From NCBI GenBank assembly GCA_032595685.2, contig CP159373.1:4751821-4815820 (forward strand): a stretch of 64,000 nt of DNA. The letters run 5' to 3'. The position numbers were made by a program, and so were the translations under genes. A model generated the notes under the pieces. It had not been told where the DNA came from. It worked only from the letters and a program-made list of their open reading frames with translations, and made no database searches. Shown here piece after piece: positions 1-64,000 of the stretch. Positions within the stretch are counted from its first letter, which is position 1. Each line of letters opens with the position of its first letter. The stretch is from Candidatus Electrothrix aestuarii (GTDB taxonomy: Bacteria > Desulfobacterota > Desulfobulbia > Desulfobulbales > Desulfobulbaceae).

Positions 1-420
1 AGAAAAATTCGGACCAAATGGAGTTGTTACCTCCGTAATCTGAACTCCGCAGGAATAAACAAAAAGGGCTACCAGCAGTTGCCCCACTATTTTAAAAGAA
101 AAACTCAGTTCTCGTACGTCGTCTAGGAGACCGAGAAGAAAAATCAAGACTGCACCGGTAGTAAAACTTTGTAGACTCGGATTAGAAAAAAAATCCTGCG
201 CTGTGGGACTGTATTTTTGGACAAGAAGGAGAAAAAGAAAGGGAAGAAAAGAGCCAATAAAAAGCACAACCCCGCCAACCCTGGGAATTTTTTTACTATG
301 CATCTTGCGAGCTGACGGTTTATCTGTCAGGTCAAAATACAAAGCAAATTGGCGAATGAAGGGGGTTAACACCAAAGCCGTCAGGCAGGCTACAACAAAA
401 ACAAACAGGAGAGTGAGCAT
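1..420 (-). CDS. WecA/MraY-type polyprenyl-phosphate sugar-1-phosphate transferase, N-terminal part (partial at window edge)
   Basis: The minus strand is open from an ATG at 420 (preceded directly by an in-frame TGA) to the window edge, giving 140 codons. The translation is hydrophobic, with two clear membrane segments, and contains DKPSARKMHSKKIPRVGG, the cytoplasmic loop signature of the WecA/TagO/MraY family. Further on, GLLDD is the metal-binding acidic motif. Family members transfer a sugar-1-phosphate from a UDP-sugar to undecaprenyl phosphate at the inner membrane, starting O-antigen, exopolysaccharide or wall polymer synthesis. Substrate cannot be read here because the C-terminal half is outside the window. 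The start is fixed by the upstream stop; the ribosome site is weak. Confidence 0.85.
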   Translation of the reverse strand, partial: MLTLLFVFVVACLTALVLTPFIRQFALYFDLTDKPSARKMHSKKIPRVGGVVLFIGSFLPFLFLLLVQKYSPTAQDFFSNPSLQSFTTGAVLIFLLGLLDDVRELSFSFKIVGQLLVALFVYSCGVQITEVTTPFGPNFS

Positions 421-527
421 TCAGATCAACACCTTTGACGAAATCGCTTCTTCATGCGATCACTCTGCCACATCATCACAACAAAATCGCTTTCAGAAAA
501 TCCAGAGAATGAGCTGAAGAATCCCCT

Positions 528-1580
528 CTAAAATGAAAGAGAAACCATCTCCCCAAAGGTAATGATCCCTCGAACCATCTCCAGACTTTTAGCACTTTCC
601 ACAGCTTCGTCAAAGGTATCAAGGGTAAAGCGATGAGAAACCAGGTCGGAGACAATAATAGCCTCTTCCTTAATCAATTGAAGACATTTTTTAAAGTCAG
701 CCGGTGTCGATGCGTAGGTTCCTGTCAGGGTGATTTCCTGATGATGAAGCCAACGAGGGTCAATCTTCACCTCTGTGTCTGGAGCAGCCCCGAATATATT
801 GCACACGCCACCTCGGGCAACCAGCTTCAGGCAATCTTCAATCACATCAGGAATGCCGATGGAGATAATAACCACATCAGCTCCTCTGCCCTCAGTGATA
901 CGCATCACCTCATCATGGAGATTACCCGTTTCCGAGTTAATCAGATGATCCGCTCCCATTTGCCCGGCCATTGCTAAACGTGTATCAACGATATCAGCCA
1001 CGATGACTTCGCATCCGGACCATTTGGCTGTTTTCAGATGCATCAGGCCCATAGATCCACCGCCGATCACCAGCACCGTCTGCCCTTCCTTCATCCGATT
1101 TGCCCGAGCTGCGGCAAAGGTACAGGAAAGGGGCTCTGCCATCACTGCATCTTCAAAGGAAATCTCATCATCAAGTTTAATCAGCCCGCCGACATTCAAT
1201 ATTTCTTTGGGAACGCGTACGTATTCGGCAAAGGCTCCGTCCAGGCCATGCCCAATCCCTAAGGACTTTTCGCAGAGATTATAGCGTTTTTGACGACAGT
1301 AATAACATTGTCCACAGACAGCCATAGGATACACTGCAACTGGCTCTCCAACGGAAAACCCCACAACGCCTTCACCAATGGAACTGATTTCTCCTGATAT
1401 ATCCTGACCAAGGATGGCAGGGAGTTTTTCGGTCAACCCCTCGCCGAGCATGGTTTTTACATCTTTTCCGCAAATTCCAGCAACTTTTGTTGCAACAACA
1501 ACTTCGCCTGGACCGGCAACCGGATCTGCATAATCTTCAATACGGATATCATCGGCACCGTAAACAACAGCAGCTTTCAT
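528..1580 (-). CDS. Zinc-type medium-chain dehydrogenase (sorbitol/threonine dehydrogenase-like)
   Basis: The 350-residue protein has the medium-chain dehydrogenase layout. The N-terminal catalytic domain carries the structural zinc cysteines (CGQCYYCRQKRYNLC), and the Rossmann domain has VLVIGGGSMGLMHLKTAK. The EPLSC segment typical of polyol and threonine dehydrogenases is present. Such enzymes oxidise secondary alcohols with NAD(P)+ in the cytoplasm. Oddly, the usual GHE motif that supplies the catalytic zinc histidine reads GQD (ILGQDISG), so the histidine ligand is a glutamine. The neighbours do not identify the substrate. The gene is separated from the WecA-like gene by about 100 bp and could be cotranscribed with it. 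Confidence 0.85.
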   Translation of the reverse strand: MKAAVVYGADDIRIEDYADPVAGPGEVVVATKVAGICGKDVKTMLGEGLTEKLPAILGQDISGEISSIGEGVVGFSVGEPVAVYPMAVCGQCYYCRQKRYNLCEKSLGIGHGLDGAFAEYVRVPKEILNVGGLIKLDDEISFEDAVMAEPLSCTFAAARANRMKEGQTVLVIGGGSMGLMHLKTAKWSGCEVIVADIVDTRLAMAGQMGADHLINSETGNLHDEVMRITEGRGADVVIISIGIPDVIEDCLKLVARGGVCNIFGAAPDTEVKIDPRWLHHQEITLTGTYASTPADFKKCLQLIKEEAIIVSDLVSHRFTLDTFDEAVESAKSLEMVRGIITFGEMVSLSF

Positions 1581-1860
1581 AATAAACGGTTAAGGTTGAG
1601 GGTTCTGAAGGAAAAGGAGGTTATCCCTGCCAAGGGATGCAGGCAAGAAAAATTTCATCGTTCATCCAATAACCACCGGCAAAAAACTATGTACTGACAA
1701 AAGAGTGATCAAGAAAGCAGAGCACTCTCTTATTCCAGATATAACCAAACCAGACTGGAAATTCAACAGGAATTGAGTAAAACCTTATAAAGAGCAAAGA
1801 AAAGAAACAATCAGAGTAGAAACTTTCAGGCAGGATGCCGCAGAAGAAAAGCGGCCTGAA

Positions 1861-1902
1861 CAAAAAAAGAAAAGGGCTTCAGTAAAGAACTTCCTGAAGC
1901 CC
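1861..1902 (-). terminator. Rho-independent terminator downstream of tRNA-His
   Basis: A perfect 9-bp stem (GGGCTTCAG at 1874-1882 with CTGAAGCCC at 1894-1902) is followed on the minus strand by a T-rich run at 1861-1873. It lies just 3' of the tRNA gene and would end its transcript. The 1581-1860 stretch beyond it holds no gene I can support. Confidence 0.8.
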
Positions 1903-1913
1903 CTTATATATTA

Positions 1914-1990
1914 TGGGGTGAGCGATGGGACTTGAACCCACGACCTCCGAGGCCACAACCCGGTGCTACCACCAGCTGAGCTACGCTCAC
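1914..1990 (-). tRNA. tRNA-His (anticodon GTG)
   Basis: Read on the minus strand, the acceptor stem GTGAGCG pairs with CGCTCAC. The anticodon arm CCGGG-TTGTGGC-CTCGG presents GTG, and the T arm GTGGG-TTCAAGT-CCCAT is intact. The 3' CCA is encoded. A G lies immediately 5' of the acceptor stem (1991), opposite the discriminator C, which is the hallmark of tRNA-His. A terminator follows. Confidence 0.95.
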
Positions 1991-2060
1991 CACATTCACA
2001 TCTGTTGTGAGAGGGGTATATACCCTTTCAGAAAGATTTTGGCAAGGAGAAAGTCACCTC

Positions 2061-2714
2061 TCAGCTAAGTTCTTTACTGCAATGTTTGCAGACCTTGGCC
2101 CGAGCCTTAATCAGCTCCGCACAGTAAGGGCATTCACGGAGAAAATGGTTAGCTAAAATCTTATTAATTGCCAGATTGATATCCTGCTCCAAGTGGGTAT
2201 CAGTAAAATTATGATTCCGCAAGACCTCAATACAGGAGAGATCATTGAGGTCAACCAATAAAGAAGCTGCCCGTTTCCTGTCACTGATATTGGCTGCATT
2301 ATCGGTAAGCAGAAAGAGTACCGGCTCCAAGTCCTTGGCCTCAACGCAGGTATCCAGCTTGGCAACAGCCTCTTTCTCTGATTGATAGCGGGCATTCTGT
2401 TGTTTCAGGGCCTCCACATCCACAATGCTTCCGGTAAAGGCGGCTTTCCCCGCAACCATCATATTATAGCTTTCCTTACTATCGGGAAGCTCCATGTGAC
2501 GGTATGAGCCCACATGTCCGTACTGATTTTCTATGTGTTCCCAGCCATTCACAAACAAAGAACACTCATCATTCAGGCAGATAAACAGGAACTCTGAGCC
2601 CCAACCAAGCCCATCTCCCACATGCATGGGCGGCGCATGGCAGAGGGTCAATTCAGTCTTACAATGGGGACAGGTGTGCTTTTCATCAAGATAAGCAAGA
2701 GCTCGTTTCAACAT
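2061..2714 (-). CDS. Hypothetical protein with N- and C-terminal zinc ribbons
   Basis: The 217-residue soluble protein has a CPHC motif near residue 16 with a partner cysteine pair. It ends in a second ribbon, CPYCAELIKARAKVCKHC, in the last 25 residues. The middle is helical and charged, and a stretch around residues 135-185 resembles HEAT-like helices. No catalytic motif is visible. Double zinc-ribbon proteins often bind nucleic acid or partner proteins, but nothing here proves a role. It is flanked by tRNA-His downstream and the pheA-tyrA fusion upstream, on the same strand but with a gap over 100 bp, so it is probably its own unit. Confidence 0.7.
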   Translation of the reverse strand: MLKRALAYLDEKHTCPHCKTELTLCHAPPMHVGDGLGWGSEFLFICLNDECSLFVNGWEHIENQYGHVGSYRHMELPDSKESYNMMVAGKAAFTGSIVDVEALKQQNARYQSEKEAVAKLDTCVEAKDLEPVLFLLTDNAANISDRKRAASLLVDLNDLSCIEVLRNHNFTDTHLEQDINLAINKILANHFLRECPYCAELIKARAKVCKHCSKELS

Positions 2715-2878
2715 ATATTAACTCCAATAGTGAGATATTTGTTTTTTCTGGTCATCATGGTCCGCTTCACTTGATGCGGCAGGCAATTACGGCTTTTTAA
2801 AACAAAGAGACTCTAAGCACAATACTTCCCTGCGTCAACAACGATATCCTCTTCATGTCCACGTTGCCCGTTAAACCG

Positions 2879-4612
2879 TTAAATAATCGCACCGAGCACC
2901 TCATCCACAGCCTTGGCCTGCTCCATACGGTTACGGAGAAAAGGCTCGGTCAGATGTTCACCGTTTTGCTCCATGACCCTACATAATTCCTGAATTCCTT
3001 CCTGGTTCCCCTGATCTGCGATGGAAACCACCTGATGCAGGTATTGAGCAAAGTCATGGACAATCTTACGGCTTTCTCCAGAGGTGGACATGATCTCGGC
3101 ATAGGTCCTCGGGTTCTGGGAATGCACCCGAGCCATAGCCAGGATAGGATACAAGGAGGTCAGGGTGCAATGGGAGGCCAGGTCTTCCGCCGTGATGCCG
3201 TTTTCCTCCAGGGTCATGGCCAGGGCCACAGAAATGACGGTGGGTAGCTTCTGCCCTATTCCCATCAGCAGATCATGCTTGGTTGCAGAGTCCTGATAAA
3301 TACTTGCACCGTGTTTATAGAGAAAGGCCTCGAACTCGGAGCAGAAACGCCCGCTACGGCCTGTACGCACCACAATGGCGTTTTTATCCTTCATGGTTGC
3401 AGCCTGCGGCCCCCAGAGATTATGCACCAGCATCACCTCGACCCCCTGCCCTGTTACTTCCAAGGCCGTTTCAATTGTGGTCTCTGACTCACCGGCCAGC
3501 AGGATCAGGGCCTTACCATCCTCAATCAGCGGTCCATATTGTCGGATGGTTTCCGCTGTAAAGGAGATGGGAACACAGACCACCACCACGTCCACCTGAG
3601 GGATCATCTCCTCAGGCCGAAGTTCGGTGCTGCGGCCAGTCATCAGGGCTTGATAGCCCTCATGCTCCAAGCGATCAGCAAACCAGGCACTCATGGCCCC
3701 AGTACCGATAAAGCCAAAGGAGTTGATATACTTCGGCCGCATATCCACCCGAGGGAAACAGCCGAGCAGGCGCATGCGGTTGCGCTGCCCGATAATCCGC
3801 TCCTCTATAGCTGTCACAGCATCCTGCATAGCCCGGTCTTCGATATGCCCTTCCGCTTCAATATAGATTTGCAGCTTCTGGGACTTCACATCGTTTTCCG
3901 AGCTCATATCCAGGATATTAATGCCCTGGCGGGAGAACTCACCAAGTATATCCACCAGCAGCCCGACCCGATCATCAAGGGCTCCGGTGATAAAGGCGGT
4001 GGCGTCATAGCCGGTGGGCTTGGGGAGCTCACGCCCCAGGACGGCATAACGGGTCCGGTTATGAGGAGCAACCTCCCGCTCAATGATATGGAGGCCCAGG
4101 GCACTCAGCAGCTCAGCCGTGGCAATGACGCCGTGATTCCTCAGCCCCTGCCCCTGGATTCGTCCAACAGCCTGTTTCAGGTCATGTACTGTGGTCAACG
4201 CAGCATTGGGAAAACCGCCGCAGATATACTCTTCGCATTGGCGAAACACTGCCCGTTTACCCAACACCACCTCAAGCTCATCAGCCTGCACATCCGGGGC
4301 AAAGACACCCAGGGAGAGGTTGGAGGGCAGGACGATATTATCCAGCCAATACCCTTCCTTCACCTGCTCGAAGAGGCGGAAGTACTGCTTATTCTCTCCT
4401 TGGCGGGTGTTATATATCGGAACAACAACCTGTTCCACCTCTCGGGACAAAAAGGCATCCAGAAGGGCTCCAGAGTGCGGATAGAGTTTGATATCCGCCT
4501 GAGGCGCGTAGCCGATGGCTGCCTGCCAGGCATGGGATTGCTCGGGACCAAGGGTACCAAGGCACATCGTGTGTTCTGCTGTTGTTTCGGACATAACAGA
4601 TGGTCGTCTCAA
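2879..4612 (-). CDS. Prephenate dehydratase / ACT / prephenate dehydrogenase fusion
   Basis: The protein joins three parts. The N-terminal dehydratase-like domain begins CLGTLGPEQSHAW and carries NRTRYAVLG, the TRF-type catalytic motif with Tyr for Phe. An ACT regulatory domain follows (GALDDRVGLLVDILGEFS). The C-terminal prephenate dehydrogenase has the Rossmann motif GFIGTGAMSAWFAD. It would supply both phenylalanine and tyrosine precursors from prephenate; no chorismate mutase domain is visible. I place the start at a TTG (4612) because AAGGAG lies 7 nt upstream. An ATG at 4594 is the alternative but has no ribosome site. The open frame continues upstream through a terminator hairpin and should not be used as coding. 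Confidence 0.82.
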   Translation of the reverse strand: MRRPSVMSETTAEHTMCLGTLGPEQSHAWQAAIGYAPQADIKLYPHSGALLDAFLSREVEQVVVPIYNTRQGENKQYFRLFEQVKEGYWLDNIVLPSNLSLGVFAPDVQADELEVVLGKRAVFRQCEEYICGGFPNAALTTVHDLKQAVGRIQGQGLRNHGVIATAELLSALGLHIIEREVAPHNRTRYAVLGRELPKPTGYDATAFITGALDDRVGLLVDILGEFSRQGINILDMSSENDVKSQKLQIYIEAEGHIEDRAMQDAVTAIEERIIGQRNRMRLLGCFPRVDMRPKYINSFGFIGTGAMSAWFADRLEHEGYQALMTGRSTELRPEEMIPQVDVVVVCVPISFTAETIRQYGPLIEDGKALILLAGESETTIETALEVTGQGVEVMLVHNLWGPQAATMKDKNAIVVRTGRSGRFCSEFEAFLYKHGASIYQDSATKHDLLMGIGQKLPTVISVALAMTLEENGITAEDLASHCTLTSLYPILAMARVHSQNPRTYAEIMSTSGESRKIVHDFAQYLHQVVSIADQGNQEGIQELCRVMEQNGEHLTEPFLRNRMEQAKAVDEVLGAII

Positions 4613-4663
4613 AATAAAGCTCCTTACCCGGAGCCATGTTGTGCAATACAGTGCTGTGTAATA

Positions 4664-4701
4664 GAAAAAGCCCCGCCTCAGAAATGAGAAGAAGCGGGGC
4701 T
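4664..4701 (-). terminator. Rho-independent terminator or attenuator upstream of pheA-tyrA
   Basis: An 8-bp GC-rich stem (AGCCCCGC 4669-4676 with GCGGGGCT 4694-4701) is followed on the minus strand by TTTTTC. It sits about 100 bp past the stop of the upstream membrane-protein gene and about 50 bp before the pheA-tyrA start. It can therefore end the upstream operon or attenuate the aromatic gene. Confidence 0.7.
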
Positions 4702-4803
4702 CTACTGTACGTGATTTTTTTCTCTGCCGCAAGAAACAGGACAGAATTCTGCACAGGAAGTGCTTAAAAAGTGAACTTACCTATATCATTTCAAAATGAT
4801 ATC

Positions 4804-5478
4804 TCATTCCAACTCTGCTTCTTGAGGAGAGGATGACTGTTCCTCAGCAGCAGGAGGTGGTGGTGAAGAAAAAGCATCCTCTTGCTCCTTCTCCTTCAGC
4901 CTCTTGCGGATGGCCAAAGCTAACAGCATCGGCGGCAGTTGTCGTAACGGAAGAAAAACACAAAATACGCCGAAACTGAGTATAAACAAACTGTTGGAAT
5001 ATCGCGACAGATCAAAAAGAGATGTAACATTAAGGAGCGATACCGACATTAGAACTATTCCGTATAATTCTATCAAGATAAGTAATATTGCCATAATCAG
5101 TTCTGTACATGAGACTTTGACCTCTGCGCTTCCATTGTTCTCATCTATATACGTCCAAGCATGACGAATCCATTCAACTGAAGCCACTCCGTCAGTTACA
5201 AGCTTTTGATATATCGGACGATGCTTCTTTCCACAACGTATTCCTGTAACTGTACGGAATATTTCCTGACGTAAGGCTTCGTCGTAGAACTCTGCTTCTT
5301 CAGGAATACCAATCAGTTCCTCCCGCGCCTTTTTCAATTTCTCAACTCTATTCTTCGAGAAAAGTTCCTTCCATGCTGCGACTTCCTTGTATTTAGACAG
5401 CAGCCATCCGATTGCTGCGGCAACAAGAATAACATATATGGCAACAGGATCAGTTATCTTTGCAAATAGTGCTTCCAT
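4804..5478 (-). CDS. Hypothetical three-helix membrane protein
   Basis: The 224-residue protein has one membrane segment near the N-terminus (residues 12-28), a soluble charged middle (30-120), and two more segments at about 125-150 and 160-190. A charged tail rich in E, P and S ends it. No family is recognised. The gene starts 16 bp after the Rpn nuclease gene and is followed by a terminator, so it is the last gene of the bioD-plsY-aminotransferase-Rpn run. A membrane partner of the nuclease is possible but not shown by the sequence. Confidence 0.6.
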   Translation of the reverse strand: MEALFAKITDPVAIYVILVAAAIGWLLSKYKEVAAWKELFSKNRVEKLKKAREELIGIPEEAEFYDEALRQEIFRTVTGIRCGKKHRPIYQKLVTDGVASVEWIRHAWTYIDENNGSAEVKVSCTELIMAILLILIELYGIVLMSVSLLNVTSLFDLSRYSNSLFILSFGVFCVFLPLRQLPPMLLALAIRKRLKEKEQEDAFSSPPPPAAEEQSSSPQEAELE

Positions 5479-5494
5479 AACTCACAAAAAAAAT

Positions 5495-6403
5495 TTAATT
5501 TCTCTTCCCCTCCAACTCCTTCACAACCGCAAGCTCAAGTCCGGTAAAGCGCGCGACTTTTTCCACCGATTCTCCCTCTGCAAGCATTTCCCTGGCTATT
5601 TCTAAGGCACGCTGCTCTCGCCCCTCTTCTCGCCCTTCGGCCCTTCCCTCTTCCCGACCTTCTATCCTCCCCTCATCAAACGCAGTATCAAGAGAGTTTT
5701 TCAGGTCCCGGTAATACTTCAGGCTATTCTCATAGGAAAGCACCTGATCCGGAGTGAAACGGGCAATCTCCGCAGCAGCAAAGAGCTGCTCAAAAACCTC
5801 TTCGCGAAGTTTGTCCGGTATTCTATCCAGCCGATTCAGGTTCCTGATAACGTACAGCCACTTTTCAAAACGAGTCTCCAGCTCATCCAGTTCCTTGGTG
5901 AACTTGGGCATCTCCAGGTAGATAAAGGCCAACTTGTCGTAGAACACTTGCTTGGTTTCAATATCCGACAACTTGATATCATAGCGGTACTTATCCGGCT
6001 GATTCTTATCTTCATCAAAGACAAAATCCAGAATGGCCACCGTATAGACAGCCTTGAGTTCGAAATTCCAGTCGCCTCTTTCCGCCTGCTCACGAATGGG
6101 AAAGGTGGAATAATAGAGGGCACGGTCTTTGAAAAAATTCTGTTTGCTCTTCTGTAATTCGACGATAAATTTCTCGCCCCGTTCGTTCTCGCAGTACAGG
6201 TCGAAAATGGCCTTGCGGTCAAGATCGGTATCGCCGAGCTGCTCGGTTTTCAGATAGGTCAGATCCCGGATCTCCCCCTGCTCCTCTTTGAGCAGCTCAT
6301 TAAGAAAATCCAGTAAAAGATTCTTATTCGGCTGTTCCCCGAAGATCTTTTTAAAGCCGTAATCCGTGAACAGATTAATATAACGTTCTTTCGTCGCCAT
6401 CAT
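5495..6403 (-). CDS. Rpn-family PD-(D/E)XK nuclease / transposase-like protein
   Basis: The 302-residue protein starts with RYINLFTDYGFKKIFG, the family signature. The catalytic core is intact: FDLYCEN (Asp68) and FIVELQ (Glu82, Gln84). The C-terminal tail (about 240-265) has short E-G-R repeats typical of Rpn tails, followed by a helix that ends in VKELEG. Rpn proteins are DNA endonucleases linked to RecA-independent recombination and, in some cases, phage restriction. The gene lies 32 bp downstream of a degenerate paralogue of the same family, indicating tandem duplication. Confidence 0.85.
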   Translation of the reverse strand: MMATKERYINLFTDYGFKKIFGEQPNKNLLLDFLNELLKEEQGEIRDLTYLKTEQLGDTDLDRKAIFDLYCENERGEKFIVELQKSKQNFFKDRALYYSTFPIREQAERGDWNFELKAVYTVAILDFVFDEDKNQPDKYRYDIKLSDIETKQVFYDKLAFIYLEMPKFTKELDELETRFEKWLYVIRNLNRLDRIPDKLREEVFEQLFAAAEIARFTPDQVLSYENSLKYYRDLKNSLDTAFDEGRIEGREEGRAEGREEGREQRALEIAREMLAEGESVEKVARFTGLELAVVKELEGKRN

Positions 6404-6434
6404 CTCAACTGAATTCTTTCCAATTCCCAGAAAA

Positions 6435-7298
6435 TCACTGCCGTTTCTTATGCTCCAAGGCCTTCACAACCGCAAGCTCCAGACCGGAGAAACTCGCTAT
6501 CTTATCCAGGGCCTCTCCTTCACCCAACATCTCTAAAGCAACATCAATCTGTTGGTTTTGCAGCCCCTTATCCCAGCCTTCAGCAAATTCTGTATCCAGT
6601 GATCGCCTCATATTGCGTGAGTAATTCAGACCTTTTTCATAAGCAAGCAGTTCTTCTTTGGTAAAAAGGGCGATCTCCGCAGCCTCAAAGAGCTGCCCAA
6701 AGATTTTATCCTGCAACTCTTCCGGGATAGAATCAAGGCGATGCAGATTCGCGATAACATATAACCATTTATCCAGACGAGTCTCCAGTTCATCCAAGCC
6801 CTTGGTGAATTTAGGCATTTCCAGATAAATAAAGGTCAGTTTCTCATAACCAGCTCGGCTGCTTTCAATACTGGATAATTTCACATCATAACGGTATTGC
6901 TTTGGGCAATCTTTATCCTCGTCAAAGGCGAAATTAAGAATCGCCACGGTATAGACAGCCTTCAGACCAAAATCCCATTTTTTTCGCCTTTCCTGCTCCC
7001 AAATAGGCAAGGAAGAGCAGTAGTGCGCCCGACCTGAAAAAAAATTATATTTGCTTTTCCGCAAGCCGACAATAAACTCTTCTCCCTTCTCGTTTTCACA
7101 GCACAGGTCAACCGTATCCTTTCGGAAAAGAGCGAGCTGTTCCGTCTTCAGATAGTGCAAATCCTGTATCTCACCTTGTTCCTCTCTGAGCAATCCATTA
7201 AGAAAATTTAGCAGCAGCTTCTTATTTGCGTGATCACCGAATATCTTCTTGAATCCATACTCAGTGAACAGATTAATGTAACGCCCTCCGGTCTCCAT
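6435..7298 (-). CDS. Rpn-family protein with lost nuclease motif (paralogue of its neighbour)
   Basis: The 287 residues align end to end with the next gene (RYINLFTEYGFKKIFG start, AVVKALEHK end). The active-site Asp is kept (VDLCCEN, Asp64), but the partner motif reads FIVGLRKSK instead of FIVELQKSK, so the catalytic Glu and Gln are Gly and Arg. The E-G-R tail repeats are shortened. The protein is probably catalytically dead, perhaps acting as a regulator or DNA-binding partner. Its ATG overlaps the stop of the aminotransferase gene by one base (TGATG), so translation is likely coupled to that gene. Confidence 0.8.
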   Translation of the reverse strand: METGGRYINLFTEYGFKKIFGDHANKKLLLNFLNGLLREEQGEIQDLHYLKTEQLALFRKDTVDLCCENEKGEEFIVGLRKSKYNFFSGRAHYCSSLPIWEQERRKKWDFGLKAVYTVAILNFAFDEDKDCPKQYRYDVKLSSIESSRAGYEKLTFIYLEMPKFTKGLDELETRLDKWLYVIANLHRLDSIPEELQDKIFGQLFEAAEIALFTKEELLAYEKGLNYSRNMRRSLDTEFAEGWDKGLQNQQIDVALEMLGEGEALDKIASFSGLELAVVKALEHKKRQ

Positions 7299-8944
7299 CA
7301 GTCTTCCTCCATAGAAACAGATGGATCAGCCCCTGCATTTTCTACCGCCTTGCGCAGAAAATAGGACATCATCCCGGTTGGTCTTTGGCATTCTCCCATA
7401 AAACAGACCTGAATATAATTCCTGGCAAGCAGATACTCACTCCTATAACTCACCAGAATGCCCTCTGCCGCCAAATGATCGCCCAAGGTCTGCGATGAAA
7501 GCGATGGCGGCAGAGCAATCGTGGTGACATGCGGGGCACGACATTGTTTGTCCGCCAGCACGGGAAGCCCGAGCACCTCAAGTTCATCACGGAGTTCCTC
7601 GGACCATTGCCGGACTTTCTCAAAATGCGTCAGCCAGTTACCCTTTTCCACTGCTGTGATCAGGGCCTCAACCGCATTAGATGAAATGGTAAACGGAATT
7701 CCCTGCTTGCTCTCGTAATAACTGAGGTCAAAATATCTCGAAAGACGCTGCTCTCCAGAAACAAGATCATCACGGGAGAAAACAAGGGCCAAGCCCGGCA
7801 GAGAACCGATGCCCTTGCCGCTGGTTGCCGTGGCAAGATAGACTTCATGCAGATCAACCGGGCAGGAGCCGATACTACTGATTGCATCCAGGCAAAGCCT
7901 CAGCCTATGTTCTCGGCAAAGGCGACGCAGCATCTCAAGATTATTCAGCACCCCGGTGGAGGTCTCGCAATGAACCGCCCAGACCCATGCAAGCCTCGGG
8001 GTATCTCGAAGAGCAGCCTCCAGAGCTTCTCTGGAAAAAGTCTGCCCCCACTCTGCCTCTACCGCAATAAAATCCAGTTCTGCCCGGAGAGCATGATCCC
8101 GCAGGCGCTCGCCGAACTCACCGTTGACCAGTACCAAACCCTTTCCCGACAGCAAAGCCAGATGCGCGGCCACCACATCATTGGCCAAGGTCCCGGAACC
8201 AGCCATAATCTGGACCTGATCGGTGTTCAGCTTGTTACTCAACATCTTGCGGAAGGCTGTAACGCGCTCCACAAAGGAGGTATTGCGATGGGAAATCGGC
8301 CTCCCGGAGTTGACCTCCAGCACGGCATTCGCAACGGCAACCGGACCGGGCAGGTAGTTAAACAGGACCTGCTCCCCCTCAGCCCCTCTGCTGGAATGCA
8401 GCACCTGGGACTTCTGCTTCAGCCTGAGTGCCGAAGCAAGATCAATATACATAGGTTGGTACAGGGCATCACCCGGGCCCACCAGCGGACCAAAAGGCTG
8501 AAAACCCAAATGTCTGTACAGCCGTTCCTGACGGGTTGTGCCGGAAATCACAGCGATATCGTATCCGCCCTGCAAGGCCATATAAAAGGCCTTTTTCATG
8601 ATACCGGCAAAGATGGCAGTATTGCGATTCTCTTTTCTGACCGCCAGTAGCCGATACTCAAGGATTGATTTGAAGGGCGGCAGATAAGAATCCAGATCCT
8701 CCAGCTTGGCATCAAGTGACAAGGGCCTCTTGTCCCGCAGGGCAATCATTCCCAACAGGTCCTCACCATTCAGACAGATCACATAGGTATTTTCCTGGTG
8801 AAACTTATCCACTAGGCGGCCACGTGCGTTCTCCTCGTGCTGGGGTATCTCCTCCACAAAGGTCTGGTAATTCAGCTCATGGATCTGCTCAAACTCCCAC
8901 TCCTCGGAAGCGACTTTAAAGGTCAGAGAAGAGGTGTCTGTCAT
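7298..8944 (-). CDS. GNAT acyltransferase-class V aminotransferase fusion
   Basis: Residues 10-170 form a GNAT-like domain. The segment YRHLGFQPFGPLVG resembles acyltransferases of the FeeM/autoinducer-synthase type. Residues 190-530 form a class V PLP aminotransferase related to alanine-glyoxylate aminotransferases, with LPGPV near 198, GSGTLAND near 249 and the PLP lysine at about 377 (ATSGKGIGSLPG). The fused enzyme could transaminate a small keto acid and acylate the product, but that is inference. It follows plsY by 43 bp and overlaps the next Rpn gene by one base, placing acyl chemistry next to glycerol-3-phosphate acyltransferase. Confidence 0.8.
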   Translation of the reverse strand: MTDTSSLTFKVASEEWEFEQIHELNYQTFVEEIPQHEENARGRLVDKFHQENTYVICLNGEDLLGMIALRDKRPLSLDAKLEDLDSYLPPFKSILEYRLLAVRKENRNTAIFAGIMKKAFYMALQGGYDIAVISGTTRQERLYRHLGFQPFGPLVGPGDALYQPMYIDLASALRLKQKSQVLHSSRGAEGEQVLFNYLPGPVAVANAVLEVNSGRPISHRNTSFVERVTAFRKMLSNKLNTDQVQIMAGSGTLANDVVAAHLALLSGKGLVLVNGEFGERLRDHALRAELDFIAVEAEWGQTFSREALEAALRDTPRLAWVWAVHCETSTGVLNNLEMLRRLCREHRLRLCLDAISSIGSCPVDLHEVYLATATSGKGIGSLPGLALVFSRDDLVSGEQRLSRYFDLSYYESKQGIPFTISSNAVEALITAVEKGNWLTHFEKVRQWSEELRDELEVLGLPVLADKQCRAPHVTTIALPPSLSSQTLGDHLAAEGILVSYRSEYLLARNYIQVCFMGECQRPTGMMSYFLRKAVENAGADPSVSMEED

Positions 8945-8987
8945 AATTTCGCTCCTGAGTTATGCTGATAGATTTATACAGATAGAG

Positions 8988-9560
8988 TTATACTGAGGAA
9001 GTAAAGGCTGCGCTGATGTTTGTCTTATGGGCGTACAAGACCGCAGCAACAGCAAAGACAAGTGAGACTGAGATATGCACAGGATATCCCAAAATACAGG
9101 TAAGCAAGGGCAGCAGGAGAAAAGCAGTCCCCCAGCTCACGAGAAAATTACGGCTCAGCAGGTAGACCAGGAGCATAACCCCACCACCCAGCACAAGAAG
9201 GGTGTAATCCAGGGCAGCAAAGACCCCAAGGCTGGTTGCTATCCCCTTTCCCCCTCGAAACCTGAGCCACAGCGGCCAGATATGACCAACGATCACCGCA
9301 ACAGCCGCCGCGCCGATCAGTAAAGGAGGATGATCAAACAACTCTGCGACAAAGACCACCAGCATCCCCTTGAGAATATCACCAAGCAGGGTCAGATAAA
9401 ATCCCCAGCGCCCAAGGACTCGCCCCACATTACGGGCTCCAGAGCTCCCGCTTCCGGTAGCGCGGATATCAATGCCACGGGTAAAATAAACCAGAATGTA
9501 GCCCGTGCTGATGCTACCGACCAGATACGCAGCAAGTACCATCAGCAGGCCAGAGAGCAT
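8988..9560 (-). CDS. plsY: Glycerol-3-phosphate acyltransferase PlsY
   Basis: The 190-residue inner-membrane protein has the PlsY motifs: GSISTGYILVY near the N-terminus, SGSSGARNVGR, and RFRGGKGIATSLG. It transfers the acyl group of acyl-phosphate to glycerol-3-phosphate, the first step of phospholipid synthesis. Length is normal for the family. The gene sits 6 bp after bioD and upstream of the GNAT-aminotransferase gene on the same strand, so it is part of one transcription unit. Confidence 0.92.
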   Translation of the reverse strand: MLSGLLMVLAAYLVGSISTGYILVYFTRGIDIRATGSGSSGARNVGRVLGRWGFYLTLLGDILKGMLVVFVAELFDHPPLLIGAAAVAVIVGHIWPLWLRFRGGKGIATSLGVFAALDYTLLVLGGGVMLLVYLLSRNFLVSWGTAFLLLPLLTCILGYPVHISVSLVFAVAAVLYAHKTNISAAFTSSV

Positions 9561-9566
9561 CTCTCT

Positions 9567-10262
9567 TTATCCCTTCTCAGGAGTTTGAGAAAACAGGATG
9601 TCCCAACGGGCAGAGCGGGACTCCTTGATATCCGGTAGCAACACAATCCGTTCCGGGAAACCGTAGCGTTTCAGTGCATCTTTGAAAACCCGCAGGGAGT
9701 CAGAGACAATCTCAGGCGTATAATCGTTCCCGTATATATTATAAACCAGCCCGAGCAATTCCATCCCCCGGTTCTTAATCGCCTCAAGACAAAGCAGGGT
9801 ATGATTGATAGAGCCAAGGCGGGGACTGGTCACCAGAATCAGGGGAAAAGAGCAGCTCTGGAGATAATCCAGCAGCATAAGTTCTCTGGTCAAAGGAACC
9901 ATCAGGCCGCCTGCCGCCTCAATGATGAGTTGATCCACCTGCCCGATCAGGGTGTCTGTGGCGGCATCCAGCTGAGCAGGGGCAATCTCTGCTCCGGCTT
10001 GCTCCGCTGCCAGATGGGGCGAGGCAGGCAGAGGGAAACAATAGGAACAAGTTAAGCCCTGCTCGTCCGGGGAAAGCCAGCCTGTGCCCATAATTTTACG
10101 ATGCAGGAGGATATCTTCCGGCCGATCCTTACAACCGGTCTGCACAGGCTTTTGGGTAATCACCACCTTGCCCTGATCCATCAGATGGCGGGCCAGCAGG
10201 CCGGTGACCATTGTTTTTCCTACACCGGTATCTATCCCACAAACAACAACGGGTTTATTCAT
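9567..10262 (-). CDS. bioD: ATP-dependent dethiobiotin synthetase BioD
   Basis: The 231-residue cytoplasmic enzyme begins PVVVCGIDTGVGKTMVTGLL, the BioD P-loop. It contains KPVQTG and the EAAGGLMVPL motif. BioD closes the ureido ring of 7,8-diaminopelargonate with CO2 and ATP, the penultimate step of biotin synthesis. No other bio gene is in the window. It is the first gene of a minus-strand run leading into plsY. The 10263-10496 gap upstream shows no gene. Confidence 0.92.
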   Translation of the reverse strand: MNKPVVVCGIDTGVGKTMVTGLLARHLMDQGKVVITQKPVQTGCKDRPEDILLHRKIMGTGWLSPDEQGLTCSYCFPLPASPHLAAEQAGAEIAPAQLDAATDTLIGQVDQLIIEAAGGLMVPLTRELMLLDYLQSCSFPLILVTSPRLGSINHTLLCLEAIKNRGMELLGLVYNIYGNDYTPEIVSDSLRVFKDALKRYGFPERIVLLPDIKESRSARWDILFSQTPEKG

Positions 10263-10496
10263 AACGTCTCTTGCGTGTCCTGTTTTTCATTATACGTTTC
10301 AAGCTCATCCTCTTGCAAGAAGGTTCTCGTATCATAACATTTTTTCAAAATCAATGGGATATCAAAATAAGGCAAGGAGCTGCGTGTCACAGGAAAAGAA
10401 TTACTGAGGTCTGGCAGTAAGGTTAGGATATCAGGAAAAATACCCCGAACAAAGGAAAGGCAATGAGAAGGACAGGTTCCAAAAACGGGGAGGAGT

Positions 10497-11042
10497 TCAG
10501 CTTATCTTCTTAATCAAGAGCTCATAACAGACCGGACAGACGCCATGCGATAATTTGGGGAGTCGCTCCTTATGAAACAGCGCCATCTTCTCAACGGCCT
10601 CTTCCGTATCTACCCAAGTTATATCACCTGTCTTGATTCGCTTGCACCAGCTGCAAATCGTTACAAATTCCTCTGTTCGTTCAGTGGATAGATCCAACAA
10701 CGCAAGAGATTCTCTCGCCTCTTCTCGCTCAAGATAGCTGGTAAACTGCACCTTGCCCTGCTCCAGAGGAACCATCTCCATTTTCATATATCGCCTCGTC
10801 TCGGGTGAATCACAGCGGAAGGAAAAACCTATCGCCTTTTTACTCGCCCGTATGCTCTCAAGCAACATATAGTACAACTCCTGACACCTGTCACAGGCTA
10901 TGAATTTACTGATATCACGGTAGAGAACCATCTCATTCATGAGTTTTTCTCCACCGTTTTTCGCTGCAAAAGACCGCCATACGTCATTTATAGACTCAAT
11001 TCTATTCTCTCTGTTTATAAAATAACGGATGTAATGTTCCAT
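10497..11042 (-). CDS. PAS-like sensor fragment with cysteine-rich tail
   Basis: The 181-residue protein has a degenerate PAS-like middle (about 50-125). Its C-terminal module has ICSWCKRIK ... SHGVCPVCYELL. This cysteine pattern is familiar from the tails of bacterial PAS-domain signalling proteins, where the two pairs may bind a metal. No kinase, cyclase or helix-turn-helix domain is attached, so it has no obvious output. It is a lone gene between bioD and trpB. Function is unknown beyond probable sensing. Confidence 0.65.
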   Translation of the reverse strand: MEHYIRYFINRENRIESINDVWRSFAAKNGGEKLMNEMVLYRDISKFIACDRCQELYYMLLESIRASKKAIGFSFRCDSPETRRYMKMEMVPLEQGKVQFTSYLEREEARESLALLDLSTERTEEFVTICSWCKRIKTGDITWVDTEEAVEKMALFHKERLPKLSHGVCPVCYELLIKKIS

Positions 11043-11225
11043 AGCAGCCTCAACAGTTTTTTCTTTTATTCAACAGGACCTCCGCTTTTTCATCAAGACT
11101 TTCTTGGAGGAAAATAGAAAAAACATCGATAAAACATCAAAAAGGGAACAGAAAGAAAACGTATCGCCCTCTGCTTGGCTGGAAAAAACTCGGCGGGATA
11201 TAAGGAGGGAAAAGGGGAAAACTAT

Positions 11226-11258
11226 GCCGGGGTAATCCTGAAAAGGAATAACCCCGGC
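11226..11258 (-). terminator. Likely terminator downstream of trpB
   Basis: The inverted repeat GCCGGGGT (11226-11233) and ACCCCGGC (11251-11258), with a mostly paired inner stretch, lies 30 bp past the trpB stop. On the minus strand it is followed by ATAGTTTTCCCC, a short T run, so termination is plausible but not textbook. Confidence 0.6.
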
Positions 11259-11286
11259 AAAATATCTTGTCGTGTGTTTGTCAGGC

Positions 11287-12510
11287 TTACTTGTACTCCT
11301 CAGCCCGAGCAATAATAAACTCCTTCCAGGAAGGATCATCAAAGGCGTGGGCAATGGTGAAGATATCCTTATCCCCACGACCGGACATATTGATAATAAT
11401 CGCCTGATCCCGAGGCATGGTCGGGGCCTCTTTAATAGCCTGAACAAAGGCATGGGAGGATTCCAAGGCAGGAATGATCCCCTCGGTCCTCATGGTCAAT
11501 TTCAGGGCCTCCAGGACCTCATCATCGGTTGCCGCCTCAAAACGGACCCTACCCTTTTCTCCCAGATCAGCAAGAATCGGTGAAACGCCCACATAATCCA
11601 AGCCTGCAGCAATGGAATGGGTTTCCAGCATCTGGCCATCATCATTCTGGAGAAACATGGTCTTATATCCCTGAGCCACCCCTGGACTTGCCAGGTCGCC
11701 CACCATTCTGGCAGCATGTTTTTGGGTATCAACGCCCTTGCCACCGGCTTCCACTCCGATCAGCTCAACGCCCTCATGCTCCAAAAAGCCTTTAAAAATG
11801 CCCATTGCATTGGAGCCACCGCCCACACAGGCATAAACCCGATCAGGTAATTTGCCATGTTGCTCCTTGATCTGCTTATTGGCCTCAATGCCGACAATGG
11901 ACTGAAACCAGGAAACCATTTCTGGAAAAGGGGCTGGGCCGCAGGCCGTGCCAAAGACATAATGGGTGCTGTCCATATTGGTGACCCAGTCACGGAAGGC
12001 CTCGTTAATAGCATCCTTCAGGGTTCTGGAGCCATCCTTCACCGGCACAACTGTAGCTCCCAGCTTTTCCATCCAGAAAACATTGGGTCGCTGCCGGGCC
12101 ACGTCCACTTCACCCATATAAATCGTGCAGTCAAACCCGAAGCGAGCCGCCATCGTCGCGGTAGCAACACCGTGCTGCCCTGCCCCGGTCTCGGCAATAA
12201 CCCGTTTTTTGCCCATGCGCTTGACCAGCAGGCCCTGTCCCATTACGTTATTGGCCTTATGAGCACCGGTGTGGTTCAGGTCTTCCCGCTTGATATAGAT
12301 CCGCGCTCCCCCCAAATGATCAGAGAGGTTTTCAGCAAAGGTCAAGGGCGTGGGACGGCAGGAGTAATTGCTCATCAGATCAACATATTCCTGCCAGAAT
12401 TTCTCATCGGCTCGTGCCGCCGCATAGGCTTCATGTAATTCTGCAAAGGTCTGGTGAAGCACTTCCGGGATGAACGCACCACCCCACTGGCCGAAATATC
12501 CGTTTTTCAT
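11287..12510 (-). CDS. trpB: Tryptophan synthase beta chain TrpB
   Basis: The 407-residue protein begins GYFGQWGGAFIPE. It carries the PLP lysine in NHTGAHKANN, the GAGQHGVATA stretch and the glycine-rich phosphate loop CVGGGSNAMG. It condenses indole with serine to tryptophan in the cytoplasm. No trpA or other trp gene is next to it, so it is a stand-alone copy or the operon has been rearranged. The 12511-12696 leader is AT-rich and contains a tRNA-like fragment but no clear operator. Confidence 0.95.
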   Translation of the reverse strand: MKNGYFGQWGGAFIPEVLHQTFAELHEAYAAARADEKFWQEYVDLMSNYSCRPTPLTFAENLSDHLGGARIYIKREDLNHTGAHKANNVMGQGLLVKRMGKKRVIAETGAGQHGVATATMAARFGFDCTIYMGEVDVARQRPNVFWMEKLGATVVPVKDGSRTLKDAINEAFRDWVTNMDSTHYVFGTACGPAPFPEMVSWFQSIVGIEANKQIKEQHGKLPDRVYACVGGGSNAMGIFKGFLEHEGVELIGVEAGGKGVDTQKHAARMVGDLASPGVAQGYKTMFLQNDDGQMLETHSIAAGLDYVGVSPILADLGEKGRVRFEAATDDEVLEALKLTMRTEGIIPALESSHAFVQAIKEAPTMPRDQAIIINMSGRGDKDIFTIAHAFDDPSWKEFIIARAEEYK

Positions 12511-12696
12511 AATATGTTATTATTCTATCGTTTTTGTTATCTTTTGTTATCAAATGAAACAGCATGCTGATGTTACCACTTTTTTTCAAGACATACTATT
12601 ACTTTTGCCCTGCTGGAATTCGACCTTGCCGGTGGACGGCAATGCTCTAACTCGACTATCAAGTTTTTTGAGTCTTTTCAGCTCTCCGGTTCCCCC

Positions 12697-15648
12697 TCAC
12701 CCCGCCTCTGCATTCTTCTCCGCTTCCACTTGCCGAGCCACCCGCCCCACAACTTCCTGACATTTTTTGAGCATTTTATCGTTATCGCTGTCCGGGTAGT
12801 TTTCCTTGCCCCGGTCCAATACGGTTTTCGCCATATTGCGCATGGAATAGGGTTTCTGGTCGTATTCTTTATACTGCTCAAGGAATGTTGGTTTATCAAT
12901 AATTGAGGTGGATATTTCTTTCAGGTGCTCGTACAGGGCTTCCGGGTTTTGCAGAAGGGTATAGATGTGTTGGAGTCCTTCGTAGGTGGTCCAGAGGTAG
13001 TCATACCTGTTGCCGTCTTGGTCGTGCTCTATGTCGGAATAGAGAAAGGCGTTGGCTGAAGAGAGGATTGCTAGAGTTTTCCACCAAATACTATCTTTCT
13101 CTCCATCAAGACTTGATACTATTTTTTGTACTGAATCCTCTATTCTTTTGAATGTTGCTTCATTTGGATTTCTGTAATGATAAACAGATAAACTCCTACT
13201 TCCACGATACTGCTCAGTCCTTTCACTTATAACCTTGAAGAGAAAATATGCTCTGCTACGTACCAGATTTTTCCCGCTGATACACTTGAAGCCAAAGATA
13301 TGTTCATGCCATAATTGCCCGTACCAATTATTCCTCCAAAATATGTTTGCTGAATGTGAAAGAGCCTGTAACTGTACTGATGATTTAACGTATAAATCAT
13401 GTTCAAAATCATATTCAAATAGGGTCTCTGTACTGTTGAGAGAGTTAAGAATTGAATAAATTGATAAATTTTCTATAATCATTCCCCATCTGAGTAAAAC
13501 ATCAAGCCAGTGCTTTTCATCTTTTTCTTTTTTCAGTCGATGAATAATTGATTTACCAAGTAAATCTTTGCAAACTATTGCTTCATCAATGGTATACACA
13601 GCAGCAACATAATCAGCTATCCCATCGACTTGATTAACAAACAGCTCGATAGCTGCCAAGAACTGCAAGCCGTAACGCTCCCTGTCCAGCAGCACCGGCA
13701 CAGCCTCCTCAATTTTTTCCTGAAAAGAATTATAGAGTATCGGAGGACTGGAGATAAAATAAAGGACGTTCTCCAAACACCGACCTTCCTGCACATCGTA
13801 TTCTCCCTTCTGGATGGAATGAAAATATTGATCAAATAATTCGTGTAGCGCATCCCGCGTTGCCTCCACTTTTCCTTCACGATCCTCAGAAAGAAAATAC
13901 TGTCGAACCAGCTCGAATCCTTTATTTCTTCGTGACCTCTTCTCGACGTCTTCAGATCGCTCATTCAACCGATCAGCTCTGGCGATATACTCCACACATA
14001 CCCTTGTCCAGTACCCCAGATCAGAATCCTTAATCCCGTACTCCTCAGAATCAAGCATTTTCATCACCAGAATATGGAAATACTCATTCTCCTCGCTCTC
14101 TTCTTTTAGCTCCTTCACCTCATTCTGAAAATTCTTGAGAATATCCGTGGTTGCCGCCTTATTCAAACTGAAAAATAACAGCAGGGTCTCGCTCCACTTA
14201 GGAAATAACGCCTTAGTCAATCGCCCCAGTATCTCTTCTTTCAGTATCGCCGCTGCCTGGAAAAAATTTTCAATCACCCGCCGGTAAATATAACGGGCTG
14301 TCAGGTATTCCTGAAAGCTGAGGTGAGAGAACTGAATCCGTTCCTCCTCTGGCTCATGAAGCAAGCCGGTTCTGGTCAAATAAAAACTGAGCAGAGATTC
14401 CGCATGTTCCGGCTTAATCGTTTGCCAGCCCTCTTTTCTCTCCTGAATGATATCTTTAATAATATCGAGCAACTCCTGGCGACTCACAACAATAACAGCA
14501 TCATCATCCTGTTTATGTTTGTCCTTGTCTTTTCCTTTGGCCTCAGCGCATTGCAGCTTATAGGCGATACCTTCCAGCAATTTGATCTTATCCTCAAAGG
14601 TCCACTCATCATAATGCTCGTCCGGGTACATCTCCTTATGAAGACGACGGGTAATATCAATATGCTCAATATAGGCATCCACCATATATTCATAGGCCTT
14701 GGCTCTGGAATGGGGCAGTTTCCCTTTGGTGGTGTGGATATGGGCCATCATGGTCAGGAAGACCGGTCGCCTCTTGAGCACGGCCAGGCTTTTGATCTTT
14801 TCTATGGAATCACGAAACTCATCCGCCTTTTTCTGCACGGTTTTCGGATTCTCTTCCCGCAGAGCAAACCATTTTTGGCAGAACTCACCGGTCTGCTGCT
14901 TATTAAAAGAATCTACGTAATACAGGGCAGGGAGGTGTTTTTGCGCTCTCTCTTCTTTTTTATCAAGGTAGGCAGTAAACGGAACCCGTTCCAAACCCGC
15001 AGGCCGACTGGTTACCAGCAGGTAATTGTCCTTGTGAAAGGCCATAAAGTGGTTTATGACAAATCTCCTGATTCGCAAGCGCGTTTTCCATCCTCCGACC
15101 TCATCTACACCGTCCAGGATAATGAAACACCAGCCTTGTTGCAGATAAAACTCTAAGTGTTCTCTGGAGATCTCATACTCTAGAATCCGGCTCTGTGATG
15201 CAACAAACTGATCCAGAAGAGCCTCGGGAGAAGAAATGCTGCTCAACTGGTAATCACGCAATTTAAAATACAGAGGAATCCTTCGACCGCATTGCTTGGT
15301 AAAGCTTGTTAGGGCCTTGCTGGTCAACAGATTAATGATCATCCGGGAAACCGTAGTCTTTCCGCTACCCGGTCTTCCAGAAAGGACAATATGTTGATGT
15401 TGCCTGAGAATTTGAAGAAGTGAAAAGGTTCCCTCTTCATCCTCCCAGTCTCTGCTTTCGCTCAACTCTTCTCTGCTGAACCTGAGAGGAACAAAGATAT
15501 CCCGAAGTGATATCTTTTTATCTTCTCCCAGATCCATAAGCCCGAGGGCTTCATGAAAACTGTAGACCTCATGCAATTTTTCCTGATAGACCTGCCGGAA
15601 TTCGCGTTGAGCAAGCGTTTCCTGAAAGGAGGGGGAGACGTTATGCAT
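12697..15648 (-). CDS. NACHT-family STAND NTPase (candidate antiphage sensor)
   Basis: The protein of about 983 residues has a short N-terminal region, then a NACHT-type NTPase with Walker A GRPGSGKTT at 91-99 and Walker B FIILDGVDE at 175-183. The acidic DGVDE is typical of NACHT rather than AAA proteins. A winged-helix-like and long helical C-terminal region (about 400-980) would be the sensor. No membrane segment or nuclease motif is evident. Known bacterial NACHT proteins defend against phage. I start it at the ATG at 15648 rather than the TTG two codons upstream; GGGAG lies 9 nt away. Its start overlaps the stop of the KAP gene by 8 bp (ATGCATAA), so the two are translationally coupled. 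Confidence 0.82.
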   Translation of the reverse strand: MHNVSPSFQETLAQREFRQVYQEKLHEVYSFHEALGLMDLGEDKKISLRDIFVPLRFSREELSESRDWEDEEGTFSLLQILRQHQHIVLSGRPGSGKTTVSRMIINLLTSKALTSFTKQCGRRIPLYFKLRDYQLSSISSPEALLDQFVASQSRILEYEISREHLEFYLQQGWCFIILDGVDEVGGWKTRLRIRRFVINHFMAFHKDNYLLVTSRPAGLERVPFTAYLDKKEERAQKHLPALYYVDSFNKQQTGEFCQKWFALREENPKTVQKKADEFRDSIEKIKSLAVLKRRPVFLTMMAHIHTTKGKLPHSRAKAYEYMVDAYIEHIDITRRLHKEMYPDEHYDEWTFEDKIKLLEGIAYKLQCAEAKGKDKDKHKQDDDAVIVVSRQELLDIIKDIIQERKEGWQTIKPEHAESLLSFYLTRTGLLHEPEEERIQFSHLSFQEYLTARYIYRRVIENFFQAAAILKEEILGRLTKALFPKWSETLLLFFSLNKAATTDILKNFQNEVKELKEESEENEYFHILVMKMLDSEEYGIKDSDLGYWTRVCVEYIARADRLNERSEDVEKRSRRNKGFELVRQYFLSEDREGKVEATRDALHELFDQYFHSIQKGEYDVQEGRCLENVLYFISSPPILYNSFQEKIEEAVPVLLDRERYGLQFLAAIELFVNQVDGIADYVAAVYTIDEAIVCKDLLGKSIIHRLKKEKDEKHWLDVLLRWGMIIENLSIYSILNSLNSTETLFEYDFEHDLYVKSSVQLQALSHSANIFWRNNWYGQLWHEHIFGFKCISGKNLVRSRAYFLFKVISERTEQYRGSRSLSVYHYRNPNEATFKRIEDSVQKIVSSLDGEKDSIWWKTLAILSSANAFLYSDIEHDQDGNRYDYLWTTYEGLQHIYTLLQNPEALYEHLKEISTSIIDKPTFLEQYKEYDQKPYSMRNMAKTVLDRGKENYPDSDNDKMLKKCQEVVGRVARQVEAEKNAEAG

Positions 15649-17050
15649 AGTCAATCACTCCCAGGTACCTGTTTAAAGTTGCCGAATCGTGGTCGTTCAT
15701 TGGAAACTGGAGAGAATCGGTAAAATGCCTTTTGAAATTTTCCAGAGATTCATAACGAGGCGAGATGTCTTTCATATACTCAAGTTCTTCTTTGTCCAAA
15801 CGGCCTGCGGAAACCAGCTCTTCATCCTCTGCATCACCCACTGGTTCCACCTCAACGGCAATCGGGTTGCGCAGGTATTCGTAAAACAGGCGTTCAACAT
15901 TACGATCCGGTGGATTATTCTGACAAACATTACTCAACGCTTCTACATAATCCGGGTGTCGTTCCAAAACAGTAAAGACAGGTTCACAGTATATGCGCAA
16001 ATAGTGAAACAGGGCTGCAATTTCAATCTCCAACCTGCTTTGATCATCTCCGGCAGCCCCTGACAGATTGATGAGTTCCCAATAGGATCTGAAGGAATTG
16101 AGGAAATTCTTTACTTTACGAGGATTCTTCTCCAGAATATCGGTAAGCAGCTTTGTCAGTCCGGCAGTGTCCGCATCCGGGAAATAGTCGCCGACAATCT
16201 CCTGGATCAATGCGGGATAGTTCTTGCTCAAAGGGATACGGATGATACTCTGAAAGAGTTTGTCCAGATAATCCTTGTGGATCTGATGATTCTCCAAGGC
16301 CCGCAGGACATTGACCTGATCCATGCCAAAGACGAAGATACAGTTGGAGGTGGAGAGATAGAGTTTGATCCCTTCAATCAGCTTGATGGTGTTGGTATCG
16401 GTACAACGGTCCAGGTCATCAATATAGACAACCAGAGCCTTATGCTCCTCTCCCAGGAGTTTATCGATGGCCTTCTCAAAAAGGAGGCGAAAACGTTGAG
16501 ATGAACTTTTGACTGCAAATTCCTTTGCCTCGTATTTTTCTCCGTACTTCTCAAGTGCTCCCGGGTCAACTTTCACCTTAGTCAGTTTATTGATGATACC
16601 GCTCAGGATATCAAGCCCTCCCCGCACACTCACATCAGCAAGTTTTTTTGCTTCCTCGCCTACTTGCGTAAAGAGATCGAAATTATCCCGGATTTCATGA
16701 AGCAAGCCAATGATAGGGTCGTTATCAAACTGGTGCTGCCAGGGATTGAACCAGACCGCCCGCATTTTGGTTTCATTCTCGCTGAACTCTTTAATCATTC
16801 TCTGAGTTTCCGAGTCAAGACGTTCCTCAACAGGACTTTCTGATAAGGGCAAAAGGACAGAAGAAACCCTCCCGCCGGTTCGGAAAAACAACTGACGCAT
16901 AATACTGGTCTTTCCTGTTCCCCAACCACCATATATGCCGATTGAAAAAGGAGGTTGGGCTTTTTCAATCAATTTGAGAAGCTGTTGAATAAAAGGCTCA
17001 TATCCTAAGGTGTCCACCAAGGTCCATTCATCATTGCTGTAGCGACTCAA
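15641..17050 (-). CDS. KAP-family P-loop NTPase
   Basis: The 469-residue protein has Walker A GGWGTGKTS at 41-49, the KAP-specific WFNPWQHQFD at about 100-109, and Walker B VVYIDDLDRC at 207-216, followed by FVFGMD. KAP NTPases are found in phage-defence and membrane-associated systems. This one shows no inserted membrane helices, so it is probably soluble. It begins with TTG, a choice supported by a strong AGGAGG 7 nt upstream. It is the first gene of a two-gene unit with the NACHT protein and lies 59 bp after the Fe-S protein gene. Confidence 0.85.
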   Translation of the reverse strand: MSRYSNDEWTLVDTLGYEPFIQQLLKLIEKAQPPFSIGIYGGWGTGKTSIMRQLFFRTGGRVSSVLLPLSESPVEERLDSETQRMIKEFSENETKMRAVWFNPWQHQFDNDPIIGLLHEIRDNFDLFTQVGEEAKKLADVSVRGGLDILSGIINKLTKVKVDPGALEKYGEKYEAKEFAVKSSSQRFRLLFEKAIDKLLGEEHKALVVYIDDLDRCTDTNTIKLIEGIKLYLSTSNCIFVFGMDQVNVLRALENHQIHKDYLDKLFQSIIRIPLSKNYPALIQEIVGDYFPDADTAGLTKLLTDILEKNPRKVKNFLNSFRSYWELINLSGAAGDDQSRLEIEIAALFHYLRIYCEPVFTVLERHPDYVEALSNVCQNNPPDRNVERLFYEYLRNPIAVEVEPVGDAEDEELVSAGRLDKEELEYMKDISPRYESLENFKRHFTDSLQFPMNDHDSATLNRYLGVIDYA

Positions 17051-17109
17051 TCCGGCACCTCCTATTGGATTGGTTTATATATAGAAATGGGATAATCCAA
17101 CGAATAGGC

Positions 17110-18357
17110 TCAAGTCCTATCCCCCTTCCGCATAAACCGTAAAGCAGCATTCTGCACAGACTGAGACAGCAGCACAGTCTTCACCGACCGCAGGGTCACG
17201 GCCTTATTGACCACCTTACGCAGCAGGGCCTGGATTCGGCTGGTCTGGTCGGCAAAAATATAATTCCCCAATTTTCCCATATGAATGGAGGATACATATA
17301 TTTTTTCTATGGAGTCCTCTGGAATGTAGGGTCGTTCAGGTCGAAGATGCAAAAAGCAGGAACTGCTTGGACAGAAACGGGCACAGACGCCGCACCCTAG
17401 GCAGACATCTTTTTTGACAACTGGTTTTTCTCCGCTGGTATCTATGGCGTCTACCGGGCAACGTTCATAACACTCGCCGCAAGAGATACAGGTCTGCGGT
17501 TCAATCTCGGCAATAAAGGCTGACGGACTGACCAAGCCGCTGCTTCCATACTTTTTATAGCCAAGCAGAAGATCGCAGCAACAGCCACAGCAGTTACAGA
17601 TCACAGCCAGCTCGCTCTTGGTATTATCGCCGATCTGCATCAAGCCGTTATCCATGCATTCCTTGACAATGCGATGGGCCTCTTCTTTGCTAATCTCTTT
17701 GGCAATGCCGTAGTCAGCCAGGTACCGTGCGACCTCGTTAAAGGTCAAACAGGCTTCCTGGGGGGCGGAGCAGGCCTGGCCCAGGTGTTCCATCTTATGA
17801 CGGCAATAACAGAGCCCTACCGTAATGCAGGTTGCATTATCAATGCCCACACTGACCCGGTCATGGGGAAGCACCTCAGCGCTCATATCCTCCAAGGCAT
17901 CCTCACCCGCATAAACCCGAGTAAAGGCTGGTTCCTGCACCGCACCGTGCTGCTGAACAAAATCGCCTTCCACCTGACAGTATTGATGGTAGAGCTCGGA
18001 GAGACGCTTTGCATCCAGCTTGCCATCTGTGCGCATCAGAGAAAACTCAACAAAGCCGAGCACAGGTGGAGCCAATCCGTACTTGATGCCGTCCTCCTTG
18101 GCAAAGGCATACACTACCCCCTTCCCGGCCAGCCGGTCCAGGATTTCACGGGCCTCATCAACACTCATCTTCCAGATCTTGGCCATTTTTTCTGCTGGCA
18201 CGATGCGCAGTGGCATGACAGAGCAGAGCTGCGCTTCCTCCTCTGAAACCAATTCTTTGAGTATCTCGATCAGGGTTACGGAGACAAAGGCGCCTGGAAC
18301 ATATTGGCCCAGTCGTTCCGCCATCCTACCGTAGCTATGATATTGTAAATGCCCCAT
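17110..18357 (-). CDS. Multi-cluster 4Fe-4S ferredoxin-type protein
   Basis: The 415-residue cytoplasmic protein has a winged-helix-like N-terminal half. A cysteine cluster follows (CYCRHKMEHLGQACSAPQEAC, then CNCCGCCC), and two classic ferredoxin motifs, CISCGECYERCP and CLGCGVCARFCP, sit in the last third. Such proteins carry electrons in anaerobic metabolism and are common in sulfate reducers. No partner oxidoreductase is adjacent. It lies just upstream of the KAP-NACHT pair on the same strand, but a defence role is not indicated. Confidence 0.8.
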   Translation of the reverse strand: MGHLQYHSYGRMAERLGQYVPGAFVSVTLIEILKELVSEEEAQLCSVMPLRIVPAEKMAKIWKMSVDEAREILDRLAGKGVVYAFAKEDGIKYGLAPPVLGFVEFSLMRTDGKLDAKRLSELYHQYCQVEGDFVQQHGAVQEPAFTRVYAGEDALEDMSAEVLPHDRVSVGIDNATCITVGLCYCRHKMEHLGQACSAPQEACLTFNEVARYLADYGIAKEISKEEAHRIVKECMDNGLMQIGDNTKSELAVICNCCGCCCDLLLGYKKYGSSGLVSPSAFIAEIEPQTCISCGECYERCPVDAIDTSGEKPVVKKDVCLGCGVCARFCPSSSCFLHLRPERPYIPEDSIEKIYVSSIHMGKLGNYIFADQTSRIQALLRKVVNKAVTLRSVKTVLLSQSVQNAALRFMRKGDRT

Positions 18358-18506
18358 GAGCGCTTTTGTCTCCTTGTGCTTATGTGCTTATTCCATTACC
18401 AGAAAAAAAGGATATGTATGATCAAAACAGAAAGATATTGAACAGTCTTTATGTGCCACAAAGTGCCCCTTTCGTGCAAGCAAAAAATAGAAAATCACCC
18501 AACAAA

Positions 18507-19571
18507 TTACAACACTGACCAGGGTTTGGGCAGAAAAATATGCCGATAAACACCCAAGGCATAGCGATCCGTCATCCCGGCGATAAAATCACAGACCTGA
18601 CGATGGAGTTGTTTCCTCGCTTTATCGCCCCGCACCGGAGGACGCTCGATAAAGGGATGCTCCCGATTATCGGAAAACTCGTATTCAAGGAAAAAGCCGT
18701 ACAACTCATTGATGATGTTCTGGGCCTTTTCAAACTCGTTATGGACACGATAGTTACGGTACACCTTGTTATAAAGAAAACTGCGCAAATCCTTGATCAC
18801 CTCCTGCATCATCGGACTCAGGTGCAGGCGGCCATCATCATGATGCAGGGTCTCTGTGATCAGGTCCCGGACCATAGTGTCAATACGCATGGAGGGTCTA
18901 TTCCCCACTACCTCGCGCAGGTGCTTGGGGAGATCTGTCTCCCGGACCATCCCGGCTCGCAGGGCATCATCCATATCATGATTAAGATACGCGATGATAT
19001 CCGCCACCCGCACTGCCTGCCCCTCCAGGGTCGCGGGTAAGTCTTTACTATCATCCGGCAGGATATCCCGATAACCCTTGGAATGCTTGACGATCCCGTT
19101 TCGCACCTCCCAGGTGAGATTCAAGCCCTTCCCGTTCGCCTCGATAAAATCAACCACCCGCAGACTTTGGATATAATGCTTAAACCCACCAGGATGCAAC
19201 CTATTTAAACTATATTCTCCAGCATGACCAAAAGGCGTGTGCCCCAGGTCATGGCCCAAAGCTATGGCCTCGGTCAGATGTTCATTGAGACGCAGGCAGG
19301 CCGCAATGGTCCGGGCAATCTGGGAAACCTCAAGAACATGGGTGAGCCGGGTACGATAATGATCACCAGTCGGGGAAAGAAAAACCTGGGTCTTATGCTT
19401 GAGGCGGCGGAAAGTTTTCGAGTGAATAATACGATCCCGATCCCTCTGAAAAACCGTCCGCAGATCACATTCCGGCTCTTCCCGCAGACGCCCCCGCGAC
19501 ATTGTACTCAGGCAGGCATAGGGGGAAAGGATATTTTTTTCTTGTTCTTCCTGTTGGCAACGAATATTCAC
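18507..19571 (-). CDS. dgt: dGTPase-like HD-domain triphosphohydrolase
   Basis: The 354-residue protein has the Dgt pattern: [46 protein letters not shown], and the HD metal motif [13 protein letters not shown]. It hydrolyses deoxynucleoside triphosphates to the nucleoside and tripolyphosphate and helps set dNTP pools. Length is that of the shorter Dgt-like class. The gene is divergent from the aminotransferase at 19840, with a 268-bp shared upstream region. Confidence 0.88.
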
Positions 19572-19685
19572 GGCAGATCTCGACTGGAGAGGTATTTCTT
19601 TAAAAAACCTTTCCGAGTTGTAGCAACACCTTCGGGCAAGGACAAGTGTTTTTTATCGTCAAAAAGTGCATTCACCATCAACAGG

Positions 19686-19714
19686 TTGACGTTGCCCACT
19701 GCCTGTGGTAATGA
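19686..19714 (+). promoter_or_regulatory. Possible sigma-70 promoter for the aminotransferase gene
   Basis: TTGACG (19686-19691) and TAATGA (19709-19714) are 17 bp apart in the divergent gap between dgt and the plus-strand aminotransferase. The -10 match is only moderate, so this is a weak prediction. Confidence 0.3.
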
Positions 19715-19839
19715 CTTGTATTCTAATTCTTGCTGTATTCAACGAATTGAGCAGTCATCGCTCCCTATACAGGAGAACATTAAACACCCAATACTTTTTC
19801 ATTTGATTTTCCGGTTCAGCCGGTAAAAGGAGTCCCTCC

Positions 19840-21150
19840 ATGCGAACGGATATTCTGCATATTGGTGCAGGTGAATTAACCTACGAAATTCGCAATATTG
19901 TCAACGTCGGCAACCAGTTGCAAGCACTCGGTCTCAATGTAAACTGGGAGAACATCGGTGATCCCGTGGCAAAGGGAGAACAGATCCCGGCGTGGATGAA
20001 GGATATTGTTGCCAACGCGGCCCAGCAGAACGCGACCTACGGCTATTCACCGACCAAGGGGATGCCAGCGACCCGGCAGTTTCTCGCAGAACAAACCAAT
20101 GCGCTTGGTGGAGTACAAATCAGCCCGGAAGATATTATCTTTTTTAACGGACTGGGTGATGCCATTTCGAAAATTTTCGGTTTTCTTCGCCGCACGGCAA
20201 GGGTTCTGGTACCCACCCCCAGCTATACGACCCACTCCTCTGCTGAGGCGGCTCATGCTGGCGACCGTCCACTGACCTATATGCTTGATCCGCAGAATAA
20301 TTGGTACCCGGATCTGGCAGACATTGAAAACCATATCCGCTATAATCCGACAGTAGCTGGCATCCTGATTATCAATCCAGATAACCCAACCGGTGCGGTC
20401 TATCCAGAGGAGATTTTACGCAGCATCGTTGCCTTGGCGGAAAAATACGACCTCTTCATCGTCTGTGATGAGGTGTATCAGAACATGGTCTATAACGGCA
20501 CCAAGGCGGTTCCTCTGGCCACCCTAATCGGCGACAAGGTACCTGCTATCTGTATGCGCGGGGTTTCAAAGGAAATGCCGTGGCCTGGCGGACGCTGTGG
20601 CTGGATTGAGGTCTATAACAGTCACCATGACCCCATGTTTGAAAAGTACATCAACTCCATCCTCAATGCCAAGATGATGGAGGTTTGTTCCACCACCCTG
20701 CCCCAGGTGGTCCTGCCCCAGGTGATTCAGCATCCTGAATATCAGACCTATCTGGACGAACGGGTACAGCGCTATGAAAAGCACTCCAACATTGCCTATG
20801 ATATCCTCAAAGATGTTGACGGGGTTGTGGTGAACAGGACCAACGGGGCCTTTTATATGAGTGTGGCCTTTGCAGAGGGCGTGCTCAACCACAAGCAGAC
20901 CCTGCCCATAGAAAACGAGCAGGTGCGGAACACGGTGGAGAAAATGGTCAGCGGACCGGATGTCTCGCCGGATAAGCGTTTTGTCTATTATCTGCTGGGT
21001 GCTTCAGGGGTTTGTGTGGTACCTCTGTCTTCCTTTGCCACCAAAATGCAGGGCTTCCGCATTACTCTGCTGGAGCGGGATGAGAAAATCTTCACCCAGA
21101 TCTTCCATACCATTGCTGCATCGATTAAGGAGTATCTGGCGTCGGCCTGA
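19840..21150 (+). CDS. Class I/II PLP-dependent aminotransferase
   Basis: The 436-residue protein has the fold type I pattern: YGYSPTKGMPATRQFL, the NPDNPTG substrate motif, CDEVYQ and the PLP lysine in RGVSKEMPWPGGRCGW. These enzymes transaminate amino acids in the cytoplasm; the exact substrate cannot be read. The start is well supported by AAAAGGAG 7 nt upstream. It is one of the few plus-strand genes in the first half and is a single-gene unit followed by a hairpin. Confidence 0.85.
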   Translation: MRTDILHIGAGELTYEIRNIVNVGNQLQALGLNVNWENIGDPVAKGEQIPAWMKDIVANAAQQNATYGYSPTKGMPATRQFLAEQTNALGGVQISPEDIIFFNGLGDAISKIFGFLRRTARVLVPTPSYTTHSSAEAAHAGDRPLTYMLDPQNNWYPDLADIENHIRYNPTVAGILIINPDNPTGAVYPEEILRSIVALAEKYDLFIVCDEVYQNMVYNGTKAVPLATLIGDKVPAICMRGVSKEMPWPGGRCGWIEVYNSHHDPMFEKYINSILNAKMMEVCSTTLPQVVLPQVIQHPEYQTYLDERVQRYEKHSNIAYDILKDVDGVVVNRTNGAFYMSVAFAEGVLNHKQTLPIENEQVRNTVEKMVSGPDVSPDKRFVYYLLGASGVCVVPLSSFATKMQGFRITLLERDEKIFTQIFHTIAASIKEYLASA

Positions 21151-21169
21151 TTTCCTTCAGTACGTCTCA

Positions 21170-21197
21170 GGGTTCCCAAGCCGGTGCTTGGGAACCC
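21170..21197. repeat. Hairpin, REP-like or terminator, after the aminotransferase
   Basis: The perfect 11-bp inverted repeat GGGTTCCCAAG / CTTGGGAACCC has a 6-nt loop and starts 20 bp past the stop. No T run follows on the plus strand. The sequence type resembles dispersed REP-like palindromes, but it may also act as a transcript end. Confidence 0.55.
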
Positions 21198-21211
21198 AAG
21201 TCGTAATCATA

Positions 21212-21385
21212 TCACCGTATGCTGAAAATTTTACCAAACCATTGCTCCAATAACACTGCCAGCTTTTGATTCTTTCTCTTCAATTCTTCATGATGTTCTT
21301 TCAACATTAATTCATCATAATGTTCTTTTAATATGATATGCGGTGTTCCATAATGAGTAGATAACAACCTGCCATTATTTATCAT
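21212..21385 (-). CDS. Small hypothetical ORF, 57 aa, basic and helical
   Basis: The minus-strand ORF starts ATG ATA AAT and encodes a helical, Lys/Glu/His-rich peptide with two similar KEHYDEL / KEHHEEL segments. It directly follows another small ORF in a different frame. No family is recognised; it may be a remnant. The stretch 21200-21690 otherwise has no full-size gene. Confidence 0.3.
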   Translation of the reverse strand: MINNGRLLSTHYGTPHIILKEHYDELMLKEHHEELKRKNQKLAVLLEQWFGKIFSIR

Positions 21386-21390
21386 TTTTC

Positions 21391-21561
21391 TTATTTCTTT
21401 TTTACTTGCCTCGTAGTAACATTGCCCATGTTCGCTACAACCCTTCTAGCTATATTCATACAGCAAGGCATCGACTTCACATCATGATCTTTCACTTCAC
21501 TCTTCATAACTTCAATTATCTTCTTTTGTAGTTGCGCTTCATTATTTAATGAGCTGTCCAT
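21391..21561 (-). CDS. Small hypothetical ORF, 56 aa
   Basis: The ORF begins MDSSLNNEAQ and ends RQVKKK. It overlaps the stop of the 31-codon ORF upstream and is followed within 6 bp by the 57-aa ORF. The tight packing of three small ORFs suggests either real small proteins or a decayed gene. No domain is recognised. Confidence 0.3.
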   Translation of the reverse strand: MDSSLNNEAQLQKKIIEVMKSEVKDHDVKSMPCCMNIARRVVANMGNVTTRQVKKK

Positions 21562-21641
21562 AATACTTTTACCTGAATGTCTACGGCTAAGATGCCGTTG
21601 TAGTCACAGACAATGGTGGCAAGGGTTAGGGTGCCGCACAT
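21546..21641 (-). CDS. Very small ORF, 31 aa, with a ribosome site
   Basis: The peptide begins MCGTLTLATIVCDYNG. GGGAGAG lies 5 nt upstream of the ATG, and the stop overlaps the start of the next small ORF. It could be a leader peptide or a gene fragment. Function is unknown. Confidence 0.25.
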   Translation of the reverse strand: MCGTLTLATIVCDYNGILAVDIQVKVLWTAH

Positions 21642-21684
21642 AGTTTACTCTCCCATCAACTCTTGAGGTGTACAGAATTTGTCA

Positions 21685-21713
21685 TCACTAATTCGGGACG
21701 TAGCACAATTAAC
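21685..21713. repeat. Left part of a 67-bp palindromic repeat, split by IS66
   Basis: The left 29 bp of the palindrome end in CAATTAAC (21706-21713), the left target duplication of the IS66-type element. The rest of the copy resumes at 23268. When rejoined, this copy differs at only two positions from the intact copy at 24486-24552. Confidence 0.85.
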
Positions 21714-23259
21714 GTATCTAATCACAGGGTATCGAAACTAAAAGAATTAGTAGCGGTCCCTTCCGTAATCTGCTAAAGTTACATTCACTATAATGTAATC
21801 TCTTTTTTCGTGACATATCCAATTTTGCCCTGATGTCCGCTGATAATCCTCTACCCGACGATCTCAAAATAACCGAAGTCGATCTTGCAGCCACTCCTCC
21901 GGCAGTATTGGATCTGGTGCGGATTCTTGCTGCCGAGAATGCTGCATTGCGCAAGCGGGTAGAAGAGCTGGAAGCCAAGCTCGGAGAGAATTCATCAAAT
22001 TCCAATAAGCCACCGTCTTCCGATTCTCCCTACGATGAAAAAGGGGAAACTGAGGATAAGAAAAAGAAGGGGCAAGGATCGCAGAAACCACCCAAAAAGC
22101 GCAAAGGATCACGGCAGAAATTCATGTCGCCCACGGAAACGCAGGATGTAACGCCCTCCACCTGTTCCTGTGGCTGCAGCAGCTTCAAAAATCTCGAACC
22201 ATACTATACCCACCAGCACATCGAACTCCCCGAAATCGTGATGTCGGTCATTCATTTCACCCTGTATAAAGGGGAATGCACTGGCTGCGGAAAAACCGGT
22301 AAAGGATACGTTCCCGGAGAATTCCAGGCTGGCTTCGGTCCGAGATTCACAGCCCTGGTCGGCGAGATCAGCGGTATTGACGGCAACAGTCGCGAGACCG
22401 TTCAGACATTCTGCTCTTCTGTCCTCGGTGTTCCCGTCAGCCTTGGAGCTATACAAAAAATCATTGATCGGGCCTCGGCAGCGGTCAAACCGCATTATGA
22501 AACTATACGGGACGTAGCCCGAAGCCAGGATGTCAATTATCTCGACGAAACCACCTGGAAAAAAGGCGGCAAACTCCACTGGCTGTGGGTTATGACCAAT
22601 TCGACGGTCGCTTATTTTATGATTCATCGACACCGATCCAGGGAAGCCTTTGAACAGCTTATCGGTATCTGGGAAGGTATTCTGGTCAGTGACGGTTACA
22701 GGCTCTATCAAAGCTGGGTCAATGGCCGCCAAACCTGCCTTGCCCATCTGATACGCAGAGCACAAGGACTATCCGAGCGTGATGACCCGGAGCTTGCCAA
22801 ATGCGGAAAATGGGCTGCCGCCGAACTGAGACGGTTGTGTAAGATGGCGAAGGATCCACCAACTCAGGGTGAATGGTCATCATTTTATGCCCGGCTTTGC
22901 CGACTTATTGCGCTGTATCGCGACTGCGACAGTGATGCGGGGAAGTTTGTCCGCCATATTGAGAATGAAATGGATTCACTTTTTACCTTCCTGTTTGAGG
23001 AGGGCGTGGACCCCACCAACAATTTTGCTGAACGAATGATTCGCTTCGCCGTGCTCTGGCGAAAACGCAGCCAGGGAACAAAGAGCGACAAAGGAAATCG
23101 ATGGGTTGAGCGAATTCTCTCGCTGCGCCAGACATGCAGATTGCAAGGCAAATCCACGTTTGAGGTGCTCACTGATGCTGTGCGTTCTTATTTCAGGCAA
23201 CAGACTCCTGACTTAGACTGGATCAGACAGGCCGCTTGAACTACCCTGTGATTAGTTAC
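21714..23259 (+). mobile_element. IS66-family insertion sequence (single-ORF type), complete
   Basis: The 1546-bp element is bounded by near-perfect 18-bp terminal inverted repeats. The left end reads GTATCTAATCACAGGGTA; the right end, reversed, reads GTAACTAATCACAGGGTA. Both sides are flanked by CAATTAAC, an 8-bp duplication as expected for IS66. It carries one transposase gene and lacks the TnpA/TnpB accessory genes, as in the ISBst12-type subgroup. Both ends and the transposase are intact, so it may still move. Confidence 0.93.
21833..23239 (+). CDS. IS66-family transposase
   Basis: The 468-residue protein has an N-terminal leucine-zipper-like helix, a Lys-rich linker, a zinc-binding segment (CSCGCSSF, CTGCGKTG), and the DDE core with VNYLDETTW and VSDGYRLYQSW. 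The C-terminal catalytic region is NNFAERMIRF. It cuts and joins the element ends. The ORF is unbroken and lies wholly within the inverted repeats. Confidence 0.93.
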   Translation: MSADNPLPDDLKITEVDLAATPPAVLDLVRILAAENAALRKRVEELEAKLGENSSNSNKPPSSDSPYDEKGETEDKKKKGQGSQKPPKKRKGSRQKFMSPTETQDVTPSTCSCGCSSFKNLEPYYTHQHIELPEIVMSVIHFTLYKGECTGCGKTGKGYVPGEFQAGFGPRFTALVGEISGIDGNSRETVQTFCSSVLGVPVSLGAIQKIIDRASAAVKPHYETIRDVARSQDVNYLDETTWKKGGKLHWLWVMTNSTVAYFMIHRHRSREAFEQLIGIWEGILVSDGYRLYQSWVNGRQTCLAHLIRRAQGLSERDDPELAKCGKWAAAELRRLCKMAKDPPTQGEWSSFYARLCRLIALYRDCDSDAGKFVRHIENEMDSLFTFLFEEGVDPTNNFAERMIRFAVLWRKRSQGTKSDKGNRWVERILSLRQTCRLQGKSTFEVLTDAVRSYFRQQTPDLDWIRQAA

Positions 23260-23305
23260 CAATTAACCACTGAAGGATTAATCGTGCTACATCCCCTATT
23301 ATTCC
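23260..23305. repeat. Right part of the split 67-bp palindromic repeat
   Basis: CAATTAAC (23260-23267) is the second copy of the target duplication. The remaining 38 bp complete the palindrome, ending CTATTATTCC. Confidence 0.85.
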
Positions 23306-23343
23306 TTAGCTTTGCAGTGATCATAATCGCAAAAACACGGAAT

Positions 23344-24417
23344 CTAGCGTCTAAAAAGCATTATTTCACCAGACTTCCTAGCTTCTTCCTTAGTGTAACT
23401 CACGCCATCGACTTTCAGCTCATTCTGGTCAAGTAAGGAGATTAAGCCTCCGCTGTTGGACAATGGCACACTTCCCATAGTTACAGTACGAACTTCTCCA
23501 GGTGCTAACCAAATATCGTGTGAAAGTGTGTGTGCCTCATCATTTCGGTTTAACAATTTCCAACCGCCAAGAAAAACGCCTAATTTGCTCCGGTTTATTA
23601 GATAGACGAGTTCTGGTTTGCCGATATGCTCAGGCTGTCCCTCTGGACCTTCGGGATTCACAAGCGCACCAACGATAGCGACACGGCGATCATCCAGGAT
23701 GATGTCTGTATCGTCAGGTCTTGGTGGTACGGTGTCGCTATCATCTGGTTCTGGGCGAGTATGCCCAAGAAGCTCTGCAACAACCTGCGAGTTCGGTATG
23801 GCATGGCCAGTTGTTTCATCCGTATGAATTGCCTGCGAACCAAAGGCTAAAAATAACGCGATGTGCCGTCCAGAATCCACATCTTCGATTATCAAACCAC
23901 CGTCTTGCCAAACACCGTTATATTGCGAAAAACCACCAGCACTGCCTTGGTTCATATGGATATTGTGGATACCCTTCATATCGCTGTAGGGTTCACCAAA
24001 TAGATAAATCTTCGACCTCTTTGATGAGGCGGTCTGTAGGATCGGCATAATGAGATCCAGAAGGTCATTTTCCACGCCTGGAATATCATGAGGTAACAGA
24101 ATGCCATCTTCAAAGTTGAGAAGGTTTCCGCGAATATAGTCGAGCGCTGCTCCTCCTGGCTTCTTCTCTAGCTCATGCCAACCCATCTCAAGATCAGAAA
24201 TTTCAGCCAAAATAGGATGCTGGAAGTTATCAAAACGATAATGAGCTAGTTCCGATATAGAACTCTTCGACTTAACATTGATTGACGCACGGTATTCTTG
24301 ACCGCGCCCATCTTCATAAAACAAATGGATGTGTGGTGAGTCAGGGTCGTCTTGTGCTGTTTCCGCAGTAACGCGAACAGTATTTGCACACCAAACGCCA
24401 TATGGATGTATCGGCAT
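23344..24417 (-). CDS. DUF2278 (YukJ-like) protein with C-terminal lamin-tail-like domain
   Basis: Residues 1-200 match the YukJ/DUF2278 pattern: MPIHPYGVW, INVKS, LDYIRGNLL, NDLLDLIMP, HNIHMNQG, NGVWQDGGLI and SQAIHTDE. A spacer is followed by a lamin-tail-like beta domain at about 255-355 (GVFLGGWKLLN, LSNSGGLISLLD). The molecular role of DUF2278 is not established. I start at the third-codon ATG because AGGAG is 8 nt upstream. The gene is bracketed by two copies of the 67-bp palindrome, which suggests that it travels as a cassette. Confidence 0.8.
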   Translation of the reverse strand: MPIHPYGVWCANTVRVTAETAQDDPDSPHIHLFYEDGRGQEYRASINVKSKSSISELAHYRFDNFQHPILAEISDLEMGWHELEKKPGGAALDYIRGNLLNFEDGILLPHDIPGVENDLLDLIMPILQTASSKRSKIYLFGEPYSDMKGIHNIHMNQGSAGGFSQYNGVWQDGGLIIEDVDSGRHIALFLAFGSQAIHTDETTGHAIPNSQVVAELLGHTRPEPDDSDTVPPRPDDTDIILDDRRVAIVGALVNPEGPEGQPEHIGKPELVYLINRSKLGVFLGGWKLLNRNDEAHTLSHDIWLAPGEVRTVTMGSVPLSNSGGLISLLDQNELKVDGVSYTKEEARKSGEIMLFRR

Positions 24418-24485
24418 GTTCATTTCTCCTAGTGGTATTGATTTAATTATTCAGATGTTGATGTAATAGGTGATCGGACAACTGC

Positions 24486-24552
24486 TCACTAATTCGGGAC
24501 GTAGCACAATTAACCACTAAAGGATTAATCGTGCTACGTCCCCTATTATTCC
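24486..24552. repeat. Intact 67-bp palindromic repeat (MITE-like)
   Basis: GGGACGTAGCAC pairs with GTGCTACGTCCC around an AATTAACC-ACTAAA-GGATTAAT core, giving a hairpin of about 20 bp per arm. It matches the copy split by IS66 at all but two positions and lies in the same direction. It truncates the DUF4469 gene on its right side. Confidence 0.85.
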
Positions 24553-25172
24553 CCACGGCTCGTTCTGATTCGGGATATCCGGCACAAGGACAACACCGGA
24601 ATCGGTAATCGGCCCGAACTGCGCCTGAACTTTCCGGCCGCTGCCCACGCCTTCGAGTACGCATTCGTTACCTTCCTCCTCCGGATCAAAGGACAGGTTG
24701 GTGCCCCCGAGATCAAGCACTCCCTTGCTGTAGAGCACATCGGCCAGATGGAGGCGGGTGTCCTCTGCCGCATCGATCACTGGGACTTTCTCGATCATGG
24801 GTAGCTTCTCCAAACGGGCCTGCTGCCTGATCTCCCTGAGAAAGGGCTGGAGCACCCGCAATTGACATGCAGGCACTCATCCACTGGCGGTAACGGGTCG
24901 TCCGGCGAATCCAATCTGCCGGTAAAGGAAAAACCGATGGTGAGCATGCCGTCAATGGTCACCTGATCGCCGCTGAGCAGCTTCTTCTGAACGACCCGTT
25001 CCTGAAGGGCCAGCATAGTTTTGATGTCTTCGACGCTGTAGTTGGAATTTTCCTCGTTCATCGCGACGGCCAGATCATCTGTACCGTCTGAGTCGCGGGG
25101 GACAAAACGAATTTTATAGGATTGGGGAACAGTGAGAACGTTTACTTCGGGCCGCCATTGGATCTTTGCCAT
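24553..25172 (-). pseudogene. DUF4469-type protein, frameshifted and 3'-truncated
   Basis: The start MAKIQWRPEVNVLT has GGAG 6 nt upstream. Reading runs in frame to about 24862, where one T appears to be missing (AATTGCGG for AATTTGCGG). The other frame then continues the same protein (LRVLQPFLREI ... LVPDIPNQNEPWG). The last part of the domain is cut off by the palindromic repeat. The N-terminal half resembles HU-like DNA-binding proteins of the DUF4469 group. The protein is not made intact unless the deletion is a sequencing error, and even then the C-terminus is lost. Confidence 0.7.
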
Positions 25173-25369
25173 GAGATGCTCCAATATTTGAGGGGGGATG
25201 CTGCGCCGATAGGTGGGTGTCATTTTTCCGCAGAGTAATTCCGGTCAGTTGCCTTGTCAAGATGTTTTACAGGGCGGCGGGATGGTGAAGTAGGCGGGAG
25301 GAGAATACCGGAGACGAATTTTCCCTGTTACGCAATGCAAATTCGTCACAATGACTGATGTAATTTTTT

Positions 25370-25569
25370 CATGATACTCGATACGAATCTGTCGTGATAC
25401 CCGATGCGATTTTGCCGTTATACTTGATGCGATTCTGCCGTGATACTCGATACGATTTTGTCGTGATACTCGATGCGATTCTGTCGTGATACTCGATACG
25501 AATCTGCCGTGATACTCGATAAGATTCTGCCGTGATACTCGATACGAATCTGTCACGATACTCGATGCG
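25370..25569. repeat. Tandem array of 23-bp repeats (8 full units plus one partial)
   Basis: Units of the type CGTGATACTCGATACGAATC plus TGC/TGT follow head to tail with no spacers: 25370, 25393, 25416 and so on to 25554. More diverged units with the same period extend left to about 25305. Variation is concentrated at a few positions within the unit. The absence of unique spacers rules out a CRISPR array. The period is not a multiple of three, so coding is unlikely. Confidence 0.9.
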
Positions 25570-25587
25570 GGCCACATCCAGTCACAA

Positions 25588-25683
25588 CTACAGGCCTAGC
25601 TTCTCTACCGCCTGCTCCGCAATCCGCTCATAATCATCACGGGTAAACCAGTTCAGAGCCTGATAATATCTTTTTCCCAGGGA
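25588..25683 (-). pseudogene. Duplicated 3' end of miaA
   Basis: Translation of this fragment ends LNWFTRDDYERIAEQAVEK plus LGL and a TAG stop. It matches the miaA C-terminus (LNWFARDDYERIVEQAAAAL). DNA identity over about 60 bp is roughly 80%. It lies immediately downstream of the toxin-antitoxin pair, in the same orientation as miaA, as a displaced or foreign copy of the tail. Confidence 0.8.
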
Positions 25684-26178
25684 TTACGCTGTTTCACCTG
25701 CTAACTGTAAAGCGGCCTGATACAGCCGATCATCTATTCTGAAATCCACGTCAATCAAGCGATTGAGGAGAGATTTTACGTTAGGAATAATCCCCGCTTT
25801 TTTCGCTATCACGATCACACCGATGGTTCCGCACAATCCAATACCGAAGGCTTTCGCGCACTTTCGAGCAGCCAAATCATCAACAACGGCCTGATATTCA
25901 GTGTGCTGATAACTCCAAGAGAGGACCGCACTTTCACCGGCACCGAGATCCCAAGCCGCAACAAGGGGTGTAACAGACCCGGTATCCCGCACCCATTGCT
26001 GGCCGATGGTGGAAATCCAGTGTTTCGCAAGATCATCATCAGACCCGTTAAGAATCTCCTGCTCGACGGCGCGCGGAATGATCATCCGGTCGCATGACTC
26101 CGGCAACAGATGCGCATGCTCGATATTGGCAAGGGAAATGATAGGCGATGCGTTGATCACCCACAAGCGTTCAGACAT
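25684..26178 (-). CDS. DUF3368 PIN-like toxin
   Basis: The 164-residue protein has WVINASPIISLANI at the N-terminus and GAGESAVLSW and VVDDLAARKCAK in the middle, the conserved acidic clusters of DUF3368 PIN-like proteins. These are RNase-type toxins of type II toxin-antitoxin pairs. The gene overlaps the UPF0175 gene upstream by 8 bp, the usual arrangement with the antitoxin first. The Asn in the first motif is normal for this family. Confidence 0.85.
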   Translation of the reverse strand: MSERLWVINASPIISLANIEHAHLLPESCDRMIIPRAVEQEILNGSDDDLAKHWISTIGQQWVRDTGSVTPLVAAWDLGAGESAVLSWSYQHTEYQAVVDDLAARKCAKAFGIGLCGTIGVIVIAKKAGIIPNVKSLLNRLIDVDFRIDDRLYQAALQLAGETA

Positions 26179-26425
26179 CTCCTACCTCTGCCGCCAAATC
26201 TTCCGGGGTAATCTGATAGGGTGAAACATTAAACTGTCCCAAGGCCTTGAGAAATTGCGCCCGACTGAGCCCGGCCAATTCCGCTGCTTTAGCCTGCGAA
26301 ATTTTCCCCATTTCATACCATTTGACAGCAGCTGCCAATCGCAATTCCTGCACAAAGGCTGCTGGCGTAGTGCGGAGAATGGAAAACGATGCTTCCGGGA
26401 GATCTATAGTCACATGTACTGACAT
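26171..26425 (-). CDS. UPF0175-family antitoxin
   Basis: The 84-residue protein starts VHVTIDLPEASF and has ELRLAAAVKWYEMGKISQ followed by AAELAGLSRAQFLKAL, the helix-turn-helix segment of UPF0175. Members neutralise a DUF3368/PIN toxin and repress their own promoter. It is the first gene of the pair, whose stop overlaps the toxin start. Confidence 0.87.
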   Translation of the reverse strand: MSVHVTIDLPEASFSILRTTPAAFVQELRLAAAVKWYEMGKISQAKAAELAGLSRAQFLKALGQFNVSPYQITPEDLAAEVGDV

Positions 26426-26578
26426 ACCTGCATACTCCTTTCCTCGTAAGGACTGTAGCCTGCCATCTCCCGTACTCAGGAATAAGCAGAGTTGTATTTA
26501 CCTGTTTCAGCATATCATATTCGGCTTGATACTCCAATCTTTCTTCCGCTGCATCTCCCGGATTGAGCGCTGATGTAT

Positions 26579-27547
26579 CTACAGTTCCAGAGCTGCCGCC
26601 GCCTGCTCCACAATCCGCTCATAATCATCCCGCGCAAACCAATTTAGGTCCTGATTTTTCCTGAACCAGGTCATCTGCCGTTTCGCATACCTCCGGGTAT
26701 CGCGGATCAGATACTCCAGCATCTCCTCCTGTGTCCATTCCCCGGAGAGCAGGTTATTGACATGCTTATAGCCGATGGACCGCATGGAAGGCAGCTCCGG
26801 GGCATAGCCCATACTCCGCAAACGCTCCACCTCCGCAATCAGGCCCTGCTCCAGCATGATCTGCGAGCGCTGGGCGATCCGCTGATAGAGCTGCTCCCGC
26901 TCACAATCTAGCGCCACCTGAAAGACTCGGGTGAAGCGCGCTCTCTGATTCTTTTTCTGCTCTTGCTGCTCGGCAATGAGTTCAGTCCAGGTGCGACCGG
27001 AGCTCAGATATATTTCCAGGCCCCGTAATAAGCGCTGGGTATCATTGCTATGCACCCGCGCTCCTGCCACCGGATCAATCCGGCAGAGTTCCGCGTGGAG
27101 CACCTCACGCCCTTCCTGCTCAAGACGTTCGCGCAGCTCTACCCGAATTGCTTCATCCGTGGGCAGGCCAGCACACAAGCCCTCAAACAGGGCCTTGAGA
27201 TACAGCCCGGTACCGCCGGTCAGCAGCACAGTACGATTGCGAGAGGCAATCTCCTCAATGGCTGCTAAGGCATCATGGACAAAGCGGGCCGCATTGTACT
27301 GATCATCCGGGACAATGATATCGATGAGGTGATGAGGAACCAAGGCCTGTTCTTCCTGGCTTGGCTTGGCCGTGCCAATGTCCATATGGCGATAGACCTG
27401 CATGGAGTCCATGCTGATAATCTCGCAGTCAAAGCGCTGAACTAATTGGAGAGAGAGAGCGGTTTTGCCCACAGCAGTAGGACCAACCAAGACGATAATT
27501 GGACAATCAATGCTTGTTAAAGAGGGAGCTATTGCAGGATGTTTCAC
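26579..27547 (-). CDS. miaA: tRNA dimethylallyltransferase MiaA
   Basis: The 322-residue enzyme has the P-loop GPTAVGKTAL, the DSMQVYRHMDIGTAKP motif, LTGGTGLYLKALFEG, and the C-terminal RYAKRQMTWFRK. It adds a dimethylallyl group to A37 of tRNAs that read codons starting with U. Its ATG overlaps the stop of the upstream ComEA-like gene by 4 bp. The 3' end is the apparent docking point of the adjacent toxin-antitoxin module. Confidence 0.95.
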   Translation of the reverse strand: MKHPAIAPSLTSIDCPIIVLVGPTAVGKTALSLQLVQRFDCEIISMDSMQVYRHMDIGTAKPSQEEQALVPHHLIDIIVPDDQYNAARFVHDALAAIEEIASRNRTVLLTGGTGLYLKALFEGLCAGLPTDEAIRVELRERLEQEGREVLHAELCRIDPVAGARVHSNDTQRLLRGLEIYLSSGRTWTELIAEQQEQKKNQRARFTRVFQVALDCEREQLYQRIAQRSQIMLEQGLIAEVERLRSMGYAPELPSMRSIGYKHVNNLLSGEWTQEEMLEYLIRDTRRYAKRQMTWFRKNQDLNWFARDDYERIVEQAAAALEL

Positions 27548-28038
27548 GATTTTTTCTCAGCAGGAGCAAAACAGAGGAGTGGACTCAGACGGGCTGTCAG
27601 CTTAGGCCCGATACCCTTAACGCGGATAAAATCATCAGGCCCGGTGATGTCTCCCTGCTCTTCCCGAAAGGCGATGATACGTGCTGCCAGTTTAGGACCG
27701 ATCCCTGGCAGCAACATCAGGCTTTCCTGATCTGCCTGATTCACCGGCAAGGGGAGATTGAAGAGCTGGGTGATCTCCGGCGGAGCCACCCCGCAGGGCA
27801 TATCTGGAGTAATGGCAAGCGCACCAGGAGGCAGTGCAGTCTGACTCGCCTGCTCGCTGGATACGCTCTGGGGCACACGGATGACCTCTGCCTTTTCCCC
27901 GTCTTGGGCAGGGACAAGATAATACAGGGAGGCTTGATGCTCGGACTCCGAGGAAAAACTGCTGAAGGCCAGGATCAGCACTCCCAGCAGAAGGAGGACA
28001 GGAACACGAAAATCCCGTTCTGCTCGTTCTTCCGCCAC
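27544..28038 (-). CDS. ComEA-like helix-hairpin-helix protein
   Basis: The 164-residue protein has a membrane anchor at about 12-28, a linker, and a tandem helix-hairpin-helix domain (LLPGIGPKLAARIIAFRE and VKGIGPKLTARLS). Such proteins bind double-stranded DNA at the cell surface and may take part in DNA uptake. It starts with GTG, and its stop overlaps the miaA start. Confidence 0.8.
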   Translation of the reverse strand: MAEERAERDFRVPVLLLLGVLILAFSSFSSESEHQASLYYLVPAQDGEKAEVIRVPQSVSSEQASQTALPPGALAITPDMPCGVAPPEITQLFNLPLPVNQADQESLMLLPGIGPKLAARIIAFREEQGDITGPDDFIRVKGIGPKLTARLSPLLCFAPAEKKS

Positions 28039-28067
28039 CAGCCCCTCTGATCAATACCTGTTTATAA

Positions 28068-28643
28068 TTACTGTTCGATGTATTGACGAATCATATGGAT
28101 GGCATCCGCAGAATCCCATTCTGCTGGCCCTCGGAACTTCTCCCGGATAATACCTTCCTTATCCAGGATAAAGGTTTCCGGCACTCCGGTAAGACCGTAG
28201 TTCATCCCCACCTGATTCCCTTCATCAATAAGAATAGGCAAGGTGATATCCAATTTTTTGGCAAAGTTTACCGCGTTATTGGCCTCATCGCTGTACAGCA
28301 CAGCCAGCATCTTGAACTGATCTTGGGGAAGGGTCTTGTAAAGATTCTGCATAGCGGGCATTTCGCTCACACAGGGAGGGCACCAGGTGGCCCAGAAATT
28401 GAGAAAAACCACCTGCCCCTTGAGCTGGGAAAGGGTCCAAGTCCGGCCCTCAATATCTGTGAGGGTGAAATCCGGGGCCTGATTCCCCACCACAGGAGGG
28501 CCATCAGGCTGCATGGTAATCACCCGAGGCATGGGCTCCTCAGACATCTTTTTCAGCGGCTTTTGCTCCTTATCCTCCTGACCGCAGGCAGCAAGAAAGA
28601 GCGTAAGACTAAGGATCAGGAGAAAAAATACTGTTTTTTGCAT
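28068..28643 (-). CDS. TlpA/ResA-type thioredoxin-fold lipoprotein
   Basis: I use the second methionine (28643), which gives the signal peptide MQKTVFFLLILSLTLFLAAC with a lipobox cysteine. The thioredoxin fold has WATWCPPC and the cis-proline loop TGVPETFILD. It would act as an extracytoplasmic thiol-disulfide reductant, for example in cytochrome c maturation. The gene lies 29 bp upstream of the ComEA-like gene and is probably cotranscribed with it. Confidence 0.85.
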   Translation of the reverse strand: MQKTVFFLLILSLTLFLAACGQEDKEQKPLKKMSEEPMPRVITMQPDGPPVVGNQAPDFTLTDIEGRTWTLSQLKGQVVFLNFWATWCPPCVSEMPAMQNLYKTLPQDQFKMLAVLYSDEANNAVNFAKKLDITLPILIDEGNQVGMNYGLTGVPETFILDKEGIIREKFRGPAEWDSADAIHMIRQYIEQ

Positions 28644-28703
28644 ATCAACAAATTGCTTCAACGAAGGCATATTGTGCTCCGTAAAATGTTATCGAACGGT
28701 TTC

Positions 28704-29123
28704 CTACAACTCACTTGCCAGGGAAATCCCGGGGTACGCCTCATAGCGAGCCAGAAAGGCGGCAAAATCCCAGTCCATCGTATCAAGATGATGCAGAAAC
28801 TCAGGACGGACCACATAGACCTCTGCTTGCAGTAGAGTATCCAGCAAGGTACCCTCTTCCAAGGCGACCTGGACCTGCTCACGGGCATACATCTCGCCCT
28901 CAAAGCGATCAAGGGACGCCCAAGTCGAATCCGGCAGATCCTGGTACAGACAGCCCTGCACCAATCCACCCGCATCAGGAAAAATCCCAGGATAGCTCAG
29001 TCCTTTCACGGCCCGACGGGTATAGCCCTGGAGGGTGGCCGGGACCGAAGTTGGTGGGTTGCAGCCGGATATCTCCTGCATAAGCTCTGCGCACATCAGG
29101 GTGCCATAGGCAAAGAGATGCAT
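28704..29123 (-). CDS. Gamma-glutamylcyclotransferase-like protein (AIG2-like)
   Basis: The 139-residue protein begins MHLFAYGTLM, the family substrate loop, and has GCLYQDLP and DRFEGEMY further on. Members release 5-oxoproline from gamma-glutamyl compounds. A 5-oxoprolinase is encoded 9 kb away at 38503, so the two could serve one cycle, although this is inferred. The gene lies 23 bp after cimA on the same strand. Confidence 0.85.
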   Translation of the reverse strand: MHLFAYGTLMCAELMQEISGCNPPTSVPATLQGYTRRAVKGLSYPGIFPDAGGLVQGCLYQDLPDSTWASLDRFEGEMYAREQVQVALEEGTLLDTLLQAEVYVVRPEFLHHLDTMDWDFAAFLARYEAYPGISLASEL

Positions 29124-29146
29124 GTTTCTGCCTTCCTTATCAAATC

Positions 29147-30736
29147 TTATGCGTTTTTTTGGGCGTCTTTCATCAGCTTATAGTTGACTGCATCCTCCAG
29201 GGCCTGCCAGCTGGCCTCAATGATATTGAAGGATACACCAACCGTACTCCAATGGGTCTCCTCATCCCGGCTATCCACCAGAACCCGTACCTTGGCACCG
29301 GTTCCGTGCTCACCGGAGAGTACGCGCACCTTATAATCAGCCAACTCCATTTCCTCCAGCCGAGGATAAAAACGGAGCAAGGCCTTACGCATGGCCTTAT
29401 CCAGGGCATTGACCGGACCTTCGCCCAACGAGGCAGTATGGGCCTCCTGGCCATCTACGGTCAGACGAATGGTGGCCTCGGTGAGGGAGGCTGCATCCAT
29501 TCGGTACTTATTATTCATTACCCGGAAGCCTTCCAGGGTGAAAAAATGAGGTTTGATGCCCATTGCCCGCCGCATGAGCAGCTCAAAGCTGGCCTCGGCA
29601 CCTTCGTACTGAAAGCCCTGGTTTTCCAGTTCTTTCAGATCCTGAATAATCTGGGTCATGGCCGGATCATCAGCCTTGAGGTTGAGACCATACTTGATTG
29701 CCTTATGCAGCACATTGGATTTGCCTGCCTGATCCGAGATCAGGATACGGCGGATATTGCCCACCTTTTCCGGCTCGATATGCTCATAGGTGATGGGGTT
29801 ACGCTGCACTGCGCTGACGTGGATGCCCCCTTTATGGGCAAAGGCCGACTCACCCACATAGGGCTGGTAGCGATTATGGGGCAGGTTGGCCAACTCGTTA
29901 ATCAGACGGGAGGTGGAATACAGCTTGTCGATATGCTTGCCCACTGCGGCCTCATGCCCCATCTTGCAGACCACAGCCGGGATGATGGAGGTCAGGTTGG
30001 CATTGCCGCAACGCTCACCGTAACCGTTCATGGTTCCCTGCACTTGGGTGCATCCCAAGGAGATCCCGATCAGGGCGTTGGCCACTGCGGTCTCCGAGTC
30101 ATTATGGGGATGAATACCGATCTTGGCGCTACTGCCCTGCTCTGCCAGGAACTGCTTTACCCGTTCAATGATGGGCGGGACCTCATGGGGCAAAGTTCCG
30201 CCGTTGGTATCGCAGAGGGCCAGGGTCTCGGCCCCGCCTTTGATGGCTCGGCCCAAGGTCGCCAGGCAGTATTCCCTGTTATTCTTAAAGCCGTCAAAGA
30301 AATGCTCGGCATCATAGATCAGATGCCTGACATGGGGGCGGAGATAGGCCAGCGAATCTTCGATAATCAGCAGATTGTCTTCCAGCTTAATGCGCAGGGC
30401 ATCATGGACATGGATATCCCAGCTCTTGCCAAAGATAGTGATGGCCGGGGTCTGAGCCGCGATCAGGGCCTGCAGGTTGGGGTCCTTATCCGCAGGATTC
30501 TGGAAATGGCGGGTGGCGCCAAAGGCTGAGAGTTGGGCGTGCTCAAGTTTCACCCCCTTCATCCGCTCGAAATACTCCACCGCCAAGGGGTTGGAACCGG
30601 GCCAGCCGCCCTCAATAAAATCAATCCCCAGCTTGTCCAGCTGCTTGGTGATCTTGATTTTATCGTCAACCGACAGGTTAAAATTCTCAGCCTGGGTTCC
30701 GTCCCGGAGGGTGGTATCGTAAAATTCTATGGTCAT
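29147..30736 (-). CDS. cimA: (R)-citramalate synthase CimA
   Basis: The 529-residue protein begins IEFYDTTLRDGTQAENFNLS and has the TIM-barrel motifs HPHNDSETAVANAL and GYGERCGNANL. A LeuA-type C-terminal regulatory domain lies at about 380-525. The length and the DTTLRDGTQ form fit the CimA group. It condenses acetyl-CoA and pyruvate to citramalate, starting the threonine-independent isoleucine route. A long plus-strand ORF across it is a shadow. Confidence 0.93.
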   Translation of the reverse strand: MTIEFYDTTLRDGTQAENFNLSVDDKIKITKQLDKLGIDFIEGGWPGSNPLAVEYFERMKGVKLEHAQLSAFGATRHFQNPADKDPNLQALIAAQTPAITIFGKSWDIHVHDALRIKLEDNLLIIEDSLAYLRPHVRHLIYDAEHFFDGFKNNREYCLATLGRAIKGGAETLALCDTNGGTLPHEVPPIIERVKQFLAEQGSSAKIGIHPHNDSETAVANALIGISLGCTQVQGTMNGYGERCGNANLTSIIPAVVCKMGHEAAVGKHIDKLYSTSRLINELANLPHNRYQPYVGESAFAHKGGIHVSAVQRNPITYEHIEPEKVGNIRRILISDQAGKSNVLHKAIKYGLNLKADDPAMTQIIQDLKELENQGFQYEGAEASFELLMRRAMGIKPHFFTLEGFRVMNNKYRMDAASLTEATIRLTVDGQEAHTASLGEGPVNALDKAMRKALLRFYPRLEEMELADYKVRVLSGEHGTGAKVRVLVDSRDEETHWSTVGVSFNIIEASWQALEDAVNYKLMKDAQKNA

Positions 30737-30876
30737 ATTGAGTATCCCTTTCGTAAGCAGGTCTTTTTTCTAAACGAGTCAAGAGAATATCATAAACAGA
30801 TAGCCCAAGGAATGCAATCCTTTCAACACCCCTCCAGCATTCTCTATGTTACTCCACCCGAGGGAAGAAAAACCAC

Positions 30877-31317
30877 TCACACATCCCGCTGTGTATTCCT
30901 GGAAACAAAAAAAGCCCCGAGGGCAGCAATAACCAAGCCCTGAAAAGGGGTCAGCCAAAGATTGGAGAGCTTGATCAAATCCAGCTGAGAAAGCTTGGCA
31001 AAAGGACTCAAGAGAATGGTCAGGATGACAGTTGCCAGATAGGCAAGTGAAAGAAAATCCGCAAGGCGAAAGAAAAAGCGATCAATGGTCACAATTTCAT
31101 CAGGATCTGCCTCGCGGGTCGCATCGGCAATCAGGGTACCGATAATCAAAAAAAACGTCGGCACAAAGGTCGGCAGGATCAGCGCCCAGGCCTCTTTTGC
31201 CTCACTGCCGTATTTCCCTAACACGGTTTGGAAAAAGAGCAAGGCAAAGAGAAAGCCGGAGCCGGAAAACCAGATGAGCACCAGCCTTTTCTGACTTTCA
31301 CCAACAGGGATACGCAT
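30877..31317 (-). CDS. Hypothetical four-helix membrane protein
   Basis: The start is placed at the ATG at 31317, with GAGGAGG 5 nt upstream; the longer reading has no ribosome site. The protein of about 146 residues has membrane segments near 15-33, 45-65, 83-103 and 118-138. No family motif is evident. It lies directly downstream of the heme-sensor gene, so it may act with it at the membrane. Confidence 0.65.
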   Translation of the reverse strand: MRIPVGESQKRLVLIWFSGSGFLFALLFFQTVLGKYGSEAKEAWALILPTFVPTFFLIIGTLIADATREADPDEIVTIDRFFFRLADFLSLAYLATVILTILLSPFAKLSQLDLIKLSNLWLTPFQGLVIAALGAFFVSRNTQRDV

Positions 31318-31354
31318 GACACCCTCCTCAAAGGCAGGCATAGGGGCCTGCACC

Positions 31355-32263
31355 CTAGTCATATTTTTTTAGCTGATCAAGCCGCTTAAAGAGAATAACC
31401 AGGCTCCGTTTCAGCAGATTGGTAGCATGATAGAGATGGTCTAATTCATCATTGGATTCCGAAGGATTGGTGTAGACCAATTCGGTTTCAAGCTTCCCTG
31501 CCGCAATAGCCTCAGCACTTCTGGTCAGCCGAACCAAACGAATAACCACGGAGTGAATGAAAAGTAGATTAATGGCAATAATAACGAGGACGAAGATAAT
31601 AGTCCAGGGATTAACCAATGACCTGATGACCTCCCGTGCCCCGACCGCAGGCAAGCTCACACTGACAATACCACGCACCTCACCAACCTTATAGCCAAAG
31701 GCCTTTTCCGCACCATATTTGGCAATAACCGCAGCTGGCGCATCAGCAGGATCACCATGACATTTCAGGCATTCCTGCTGAACCAGGACCGGACGGGCAT
31801 ATCGATACGATCCCCCCTCATATCGTTCCACAAACTCAAGCGACTTGTCCGCTTTAAAGGCCTTGATGGCAGAGTTCTCAAATTCGTCCGGGGCATTATC
31901 CTCATGCCGATAATCATCGCTGGTCACCCGAAAGGTTGCCCGTGTCGCCTCCTTATTAGCGATCATGGACAACTCCCGCGTGGCCAGCGCTGGATTTTTT
32001 CCGTAAAAGGCACCGCCATCCGCCGCATTTTCCCGAGAAAGAAACTCATGATACCCAGGAACCAGCTTCTGCACCCAGACCATACCGGTCTGGGAAACCC
32101 AAGAGCGAAAGGCTATAACCTGATCCGCCACTGCGCCAGCCTCATGTCGAGCGGTGTAGGTCCTTAAGGAAGAGAATGTGGTCACAAAAGCACCAGCCGT
32201 GAGCAACATTGTCAGAGCAAAAACGCCAAGAAATTTCAGCGGAATGCTTACCTTTCTCCTCAT
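31355..32263 (-). CDS. Tll0287-like heme-binding sensor with HAMP
   Basis: The protein has an N-terminal membrane segment (8-28), a periplasmic Tll0287/DUF3365 domain ending in CLKCHGDP, a c-type heme site, then a second membrane segment (about 220-243) and a HAMP-like linker to the end. It stops without a kinase or methyl-accepting domain. It would sense redox or gas through the heme. The start is supported by GAGGTG 4 nt upstream. Confidence 0.82.
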   Translation of the reverse strand: MRRKVSIPLKFLGVFALTMLLTAGAFVTTFSSLRTYTARHEAGAVADQVIAFRSWVSQTGMVWVQKLVPGYHEFLSRENAADGGAFYGKNPALATRELSMIANKEATRATFRVTSDDYRHEDNAPDEFENSAIKAFKADKSLEFVERYEGGSYRYARPVLVQQECLKCHGDPADAPAAVIAKYGAEKAFGYKVGEVRGIVSVSLPAVGAREVIRSLVNPWTIIFVLVIIAINLLFIHSVVIRLVRLTRSAEAIAAGKLETELVYTNPSESNDELDHLYHATNLLKRSLVILFKRLDQLKKYD

Positions 32264-32493
32264 ATATCACCTCATTATTTTCATCTGTTCACCCTCCCCT
32301 TCTTATACAAACATTCTGAACCGGATGTCCACTGAAACATCGGCAAAGGAGAAAGTGGTGCAACAGATCTCCCCCCCTGACTGCTAAGAGATAAAAAGGA
32401 ACAAGACCGACTGACACGGAGAGCAATCCTACTGCAATGCCACAATTTCCTGACAGCAATCATGCTGACAGGCAGAGTTGAAGCCCTCTCCTT

Positions 32494-33434
32494 TCAGGAA
32501 AGCATCCCGGCAACAACCTGCTGAAGATATCTATAGAATGCCCTGGTCTTTTCCATAGCCTCCAGACTTGTCTTGCCGTAGCTCTCTACCGGAAAATCCC
32601 AGCCCCCTTGATCATAATAGTTATAGAGGATTGAACTGTAATTCTTCTTGTTATTATAGACATGTTTGGTGTTGGCAGGATGATGGACATTGACAACGAA
32701 TTTCTTTCCTGTACCGTTTGTGCCGACAAATTTCTCAAAGTCCTTATTATCAATCACCACCACGTCTTCTGCTCCGCTTTCCTTCACCGCGTTCTTAATA
32801 ATCTTCATATTCTGATTCTGGGCACCACCGAGAAGAAGCAGGAGCTTGCTCTGCTTGGAGTTGATGAAGCGCTGGGCAAGGTTATAGAGATAGCCCGTAC
32901 CTCGGCAGGGCTCACTGTATTTCCACCATTCTCGCTTATACTGGGATTTGCCATTCTCATCCCAACAGCACATGGCCTGGGTAAACTGGATCTGCTCTGG
33001 AATCGATGCAAAGAAGCCGCTTTTACCAAAGTCATCCAGGCTCATCTCAGCAAGGTTCTTGGTTTGCTCGTTGATGGTAAGCAGCACCTTCTCATCAATG
33101 AGTTTTTCCACCCCGAGCGCCTTGAGCAGCAAGGCCAGATTCACGGCCATGCCGCCCTTGTACACAGATTGAAGGCAGGCCTTTTTCATATCGCCCTGCT
33201 CTTCCAAGGTCTTTTGCATATCCTTGAGGGCGGTGTAGCTGGTTGCCAAGCCGCAGACAGTCACTACGGGATCTGGGGATAGGTCCCGGCAGGGGCAAAG
33301 TAGAGGCTGTAGTTGTTGACCTCTGATATCTTATCGCCGAGGTGGACCTGATTATCCAGGGCAAATTGGATAAGGTCAAGCTCGCTGTTATGCTGGGTAT
33401 AGTCAATACATCGTTCGCAAATATTACTGGTCAT
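32494..33434 (-). pseudogene. Split gene of unknown function, one-base frameshift at about 33265
   Basis: The first part starts MTSNICERCIDYTQ (strong GAGGAG 6 nt upstream of the ATG at 33434) and stops at 33264 after GTYPQIP. The other frame resumes at once with VTVCGLATSYTALKD and runs to 32494. One missing G (CCCGTAG for CCCGGTAG) explains the break; alternatively, the TAGTG overlap could allow restart. The FAPAGTYPQIP and VNVHHPAN segments remind me of uracil-DNA-glycosylase-like folds, but I do not claim that identity. Confidence 0.5.
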
Positions 33435-33673
33435 ACGGATCTCCTCATACTGCATAATATCATTATATTAAACTACTCATTAGCCAAGCAAGCACACTCC
33501 CCCCTCCTTTACATACCAATCACCTCCCAGAGTCCTTCGATATTGCCGGATACGTTGACAGCGCTCAGCATACTGGATAAGTTACATTTTTCCTTCTGCA
33601 TGCTCAACCGATGAATAACGCGAAGGTATACAAGGGGTATAATCTGATAATTTTTCCGCAAGAGGCAGAGACA

Positions 33674-34840
33674 TTGAAATATGATTTCGACCGAATAATA
33701 GAAAAAAAAGGTATCAATTCGGTAAAATGGGAATTCATGGAGTTTCTCACCAAAGATATCGACAAGGACACTCTTCCTTTTTGGATAGCAGACATGGATT
33801 TTATGTGCCCTCCCCCTCTGCTTGAAGCCATCAAAGAGCGTGCCGACAAGTTTACTCTTGGATACAGTATGGCTGATGATACATATCACGAGGCTGTCTG
33901 CAATTGGATGGAACGACGGTTTAGCTGGAACATACACCCTTCTGATATCTTCATAAGTCCCGGCGTGGTGAAAGGCATCGAAAATCTCATCCTGAGTCTG
34001 ACCACAGCAGGAAACGGCATCATTATTCAAAAACCGGTATATTACCCGTTCTCAGCCATCATTCAGCAGACCGGGCGTACCGTGGTTAATAACGCCCTGA
34101 TAAATACTGCTGGATTCTATGAGATAGACTTTCAGGATCTGCAACGCAAGGCGCAAGACCCGGCAAACAAGATGCTGCTTTTATGCAGTCCTCATAACCC
34201 GGTCGGCAGAGTTTGGACGGAGCAGGAACTGAGACAGGTTGCAGAAATATGCCTGGAAAACGACGTGATCCTCGTGTCCGATGAAATTCATTTCGACCTG
34301 TTGAGAAAAGGCGTCACCCACATTCCCCTTGCCAGGCTTTATCCTGAAGAAGACAGGATCATTACCTGTACCGCACCGAGCAAGACCTTTAATACCGCCG
34401 GGCTCCAGATCTCAAACATCATTATAAAAAACAAGACGTTTCAAAAGAAATGGTCGGAGATTGCAGGCATGGAACTCCCCTCACCACTTGCTCTTACAGC
34501 AGTAAAGGCAGCGTATAACGAGGGGGAAGAATGGCTGGAACAACTGCTTGTCTATCTGGATGAAAACTTTTCTTTTCTGGATCAGTACATCAAGGAAAAA
34601 ATACCCAAGGCAAAATTCTCAATCCCGCAAGGAAGCTACCTGGCCTGGATTGATTTCAGCCCTTACGGATATGACGACAAGGAACTCGACAGAATACTTA
34701 TTCAGGAGGCCAAGGTTCTGCTTGAGGCGGGAACCATATTTGGGCCGGAAGGTGCGGGCTTCCAACGAATGAATATAGCCTGCCCGAGAGCTACTCTTGA
34801 GCAAGGTCTGGAAAGAATATCTACAGCATTACATGGGTAA
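33674..34840 (+). CDS. PatB/MalY-type PLP lyase (cystathionine beta-lyase-like)
   Basis: The enzyme has LPFWIADMDF near its N-terminus, then TLGYSM, CSPHNPVGRVW, SDEIHFD and the PLP lysine in APSKTFNTAGLQ, all typical of the MalY/PatB group. Members cleave C-S bonds in cystathionine and related substrates. I choose the TTG at 33674 because GAGG is 8 nt upstream and the protein then begins like relatives (KYDFDR). An ATG at 33611 is the longer alternative without a ribosome site. The gene stands alone and converges on the TPR gene. Confidence 0.85.
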   Translation: MKYDFDRIIEKKGINSVKWEFMEFLTKDIDKDTLPFWIADMDFMCPPPLLEAIKERADKFTLGYSMADDTYHEAVCNWMERRFSWNIHPSDIFISPGVVKGIENLILSLTTAGNGIIIQKPVYYPFSAIIQQTGRTVVNNALINTAGFYEIDFQDLQRKAQDPANKMLLLCSPHNPVGRVWTEQELRQVAEICLENDVILVSDEIHFDLLRKGVTHIPLARLYPEEDRIITCTAPSKTFNTAGLQISNIIIKNKTFQKKWSEIAGMELPSPLALTAVKAAYNEGEEWLEQLLVYLDENFSFLDQYIKEKIPKAKFSIPQGSYLAWIDFSPYGYDDKELDRILIQEAKVLLEAGTIFGPEGAGFQRMNIACPRATLEQGLERISTALHG

Positions 34841-34976
34841 CCTGCATTCTCACCACGTTTCTCCTGTGATCCTGTCCTATGAATATCCTGAAGTAATCCC
34901 AGTTGGTTCTGCGTAGCCTGCTTGTTCTCTCGACGAATACGGAGCAATGTGTTGTGTTTCACATAGAAAGGACATT

Positions 34977-36407
34977 TTACGTCTCTTTCCTCCGAATAAA
35001 TCGAAGCATTCGGCCTATCAGACTGGATTGTTTTTGTAGCTCAATGCGGACTTCCTTCAATGCCCCGCGCCAGTCTTCCAAATCCGGTTGCTCAAGTTCT
35101 TCTGCAATTTCCACGGCCCGACTCAGGTAGGGTTCAGCCTTGGCTGGTTTATCCTGGGTGACATAGATCCAGGCGATATTCGCCCTGATGCTTGCCTCTA
35201 ATTCTTCTGCGCCAAGCTTCTCTGCTTTTTCCAGGCTCTGTTCATGATACTTCAATGCGGTACTGTGATCCTCTTTGGCTGAGTATATCATACCTATATT
35301 ATTGAGGACCACGCACTCCTGCTGTTCTTCACCACAATCTCGCATAAGGGCTAAATCCTGCTCGGAATACTTCAGGGCCGTATCGTAATCCCCCTGTGCC
35401 CTATATACTTGAATGATATTGTTCAGCTCCTCGCTTTCCGTTTCCACATCCTCGTTTTCCCGACTGAGCGCCAAGGACTGTTCAAAGTATTCCAGCGCAG
35501 AAGGAAATTCGCCCTGCGCCTGGTACACTGCACCTATGTTGTTCAGCACTTTGCTTTCGCTTTCCTTTTCACCCATCTCCCGTAATATGCTAAGGCTTTG
35601 TTCCAGATACTCCAGGGCCTTTGCATACTCTTTTTTCGTATTATAAATCGAAGCAATATTCTCCAAGGCCAGGGCTCCTGCTTCTTTACAATCGATATTT
35701 TCACATATATCAAGGCATTGTTCAAGATACTCCATAGCCTGGTCGTTATTCCCCTGTTCGAGACAGAGTACACCGATCTCACGCAAAAGCCTGGCTTCCC
35801 GGTTGTGGTCGCGGATCTCACGGGCTATAAAGAGGGCCTGTTCATACAAGGACAGAGCCTCTGAATAGCGGTCCATATCCCAAAGAATTGATCCTGCCTG
35901 GCAGAGACAGGATACCTGTTCCTCCTTGCGTTCTTCGGGCAGCGCAGCGGCAGCGGCCTGGAAAAACTGCACAGCATCGCTATAGTGATATTGCAATAAA
36001 TACAGCATGGCCAAGTTGGTACAGATCTCTGTTTCAGAGACCTGCCATTCTTTGAGAACAGCTACTGGTTGTGTATTATGCTCTTTCAAATCACTAATAA
36101 CGGCCTGGGCGTTCTCCCTTGCCAGAAGAAGCGATTGCTCTGCGTGGTAAAATTCGCCAACAGCAATAGCCTGACCAGCCTTCTCTCTCAACTCCTCTAC
36201 TTCCGGGAAATAACACTTGAAGCCCTCAAAACGCTCCAGTATCTCCTTATAGTGAATGGCCATTTCTTGCAGTCTGACGACCAGATCATCAGAATGCACA
36301 CCCTGTTTTTTCAACACCATGAAAAAACCAGCAGCAGCCCTCTCTGTTATGTGAAATTTCTCTGCACATAGTGCAAAGATATCTGATGCGTCAGTACGTT
36401 TCTGCAT
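34977..36407 (-). CDS. TPR-repeat protein 1
   Basis: The 476-residue protein has a short helical N-terminal domain (FHITERAAAGFFMVLKKQGV) and then a long run of tetratricopeptide repeats with the pattern ALxYxEQSLxxxRE ... LNNIGxVYxAQGE, from about residue 130 to 440. There is no signal peptide and no enzyme domain. It is a paralogue of the next gene upstream, 39 bp away. TPR proteins are scaffolds; the partner is unknown. Confidence 0.75.
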   Translation of the reverse strand: MQKRTDASDIFALCAEKFHITERAAAGFFMVLKKQGVHSDDLVVRLQEMAIHYKEILERFEGFKCYFPEVEELREKAGQAIAVGEFYHAEQSLLLARENAQAVISDLKEHNTQPVAVLKEWQVSETEICTNLAMLYLLQYHYSDAVQFFQAAAAALPEERKEEQVSCLCQAGSILWDMDRYSEALSLYEQALFIAREIRDHNREARLLREIGVLCLEQGNNDQAMEYLEQCLDICENIDCKEAGALALENIASIYNTKKEYAKALEYLEQSLSILREMGEKESESKVLNNIGAVYQAQGEFPSALEYFEQSLALSRENEDVETESEELNNIIQVYRAQGDYDTALKYSEQDLALMRDCGEEQQECVVLNNIGMIYSAKEDHSTALKYHEQSLEKAEKLGAEELEASIRANIAWIYVTQDKPAKAEPYLSRAVEIAEELEQPDLEDWRGALKEVRIELQKQSSLIGRMLRFIRRKET

Positions 36408-36446
36408 GATAAGTTTGGTACTCCTTGGCTATATTCATCCTGCGGC

Positions 36447-37952
36447 TCAGGCCGGTCCCCGCAGCGCGGCACGAACCGCCTCCAATACCTTACGGGCGTT
36501 TTCCAGATCAGGTGCTTCAAGCTGCTCCATAAGCTCTACTGCCCGACTGAAGTATGGCTCGGCCTTAGCTAGCTCGCCTTGGCTTCCATAAGTATCTCCT
36601 ATATTCCAATAGGTATCTACTTCACCAGCCTTGTCGCCAATTTCCTTTTTTATTGTCAAACTTTGCTCATAGTGCTTTAGTGCGGCTATGTTCTCCTCTT
36701 TGTTTCTATAAGCCAAACCAATACTATGCAGAGTTGCTCCTTCTTGCCTTCTGTCGCCAATATCCTGTGATATCATCAAGCTCTGCTTCAAATACTCAAA
36801 AGCTGTATTGAGTTTGCCTTGATCGATATATACTAAACTGATATTGTTCAAAGTTGCGCTTTCTCCACGCTTGTCTTTGATCGCCTGTCGAATTGCCAGA
36901 CTTTGCTCATAATATGGTAGCGCAGCTGGATAGTTTCTCTGTTGTCTATAAATTTCTCCGATGTTGTTCAGCGACCAGCCTTCACCTTCCTTGTTTCCTG
37001 CGTCCTTCAGCAATGACAGAGCTTGCTTCAAGCACGTTAGAGCCTTAGCATAGTCGCCCTTCGCTTGATAAATATTGCTGATATTATTCAACGTCGCCCC
37101 CTCGCCTGTCTTATCACCAAGCTCTTGCGCTATTGACAGGCTTTGTTCTAAGAACTTCAAGGCGTTCCTGTGGTCACCCTGCACTTTGTAAATCAAGCCG
37201 ATGTTGTTCAACGACAAGCCTTCGTTTTTCCGGTCGCCAATATCACGATAAAGAGATATGCTTTGCTTGTAGAGATTCAGTGCATCCACATAACAGGAAA
37301 CACGGTATAATTCTACTCCTGCTTCGCCCAGATATTCTGCTCGTTCCCATTTGCGTCCTTCCGGCAGGGCAGCCGCAGCCACCTGCAAATAATCGGCAGA
37401 CTTTGCATGGTGATATTGAAGCCGTTGCAGCTTGGCTTGATCAACACAACTTTCTGCTTCCGAGAGCTGCCGTTTCTCTAACGCAGCCTGCTGTTCCTCA
37501 ATTGCCGCCTTCATTCGAGCAATCGCTTCTCGGTCTCGCTCCCGTGCTTGAGCAAGCAAATCCTCCGCCTCAGAAAAGCGACCATCTTCAATAGCATCCT
37601 TTGCCTGGGCCTTGAGGTTGCGAACTTCAGGGTCATCCGAAGAGATGGTATTAAAGCGTTCCAGCAGCTCCTTATGGCGCATCGCTATTTCCCGTAACTT
37701 GCTATCCAGCTCCCAGGCTGGAACCTGCTCTTGTTCCAGAATCTTGAAAAAACTGGTCAAGGCCGACTTGGTCACCCCAAACTCTTCAGCATACGAGATC
37801 AACGTCTCTGGAGGAACACCGTAGTTGTTGACCTGCTTGCCAATAGGGTTCTCCCCTTGCGCAATGTTCTGCTCTCCGCCCTTACTTTCAAAATGGTTAT
37901 CCATCTTCCTGTCTCGTTTGAAGAAAGTCATAGCAGGACTATAAACCGCCAT
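36447..37952 (-). CDS. TPR-repeat protein 2 with N-terminal effector-type tag
   Basis: The start at 37952 is chosen because AGGA lies 7 nt upstream; ATG 37904 is the alternative. Near the N-terminus, EQNIAQGENPIGKQVNNYG resembles the short tag seen at the start of TPR and STAND effector proteins. A helical region (FGVTKSALTSFFKILEQEQV) matches TPR protein 1, followed by many TPR units (LNNIGLIYKVQGDHRNALK). The long upstream open frame to 38180 has no start support. The 37953-38502 gap holds no gene, only two ATGCAGGCAT copies (38047, 38070). Confidence 0.7.
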   Translation of the reverse strand: MAVYSPAMTFFKRDRKMDNHFESKGGEQNIAQGENPIGKQVNNYGVPPETLISYAEEFGVTKSALTSFFKILEQEQVPAWELDSKLREIAMRHKELLERFNTISSDDPEVRNLKAQAKDAIEDGRFSEAEDLLAQARERDREAIARMKAAIEEQQAALEKRQLSEAESCVDQAKLQRLQYHHAKSADYLQVAAAALPEGRKWERAEYLGEAGVELYRVSCYVDALNLYKQSISLYRDIGDRKNEGLSLNNIGLIYKVQGDHRNALKFLEQSLSIAQELGDKTGEGATLNNISNIYQAKGDYAKALTCLKQALSLLKDAGNKEGEGWSLNNIGEIYRQQRNYPAALPYYEQSLAIRQAIKDKRGESATLNNISLVYIDQGKLNTAFEYLKQSLMISQDIGDRRQEGATLHSIGLAYRNKEENIAALKHYEQSLTIKKEIGDKAGEVDTYWNIGDTYGSQGELAKAEPYFSRAVELMEQLEAPDLENARKVLEAVRAALRGPA

Positions 37953-38502
37953 CACCTCTTCCTGCAATAAAAACAGTGTCGTCCGTATAAAAGCGGCTCT
38001 GCCCCGGCACCGGGGAAAACTCCATGCCTGCAGGGACAGATAGTACATGCAGGCATACTCTTCGGGAGAATGCAGGCATGCTCCTGCGAAAGACGGCAGT
38101 GCCGCCGATATTGCTTCGGGAAACACCATCCCCTCCCGGGTGCATTTCCAAAAAGTAGGAAGTTTACCAGATGAGCACAATTTTCAAACTGAGCATATAT
38201 ATCAATAAGTTACAATAGCATCGCTAAAACCTATAAAGAGAAATATAAAAACATTATGCTCAGGTAAACAGCGCAAATCATCCAAAAAGGGGTGGTTTGA
38301 TCATTATTCTAAATGACATCTTGATGAAGCTAAATATAAATCATTGTAAAGTTAGCTAGATAAGGCCAAGTGACATTCCTGCTTTTTGCCTACTTTTTGG
38401 GAATGCTCCCCCCTCCCCGACATTGCATCCCCCGTCCCGACATGCTAGGATAGCAACCCGAAACAAGCAACGCATCTCCCCGCACTCAACCAACAAGCCC
38501 CC

Positions 38503-41500
38503 ATGCCAGCAACAGGACAATTCCGCTTCTCCATAGACCGGGGCGGCACCTTCACCGATGTCTACGCCGAGGTACCGGGCAAACCCGGCTTCCGCACCAT
38601 CAAGCTGCTCTCCGAAGACCCGGCCAATTACCCGGATGCGCCCCGCGAGGGTATCCGCCGCATTCTGGCCGAGTTCGGTATTCCCCTGCAAAACGGCCTA
38701 TTGGACAGCTCCCGCATCGAGTGGATTCGCATGGGCACCACGGTTGCCACCAATGCCCTGCTGGAGCGCAAAGGTGCCCGCACCGCCCTGATCACCACCA
38801 GGGGCTTCGGCGATATTCTCCAGATCGGCTATCAGGATCGGCCCGACCTCTTTGATCTCAGGATCGTCAAGCCCGACCTCTTATACGAGGAGGTCATTGA
38901 GGTGGAGGAACGCCTGCTGCTCGTCAAGGATGACCGTGAAGCAGCCCGGCAGGAGAGCTTAGGGCATCCCTTGCTCACCGGCAGCACGGGCGAGCGTTTT
39001 GCCGTGCTGGCTGCCCCGGATATTGAGGCCCTGCAACCCCGCTTGCAGGCCATCCTGGACCAGGGCATCAGCTCAGTGGCCGTGGTCTTTGCCCATGCCT
39101 ACAGTTGCCCGCAACACGAGGAGCAGGTCGGCGGACTGGCCCGCCGGCTGGGCTTTGCGCAAGTCTCCCTCTCCTCTCAGGTCATGCCCGCAGTCAGGCT
39201 GGTTTCGCGCGGAGACACCACCTTGGTGGATGCCTATCTCACCCCGCATATCCGCGCCTATCTGGACAGCTTTCGCTCCGGATTCGCTGGCGGATTGGCG
39301 GATAACAAGCTCCTGTTTATGCAGTCCGACGGCGGTCTGGCCCAGGCTGACAACTTTACCGGGTCACGGGCCGTGCTCTCCGGGCCTGCGGGCGGGGTGA
39401 TAGGCTATGGCCGGGGTGTCTGGAATCCAGCAACAAAGGAGCCGGTCATCGGTTTTGACATGGGCGGCACGTCCACGGATGTGTCCCGCTTTGCCGGAGA
39501 ACCCGAGCTGACCTTTGCCAACTGCACTGCCGGGGTGCGTATCCATGCCCCGCAGCTGGATATCCGCACCGTGGCAGCAGGCGGTGGCTCGCGTCTCTTC
39601 TTTGACAACGGGATGTTCCGGGTCGGGCCGGAGTCGGCAGGTGCCCATCCCGGCCCGATCTGTTACCGCAAGGGCGGCTCTCTGACCGTGACCGATGCCA
39701 ACCTGGTGCTCGGTCGTCTGCAACCGGAATACTTCCCCTGCATCTTCGGCCCTGACGAGGATCAGCCCCTGGATAAGGAAGCGGCCTGCAATGCCTTTGC
39801 CGAGCTGACCACAGAAATCAACGCCTCGTATCAGGAGCAGGGACATGCCCCTCTTTCCGTGCAGGAAGTAGCCCTGGGCTTTGTCCGGGTGGCGGATGAG
39901 GTCATGGTGCGTCCTATCCGGGAGATTTCAGTGATGCGGGGATTCGATATCCGCGAGCATGTCCTGGCCGTGTTCGGGGGAGCCGGGGCCCAACATGCCT
40001 GTTCCGTGGCCCGCATCCTGGGGATTCGTAAAGTGGTGGTGCATCGTTTTTCCGGCATCCTCTCGGCCTGCGGCATGGGCATGGCCGATACCACGGTGGA
40101 TCGACGGCAACCCGCTGCTGCCGAGTTAGGGTCGAAGTCCTTGCAGACTATGCGGGACGAGCTTGCCCGCCTCCGGGCCGCTACCGAACAGGAGCTGTTG
40201 GATCAGGGGATTCCCCGAGAACGGATCAGCAGCCAATGCTTCCTTAATCTGCGCTATGCAGGCACGGACACCGCCCTGATGATTGAGGAACCGGAACACG
40301 GTGATTATGGCGCAGCCTTCCAAGCCGCCTATCAGCGGGAATTCGGTTTTACCCTCCGGGATCGTGCGGTGCTGATTGATGATTGCAGGGTGCGTTCCGC
40401 CGGGCAGGCAGGCAGGGTGGAGAAGCAGCCCATCGCCCAAGCTGAAGAACCTCCCAAGCAGCAGGCTCGGGTGCGGGTATGGTTTACAGAGGGAGAGCGG
40501 GACACGCCTCTGTATAGAATGGATACCCTGCTGGCCGGACATGCAATTCCCGGTCCGGCCATCCTGATTCAGGATACCGCCACCATTGTGGTGGAGCCGG
40601 ATTGTACGGCCCGTATCAGCAGCTACGGGGATGTGGAGATTGAGGTGGGCCGCAGGCAGCAGGAGGCCGTCAGTACGGTACTTGATCCGGTGCGGCTCTC
40701 GGTCTTTGCCAATCTGTTCATGTCCATTGCCGAACAGATGGGCCGGATGCTGCAAAAGACAGCGGTGTCCACCAATATCCGGGAACGGCTGGATTTCTCC
40801 TGCGCCCTGTTCGATACCGCAGGGCAGCTGGTCGCCAATGCCCCTCATGTCCCGGTGCATCTCGGTGCCATGAGCGAGGCCGTACAGGAGCAGATCCGGC
40901 GGTGCCCGGACCTGCAACCCGGTGACGTGCTGGTCAGTAATCATCCGGCAGCCGGGGGCAGTCATCTGCCGGACATCACGGTCATCACCCCGGTCTTTGC
41001 CCAGGATACGGAAAAGATCATCTTCTGGGTAGCAAGCCGGGGGCACCATGCCGATATAGGCGGCATCTCGCCCGGTTCCATGCCGCCCCATTCCCGTCTC
41101 CTGAGCGAGGAAGGGGCAGCTATAGAGTCGTTCCGCCTAGTACAAGGCGGGGTCTTTCAGGAAGAAGGTATCTCGAAACTCCTGCTCAAGAGTACAGGGC
41201 CGGGATGCAGCGGCACCCGCAGGTTGGCCGATAATATCTCTGATCTGCGAGCCCAGGTTGCGGCCAATCAAAAGGGCATTGATCTGATTCTGGGCATGGT
41301 GAAAGATTATAGCCTGGAAGCAGTGCAAGCCTATATGGGGCATGTTCAGGATGCAGCTGAAGCGGCGGTGCGTAGGGCATTGTGCCAACTTTCCCTGAGC
41401 CAAGGCATGACTGAACAGGATACGGTGGAGGCAGTGGATTATCTGGATGACGGCAGCCCGATCCGCCTTCGCCTGAGCATCGACCGAAAGGACGGTTCTG

Positions 41501-42249
41501 CTGTCTTTGATTTCAGCGGCACCGGCCCGGAGCTTTGGGGCAATCTGAATGCACCAAAGGCCGTGACCCGCTCTGCCCTCCTCTACAGCCTGCGTTGTCT
41601 GGTGGAAAAGGATATCCCGCTCAACCACGGCTGCCTGCTCCCGGTCCGCCTGATCATCCCTCCCGGCTCCCTGCTTGATCCATCCCCCGAGGCCGGAGTG
41701 GTGGGCGGCAATGTGCTCACCTCTCAGCGGGTGGTGGATGTGGCGCTCAAAGCCTTTGGCGTGGCAGCGGCTTCTCAGGGTTGTATGAACAACCTCTGCT
41801 TCGGCAATGAAGACTTCGGCTATTACGAAACCATCGGCGGCGGGGCCGGGGCCGGACCAAGCTGGCACGGTCAATCCGGCGTTCACACCCACATGACCAA
41901 TACCCGGATCACGGATCCAGAGATTCTGGAACGACGCTACCCGGTGCTGGTGCGGGAGTTTTCCCTGCGTCGGGGTTCCGGGGGAACAGGAACATTCCGG
42001 GGAGGCGATGGATTAATTCGGGAACTGGAGTTCCTGGAACCCTTGCAGGTCTCCATCCTCTCGGAACGCAGGGTCTTTGCGCCCTACGGGCTGAACGGCG
42101 GCGGGGATGGAATGCGGGGCGAGAATATCTTTATCCGCAGCAACGGTAGGAGGTTGAATCTCGGCGGGAAGAATACGATTCAGGCCGAGGCCGGGGATCG
42201 GTTGCGGATATGTACGCCCGGCGGGGGTGGGTGGGGAGAAAATGAATGA
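38503..42249 (+). CDS. oplA: 5-Oxoprolinase (HyuA-HyuB fusion)
   Basis: The 1248-residue protein joins a HyuA-type half ([14 protein letters not shown] near residue 10, [13 protein letters not shown] near 314) to a HyuB-type half from about 720 ([32 protein letters not shown]). ATP-dependent 5-oxoprolinases have exactly this layout and length. It opens 5-oxoproline to glutamate, consistent with the gamma-glutamylcyclotransferase at 28704. The 3' end ([20 protein letters not shown]) recurs as a second copy at 46339. Confidence 0.88.
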
Positions 42250-42314
42250 AGAGATGCCACTGCCATCCTTCTATATAGCATTGAAGAATAACGGAAGCAT
42301 CTCCTTCCTGTGAC

Positions 42315-43756
42315 GTCAGCAATTATAAATTTGACAACGTACTATTTTATTTAACGAATATGTGTTATTGAAAGGCATGATCAATATCACACGAGTCCTC
42401 TGCTTATGCCTTCAAATACCAAAGAATTAACATTCGATACGTTTGTCAATCAGATCCATAGCATATTTGATGAACTCCCGGATTACCGGAAATTCAGCCC
42501 AAACCTCACATATTCAATGAAGGATGCGGCGTTAGGTGCGTTTTCCATGTTTTTCAACCAATCCCCATCATTCTTATCTCATCAGCGGGCAATGCAGCAG
42601 GCTCACGGGCATAATAATGCTCAAAGTTTGTTCGGAATAACACAGATCATGTCGGACAATCAGACCCGCAATCTTCTTGACACCCTTACTTCTGATAATT
42701 TTTATCCAATTTTTTCAGAAACTTTTGATCGGCTTGAAAGTGCTGGACACTTGGATCGTTATAGAGTGCTGGATGAATATTTGTTGGTTCCGATAGATGG
42801 TACAGAATTTTTTCGTTCCTCCAAAATACATTGTGAAAACTGTTCCGTTGCTCGTAACTCCAACGGAACGGTAAGTTATTCCCATAAGGTTCTTACCCCG
42901 GTGGTAGCTGCACCGGACAACAACAAGGTCATCGCTCTGGAACCAGAATTCGTCACCCCTCAGGATGGTTCAGCAAAACAGGATTGCGAGTTGAATGCTG
43001 CTAAGCGCTGGATTGAACGGAACTCTTCTTTATCGGCTCGAAAAGTTATCATCCTGGGAGACGATTTGTTTTCCAGAGGGCCGTTTTGCAACTTATTATC
43101 GGCACACAGTTTTCGTTTTATCCTGATTTGCAAACCCTCCTCACATACGACCCTTTATCAGTATGTTGCCGAACTTGAAAAGAAAGATGGTATTACAGTA
43201 AGTTCTCAAAGAAAATGGAACGGAAAATTTCACGAGCTTCATACTTATCGTTATGCTAATGACTTACCCCTCAAGCAGGGGGATGACGCTCCTTCTGTCA
43301 ATTGGGTTGAGTTGACCGTCATTAACACCAAAACACAAGAGGTTCTGTATAAAAATTCTTTTATCACTGATTTTAAAATAGACAGAACCAATGTTCAATC
43401 TATAGTACAAGCCGGAAGAACTCGATGGAAGGTGGAAAATGAAAATAATAATATCCTGAAAACAAAAGGCTACCATTTAGAGCATAATTTCGGGCATGGC
43501 AATAAATTTCTCTCGAACACCTTACTGACTCTCAATCTGGTCGCATTTTTAGCTCACACATTCCTGGAGCTTGTTGATACAAAATACAAAGCCGTCAGAT
43601 CGGTCTTGTCTGTCCGAAAGACCTTTTTAATGACCTGAAAGCATTAACCAGATATTTATTTTTTAACAGTTGGTCTCAGCTGATAGACTTTATGTTTAAA
43701 CAGCTTGAAATTAAAAATCTATCGACCTGATAATATTAAAATTTAAAATTACTGCC
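42315..43756 (+). mobile_element. ISNCY/IS4-like DDE insertion sequence
   Basis: Imperfect 18-bp terminal repeats match at 15 positions: the left end reads GTCAGCAATTATAAATTT and the right end, reversed, reads GGCAGTAATTTTAAATTT. TGTGAC flanks both sides (42309-42314 and 43757-43762) as a 6-bp target duplication. One transposase gene fills the element. It lies at the left edge of the island behind oplA. Confidence 0.8.
42406..43730 (+). pseudogene. DDE transposase with C-terminal -1 frameshift
   Basis: The 0 frame gives 410 residues with SYSHKVLTPVV, an acidic DGTEFF, ILGDDLFSR, and a stop at 43638. The next frame continues naturally with NDLKALTRYLFFNSWSQL to a TGA at 43728-43730. The break is at a run of five T (ACCTTTTTAATG). 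This is either one lost T or a programmed -1 slip. The family is an IS4-like/ISNCY DDE transposase. The catalytic core is intact, so activity depends on the frameshift. Confidence 0.65.
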
Positions 43757-43763
43757 TGTGACG

Positions 43764-43970
43764 TTATCTTGTATGGCAAGCTGTAGAACAATGACGGCAC
43801 CCATCCGCTTTGGGATAATATTTCCGTGCCTCTGCTACAGCACCATGACAACGGCTGAATTGACCGAGATAACGCCGATTCGCTTCACTTGGCAGCCAAG
43901 CACATGTTGAGGTGTGAACCTCATGGTCGCCATTTGCCTGAGCCTGTTTATTAACGTAATACGTTTCCAT
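43764..43970 (-). CDS. Small Cys/His-rich hypothetical protein, 68 aa
   Basis: The ORF is reduced to the internal start METYYVNKQAQ at 43970. It has HTSTCAWLPSEANRRYLG and ends GCRHCSTACHTR. The cysteine-histidine spacing may bind zinc. It is downstream of the DUF2188 gene and directly beside the IS right end. No function is known. Confidence 0.6.
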   Translation of the reverse strand: METYYVNKQAQANGDHEVHTSTCAWLPSEANRRYLGQFSRCHGAVAEARKYYPKADGCRHCSTACHTR

Positions 43971-43999
43971 GCTTTTTACTCCCTGTAACTTAATCGGTA

Positions 44000-44230
44000 T
44001 TAATGTTTGGTATCCCGAGGCGGACAACTATCATTTCCGTAACTGTCCTTGTCTCTAATCTGTCCGTTCGGACGATGAATAACGACTTCACTCCGTTGAT
44101 TTCGAGCGATATTCCGTGCAGAATTAATTGCGTCCGCCTGTGTGGAATGTTGTGAGGTCACTCTCTCGTTATTGGCACCTCTGACAGCCCATCCATCTTT
44201 GTGTGGTACTACATGCTGATTTTTACCCAT
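44000..44230 (-). CDS. DUF2188 domain protein
   Basis: The start is set at the ATG at 44230. The 76 residues include NQHVVPHKDGWAVRGANN and HRPNGQIRDKDSYGNDSCPP, the DUF2188 pattern. This small domain is often found on mobile DNA; its role is unknown. It pairs with the Cys/His-rich gene downstream. The 44237-44493 gap is AT-rich with no gene. Confidence 0.75.
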   Translation of the reverse strand: MGKNQHVVPHKDGWAVRGANNERVTSQHSTQADAINSARNIARNQRSEVVIHRPNGQIRDKDSYGNDSCPPRDTKH

Positions 44231-44493
44231 CTTCAATCTCTTTGGTTGATATTAGTTTTTGCAGATCGTTCCGCTCCTGCATAGTAATGCCGACAAGTAC
44301 CATTTTTTTGCCAAACAAAGAAAAAAAATGGCAAGATTAAGATTGTGATCGGCATAATGTAATAGGACAGGATAATTTTTTGGTTGCTGTTGGGTTAATC
44401 AGCGTTAGAAATAGGGTAACTGTTCTTTCTGTAGAAATATAACGATAGAAACGAGAGCAAAAATAATAAACTTAATATTAGCAGGTAAATATA

Positions 44494-45129
44494 TTGAAAA
44501 TCGACAATAAATACGACCTATCCGTCCGGGAAGAACTGGACAAAGTGAATTGGGATTCCGTGCTTCCAAAAGTGCTTAAATGCGCTATTCAAGTTTCAAG
44601 AAAATTTTTTTGGCTCGGATATAAAGTTAATCCTGAAGATCTTGTTTCTGAAGCGATAGCTCGGGCATATGGGGTAGGCACAGGTGGAACATATCGAAAT
44701 TGGAATAAAAAATCTTGCCCTGATATTGCTAAATTTTTAAATGACATCATAAAAAGCATGAGCAGTCATACAGCCGAGCACGAGGCAAAATTTGCTGAGG
44801 AGAGTATCTTTTCGGAAGATGGCTATCTTAAAAATAATAAGTTGTTTGCGATAGTCGATACAATTGCCGGATATTGCAGACCAAAAACTCCAGAAGAAAA
44901 ATTTATTGAGACGGATAATCTTCAGAAACTTGTGAACGTTTTAGACAAATTAGAAAATGAAAATGAAGATCTTGGAATGGTTATTTTATGCATTAAAGAA
45001 GGGATCAGTGAACCAAGATATATTGCGCAAGAGACAGGTTTTGACGTTAGCAAGGTTTACAATTTATTAAAAAAACTTCGTAGGAAACTTAAAGATTTTG
45101 ATCCGAAAAAACAAAAAGCACTCTGTTGA
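44494..45129 (+). CDS. Sigma-70-like (ECF-type) RNA polymerase sigma factor
   Basis: The 211-residue protein has a region-2-like segment (NPEDLVSEAIARAYGVG), a short linker, and a C-terminal region-4-like helix-turn-helix (PRYIAQETGFDVSKVYNLLK). It is AT-rich compared with oplA. The TTG start is supported by AGGT 8 nt upstream. It is the first gene of a three-gene operon with a small helical protein and an ImmA/IrrE protease. The -35 reading by region 4 is inferred from the fold only. Confidence 0.7.
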   Translation: MKIDNKYDLSVREELDKVNWDSVLPKVLKCAIQVSRKFFWLGYKVNPEDLVSEAIARAYGVGTGGTYRNWNKKSCPDIAKFLNDIIKSMSSHTAEHEAKFAEESIFSEDGYLKNNKLFAIVDTIAGYCRPKTPEEKFIETDNLQKLVNVLDKLENENEDLGMVILCIKEGISEPRYIAQETGFDVSKVYNLLKKLRRKLKDFDPKKQKALC

Positions 45130-45138
45130 GGGAAAAAT

Positions 45139-45567
45139 ATGAGTAATAAGAAGAGAGAGCATTTAAAAATTTTGGATACTCTCACTGATGCGTTAGGAAG
45201 GAGCGAAGGAGAATCCGCCGAAGAAATTAAAGAAGAGCTTCGGAATGACGGAATAGATGTTGATGGCATCCTAACTCGCTTAAAAGACGCTCAAAAAAAT
45301 ATCTCAATGGAGGCTAAGAGATCTGCGTTAGATAGAGCGAGAGAAAAGAGGCTTAATTCCAATCAAAGAAGTTTTAATATTATTGGACAATTTAGCAATT
45401 GGACAAAAGAGCAGCTCATCAAAAGGATAAGTGAGATAGGAGCAGCCGAGGCAAGGTTCGCTTACAGAGATTTAGAAAATATGAGTCCAGAGAACCTGGC
45501 TTCAATTTTAGAAGACCTAGAAACCATCAACACGAATAATCCCCAAGAAGATGAGAGCCATCAATAA
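45139..45567 (+). CDS. Small helical protein between sigma factor and ImmA/IrrE
   Basis: The 142-residue protein is charged and largely helical, with EEIKEELRNDGIDVDGILTR near the N-terminus. GAGGG lies 6 nt before the ATG, which is 9 bp after the sigma-like stop. The end overlaps the protease start by 17 bp. It has no catalytic motif. It could be an anti-sigma or substrate of the protease, but that is inference from position. Confidence 0.65.
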   Translation: MSNKKREHLKILDTLTDALGRSEGESAEEIKEELRNDGIDVDGILTRLKDAQKNISMEAKRSALDRAREKRLNSNQRSFNIIGQFSNWTKEQLIKRISEIGAAEARFAYRDLENMSPENLASILEDLETINTNNPQEDESHQ

Positions 45568-46330
45568 AATTGATTTCAAACTTCTGGAAGCTGAACATGC
45601 GGCACACCGGGTTATTGACGAGTTCGGGATTTGTTCCCCGGAACATATCCGGGTTCGCGATATTGCTGTTGCCAAAGGAGCAACAGTAATTGAAAAGCCT
45701 GTTCCCGGAGCTGCTGCAAGCCTTGTGACTTTGGGAGAACAGGCCGTTGTCAGCGTTTCCCCCGAAGGTAATGAAGCACGAAAACGATTCAGCATTGCTC
45801 ATGAATTGGGACATCTCGTTATGAATCATGTCGCATCAATTCAAAAAATATGCACCGATGAGGATATGCTGAACTGGTACCAAAGCAGCTTGGAGACACA
45901 AGCTAATTTTTTTGCAAGTGAGCTAATTCTTCCAGCTCAATTGGTTGCACCTTACAGTGATACCGGGGAGGTCAGTTTTGACCTTATAAAGGAAATTGCT
46001 AAAAAATTCAGGGCGTCATTAACAGCAACGGCAATAAAATTTGTCAGGCTTTGCCCGGAACCATGCGCAGTCGTTTATTCAACCAACGGAGTGATTAAAT
46101 GGAGTTATAAAAGTAGTGAGTGGTGGCCTTTCATAAGATCGGGACAACAGCTTGACGAACGAACTTTAGCCCATGACTTCTTTGCAGGTCACGATATGGA
46201 TTCGGAAGCTCAAGAGATTGATGCTGATGCTTGGGTTGAAGACATGAAGCTGCATGAAGTCGTTGAACATTCTGTCGGATCATCGCAGTATGGCTTTGTG
46301 CTTTCGCTTCTTTGGATCAAGCCGGAATAA
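45551..46330 (+). CDS. ImmA/IrrE-family metallopeptidase
   Basis: The 259-residue protein has RFSIAHELGHLVMNH, the HExxH zinc motif, and the following ETQANFFASELILPA, the third-ligand helix, both diagnostic for ImmA/IrrE. These proteases cleave repressors or regulators in response to DNA damage or phage. The start overlaps the 142-aa gene by 17 bp. The stop lies 8 bp before the duplicated oplA tail. Confidence 0.88.
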   Translation: MRAINKIDFKLLEAEHAAHRVIDEFGICSPEHIRVRDIAVAKGATVIEKPVPGAAASLVTLGEQAVVSVSPEGNEARKRFSIAHELGHLVMNHVASIQKICTDEDMLNWYQSSLETQANFFASELILPAQLVAPYSDTGEVSFDLIKEIAKKFRASLTATAIKFVRLCPEPCAVVYSTNGVIKWSYKSSEWWPFIRSGQQLDERTLAHDFFAGHDMDSEAQEIDADAWVEDMKLHEVVEHSVGSSQYGFVLSLLWIKPE

Positions 46331-46338
46331 AAAGCATT

Positions 46339-46432
46339 GAAGCTCGGCGTCAAGAATACAATTCAGGCTGAGGCTGGAGATCGGTTGCGGATTTGTACGC
46401 CTGGTGGGGGTGGATGGGGTAAGAAAAAGTGA
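46339..46432 (+). pseudogene. Duplicated 3' end of oplA
   Basis: The fragment translates as [20 protein letters not shown] plus GGGGWGKKK and a TGA stop, matching the real oplA tail ([20 protein letters not shown]). DNA identity over about 75 bp is high but not perfect. It marks the far edge of the inserted island. Confidence 0.88.
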
Positions 46433-46551
46433 ACATCGGGATGGGCTCTGTTCAGTAGCCTGGATAAATGGGTTTTTGCTTTATGTACATTGACTGTTTC
46501 CATTCTTGTTCCTCCGGTTATTTTCTAAAAAAATCCCCCTCTGGCTGCGGA

Positions 46552-47217
46552 TTAGAGGTACAGCCCTTCCTGGAGAATATATTCCCAGACCTGGCTATCC
46601 ACGTCTTGCGGCATTCTCCCTGTCTTCATCTTTGACCGTATCATAGTAGAGGAGATATCCTCTTGCAAATGATTCATGAGTAGAAGGATTTCCGCTCCGT
46701 CCGAGCGGCACCAGCGCTGGCAGTATATATCGCTCTCAAAAGAACCAGGCAAACGTTCAATAGCATGTTGCATATCTATCAGGGAGATACCTGGCCGTGA
46801 AATAACAATAAAATTGGTCAGACTGAGCAACTTCTGATATTGATACCACCGGTGCAGATCCAACAAGGAATCCGCTCCGATGATAAAATAACATTTCGGG
46901 TTAAGAAGTCGCTTCTTCAGCTCAGACAGGGTGTCAACGGTATAGGAGGGAAAGGGAAGCTCTGCTTCCAGCAAAGAAATGGTAAAACGATCATCTGCCT
47001 GTTCAGACCCGCTAAGGACTATTTCCAGCATAGCCACCCGATGCCAGAACGAGGCACCGGGTGCGGGCTTATGGGGAGGATCGGCCGTTGGAATAAAGAG
47101 CACCTCGTCCAGCCAGGCCTCTTCCGCAGCTTGACGGGCAATAGCCAGATGGCCCTTATGAACAGGATCAAAGGTCCCCCCGAACAGGCCAACCCTCTGC
47201 TCAAGCGTTTTCTCCAC
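46552..47217 (-). CDS. nadD: Nicotinate-nucleotide adenylyltransferase NadD
   Basis: The 221-residue protein has GLFGGTFDPVHKGHLAIA, the nucleotidyltransferase HxGH motif, and the ISSTMIR motif near the end. It makes deamido-NAD from nicotinate mononucleotide. It begins with GTG directly after the proA stop, so the two are cotranslated. Confidence 0.93.
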   Translation of the reverse strand: MEKTLEQRVGLFGGTFDPVHKGHLAIARQAAEEAWLDEVLFIPTADPPHKPAPGASFWHRVAMLEIVLSGSEQADDRFTISLLEAELPFPSYTVDTLSELKKRLLNPKCYFIIGADSLLDLHRWYQYQKLLSLTNFIVISRPGISLIDMQHAIERLPGSFESDIYCQRWCRSDGAEILLLMNHLQEDISSTMIRSKMKTGRMPQDVDSQVWEYILQEGLYL

Positions 47218-48483
47218 CTATTGCCTGACCTCACCTTCGCCGTAAACCACGAACTTCTTGGTGGTCAGCTCTTCCAGGCCCATTGGACCGTAGGCATGCA
47301 GCTTGGTGGTGGAAATACCGATCTCAGCGCCAAGGCCGAACTGCCCGCCGTCATTAAAGCGGCTGGAGGCATTAATCATCACGGCAGAGGCATCCACCTC
47401 CCGGAGGAAGCGCTGGCTGTTCGCATAGGACTCGGTCACGATGACCTCGGTATGCTGGGAGCCGTACTGCTCAATATAGGCTATGGCCCCATCCATATCA
47501 TCCACCACCTTAACCACCATTTTTAGCTCCAGGAACTCAGTCCCCCAGTCACTCTCAGTAGCGGATTTAATCTCTGGAACCAGGGCACAGCTCTGCTCGC
47601 AACCGAGTAACTCGACCCCTGCTCCCATCAGCTCCTTGGCTGCCGCAGGCAGGAAACGCTCCGCAATATCTTTATGCACCAGCATTCCTTCCAGGGCATT
47701 GCAGACTCCGGGACGCTGGGTCTTGCCGTTCATGGCGATACGGATACCGGTATCAATGTCGCCGCTCTCATCGATATAAAGATGGCAGACCCCCTTATAA
47801 TGCTTGAGCACCGGGATGCTGGAATTTTCAGTAACAAAGCGAATCAGGCCCTCCCCGCCCCTGGGGATGATTACGTCAACAAAGGCCTCCTGGGCCAGCA
47901 TGGCGTTCACCCCGTAACGATCTGTCACCGGGATAACCTGCACAGCCTCTTTAGGCACCTTATGGGCCTCCAGCACCTTTTGCAGCAGGCCAGCCAGGGC
48001 CAGATTAGAATGAATAGCCTCAGAGCCACCGCGCAACAGAACGCCGTTGCCTGCCTTCAGGCAGAGGGCAGCGGCATCAATGGTCACATTGGGCCGGGAC
48101 TCGTAGATCATACCCACAACTCCCAGGGGTACCCGCATTCGTCCAACCGTGATTCCACTGGGACGACGCTTCATATCATCCACCTCACCTACCGGATCAG
48201 GTAAGGCTGCGATTTCTTCCAGGCCCTGAATCATGGAGGCAATGACCTTATCACTGAGCTCCAGGCGATCAAGCATGGCCGGTGACAGGCCTTTTTCCCG
48301 GCCCGCAGCCAGGTCTTTTTCGTTTTCTGTGCGGATGAAGTCCCGCTCCGCTTTGAGCTGCTCTGCTGTGGCCAGCAGGATATCATTCTTTACCGCAGTG
48401 GACAAGGCAGCCAGTTTACGCGCAGCCTTACGCCCCTTTTCCGCCATCCCGGTGATGAGTTGATCTATTTCCTTATTATCCAT
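47218..48483 (-). CDS. proA: Gamma-glutamyl phosphate reductase ProA
   Basis: The start MDNKEIDQLITGMAEKGRKA is chosen over a 47-residue extension with no family similarity. The enzyme has VPLGVVGMIYESRPNVTIDA and the catalytic cysteine in QRPGVCNALEGML. It reduces glutamyl phosphate to the semialdehyde in proline synthesis. It is directly upstream of nadD. Confidence 0.93.
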   Translation of the reverse strand: MDNKEIDQLITGMAEKGRKAARKLAALSTAVKNDILLATAEQLKAERDFIRTENEKDLAAGREKGLSPAMLDRLELSDKVIASMIQGLEEIAALPDPVGEVDDMKRRPSGITVGRMRVPLGVVGMIYESRPNVTIDAAALCLKAGNGVLLRGGSEAIHSNLALAGLLQKVLEAHKVPKEAVQVIPVTDRYGVNAMLAQEAFVDVIIPRGGEGLIRFVTENSSIPVLKHYKGVCHLYIDESGDIDTGIRIAMNGKTQRPGVCNALEGMLVHKDIAERFLPAAAKELMGAGVELLGCEQSCALVPEIKSATESDWGTEFLELKMVVKVVDDMDGAIAYIEQYGSQHTEVIVTESYANSQRFLREVDASAVMINASSRFNDGGQFGLGAEIGISTTKLHAYGPMGLEELTTKKFVVYGEGEVRQ

Positions 48484-48675
48484 AATCATTCTTTTTTTGT
48501 TGAAGTGATTTGTATTTCCTTCCATACTCCTACAAATGGAAAGAGCAACAGTGTACTGCATTTCGCAAGCAAGAACAATACGCAAGGATAAGACGCAAGG
48601 ACAATGCAGCACACATGAACGCACTGTATCTCTACAGTGAGCAAATCAATGCATATCTTGGTAAGGAGAAGAGCT

Positions 48676-49029
48676 ATGGAACTGCCTTCAGAAGGATACC
48701 TTTTACGGATTATTATCGGTGAGGCGGCACGCTATGAGCATAAACATCTCTACGAGTGGATTATTATTAAGGCGCGGGAGCAAGGCATTGCCGGAGCAAC
48801 GGCGGTGCGGGGCATGATGGGCTATGGCGCAGGTTCCCGGATCAAAACCAGCTCCATTCTTTGCCTATCCGAGGATCTTCCTGTAGTCATAGAGATGATT
48901 GACAGCCAGCAAAAGCTGGAAGCATTTCTCGACATCCTTGATCCGATTATCCCCGAGGGTGTGGTGACAATGGAAAAGGTGCATGTTCGTCTGTATCGGC
49001 ATGATGACAACAAGCAGGGAGCAAGGTAG
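48676..49029 (+). CDS. DUF190 family protein
   Basis: The start at 48676 has AAGGAG 7 nt upstream. The 117-residue protein has YLLRIIIGEAARYEHKHLYE and GAGSRIKTSSILCLSEDLPV, the DUF190 pattern, a fold similar to PII-like signalling proteins. It is often adjacent to ion transport genes, but none is next to it here. It converges on the metalloprotease gene. Confidence 0.8.
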   Translation: MELPSEGYLLRIIIGEAARYEHKHLYEWIIIKAREQGIAGATAVRGMMGYGAGSRIKTSSILCLSEDLPVVIEMIDSQQKLEAFLDILDPIIPEGVVTMEKVHVRLYRHDDNKQGAR

Positions 49030-49032
49030 CTC

Positions 49033-49076
49033 AAAAGAACGAGAGAAACACCTCGCAGAGTGGATACTCCGAGGTG
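49033..49076 (-). terminator. Rho-independent terminator of the metalloprotease gene
   Basis: The stem CACCTCG (49049-49055) pairs with CGAGGTG (49070-49076), with a T-rich run on the minus strand (49033-49048). It lies 30 bp past the stop of the metalloprotease gene, in the convergent gap with the DUF190 gene. Confidence 0.75.
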
Positions 49077-49106
49077 CAACTCTCTTACTTCGTCTTCTTT
49101 TATGCC

Positions 49107-51857
49107 CTAAAAAAACGCCGGGTAAAAGAGAATCCAAGGGAAGCGCTCTTGTTCGCCGACTGTAACCTCTACGCCGGAAGAGCATTGATTACTGGCATTC
49201 GATTCATCACTTACCGTATCCACGCAGGCTCCGAACCAATACGTTCCCTCGTTTGTTGGTGCCGTAATCGAGGCGTTCTGCGCCGAGGTAGCTCCTGCCA
49301 GGAGTGAACTCACCAAATCCGTGGCAAATTGGCTATCACCGATGCTGATCGTTGCATCGTCTGACCGATAATAACGAAGAGTCGTACTATTTGCCGTTGC
49401 ATTCCCTTGATTTTTTACTGTCGCAGAGACAGTGAAACTCTGCCCTGGTGTTAACGTCGTATCACTCACAGCAGAGGAGGTAACAAGCAAATCCGGTTGG
49501 CTTGGCGTTGTCACAGCAACCTGTACCCCTCCAGAGCACTGATTGGTGGAGCTGGATTCATTGCTCACCGGATCCACACAGGCTCCTATCCAATAGGTTC
49601 CATCACTCGTTGGTGCTGTTACCGAGACGCTTTTTGTCGAAGTTATCCCCGCAGCAAGTGAGGCTACGCTCGCGGTGCTCAGCTGACTATCACTCGTCGT
49701 GATCGTTGCATCATTTGACCGGTAATAGCGCAAGGTGGAACTCGCTGCTGTTGCACTTCCCTGATTCTTCACCGTGGCAGTCGCAATAAAACTCTGGCCC
49801 GGCGTCAAGCTGTTGTCACTGACAGAAGGGGAAATAACAAGCAAGTCCGGCTTCGCAGCAAGGACAGAGACCTCTACACTTGCGGAACATTGATTGCTTG
49901 TATCCGATTCCCCGGCAACAGTAGCGGCACAGGCACCAAACCAATAGGTTCCCTCTAAAGAAGGGGCTGCAATGGTAATATTTTGCGGAGAAACTCCACC
50001 GGCAGTCAACAATGGAATGCTATCATTGCCTATTGCCATGTCAGTTACTGTGATTGTTGCATCGCTTGAGCGGTAATAGAACAGGGCTGTGGCATTGGCT
50101 GTCCCAGCCCCCTGGTTTTTCACCGTCGCAGAGAGTGTAAAGGACTGGCCAGGGGTCAGGGTGTTATTACTGACAGCAGGAGAGATAACAAGCAAATCAG
50201 GACTGGTACTGGTACTACTGTTAACAGATATTCTGTACTTACCGCCGTTACCGTATTCACCAAACCCAGTAAACCAGCTCGTGTTTGGAGAGACTGCATC
50301 AATAGTTAGATAATAGGTCCCGGAAAGCAGCGTCCCATCATAGGTAAAGATATTCGTCTCTGGAGATAAGGGAGAATGATCATGAGAAGCAATACTGGCG
50401 ATAACAGTCCCGGCCGCATTCTTCAGGGTAACATTCATAGCAAGATTAGCCGCACGATCCTCCCCCTCATCCCCTAAAAGGGGCTTCACCTGAATTGAGG
50501 TAGCACCTGAGGCGGCAAAGGAATACACATCAACATCGGAAAAGAGACCATTCGGTGTGATCTGGCCTTCCCTATCGATGACAGGTAAGGTCAATGCCGT
50601 GGCAGAGGTTGTGGCATTACCTGCATCATCTGCACGCATACCTAAGACTCCCTTAATGATATCCAAATCCTTTTCCTTATTATTGGCCCCGATATATTCT
50701 CCTTGATCCCATTGCACATAAGGTTGATCATACGGAGCCCCCATAATTGGCCCCCAAATCCCATGCCCTTCATAATATTCCACAAGCAAAGTGCCATCAT
50801 GGGAAAGCCCCATCTGATGCCCGGATTCATGGGATATGGTTATGCCGAGAGCCCCTGCACTGGTATTCCAGACCCAGCCGGTTCGGTAATAGTCATTTGC
50901 GGTTCCAAAAGCGCCAAGATAGGCTATCCCACCCGCACCAGGAAGAAAGTCATCTGTGGTTGTAGCGATAATCTGGACACGATTTGCAGCGGATGTCGCA
51001 AGGTAGACCGCAGCACTGGTGGTTACATTAATATTAAAGGCGGCATAGTCTTCTGAGGTTTCCTCCCAGGCTAACCACATATTGTATCGATCAGTTGCTG
51101 AAAATGAGCTGGTATCAATGTCAGAACTGTACGGGGTATACGCGATATCCTTTCCACTGTTATACTCATCATTCCAAACAGTTCCTGAAAGCACTCCTCC
51201 CCAGAAATTAATATACAGAGTTTTAGAGGCCCCAGGCCGACTCTCCAGGTTTTGCAGGGTGGACAAATCAGGGGTTAACGCTGCGACATCCAACATTGCC
51301 ATAGAACTGGCTGGAACATGAGCAGTAAGAGAGGCATTTTTCTGCATAGGGAAGTCTACGCAGAAATATTTATTCTTATCAGTCTCTACCAGTACTCCGC
51401 TGCCACCTTCATCTAAAGATGCCTGATAGATCTTTTGAGCGTCATTATCAAAAAGGATCATGCCTGTGACGGAACCATTTTGTTCAATCATTCGCAGCGC
51501 ACCGCCGTTATTGGCAATGGTGACAACAGTCACAGACTCAGCCTCTCGTTCGAGCTCAGAAGGCCCTTTCCCCTTCAAGGTTTTGCTCACGGTTCCAGCC
51601 ACCAGTTCACCTGTAGGCAAAGGAATCAAAACCTCATCCAGGGCGGCAATCTGCGCAGGGGAAGAAAGAGCGAGTTGTATAGGTACAGCGCTGCCTCCTG
51701 ATGCCAGACTTTCCTGTAACGCCTCTGCCTGGACATTTGTCTGGGCATTTGTCTGGACATCTGTCATTGAATAAATAAGCTCTGCGGAAAAGACCGTTGT
51801 CGGCAGGGTTACCCCAAGAAACAAAAGAAATATCTTAAAGATCTTATTCATTTTCAT
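49107..51857 (-). CDS. Secreted zinc metalloprotease with three CARDB-type repeats
   Basis: The 916-residue protein has a signal peptide (about 1-24, ending VFSA), a catalytic domain with HESGHQMGLSHDG (HExxHxxGxxH zinc motif), a beta-sandwich near 440-560, and three repeats of about 105 residues starting PDLLVISPAVS, PDLLVISPSVS and PDLLVTSSAVS. The repeats have the CARDB pattern (TPGQSFTLSATVKNQG). It is an exported protease that may act on surface or matrix proteins. It ends abruptly after the third repeat without a sorting or anchor motif. A terminator follows. Confidence 0.85.
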   Translation of the reverse strand: MKMNKIFKIFLLFLGVTLPTTVFSAELIYSMTDVQTNAQTNVQAEALQESLASGGSAVPIQLALSSPAQIAALDEVLIPLPTGELVAGTVSKTLKGKGPSELEREAESVTVVTIANNGGALRMIEQNGSVTGMILFDNDAQKIYQASLDEGGSGVLVETDKNKYFCVDFPMQKNASLTAHVPASSMAMLDVAALTPDLSTLQNLESRPGASKTLYINFWGGVLSGTVWNDEYNSGKDIAYTPYSSDIDTSSFSATDRYNMWLAWEETSEDYAAFNINVTTSAAVYLATSAANRVQIIATTTDDFLPGAGGIAYLGAFGTANDYYRTGWVWNTSAGALGITISHESGHQMGLSHDGTLLVEYYEGHGIWGPIMGAPYDQPYVQWDQGEYIGANNKEKDLDIIKGVLGMRADDAGNATTSATALTLPVIDREGQITPNGLFSDVDVYSFAASGATSIQVKPLLGDEGEDRAANLAMNVTLKNAAGTVIASIASHDHSPLSPETNIFTYDGTLLSGTYYLTIDAVSPNTSWFTGFGEYGNGGKYRISVNSSTSTSPDLLVISPAVSNNTLTPGQSFTLSATVKNQGAGTANATALFYYRSSDATITVTDMAIGNDSIPLLTAGGVSPQNITIAAPSLEGTYWFGACAATVAGESDTSNQCSASVEVSVLAAKPDLLVISPSVSDNSLTPGQSFIATATVKNQGSATAASSTLRYYRSNDATITTSDSQLSTASVASLAAGITSTKSVSVTAPTSDGTYWIGACVDPVSNESSSTNQCSGGVQVAVTTPSQPDLLVTSSAVSDTTLTPGQSFTVSATVKNQGNATANSTTLRYYRSDDATISIGDSQFATDLVSSLLAGATSAQNASITAPTNEGTYWFGACVDTVSDESNASNQCSSGVEVTVGEQERFPWILFYPAFF

Positions 51858-51874
51858 TCTGTTGATAAAACCAA

Positions 51875-52369
51875 CTAAAACAACTTCTCCAAAATCACAA
51901 TACCATCAGGGGTAAAGGGCTCAGATCGGCTCAATTCAAGGGCAGCACGGGGGAGCATAAAGCGTCCGTACTCCACCTCTTCCTCTTGCAGGGTAAAAGG
52001 ACCTTCGTGGGTACAGGTGAAAATACGCCCCCAGACCCGATTTTCCTGATCCTCATAGTACTGATCAAAGAGAAAATCCATCTTGACCGCCCCTACTCCC
52101 AGTTCCTCAGCAAGCTCCCGCTCTGCGGATTGCTCATAGCTCTCGCCGCTCTGAACCACCCCGCCTGCTGCCACATCCCAATAACCGGGATAGACATCCT
52201 TAGTCATGGTCCGTTTCTGGATAAAGAGCTCACCAGCCGCATTAAAGACCAGGATATAACTTGCCCGGTGAATAAGGCGTTGTTCACGCATCAGGCGTCG
52301 GGGCAATTCCCCCAGCTCCCTGTTGTGCTCATCCACAATCTGGACAATCTCCTCGCCTGGCGTGTACAT
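51875..52369 (-). CDS. Nudix hydrolase (IPP isomerase-like/YfcD group)
   Basis: The 164-residue protein has EIVQIVDEHNRELGELPR at the start and a complete Nudix box (from GVVQSGESYEQ to REL and EELGV). It hydrolyses a nucleoside diphosphate or related substrate. Its ATG overlaps the stop of rlmKL by one base (TAATG), so the two are coupled. Confidence 0.88.
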   Translation of the reverse strand: MYTPGEEIVQIVDEHNRELGELPRRLMREQRLIHRASYILVFNAAGELFIQKRTMTKDVYPGYWDVAAGGVVQSGESYEQSAERELAEELGVGAVKMDFLFDQYYEDQENRVWGRIFTCTHEGPFTLQEEEVEYGRFMLPRAALELSRSEPFTPDGIVILEKLF

Positions 52370-54627
52370 TAAGCGTCCTCGTCGTTGTAATTATGATGCA
52401 TGAAGTGCCAGCAACGATGAATAGTACCTTTTCCTTGAAAATCTTCCGGCAAGGTCTGCTCGGTGATTTCCTGGACAACAAATTCTTCCTCCAAGCTCTT
52501 ATCCAGCTGGAATTTTCTGAAATTGGTGGAAAAGATCAGTACCCCGTCCCGACTCAAGCGATTCATAGCCAGCCTGAGCAGCTCCGGGTGATCCTGTTGT
52601 ACATCAAAAACTATTTTCTTGTGCCGGGAATTGGAAAAGGTAGGCGGATCCACAAAGATCACGGCGTAGCGATCTCGACAGGAACGGAGCCATTGCAAAC
52701 AATCTGCCTCAGAGAATTGATGAGGAAGCCCACCAAAGCCGTTCAGGGCCAGATTTGCCTGGGCCCGGATAAGATATTTCTCCGAAAGATCCACAGTCCG
52801 GGTGGAAACCGCCCCACCCTGGGCTGCGTAGACTGTTGCCGATCCTGTGTAGGCAAAGAGATTGAGAAAGGTCTTACCCTCAGCAAGTTGCCCCAGCATG
52901 GCCCTGGTCTTCCGATGATCAAGAAAAAGGCCGGTGTCCAGGTAATCAGTAAAATTAACCAGGAAACGGCAGCCACCTTCATGCACCTCGTACAGCTTGC
53001 CTTGTTTTCCTTTCTTACCTGCTGTTCCAGGACGCTTCTGGTACTGCTCCTTTCCCTTCTGCTTTTTCCGTTTCTTAATAAAGAGCTGGGAATGGGGCAC
53101 TGCGAGCAGATGTCGAATCACCTGAAGGGCTTCATTAAAGCGCTCTTCCGCCTTTTCCTGGGGTACCGTTGCTGGCGGCTCATATTCCTGCACATGAACC
53201 CATTGTTCATAGATATCAACAGCTACATTGTACTCAGGTATATCAGCATCATAGATTCGAAAACAGGTAATATCCTGCTCCTCTGCCCAGGGGAAAAGTC
53301 GACGGCAGTTTTTATGCAGCCGATGGGCAAAATCCTGTGCAGGTAAATCCGGGTCATTCTCCTGCAACGAGAGACGCAGACCTTGCTCATCTGTCTCGGC
53401 AGAAGCCTCGACAGAAGGAACTGCTTCAGCTGTGAGCAGGCGACATTTCAGAGGGCCGTTAAACAGACGATAACGGCCCTGCCAGCTGATCCCCAGCATA
53501 TCGGCAAGATCAGGATTCGCGGTAAAAAAGCCCAACTGCCAACCGGAAAAATACTGACAAAAGGTGCGTCCCAGGGCACGATAGAGGTATTTCGCTGCCT
53601 CTTTTTCGGACAAACGTTCCCCATAGGGAGGATTAGTCAGCAGGAGCCCATGAGCAACAGGAGGGTGCAAGCGGGCCAGTTGCCGCTGTTTGATGACAAT
53701 TCGGTCAGTAAGGCCAGCATTGGTGATGTTTTTTCGGGCAATAGCCACAACCTGTGGATCCGCATCATAGCCGATAATCGTCGGCCAGGCAGACTCTGCA
53801 TGCTGATCGTCCCGCTGTACCGCCTCATCAACCAAGGTCTGCCACATCTTTTCATTATGGCCCAACCAGTGTTGGAACCCGAAATTTTCCCGCAACAGCC
53901 CCGGAGCGGAATCACCGACAATCAGAGCCGCCTCTATAAGCAGGGTTCCTGAACCGCACATGGGATCCAGGAGGCAGAAATCAGCTGGCATCCCTACGCG
54001 CACGCCAGCAAGATGGGCAATCGCTGCGGCCAGAGTCTCTTTTAAAGGCGCCTCGCCCGCCCCACTGCGGTAACCACGCCGATGCAGGCTATCCCCAGAC
54101 AAATCCAGGGAGAGCGCCGCCGCAGTTCCGTCCACATGCAGATTAAGCCGTAGATCCGGGCTACGGATATCCACATCCGGTCGTTTTCCGGTCCGGCGCC
54201 GGAACTGATCCACCACAGCATCCTTAATCTTCAGGGAAGCATAATGGCTATGATTCAGTTCGGAATTCACCAAGGTACAATAGACAGCAAAGCGAGTATC
54301 AGCGTTAAAATGCTTGCTCCAGTCAATCTTGCCAGCCTCTGTATAGAGATCTTCCGGGGTTGCGGCCTCAAATTGTTTCAGGCGAAGAAGTATACGTGAA
54401 CTGAACCTGGACCAGAGGCAGGCAAGGTAGGCGGTTTTTAAAGAGCTGGTTTGCCAGGTAACAGCTCCAGGGGAAACAACCGGATCTTTACCGCCCAATG
54501 AAGCAATTTCTTCCTGGACCAGCTCCTCAAGACCTGATGCACAAGTGGCAACAAAATAAAAGGGTTCTTTGGTACTACGCCGTCTTTTGGATCGCACAGA
54601 GCGACCAGAATTTTGATATGGGCACAT
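52369..54627 (-). CDS. rlmKL: Bifunctional 23S rRNA methyltransferase RlmKL
   Basis: The start at 54627 gives about 752 residues; the longer reading adds 19 unsupported residues. The N-terminal THUMP-like region (FVATCASGLEELVQEEI) is followed by the RlmL methyltransferase (LDPMCGSGTLLIEAALI and TNPPYGERLSE) and the C-terminal RlmK domain (FLNLFAYTGSATVYAA and VDPPTFSNSR). It methylates 23S rRNA at G2445 and G2069. The stop overlaps the Nudix gene start. Confidence 0.92.
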   Translation of the reverse strand: MCPYQNSGRSVRSKRRRSTKEPFYFVATCASGLEELVQEEIASLGGKDPVVSPGAVTWQTSSLKTAYLACLWSRFSSRILLRLKQFEAATPEDLYTEAGKIDWSKHFNADTRFAVYCTLVNSELNHSHYASLKIKDAVVDQFRRRTGKRPDVDIRSPDLRLNLHVDGTAAALSLDLSGDSLHRRGYRSGAGEAPLKETLAAAIAHLAGVRVGMPADFCLLDPMCGSGTLLIEAALIVGDSAPGLLRENFGFQHWLGHNEKMWQTLVDEAVQRDDQHAESAWPTIIGYDADPQVVAIARKNITNAGLTDRIVIKQRQLARLHPPVAHGLLLTNPPYGERLSEKEAAKYLYRALGRTFCQYFSGWQLGFFTANPDLADMLGISWQGRYRLFNGPLKCRLLTAEAVPSVEASAETDEQGLRLSLQENDPDLPAQDFAHRLHKNCRRLFPWAEEQDITCFRIYDADIPEYNVAVDIYEQWVHVQEYEPPATVPQEKAEERFNEALQVIRHLLAVPHSQLFIKKRKKQKGKEQYQKRPGTAGKKGKQGKLYEVHEGGCRFLVNFTDYLDTGLFLDHRKTRAMLGQLAEGKTFLNLFAYTGSATVYAAQGGAVSTRTVDLSEKYLIRAQANLALNGFGGLPHQFSEADCLQWLRSCRDRYAVIFVDPPTFSNSRHKKIVFDVQQDHPELLRLAMNRLSRDGVLIFSTNFRKFQLDKSLEEEFVVQEITEQTLPEDFQGKGTIHRCWHFMHHNYNDEDA

Positions 54628-54878
54628 AAAATAACTATAAAGACCTTTCAACTGAGTAATAAAAACCAAGACATCTAAAAACAAGAATAGAGCCCGGCAT
54701 TTTTTTGAATAGAAGTTTTGAACAATATAGCCGTTTCAGTTTGAATCGCTATCTGTTTTCTACAAAACAAGGCTCTCTCTCCGTATCTCGTCAATACGAT
54801 GTTCATCTGCTGAACGATAAACCCTCCGAGCGCACCCGTTGAAACATCTCAATATTAAATTCATCTACTCGTTGTTTT

Positions 54879-57005
54879 TTAATCCGTTTCTTCAGTGTCT
54901 ACAAGTTGCAATGTATTGTCAGTCTTCAGGTCCGATTTATCCTCCTGCTCCCTGACCAACGGCCACAACACATTGCCGATAGACATAAAGCAGCTCAGGT
55001 AAAAAATACCCATTGCTGCGGCAATGCCGAAATGGAATAGCCAGACTCCGCTGATAATGGAGATTCCCGGAGCAATACTGATGACCAGATTCCGTTGCAT
55101 GGTCTCCTCAAAGTCATCTGCCGCTTCAAAAAGCGAGGGCAGATTGTTCAGAGTGCCGTCCATCAAAATCACCTGGGCCGTGTCCGTGGCCGCAGTGGAT
55201 GCGCCTTTCAGCGAAACCGAGACCTGCGCCGTTTTCAGGGCCACAGCGTCGTTGATCCCGTCGCCGATAAAGCAGACAAAACGGCCTTCTTCTTTCAATT
55301 GTTTCACGTAATCGGCCTTGTTCTCCGGCAGAACTTCTGCGAAATACTCTTCAATGCCGAGCTGCGCCGCCATAGCCTTGGTCGGAGCTTCATGATCGCC
55401 GGACAGGATGCAGCAACGAATGTTCCGTTCTTTCAGGAATTCGATCACCTCGGCGGCCTCGGGACGCACGGTCGGTTCCAGCTCCAGAACCCCGGCGGCC
55501 TGACCGTCGATGCCCACATAGATCAGGGAATGGCCTTCTGCTTCAGCCCGCTCACGAAGCGGGAAAGCGGTTACAGGCAGCTGGATTCCTTCACGCTCCA
55601 GAAAACGGGCACTGCCGACCTGAATCATCCGGCCTTCCGTTCGCACTCTGATGCCGTAGCCCACCTCATAGTCGGCATTTTCCGGATTCGGCAGAATGAT
55701 CTGTTCCACCTCAGCCTTGGCGACCACAGCCCGGGCCACCGGATGGGGCTGGCGATACTCGGCTGCGGCCGCATAACGCAGCACGGCTTTTTCATCAAAA
55801 CCGTTCAGGGCGTGAACCGCCCCGACAGTCGGCTGATCAAGGGTCAGGGTGCCGGTCTTGTCGAAGACCACCGTGTCCACGTCCCGGAGTGATTCCAGCA
55901 CCCTGCCGTCTTTGATCAGAACAGAACGGCGGGAAAGCAGCTGCAGATAACTGAGCACGGTGAGCGAGCCAGCAGGCGCCATGATTCCGCCCAGGTTGGA
56001 CCACATCACGGCCAGGGCCGCATTCGCGCCCAGCAGGTACATGGTGGCTGCGGCCACGCCCAGATTGAGCGGCAGCAGGCGGTCGGATATCTTTCTGCCC
56101 CGACTGATCATGGTGTCCTTGTAGTTCTGCGTCTGATTGAGGATACCGCCGATCTGCGAGGCCATGGTGGCAGAGCCTGCGCCGGTCACCTCAACTTCCA
56201 GCCGACCGGACAGGAGCAGGGTGGAGGCGAAGACCGTATCTCCGACAGACTTTTCCGCAGGTCGGCTTTCGCCAGTGAGCAGATGCTGGTCCGCCTGACC
56301 TTCCCCGTGCCGGATCCGACCGTCCGCCGGAATGACTTCACCGGCATTGACGACCAGGATATCTCCCTTTTCAAGGCTGTGAAAGTCCACCTGGATTTCC
56401 ACCCCGTCTCTGAGCAGCCAGACCTGTTCCGGATGACCGCTGAATACGCTGATCAGCTGGTGCTGCGACTCCTCCTCGACCCGGTTGACGATTCCCGCGA
56501 AGAAATTTCCCATCACCCCGCCAAAGGCCGCCAGGGCCAGATGGCCGGTTCCGATCATGGCCAGGTCCACGCATATCCAGATCAGATAGACGCTGAAATA
56601 ATGCCCTCGCTTAAAATCCTTGCGGATCAGGGTAAAGGTCTCTCTGGACAGATAGAGCACAGCCAGAATTCCGGCTCCGGTCAGTGCCGGGACCCAGCCA
56701 CTCAACACGGCCAGACCGAAGGCACCCACGGACAGCCGCATCTCCTGACGGGTTTTCTGTTTCTGCTTTTCCAGCTCTTTGCGCTGTTCAGGATCAATGT
56801 CCATCTGCAGCTCCTGACGTTCTTCGTCTTTCAGGGCGCGGCGGATGTCCCGGACCAGCTGCTTAGGACGGATGGGGTGGAGCGGTTTCCCGTTCCTTTT
56901 TCCCGCAGCCCGTTGTTTCCGTCGCTTTGATGAATTTTTCGGCAGCGGGCTTATCTTATTCCAGACAGCCGCACCGGTGCCGAGGATCAGCATTTCAAGG
57001 ATCAT
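54879..57005 (-). CDS. P1B-like P-type ATPase lacking the CPC motif
   Basis: The 708-residue protein has TGES (244-247), DKTGT (382-386), the P1B-type HP dipeptide (QPHPVA, near 421), SGDHEAPT and GDGINDAVAL (581-590). It also has hydrophobic segments in the P1B positions, a charged N-terminus and no HMA metal domain. The membrane motif that should read CPC is APA (343-345, IMAPAGSLT), so the usual metal ligands are missing. Its ATG overlaps the NRPS stop by one base, tying it to the NRPS. It may move a different ion or another substrate. Confidence 0.83.
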   Translation of the reverse strand: MILEMLILGTGAAVWNKISPLPKNSSKRRKQRAAGKRNGKPLHPIRPKQLVRDIRRALKDEERQELQMDIDPEQRKELEKQKQKTRQEMRLSVGAFGLAVLSGWVPALTGAGILAVLYLSRETFTLIRKDFKRGHYFSVYLIWICVDLAMIGTGHLALAAFGGVMGNFFAGIVNRVEEESQHQLISVFSGHPEQVWLLRDGVEIQVDFHSLEKGDILVVNAGEVIPADGRIRHGEGQADQHLLTGESRPAEKSVGDTVFASTLLLSGRLEVEVTGAGSATMASQIGGILNQTQNYKDTMISRGRKISDRLLPLNLGVAAATMYLLGANAALAVMWSNLGGIMAPAGSLTVLSYLQLLSRRSVLIKDGRVLESLRDVDTVVFDKTGTLTLDQPTVGAVHALNGFDEKAVLRYAAAAEYRQPHPVARAVVAKAEVEQIILPNPENADYEVGYGIRVRTEGRMIQVGSARFLEREGIQLPVTAFPLRERAEAEGHSLIYVGIDGQAAGVLELEPTVRPEAAEVIEFLKERNIRCCILSGDHEAPTKAMAAQLGIEEYFAEVLPENKADYVKQLKEEGRFVCFIGDGINDAVALKTAQVSVSLKGASTAATDTAQVILMDGTLNNLPSLFEAADDFEETMQRNLVISIAPGISIISGVWLFHFGIAAAMGIFYLSCFMSIGNVLWPLVREQEDKSDLKTDNTLQLVDTEETD

Positions 57006-59112
57006 TATTTCGTCTCCCGGAGAAAGGGTCTGATGGCATCGGCCAGATGACGGACATGGGGAAGAGCCATCATGCTCGCATGATTACCGGGTACGGAAAT
57101 TTCAACGGCTTTTGCTTGGGTGCAGTCGCTCCAGCCCCAGTCCGGACGGTTATCTTCAGGCATTTCTTCCGCCCCGGCTGCGGCAAGGCGTTCCTGCGCC
57201 CGGAACAGATGCACAGGGCAGTTCACCCTGCCGCCGACATATCCGCTGTGTCCGAGCACGGAGGCCCGATAAACCTGCATCCAGCATTTCAGCTGCTCCG
57301 CATCAGCATCCGGGGCCAGCAGCTCATGCCGCAGGAATGCTTCAAGTGTTCGGTTCAGAGCCGCTTCGGAATTGTTCAGGGCCCGGAGTTCCTCCGATGT
57401 GATATCCAGATCGCGTCCGATCAGCTCGCCGAACACCAGGGCCAAATTCCACAGCCAGTATTCGTCGCTGTCCTCGTTCTCCTGTGCGGGCTGTTCCGGG
57501 TCGGGCGCATTAGTGTCAAGGATGCCGAGGAAGGCCACGCACTCGCCCTGTTCCTCCAGCCGGCGGGCCATCTCGAAGGCGGCCCGACCGCCGGAGGAAT
57601 GGCCGATCAGCCGGTACGGACCTCGGGGCTGCTCCCGGCGCAGCGCGGCGATATGCGCGGCGGCCAGATCTTCGACCTTCTCCGGCACCGGAGCTTCACC
57701 GTGCAGTCCCGGTGTCTGAAGGACGTATATCGGCTGCTCTCCGCCCAGAGCGGCTGTCAGAGGCTGAAGATAGAGCACCGAACCGACTGCACCGGGCAGA
57801 AGATATATCGGCGGTTCATCGCCCCGGTCGCTGACCCGGATGCAGGTGCTCCATGCTGTTGTATCCGGCTTCGGTTCACGCAGATGCGCGGCGAGCCGCG
57901 CCACGGTCGGGTGCTGAAACAGCAGGCTCAGGGGCAGCCGGATGCCGAATTCCTTTTGGATTCGGCCCATGAGCCGCACCGCGAGCAGGGAGTGGCCACC
58001 CGAGTCGAAAAAGCTGTCATGAATGCCGGGAGCATCCGTGCCCAGCACCTCCTGCCAGAGTCCGAGCAGGCGGAGTTCCGTGATATCACGGGGCGGCATC
58101 CTGCTGGCATGACTGAACTGTTCATCCGGCTCAGGCAGATTTTTCCGGTCGATCTTGCCGTTGGGCGTGAACGGCAGCTTTTCCAGCACCGTGAATGAGG
58201 CCGGAATCATGTACTCGGGCAGGCTCTCCTTCAGGAATACGCGCAGTTCCGCAGTCAGCGCGGCGGCATCCATGTCCGCATCGGCTGACACGGTCAGATA
58301 CGCGGCCAGGGATTTATTCCCTTCCCGTTCATGCAGCACGACCACGGCTTCCGAGACCGATTCGTGTTTCGTCAGCGCAGCCTCAATCTCGCCCAGTTCA
58401 ATGCGAAAGCCGCGCAGTTTCACCTGATGGTCCATCCGGCCCAGGTATTCCAGATTGCCGTCCGTTCTCCATCTCGCCAGATCCCCGGTCCGGTAGATGC
58501 GCTCGGTTTTCCCGAAAATCTTCAACTCGATGAACTTCTCCGTTGTCAGATCCGGACGGTTCAGATAGCCCCGCGCAAGACCGGCTCCGGCTATGCACAG
58601 TTCGCCGGGAATGCCGGGGGGAAGGGGATGGAGGTTCGCATCCAGAATGTAGATGCGGGTGTTGGCGATGGGACGGCCGATAGGAGTGTTTCCATCGCGT
58701 TCGACCGCCTCCTGAAAAACATGAAATGATGAGCAGATTGCGGCTTCCGTCGGCCCGTAGCCGTTGATAATGTGAAAAGTGCTGTCTCCGGCCAGATCAC
58801 GGTAATCCTGAAGCAATCCCTGCCTGATGGACTCCACGCCGACCAGCAGGCGGTGAAGGCTCCATTCACTGTGGCGCAGATGCCTGCGAAGATCGGCCAG
58901 CAGAGCGGGGGGAATATATGCGCTGTGAATCTGCCAAGTGCTGATATATCCGGCCAGATTTTCAGGGTCTATAAACTGTTCACGCTGAAGGATATGCAGT
59001 GCTCCACCGAAACAGAGCACTGAAAAGAACTCCCATGCCGCAACATCGAAACTGAATGGAGAAACAGCGGCCCCGTTGAACGGATCAGGATGCGATGTTA
59101 TCCTTTCATAGG
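57005..59112 (-). pseudogene. NRPS terminal part: adenylation (C-terminal half)-PCP-thioesterase
   Basis: This is the 3' piece of an NRPS gene. It resumes the adenylation domain at YERITSHPDPF and FDVAAWEFF (A4), then NGYGPTE (A5), GELCIAGAGLARGY (A6), YRTGDLAR (A7) and NGKIDRKNL (A10). A PCP with FFDSGGHSLLAV and a type I thioesterase with GHSSGG and GNHASMM follow. The frame is open and sound; only the 5' part is cut off by the IS91-like element. Binding-pocket positions 235, 236 and 239 appear as D, V, W. The stop overlaps the ATPase start by one base. Confidence 0.8.
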
Positions 59113-60445
59113 AACAAAACGCCCTACGGGCGGATTAAAACGGAAGCAATTGCGGTATCCACTTAACCTGCCGACCCGAAGAGTTTCTCTTGTTGCATTC
59201 TTGTTTACTCTTGCTTTCCACAAAAGGTCCGTCTCTGCTCAGATCAAAGATATCTCCATAGTCAGGATGCCAAATCCGCCATAAAAACATTTTTTCTTTA
59301 CAGTTTGGACATGTTAACGGATCTTTCCCGAAACTCTGTACTAGACGCTCTCTCCAGCTCAATGACCTTGAATCACTTTTCATGAATTCAAAAGTCTTCT
59401 GGATAAAACGTTTACAGTCCATCAAAATCTCTATCGCGATTGTTTTTGTACGTCGAGAATATAACCCATAATGGCGGACCATCTTGAATCCCTTTAGCGG
59501 GATATGGTCAATTAATCGTTGTATGAACTCTTTGGCTGGAATCGCTTCGGTAACTTTAACTTCTGTTTTATGATCAATATACCAAAATGTTACTTCCTCA
59601 CCATCGTAATTCGTTATCTTGTGCTCTGCCAATGCTGGACGAGCCATATAGCGACCAATATATCGAGCTGCATGTCTTGCTGATGTCATCTTGCTTTTAC
59701 CATTTACATAAAAACCATTACGTTGGCTTTTAAACAGGTAATCTATGAATCTTACATTTTCTTTTGTTTGCGGCAAGCTAGCCTTTATTTCAGTCAGCAA
59801 ATAATATTGCCATTTTTTTCTAAGCAGACCATATGGCAAAAATGGAATATCAACCCACTGATTGGAAGATGTTAATCCTCCTTCTGTCATTAACATATGG
59901 ACATGCGGATTAAACTTAAGATCTCTTCCAAACGTATGGACAACTAATAGAATTCCCGGAACAGCATCAACTCCTTTACTTTGAAGTACTTCCACAGCCG
60001 CTTTTGAAGCACAATCCATCATAATCTTGATCAGCATACGATCACTAAAAATTATCTTTCGGAGTTCTTGTGGAATGGTAAACACTAAATGTCGATGAAC
60101 TACGTCGAATATACTTTTCACTGTCTTTTCAACCCATTCATCGACGTATCGCTTACCGCAAGACGTACAGAATCGACACTTACAGGTGAACCCTACTCTC
60201 TTTTTTCAAAACAATTCGGACAAATATACTCGACATAGCCATTGGTAGACTCTCCACAGTTGATCATTTTTTCTACATTTTCAACGATTGACTCCCAGTG
60301 AAGGCTTGAGTACCTGCTTGCCAATTCAACGCAGACTACATACCAAAAATCACGAAAGATTAATTTTATCAGCTTATTTTTCATTAAGCTAATACTCTAT
60401 TCGCAATTACAACATGTTGAAAGGAAAATTTTATAATTTCCTATA
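59113..60445 (-). mobile_element. IS91-like (HUH) element inserted in the NRPS gene
   Basis: Boundaries are inferred from where the NRPS reading breaks off. One end shows a GC-rich hairpin (CGCCC-TAC-GGGCG, 59120-59132) of the terIS type. The other end (TTTCCTATA, 60437-60445) resembles IS91/ISCR origin sequences and abuts CAAG (60446-60449), a target tetranucleotide reported for IS91. There are no terminal inverted repeats, as expected for the family. The transposase inside is frameshifted. Confidence 0.7.
59135..60384 (-). pseudogene. IS91-family Y1 transposase, frameshifted
   Basis: The N-terminal 63 residues (MKNKLIKLIFRDFW ... YICPNCFEK) end at a stop near 60193. The main frame then resumes (FTCKCRFCTSCGKRYVDEWV into KSIFDVVHRHLVFTIP). 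The catalytic HUH motif is FNPHVHML, and YIGRYMARPALAEHKI carries the tyrosine. The break is a 2-bp AG duplication (AAAGAGAGTAGG for AAAGAGTAGG). The gene is inactive unless the frame is restored. Confidence 0.75.
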
Positions 60446-61805
60446 CAAGGACATGACAATGCTCAACCATCACCCCCTTTGGCCTCCCCGTGGATCCCGA
60501 AGTATAGATAACATACGCCAGATGCTTGGGCCGACAGCATCTCTGCGGATTTTCCGTCGTCCAGCCCGCATAAAGCTGCGGCTCGTCCAGATCGATCATT
60601 TTTCCCGTAAAACCGGGCAGTCTGTCATACAGACGGGTTTGCGTCAGGAGAATCTCAGCACCGCAGTCCTTGAGCATGAAGCGGAGCCGCTCCTCCAGAT
60701 AATCCGGGTCCAGGGGCACGTAGGCCCCTCCGGCCTTGAGGATGCCGAGCAGGCCGATGATCATCTCAAGCGAACGTTCGGCGCAGATGGCGATCAGAGT
60801 GTCCGGCCGCACGCCCTGTTCGATCAGGGCATGAGCGAGCTGATTCGCTTTTTCGTTGAGTTCGCAGTAGGTCAGCCGCTGATCTTCAGCCCGCCCCGAG
60901 CCTGCCGAAGGGAAAACAACAGCAATATTTTCCGGGGACTTCGCGGCCTGCTCCTCAAAGAGATCGGCCAGGGTTTTGTCCGCCGGATAGTCGACCGTTG
61001 TATCGTTCCAGGCGATAAGCTGCTTGGTCTCAGCCGCCGTGAGCAGGGGCAGACTGCGGACAGGCGCAGCATCCTGCTCATGCACGGTCTTTAATATTGA
61101 GGCAAAACGAGCCTGTAAAGCTCGGATGTCTTCGGCTGTGAAATAGGCATGGTTAAAGACGAAATCGAATTTAACATCCTCCTGAGTATGGAAATCCCGC
61201 ACGAAGATCATCAGAGGAGTCTGCTCCCACGTATGCAGCAGGGCGGTGAACCTTCCGTCTGTTCCGGCGAAGCAGGCATTATAATCATGCCGCTCAAAAG
61301 AAAGGTTGACACCAAAGAGCTGCGCCCGTTCCCTGTCCAGTCCGGCGGCCCGACTGATCTCGCTGACCGGACAGCGTTGATGGCGGTACCCGGCCCGCAG
61401 AATTTTCGCGATGCGCCGGAGCAGTTCCCCGAAGCTCAGATCGTTGCCGAAGTCGAACAGAACCGGACTAACCCCGACAAAAAGTCCGGCAGTTTCCCGA
61501 AAGCAAGCCTTGGAACGGTTGAGCACCGGCAGTCCCACAGGCAGATTGTCCCGCTGCCCGGTACGGGTGAGATACACATACAGAGCACCCAGCAGAACAT
61601 GAAAAAGCGTGGCCTTGTATTTTTTCGCCAGTTCCTCCAGCTGTCCGTAAAAGGCCCGGTTGAGATACAGGGTTTCGCAGCCGCTGCCCGCAATCCGACC
61701 GCTGAACTGTGAATAATAACGGCGAGTGAAGAGCGGTTCAGGGATATTTCGGTACTGCTCCAGCCAGTACTGCCGGTTCTTTTCAAAAGTCGGCGATTCT
61801 ATGTA
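60446..61805 (-). pseudogene. NRPS middle part: condensation (C-terminal half)-adenylation (N-terminal half)
   Basis: This piece resumes at ESPTFEKNRQYWLEQY, carries the end of a condensation domain (LPVGLPVLNRSK), and enters an adenylation domain with LTYCELNEKANQLA (A1), LKAGGAYVPLDP (A2) and YVIYTSGSTGRPKGV (A3). It is cut by the IS91-like element just after HCHVLV. The frame is intact inside the piece. Confidence 0.8.
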
Positions 61806-63460
61806 GAGCATCCTCAAAAAGCCAACCTCTCATACAGGCAATACTGCAGGACTTGCCTTGGCATTTGCTCAAAGAACGCAAAAAATCGAGCGCTAATATG
61901 ATTCAGCTGGCTGCGTAAAAGTAAAAACCGTGAAAGATATAAATTTTCAAGCTGTTCCTGCAACTTCCTGAGCAGAACCATCAGATTCATGACCAGGAAA
62001 ATACAGTTAATCCATGCTTCAGAGGTTCTCTGAAGTTTTGCCCGGATGTAGTTGAGTCGGTAGCCGTTTTTTCCTTGGCCAAATTTCCCCTCAATGGGGA
62101 TCCGTTCTCGACTATCCCGAATCCGTTGTGCTTTCAGTTCCCAAAGACGTTCTTTGTTTTCTTCTGTCTCTTTCGGGGACCTGCCCATTCGTTTACCACC
62201 AAATCGAATACCTTTCTCTTTGAGATATTTACGATTTTCTCTTGTTCCGTAAATTTGATCAGCAAGCACTGCAGCAGGATAGTAGCCATTTCGGCGTTTG
62301 TAGTTTTCCACCTGCGCCTGCAAATCCGTGCCTTCGTTGAAGGCATCCCAACCAATATGATCGACAAAAGCCAAACCATCGACCATGCTCACGCTGAGTT
62401 TGGCACCGAACTCCACATTTTTACCTGCTTTCCCACGAACTATTGGTCGTACATGAGGTTGGGCAATGGAAACAATTCGGTCATCGCAGCGTCGTTTTCG
62501 TTTTTTGTACATCTCATCCTGCTGGCGATACACATGCTGAATGATCCAATACTGTCGTTGTTGCTGATGGGGAAGTGGAAAAGGTGCCGATCCAACATTA
62601 TCAAGCAACTCATCAATATATCGTAAATTTCTTCGGACGTACTGTAATTGCTGCCGAAGTCCGCGCCGCAGATTTTTTTGCCTGGTTTCTTTTTTTTAGC
62701 CAGATTCAGGTAGTTTTTGCGAGCAACTCTCCGATATGTCCTGGGCTTTTTGGGGTAGCCACTCTGTTTGTACAGATCATCAATCAGCTGCTCGGAAATC
62801 TCACGAGCTTCGTTGAGTAAACTCAGATCAGTCGGGTAACGAATCGCTTGCTCAGCAACCGTTGCATCGACAAGCATTTTCCCCTTATTTTCAACGGGCT
62901 CTTCCTCACCCTTATCCTCTTTTTCATCTTCATTTGTCGTACTTTTCTTTGAGAGAGCAAGTTTTTCCAAAATCACTTCTTCAAACGCAGAAAAGACATC
63001 CTTTCCCATCCGTTTTCGAATCTCAACAAACAGGCTCGGAGCTAGAGGTTGCTTGTCTTGAAAAGAAGAAAACCCAACAAAATACTGAAGATAGGGGTTC
63101 TCCTGAATCTGGAGTACGGTTTCTTCGTCACTGAGCGTCAGCTTATGTTTAATGATTAACGCGCCGATCACCAATCTGGCATTTTTGGCAGGTCGCCCCT
63201 GACGCGGGTCCAATGTTCGGTAATATCTGATGGCGAACTCATCCCACGGAATAACTTTATGCCATTTGATCCATCTGTTGTCAGGGTTCAGTTTGCCTCC
63301 AAAGGGAAGGCTGAATCCTTCAAGTGTAAGCTGTCTGTCACTGGTGTACCTGATCATGTGCATGCCTTATGAGGGGGTGAACGTCAAAAGTATGCATATT
63401 TTACAATATTTTTATAACTTTTTCATTTAAAATCAGCGCGCTGAGAGTTTTTAAGGACAA
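61806..63460 (-). mobile_element. IS1182/IS5-like element inserted in the NRPS gene
   Basis: An element of about 1655 bp flanked by TCTATGTA on both sides (61798-61805 and 63461-63468), an 8-bp target duplication. The ends share TCCT(C/T)AAAAA within imperfect inverted repeats. Removing it and one duplication rejoins the NRPS frame (RRYI + ESPTFEK). It carries one transposase, now frameshifted. Confidence 0.8.
61814..63363 (-). pseudogene. IS1182/IS5-like transposase, frameshifted at a poly-A run
   Basis: The first frame (YTSDRQLTLEGFSLPFGGKL, VDATVAEQAIRYPTD) runs to KKKPGKK and would then lose the reading. The second frame continues LRRGLRQQLQYVRRNLRYID and the rest to the stop. The break is at a run of seven A near 62668-62675; eight A or a -1 slip would restore a protein of about 515 residues. 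The domain order, a DUF772-like segment then a DDE domain, fits the IS1182/IS5 group. Confidence 0.7.
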
Positions 63461-64000
63461 TCTATGTAACGGCGGTCATTTTCGATAAAGCTGATATACG
63501 ACGGGCTGTCCGGCTCCGGAACATCTTCGTTCGCAAGTGCGGTATAGATTTCAGCCAGCGAGCGGTTAACCAGAGCCACGCCCCAGCCGTCAATGCATAA
63601 ATGATGATACTGCAGCAGCCAGTACCACTGATCATCCGCCAGCCGGATCAGGTCATAACGGAACAGCGGCTGACCTGTCAGGGTGAAAGGCTGCTCAAAA
63701 CGTTCCTGCATCCAGGACATCGCTGCTTCATGGGGACTGTCCGCAGCGGAAAAATCATGCACCGGCACCATGACCCGCAGTTCATCAGGGAATGCCTGGA
63801 GCGGCACACCGTCTTCATCCCGTTCCTCCTGCAGGACAGTACGCAGGGCATCATGCTTCCGCACCAGCAGATTCACGGCCTGTTCAAAGAGCTCCGGATT
63901 GATCGGGCCGGGAATCTGCACATAGCCGCCGATGTTGTAGAGCGGAATATCGGCATGGAGCATCTGGTCGAACCAGATTTCGCGCTGAGAGGAAGTGAGC
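63461..64000 (-). pseudogene. NRPS condensation domain, N-terminal part (runs off window)
   Basis: The frame is open to the window edge. It has LTSSQREIWFDQ (C1), RKHDALRT (C2) and HHLCIDG (C3, the catalytic HHxxxDG). It is cut after NDRRYI by the IS1182/IS5-like element. More modules may lie upstream outside the window. Confidence 0.82.

Follow-up and report, generated by a model that had tools for sequence, protein, structure and literature searches.

A gene for a KAP-family P-loop NTPase followed directly by a gene for a NACHT STAND NTPase recurs in very different bacteria, and this recurrence suggests an undescribed two-part immune system. The explanation we favour, with somewhat better than even confidence, is an NLR-type two-component immune module in which a NACHT receptor that has no effector domain acts with an RdrA-like KAP ring. 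If the mechanism is as proposed below, an NLR receptor would recruit an AAA+ ring in trans, and the pair would join NACHT receptors and RdrA-type KAP rings, two arms of bacterial immunity that were studied apart in the literature searched. The original prediction was unaware of any described KAP plus NACHT two-gene system, and none is described in the available text of the literature matches listed.

The gene pair, its conservation and its surroundings

In the window, the whole 64,000-nucleotide stretch of Candidatus Electrothrix aestuarii DNA that was analysed, both genes are on the minus strand with KAP first. The KAP gene (15641..17050) encodes 469 aa from a TTG start and matches Pfam KAP_NTPase (PF07693, E 2.5e-25, 89.8 bits, cut-off 20). 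The NACHT gene (12697..15648) encodes 983 aa from an ATG and matches Pfam NACHT (PF05729, E 5.1e-10, 39.9 bits, cut-off 26.7). The original prediction had named these two NTPase families and an 8-bp overlap of the genes; both families are above their Pfam cut-offs, and the overlapping open reading frames were found as described. Read from the sequence, the overlap is ATGCATAA (15641..15648, minus strand) and holds the KAP stop and the NACHT start, a Shine-Dalgarno AGGAGG (17058..17063, minus strand) lies ahead of the KAP TTG, and GGGAG precedes the NACHT ATG. A TTG at 15654 is an alternative NACHT start that would give 985 aa. An operon that included the upstream ferredoxin-type gene (17110-18357) was dropped, as this gene was not found between the dGTPase gene and KAP in G641 and E. 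aarhusensis.

A NACHT gene lies directly downstream of the family KAP, on the same strand, at 20 of the 20 testable loci (18 genomes or records), which come from cable bacteria and their relatives, Nitrospirota, Magnetococcales and Thiotrichales. Among remoter KAPs the count is 0 of 22, and the adjacency is therefore not a matter of chance. The reverse search, over two orders, found a KAP gene upstream of all ten family NACHTs examined (10/10). Each family forms one clade in its own tree, with the same terminal subclades in the KAP and NACHT trees; the deeper branching of the two trees disagrees. The claim of a two-component system, which had been staked on conserved adjacency, is well supported by the forward count, the reverse count and the single clade on each side.

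Single-sequence searches of plasmids, phages, viral contigs and 395 genomes of the phylum gave, own genome aside, no relative of either protein above 31% identity among the matches listed. Phage records held no NACHT relatives and two weak KAP matches, and no relatives of either protein were found on viral contigs with the patterns tried, including two scans with two-row alignments.

The family KAP was found in four of the eight genomes of the genus. Among relatives the cassette is present or absent at one site with both genes together, and from G637 it is missing entirely, as one unit. In G636 and G638, both without a family KAP, the trpB regions were set aside as evidence of an empty site; no dGTPase gene is near trpB there, so these regions are uninformative on this point. 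One copy of the pair is on a plasmid, and copies broken by an IS or carrying frameshifts persist. A selfish or addiction cassette, toxin-antitoxin-like and securing its own upkeep, would suit the compact two-gene unit with overlapping frames, the presence or absence at one site and the plasmid copy. We consider this very improbable: the broken copies have persisted, the variable sensor would be left unexplained, and the usual toxin-antitoxin proteins are far smaller than 469 and 983 aa.

Judged by their first residues, the neighbours of 10 pairs resemble housekeeping genes, and no third conserved gene (for secretion or the cell surface, for instance) was seen to recur beside these pairs. The four window neighbours scanned in Pfam were an Fe-S protein, an HD protein, a PLP enzyme and one protein without an assignment. 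PADLOC was run on 10 neighbours and gave no match for eight and weak matches for two. A defence island is not supported by these housekeeping-like neighbours and two weak matches, and the enrichment near defence genes that had been proposed as a check did not show among the neighbours of 10 pairs or the 10 neighbours run in PADLOC. Such neighbours would fit a pair that serves signalling or regulation outside immunity (in stress or the cell cycle) and is kept adjacent by operon inheritance. This is quite improbable given that the pair is spread over four distant groups with flanking genes that differ among them, is missing from close relatives and has a hypervariable region. We infer a defence role indirectly, from the NLR fold, from a sensor region that is hypervariable and seems to have been exchanged, and from a cassette that is present in some relatives and absent from others. 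If true, this points to defence modules that can stand by themselves amid housekeeping genes and be missed by defence-island searches.

Predicted folds of the two proteins

The predicted models of KAP and NACHT were built from 14 and 15 sequences and have intermediate confidence (pLDDT 70.8 for KAP, 66.8 for NACHT), with KAP residues 126-160 and NACHT residues 731-836 below pLDDT 50. A motif scan of KAP located Walker A GGWGTGKT (residues 41-48, 16907..16930), WFNPWQ (residues 100-105, 16736..16753) and Walker B DDLDRC (residues 211-216, 16403..16420), all on the minus strand; the original prediction had named these motifs too. The best fold matches of the KAP model are to RdrA, which takes the top six rows (Z 16.9-15.2, model residues 1-460 at most), and the best PDB chain in a profile search is RdrA of S. 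suis, over a short stretch (E 1.3e-5). The PADLOC candidate models PDC-S20, for which no cut-off is given, matched with E 1.9e-24 and 85 bits, the best stretch being 66-230 of 464.

Between strand 2 and Walker B the KAP model has a helical insertion (residues 107-200, 16451..16732, minus strand) with helices at 112-125, 145-156, 163-177 and 183-199. According to the available part of PMC9994260, the RdrA crown contacts its partner, and in our reading of the model the KAP insertion may occupy the place of this crown. A hydrophobic stretch is present in the insertion of 14 family members. A hydrophobic crown helix was considered as a membrane segment; its hydropathy is high for these proteins, yet falls short of what is usual for transmembrane helices, and membrane insertion is therefore no more than a guess. 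Kyte-Doolittle analysis of the window KAP found no transmembrane segments (best 19-residue mean 1.28), which bears out the predicted lack of membrane insertions. This lack had been called unusual for the family, a description that did not hold up, as 0 of 23 distinct unpaired KAPs compared exceed 1.75 either.

The core of the NACHT model is nearest to NLRP3, NOD2 and NLRC4 (Z 19.9-17.9; NLRP3 19.9, NOD2 19.4, within residues 8-589). An NLR-type core consists of NACHT, a winged helix with a conserved His, and a helical domain, and is recognized in the predicted window model together with the winged-helix motif FSHLSFQEYL (residues 440-449, 14302..14331, minus strand), near which there is a weak NLRP3 profile match. 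The motif scan also located Walker A GRPGSGKT (residues 91-98, 15355..15378) and Walker B LDGVDE (residues 178-183, 15100..15117), both on the minus strand. The short N-terminus before Walker A (residues 1-90, 15379..15648, minus strand) leaves little room for an effector domain and may possibly contact KAP. Walker A begins at residues 91-126 in 13 of 13 paired NACHTs measured by motif scan, and 9 of 11 unpaired NACHTs have a longer N-terminus than the paired ones. Pfam, PADLOC and NCBIfam found no effector domain in either window protein, as had been anticipated. C-terminal LRRs, which together with NACHT define a bacterial NLR in the strict sense, were not found in the window NACHT by Pfam and are present in two relatives (L054 and L084).

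The variable sensor region and a proposed mechanism

The NACHT proteins of the window and of its near relative G642 are identical over residues 151-550 and only 28-34% identical over residues 701-850; six neighbour proteins are 97.8-100% identical between the same two genomes. From this drop in identity and from four Electrothrix alleles, whose mean pairwise identity is 0.14-0.33 over residues 721-840, we define a hypervariable sensor region at residues 701-860 (13069..13548, minus strand). The sequences suggest that this region has apparently been exchanged between alleles. The KAP and NACHT cores are under purifying selection. In the variable region dN/dS is below 1 where it is computable, and with dS close to saturation we make no claim of positive selection on the sensor. 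In-frame tandem repeats or LRRs are found in the NACHT C-terminal half in 10 of 12 non-Electrothrix-type rows. Tandem repeats do not set the paired family apart, being present also in 4 of 12 unpaired NACHTs. The variable region of the window has a weak 12-bp repeat (13394-13419, 2.2 copies) that is too short to weigh.

Under the favoured explanation, NACHT would be the receptor and would sense an invader-derived or invader-altered molecule with the C-terminal half of the protein, chiefly around residues 701-860. Ligand binding would free the NACHT-winged-helix core for oligomerisation, by analogy with NLRs. The response would come in trans from the co-translated KAP. This AAA+ protein, which resembles RdrA, is expected to assemble into a ring and may dock the NACHT oligomer through its lid or its crown helices (residues 107-200); the assembled ring would disable the infected cell. 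Our first guess at the killing step is membrane damage, because the crown sits where other KAPs have membrane helices.

The roles may instead be reversed: the KAP ring would sense or load nucleic acid or a phage protein, and NACHT would be the oligomerising killer. In the portions of the papers available, RdrA ring ATPases dock like funnels on their partner enzyme (PMC9994260), and QatA binds DNA and appears heptameric or octameric (PMC13279940). We regard this reversal as rather unlikely, since variability is greatest at the C-terminal end of NACHT, the KAP proteins of near relatives are 96% identical, and NACHT has no known effector domain.

The sensor could also serve self/non-self recognition or inter-bacterial conflict in place of phage defence, with NACHT discriminating between kin and others in the manner of fungal NLRs. 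Allorecognition genes typically show allelic hypervariability, and several hosts are filamentous, Venteria among them. The partial sources available describe cable bacteria as filamentous and the fungal NLRs het-d and het-e as serving self/non-self recognition (PMC12222747). Set against this are the plasmid-borne copy and the lack of a recurring secretion or surface gene beside 10 pairs. The pair is also found in Magnetococcales, which are not known to be filamentous, and we judge this use of the sensor unlikely.

Returning to the NLR-type module, we put forward more tentatively that receptor and response arm are separate linked genes and that sensor renewal involves no reverse transcriptase: in Electrothrix, segments would be exchanged between alleles, and in other lineages in-frame tandem repeats or LRR units would serve. 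A separate-gene NLR system with a self-renewing sensor would, if true, be for bacteria what NLR diversification is for plants and fungi. If the module works as proposed, the natural alleles, with near-identical cores and differing sensors, are a ready experiment on bacterial NLR recognition and diversification.

Comparison with known systems

Unlike membrane KAPs (PifA-like), the window KAP domain has no transmembrane helices (best window mean 1.28). QatA of QatABCD is likewise a KAP NTPase and is the best NCBIfam match of the window KAP; identity with QatA was rejected at 95.7 bits against a cut-off of 600, and the scanned neighbours are not QatB, QatC or QatD.

By predicted fold and profile the window KAP has an RdrA-like KAP/AAA+ core, and its predicted helical insertion between strand 2 and Walker B may be compared with the RdrA crown as far as this is described in the text available. 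It differs from RdrA of RADAR in that identity is only 12-13% in the top fold rows, in ending at residue 469 without the RdrA C-terminal helical lobe (the matches stop near RdrA residue 500), and, in our reading of the model, in having no three-helix insertion after sensor 1. The partner is NACHT and not the deaminase RdrB, and no RdrB is among the four scanned neighbours.

The nearest described arrangement, in the available part of PMC10907252, has lectin-type domains fused to KAP or NACHT, with the fusions as targets of DGRs; these conflict systems share with the window pair a diversified sensor on a KAP or NACHT protein. There an FGE/lectin domain is part of each NTPase and a reverse transcriptase is encoded alongside, whereas the window KAP and NACHT have no FGE domain (no PF03781 by Pfam). 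PF03781 is present in L017 and L086, where NACHT is upstream of KAP and which both lie outside the paired clades; L086 (G468) is such a DGR locus, with KAP-FGE, reverse transcriptase and NACHT-FGE.

The bNACHT proteins resemble the window NACHT in a NACHT domain above the Pfam cut-off, an NLR core fold (predicted for the window protein) and a variable C-terminal half, with LRRs in some family members. Their plan, in the text available of PMC12169576, puts sensor, NACHT and effector within one protein; the window NACHT has no N-terminal effector region, and the family NACHT has an adjoining KAP gene at every testable locus.

CARD-NLR systems were compared by description, from the accessible text of PMC13236601. 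The LypABC partner LypA is a helical bundle with a trypsin-like protease domain, and the system forms its own clade apart from bNACHT; 'KAP' and 'NACHT' do not appear as whole words in the main text as available. A Pfam scan of the neighbours found no CARD-NLR protease or nuclease partner gene beside the window pair. The likeness is that LypB, an NLR-like ATPase, has separate partner genes, of which LypA may bind ATP too (PMC13236601, as available), and an NLR with partners in trans thus has a precedent.

Conservation of the KAP-NACHT pairing

The KAP gene (15641-17050, minus strand) and the NACHT gene (12697-15648, minus strand) are open reading frames sharing 8 bp, ATGCATAA, and both this overlap and the lack of a known effector domain in either product (none found with Pfam, PADLOC or NCBIfam) agree with the original prediction. 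Each product exceeds its Pfam cut-off (KAP_NTPase 89.8 bits, NACHT 39.9 bits), and a motif scan found the catalytic motifs of both intact. The window genome, a single contig of 5.11 Mb, contains one match to each at E up to 0.001. Both genes recur, at 82 and 76% identity and with matching neighbours on either side, on a Candidatus Electrothrix aarhusensis contig, which makes a cable bacterium of this genus the very probable host.

Aligning the window KAP with that of a Magnetococcus plasmid gave a two-row query for scanning a genome collection; it matched 62 stretches, 14 of them encoding KAP relatives. The nearest KAPs, from Electrothrix, a Nitrospirota and two Magnetococcales, all have a NACHT directly behind; a fifth near KAP (Venteria, L040) stops at a contig end, as does the family KAP of L083. 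KAP-profile searches, which added further loci, took in the Nitrospirota class (150 genomes), the orders Magnetococcales (48) and Thiotrichales, to which Venteria belongs (42), and 57 genomes related to that of the window. Intact family KAPs scored at least 397 bits and unpaired KAPs at most 176, a gap toward which the profiles are biased by having been made from paired KAPs; broken or cut family KAPs scored from 478 down to 33 bits. All 11 testable loci found by a profile they had not helped to build are paired (L078-L082, L084 and L085 with profile A7; L104-L107 with A12). The adjacency on which the original prediction hinges is conserved: wherever sequence downstream of a family KAP is available, at 20 of 20 loci in 18 genomes or records, NACHT follows KAP on the same strand (the window, L028, L031-L034, L054, L055, L078-L082, L084 and L085; then L104-L108), at spacings from an 82-bp overlap (longest-frame starts) to a 16-bp gap. 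Insertion sequences interrupt both genes of L028, the L055 NACHT is frameshifted, and the L084 KAP is in pieces. L108, found via its NACHT, retains the last 61 KAP residues only, and L054 and L055 were found by the NACHT search first and by the KAP search again later. At L107 (1-6076), KAP, the family NACHT and a second, remoter NACHT are consecutive on one strand.

The NACHT profile found no NACHT downstream of any of 22 remoter KAPs that have 1 kb or more of sequence on that side (L014 and L016, with flanks too short, were excluded); two of them, L017 and L086, have one upstream. Conversely, NACHT-profile searches of 48 Magnetococcales and 42 Thiotrichales genomes, most scored on their best 17 or 20 first-look candidates, gave 10 NACHTs of at least 674 bits among the candidates scored, the next scores being 243 and 209, and a KAP lies upstream of all 10. 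The flanking DNA examined beside the two intermediate NACHTs, in genomes G590 and G583, contained no KAP. That the two genes form a conserved pair is all but certain.

In midpoint-drawn trees of KAPs (13 paired, 22 unpaired) and NACHTs (13 paired, 12 unpaired), from which L028, L083, L084 and L104-L108 were left out, the paired proteins formed a single clade (support 98/96 for KAP, 96/97 for NACHT). Terminal groups were the same in both: the window with E. aarhusensis, two Nitrospirota, Venteria with the second E. aarhusensis pair, and six Magnetococcales. Deeper branching differed, the Nitrospirota group falling with Electrothrix and G597, a long branch, in the KAP tree (82/91) but joining Magnetococcales in the NACHT tree (93/93).

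Genomic setting

Four of eight genomes of the genus, including the window's own, have the family KAP; one genome without it has a completeness of 69%. G641 has trpB, a 150-aa gene, NACHT, KAP and dGTPase in that order, whereas the interval between the same flanks shrinks from 4,652 bp to 104 bp in G637, so KAP and NACHT are present or absent together. Two Electrothrix genomes (L118, 5617-6069; L104, 4251-4703) have the 150-aa gene, PIN-domain-like by eye, next to the cassette site; it was not seen at that of the window.

Enrichment near defence genes, a check proposed originally, was not found. Neighbours vary by lineage and look housekeeping-like by their first residues (few were checked by Pfam), and a PADLOC scan of ten gave two weak matches, TIR-like (E 2e-4) and PDC-S01 (E 2e-5), which together argue against a defence-island setting. 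Elsewhere in the window, a low-GC stretch at 44494-46330 that encodes a sigma-factor-like protein, a small protein and, by eye, an ImmA/IrrE-like metallopeptidase, and that follows a transposase-like gene (42406-43638), is probably a mobile insert, and a 23-bp tandem repeat of 8.5 copies lies at 25372-25566.

Protein models and the variable C-terminal half of NACHT

The KAP model (pLDDT 70.8) best matches RdrA, the ring ATPase of RADAR, which fills the first six entries (Z 16.9 to 15.2) ahead of Cdc6/ORC (Z 14.6); RdrA is also the best PDB chain by sequence profile (E 1.3e-5 over profile residues 202-266). Four longer helices (112-125, 145-156, 163-177 and 183-199) separate strand 2 from Walker B in this model, with pLDDT below 50 at residues 126-160. 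The RdrA crown, which PMC9994260 describes as making nearly all contacts with the partner RdrB, sits at this position, and in our reading of the model the helices may be the same element; unlike RdrA, the window KAP has no C-terminal lobe. No transmembrane helix was seen in any of 13 paired KAPs (highest hydropathy mean 1.75), in keeping with the original prediction, nor in 23 unpaired ones; among the KAPs compared, this absence is therefore not the unusual trait it had been taken for.

For the NACHT model (pLDDT 66.8), the first rows of structural matches are NLRP3, NOD2 and NLRC4 (Z 19.9-17.9), all within residues 7-637. Walker A starts at residue 91-126 in all 13 paired NACHTs measured; among 11 unpaired NACHTs with a clear motif it lies at 157 or beyond in nine and at 17 and 27 in the others, a twelfth having no motif match.

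The window and its near relative G642 share 97.8-100% identity in TrpB, BioD, PlsY, dGTPase, the ferredoxin-type protein and the aminotransferase, 96% in KAP and 83.5% in NACHT. NACHT residues 151-550 are identical (dS 0-0.04, but 0.16 at 501-550), 551-700 are 73-80% identical, and 701-850 only 28-34% (dN 0.59-0.77, dS about 1 or beyond); raised-dS blocks also occur at NACHT 51-150 and KAP 201-400. This block pattern in the aligned sequences points to segment exchange. Compared with E. aarhusensis, KAP has an overall dN/dS of about 0.08 and NACHT of about 0.11, with 19-31% identity at NACHT 721-840. Across four Electrothrix NACHT alleles, mean pairwise identity falls from about 0.9 at both ends to 0.14-0.33 over 721-840, with smaller dips at 201-240 (0.72) and 561-720 (0.57-0.73).

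In ten of 14 paired NACHTs (L032-L034, L078-L081, L054, L084 and L085) the DNA for the C-terminal half contains a tandem array whose best period (6-132 bp) is always a multiple of three; the L034 array is weak (score 57), and the L054 and L084 NACHTs are LRR proteins. The L082 array lies outside this half, and no array was detected in the NACHTs of the window, L031 or L055, the last with a borderline LRR match. Long in-frame repeats of LDRDLDRYLAR and SLSRSLS types, possibly variable in copy number, occur in L032 (10652-10919), L033 (10641-10989) and L085 (4309-4559), with periods of 12, 12-48 and 6 bp. One of 13 KAPs has an array, a marginal one. Since arrays also occur in 4 of 12 unpaired NACHTs, they are not special to the pair.

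A candidate immune module and its relatives

Such a combination, a conserved core and KAP alongside a rapidly changing receptor end, resembles an immune receptor that signals through a constant partner. Because NACHT has no known effector and KAP is present at every testable locus, we take KAP as the response arm: it would assemble into a ring and dock via its crown or lid, and killing would follow, each of these steps being inferred. Membrane damage as the killing step is a guess. Within the response-arm reading a nucleic-acid target is its main alternative, since the KAP protein QatA of QatABCD, as described in PMC13279940, appears to be a heptamer or octamer and binds DNA. KAP-NACHT is a genuine two-gene module, conserved and apparently undescribed. 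As its best interpretation we lean modestly towards an NLR-type immune system whose response arm is in the separate KAP gene.

The original prediction that such a two-gene system is undescribed holds so far: none appeared among the matches listed for literature on KAP with NACHT, RdrA with NACHT, and bNACHT operons, a set thin in subscription journals and without the principal bNACHT survey to which PMC12169576 refers, so that absence from print is not proved. Another NTPase-NACHT pairing perhaps exists in two genomes of different families, where a P-loop protein of 423-433 aa with SieB-like, AAA and STAND matches, all weak, is encoded upstream of a NACHT gene (L023, 7643-8914 with 4197-7655, overlapping; L026, 3943-5244 with 627-2978, one gene between).

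KAP and NACHT also meet in the DGR-type conflict system of L017 (5236-10621) and L086 (1063-7926), where FGE-fused NACHT and KAP genes are near each other, those of L086 flanking a reverse transcriptase. Of the literature listed, three papers come nearest to the pair. PMC10907252 reports DGR targets that include KAP NTPase or NACHT proteins. KAP can stand in for the STAND NTPase in EAD systems, according to PMC8195603, and PMC10853773 describes an Orc/Cdc6-KAP operon, in some cases with NACHT fused to Orc/Cdc6. The CARD-NLR systems of PMC13236601 have NLRs with partners in separate genes, and on that account an NLR with a separate-gene partner is not new by itself.

Follow-up and report, generated by a model that had tools for sequence, protein, structure and literature searches.

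The CapH+CapP controllers of immune operons comprise an HTH repressor, CapH, and the peptidase CapP that cuts it; the gene of the substrate precedes capP, and the pair lies divergently beside CBASS, Bub and DUF2188/TIR operons, which are switched on by derepression. According to work cited in PMC13373217, CapP is activated by ssDNA. ImmA/IrrE-type peptidases also cut a regulator upon DNA damage in ImmR/ImmA and DdrO/PprI(IrrE), where the regulators are HTH repressors and no sigma factor is encoded alongside. In DdrO, residue R118 of the cleavage loop is needed for ssDNA-stimulated cleavage by PprI (PMC10904395). CapW/BrxR and CapK+CapS are modular DNA-damage controllers found beside interchangeable immune operons (PMC13373217), and act through a WYL repressor, or a kinase and a STAS repressor, with neither proteolysis nor a sigma factor. 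Finally, in type III CRISPR the protease CalpL, a Lon-SAVED protein activated by cA4, releases CalpS by cleaving its anti-sigma, CalpT (PMC12751052).

Here we describe three adjacent genes, the trio, in a 64,000-nt stretch of Candidatus Electrothrix aestuarii contig CP159373.1 (the window). The trio shares with CapH+CapP the CapP peptidase family, the order of the (here proposed) substrate gene and capP, and the divergent position beside the same operon types; the protein encoded upstream of capP may also have a similar C-terminal tail. Unlike CapH+CapP, it has no HTH repressor and encodes a sigma factor and a helical protein of about 140 aa instead; its CapPs fall on a separate branch, and it would exert positive control through dedicated promoters rather than derepression. 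By analogy, its nearest logical parallel is CalpL/T/S, which belongs to different protein families and shares the sigma, anti-sigma and signal-activated protease logic in immunity that we propose for the trio from its genes. The trio protease is of the M78/CapP type, profile searches with the trio families reported no CalpT or CalpS relative, and the annotated genes read around the trio include none of type III CRISPR. The sequence-only reading of this DNA did not recognise the trio as a described system. Our literature searches found no published description; an earlier mention in papers beyond their scope, namely Lau et al. 2022 on CapH/CapP or Gong et al. 2025 and Ye et al. 2026 on Bub, is possible.

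Organization of the locus

The three ORFs of the trio are on the same strand and intact, and the catalytic motif is kept (Table 1). The tight coupling noticed in the sequence-only reading holds as stated, with a gap of 9 bp between the sigma and 142-aa genes and an overlap of 17 bp between the 142-aa and CapP genes. The AT-rich composition is confirmed as well (GC 0.38-0.41, vs about 0.50 in the neighbourhood), and the proposed island is delimited by two copies of a 97-nt direct repeat, between which the trio block lies. The hydantoinase/oxoprolinase-like gene that ends in the left copy (38503-42249) has about 60% GC in a region of roughly 50% GC, and short copies resembling its 3' end are present at several places in the genus. 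Beside the island, an IS4-like transposase (42406-43638) has about 19 full or partial matches in this genome. The window copy is 410 aa long with a different C-terminus, its similarity to longer copies stopping at residue 408.

Table 1. Features of the trio locus in the window (window positions) and arrangement of related loci (locus identifiers).
Feature	Position or loci	Strand	Remarks
Left island-flanking repeat	42154-42250	+	97 nt, reference copy; 3' end of hydantoinase/oxoprolinase-like gene
DUF2188 operon	43764-44236	-	divergent from trio
Small Cys-rich protein, second gene of divergent operon	43764-44027	-	87-aa ORF; homologues on 24 plasmids
DUF2188 protein, proposed switch target	44000-44236	-	78 aa; Pfam DUF2188 E=9e-25; PADLOC PDC-S16 E=4e-37 (defence candidate)
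Promoter-like element for DUF2188 operon	44285-44313	-	TGGCAAA-N16-GCATTA, exact match
Promoter-like element for trio	44329-44357	+	TGGCAAG-N16-GCATAA, exact match
ECF-type sigma factor gene	44494-45129	+	211 aa, TTG start
142-aa helical protein gene	45139-45567	+	proposed anti-sigma and CapP substrate
C-terminal tail of 142-aa protein, residues 105-129	45451-45525	+	includes Arg110; proposed CapP recognition/cleavage region
CapP-type ImmA/IrrE metallopeptidase gene	45551-46330	+	259 aa
HELGH metal-binding active site of CapP	45800-45814	+	from sequence
Right island-flanking repeat	46337-46433	+	82% identical to left copy
Trio divergent from CBASS	L119, L127, L129, L131
Trio divergent from multiubiquitin (ubiquitin-like) Bub operons	L116, L118, L121, L125, L126
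Trio divergent from ThiF/patatin operon	L120
Trio divergent from DUF2188 genes	L113, L114, L132, window
IS21 between trio and DUF2188 gene	L117
Cas2-like gene in divergent position	L030
Neighbours matched to no known defence system	L122, L123, L124, L128, L130, L173

The three proteins

The first protein of the trio matches the sigma70-ECF model TIGR02937 over residues 25 to 201 with an E-value of 3e-6, at a score below the cut-off of that model. The model is matched by 16 of the 23 sigma family members (best E=2e-8), with the sigma2 and sigma4 regions covered, and the family profile aligns over both regions with Mycobacterium tuberculosis SigH (PDB 5zx2, E=1.2e-8). Pfam matches of single members are below the curated cut-offs (r2, E=0.002 in L114; r4_2, E=0.009 in L030). 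Foldseek returned mostly sigma factors, at E-values of 0.1 or worse, and we place no weight on it; both AlphaFold models were built on shallow alignments and are of low confidence (pLDDT 60 and 57). The sequence-only reading had called this gene sigma-70-like, and the profile check of sigma-domain similarity was positive with TIGR02937 and SigH; on these profile matches, the first trio gene is an ECF-type sigma factor. No sigma homologue was found in the phage records or viral contigs searched.

The third protein matches Pfam Peptidase_M78 (E=4e-16) and contains HELGH, so that the intact ImmA/IrrE protease previously read from the sequence is borne out. It also matches PADLOC capP over residues 13 to 256 (E=3.3e-63) and the solved CapP structure PDB 7t5t over residues 73 to 256 (E=1e-20), so that the C-terminal sensor region is covered too, and HExxH is intact in all 21 aligned trio CapPs. 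By sequence, the third trio gene thus encodes CapP, known as the peptidase component of CapH+CapP. In a tree of 35 CapPs, those of the trio form one side of a branch with a support of 91/93, and the labels change once, compared to 11.2 times in shuffles.

Profile searches assign the 142-aa protein to no family reliably, and none of its Pfam scores exceeds the cut-off. It matches no HTH family, whereas canonical CapHs match several HTH-protein models. A low-confidence AlphaFold model predicts it to be all-helical. The strongest C-terminal feature is a tail Arg (Arg110 in the window), which is Arg in 22 of the 23 aligned members and Lys in the remaining one. The tail of the small family, for example FAYRDLENMSPENLASILEDL, can be set beside that of a canonical CapH, LFRDLSNLSQSDKNQIREMM. 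When a tail-only HMM was run against 4542 ORFs, the first two matches from outside the family were canonical CapHs (E=0.012 and 0.057). When the small family was compared to canonical CapH by hhalign, the match on the tail was weak (P=0.027) and fell short of proving homology. The capH model of PADLOC, which may itself include such proteins, matches 12 of 22 small-family members. These comparisons suggest that the small-family tail resembles that of CapH, and by analogy the tail Arg may correspond to DdrO R118. A 243-aa ORF in another locus (L136 931-1662, G379) has a C-terminal part similar to the helices at the N-terminus of the 142-aa family (E=4.5e-8) but lacks the tail; it is maybe the same inhibitory domain in another setting.

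Distribution of the trio

The association of the three genes recurs beyond the window. With the 142-aa protein alone as query, three relatives were found (in G120, G126 and G458), each between a sigma homologue and CapP and none solitary, in line with the partnership proposed in the sequence-only reading. Altogether the order of a sigma gene and a gene of about 140 aa was found in 24 loci, the plasmid ones having been reached from CapP matches on plasmids, and CapP was recognised in 22; L121 and L128 have the sigma and small genes without a recognised CapP. The sigma and small genes usually overlap by 4 bp. Profiles built from plasmid members only, searched against 455 ORFs, picked out the window sigma factor (E=2e-12) and 142-aa protein (E=1e-11), and the homology is thus independent of the neighbourhood. 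As a sole query in species-level genomes, plasmids and viral contigs, P0002 gave nothing or close relatives only. Weak matches in G265 and G374 were rejected as chance similarity in housekeeping genes.

The trio occurs in Desulfobacterota, in Alpha-, Beta- and Gammaproteobacteria and in Bacteroidota (Pontibacter). Among Desulfobacterota it is rare, with two of 395 sampled genomes, including its own. It is absent from the seven congeners searched, and in G007, a close congener, other DNA occupies this site; the trio is thus probably a recent acquisition.

Neighbouring operons

Across the loci, the divergent neighbour of the trio is usually an immune operon, with CBASS, Bub or DUF2188 genes in most cases (Table 1). 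The trio also lies beside CBASS on Cereibacter sphaeroides 2.4.1 plasmid pDE (NZ_CP030276.1, L172 4471-6256), where its sigma and small-protein genes are the pair DQL45_RS22335/22330; as this laboratory strain is in wide use, it offers a convenient test system. Canonical HTH CapH+CapP occupies the same position beside CBASS in L115, L145, L146 and L147, and in L133 (4201-5756) it is divergent from a DUF2188 gene and a TIR protein gene, which suggests that DUF2188 can be part of TIR-type defence. As canonical CapH+CapP and the trio stand beside the same operon types, the two controller types look exchangeable.

DUF2188 genes are the divergent partner on alpha- and betaproteobacterial plasmids as well as in the window, and we infer that the window DUF2188 operon has a defence function. 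Its second gene probably begins at an internal Met and would encode about 67 aa. The small Cys-rich protein contains the motif CRHCSTACH and has no family match in profile searches; among its plasmid relatives, Vibrio is the most frequent host. A 92-aa Cas2-like protein is found with DUF2188 or alone under the trio (L113 2595-2873, L114 2573-2851, L030 6307-6780), the L030 copy matching cas2 TIGR01573 with an E-value of only 0.01. In two further loci, judged by translations only, the trio is divergent from Tn7-type tnsABC-like genes (L018 10023-17188 in G120; L019 1379-17957 in G126), followed in L019 by a gene for a DndA-like cysteine desulfurase and by Dnd/Dpt-like genes of very large size. 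The arrangement looks like a transposon carrying defence genes under the guard of the trio.

A paired promoter-like motif

In the intergenic region shared by the trio and the divergent operon, each strand has an outward-directed motif of two blocks. Neither this pair nor the DUF2188 operon was noted in the sequence-only reading. The form of the motif is TGTCCGA-N16/17-GCATA in most plasmids and TGGCAA-N16-GCATWA in the window. The window form has exactly two matches in the 5.11-Mb genome, both between these operons and one per strand; a reversed control motif has none in the same genome. In the plasmid records, all exact matches of TGTCCG-N17/18-GCATA but one (W09:48293) fall in trio intergenic regions, and the motif is absent from all seven canonical CapH intergenic regions tested.

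For most of 20 loci, at most one of 300 shuffles gave a both-strand match of the TGTCCGA form, and the TGGCAAA form gave none of 300 for the window and L030, counts that overstate independence because the consensus was picked by eye from the same sequences. The genome-wide uniqueness is less affected by this choice, as is a mirror test without preset consensus, in which seven loci gave 0 of 200 shuffles and four more at most 6 of 200. Exceptions among the plasmids are L116 and L131, where the TGTCCGA search fails, and L130 and L128, where its signal is weak; the second-strand motif of L018 and L019, toward tnsABC, is weak.

Wherever the motif was found, the two sites of a locus have spacers of the same length, either 16 or 17 nt. 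The two sites also tend to share -35 letters of their own, such as TGTCCGC in L123, TGTCCGG in L127 and TGGCAA in the window. The -10-like block is close upstream of the start codons in most loci, at about 5-55 nt in most relatives compared to 137 nt upstream of the sigma start in the window trio. The gap between the two sites of a locus ranges from 6 to 178 nt, and a single palindromic operator was rejected because of this variation. A constant spacer with a variable gap fits better with two promoters of one sigma factor, and we infer from these sequences that the two sites are promoters read by the trio sigma factor.

A proposed sigma-based switch

The trio very likely controls the adjacent operon by means of a sigma factor dedicated to it. 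The tail Arg, the CapH-like tail and the duplicated motif favour a protease that cuts the small protein and thereby releases the sigma factor, which supports the interpretation offered in the sequence-only reading, and it is quite likely that the small protein is an inhibitor cut by CapP. The 142-aa protein would be made together with the sigma factor and, in the resting state, keep it inactive as an anti-sigma, a role that the coupling of the two genes and the helical prediction would allow. DNA damage or phage replication would then produce ssDNA and activate CapP, ssDNA being the probable trigger by analogy with CapP and PprI. Active CapP would cut the CapH/DdrO-like tail at the C-terminus of the 142-aa protein, close to Arg110, and the freed sigma factor would bring RNA polymerase to the two back-to-back promoters. 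The trio-side promoter would drive the trio itself, creating a positive feedback, while the other would drive the divergent immune operon, which in the window encodes the DUF2188 and small Cys-rich proteins. This switch as a whole, from cleavage of the small protein to the firing of both promoters, has in our judgement a good chance of being correct.

The sigma-like and small proteins could instead form a repressor complex on palindromic operators that CapP cleavage would derepress, with the sigma fold serving only as a DNA-binding platform. In favour of a repressor complex, the small gene stands where capH would, the paired motifs are arranged as nested inverted repeats, and single sigma members score below curated cut-offs. 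The family profile, however, matches ECF sigma factors over both sigma2 and sigma4, the -10-like block is near start codons in most loci, and an inter-site distance as variable as 6 to 178 nt beside a constant spacer of 16-17 nt fits separate promoters. We thus consider a repressor complex unlikely.

It is more doubtful that the small protein assists the sigma factor, as a co-activator or chaperone, and that CapP regulates negatively by turning the system off. A peptidase removes the inhibitor in both CapH/CapP and DdrO/PprI, a protease removes the anti-sigma in Calp, and it would be costly to keep toxic immune operons constitutively on. These points outweigh, in our view, that the sequences leave the sign of the small protein's effect unfixed and that the three genes, probably co-expressed in view of their overlaps, would share the positive feedback.

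Three-gene co-occurrence would fit equally well if CapP cut the sigma factor or another host target with the 142-aa protein as an adaptor, but the CapH-like tail with its near-invariant Arg is on the small protein and not on the sigma factor, and the small gene has the CapH position next to capP, which leaves an adaptor role improbable. The truncated IS copy, the repeat-flanked island and the absence from seven congeners might suggest an island that is decaying or resembles a toxin-antitoxin system, with coincidental neighbours and a trio that has ceased to regulate anything, a very improbable reading given three intact ORFs with the catalytic motif, the same divergent DUF2188 partner on alpha- and betaproteobacterial plasmids and a motif pair that is exact and unique in the genome.

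On the sigma-based switch, we lean towards viewing the trio as an undescribed class of immune controllers triggered by DNA damage, the fourth of its kind. It would be self-amplifying, have its own bidirectional promoter and be interchangeable with CapH+CapP beside CBASS, Bub and DUF2188 operons and even in Tn7-like elements. Within this class, the HTH of CapH would be replaced by a sigma-binding domain while the cleaved tail is kept. The finding bears on how toxic immune operons stay silent and then switch on. If the control is sigma-based, it would bring positive feedback and an orthogonal promoter, DNA damage would lead to defence through activation rather than derepression, and the trio would be a compact inducible sigma module. 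The motif, TGTCCGA-N17-GCATA or TGGCAA-N16-GCATWA, may serve as a handle for finding new defence operons.
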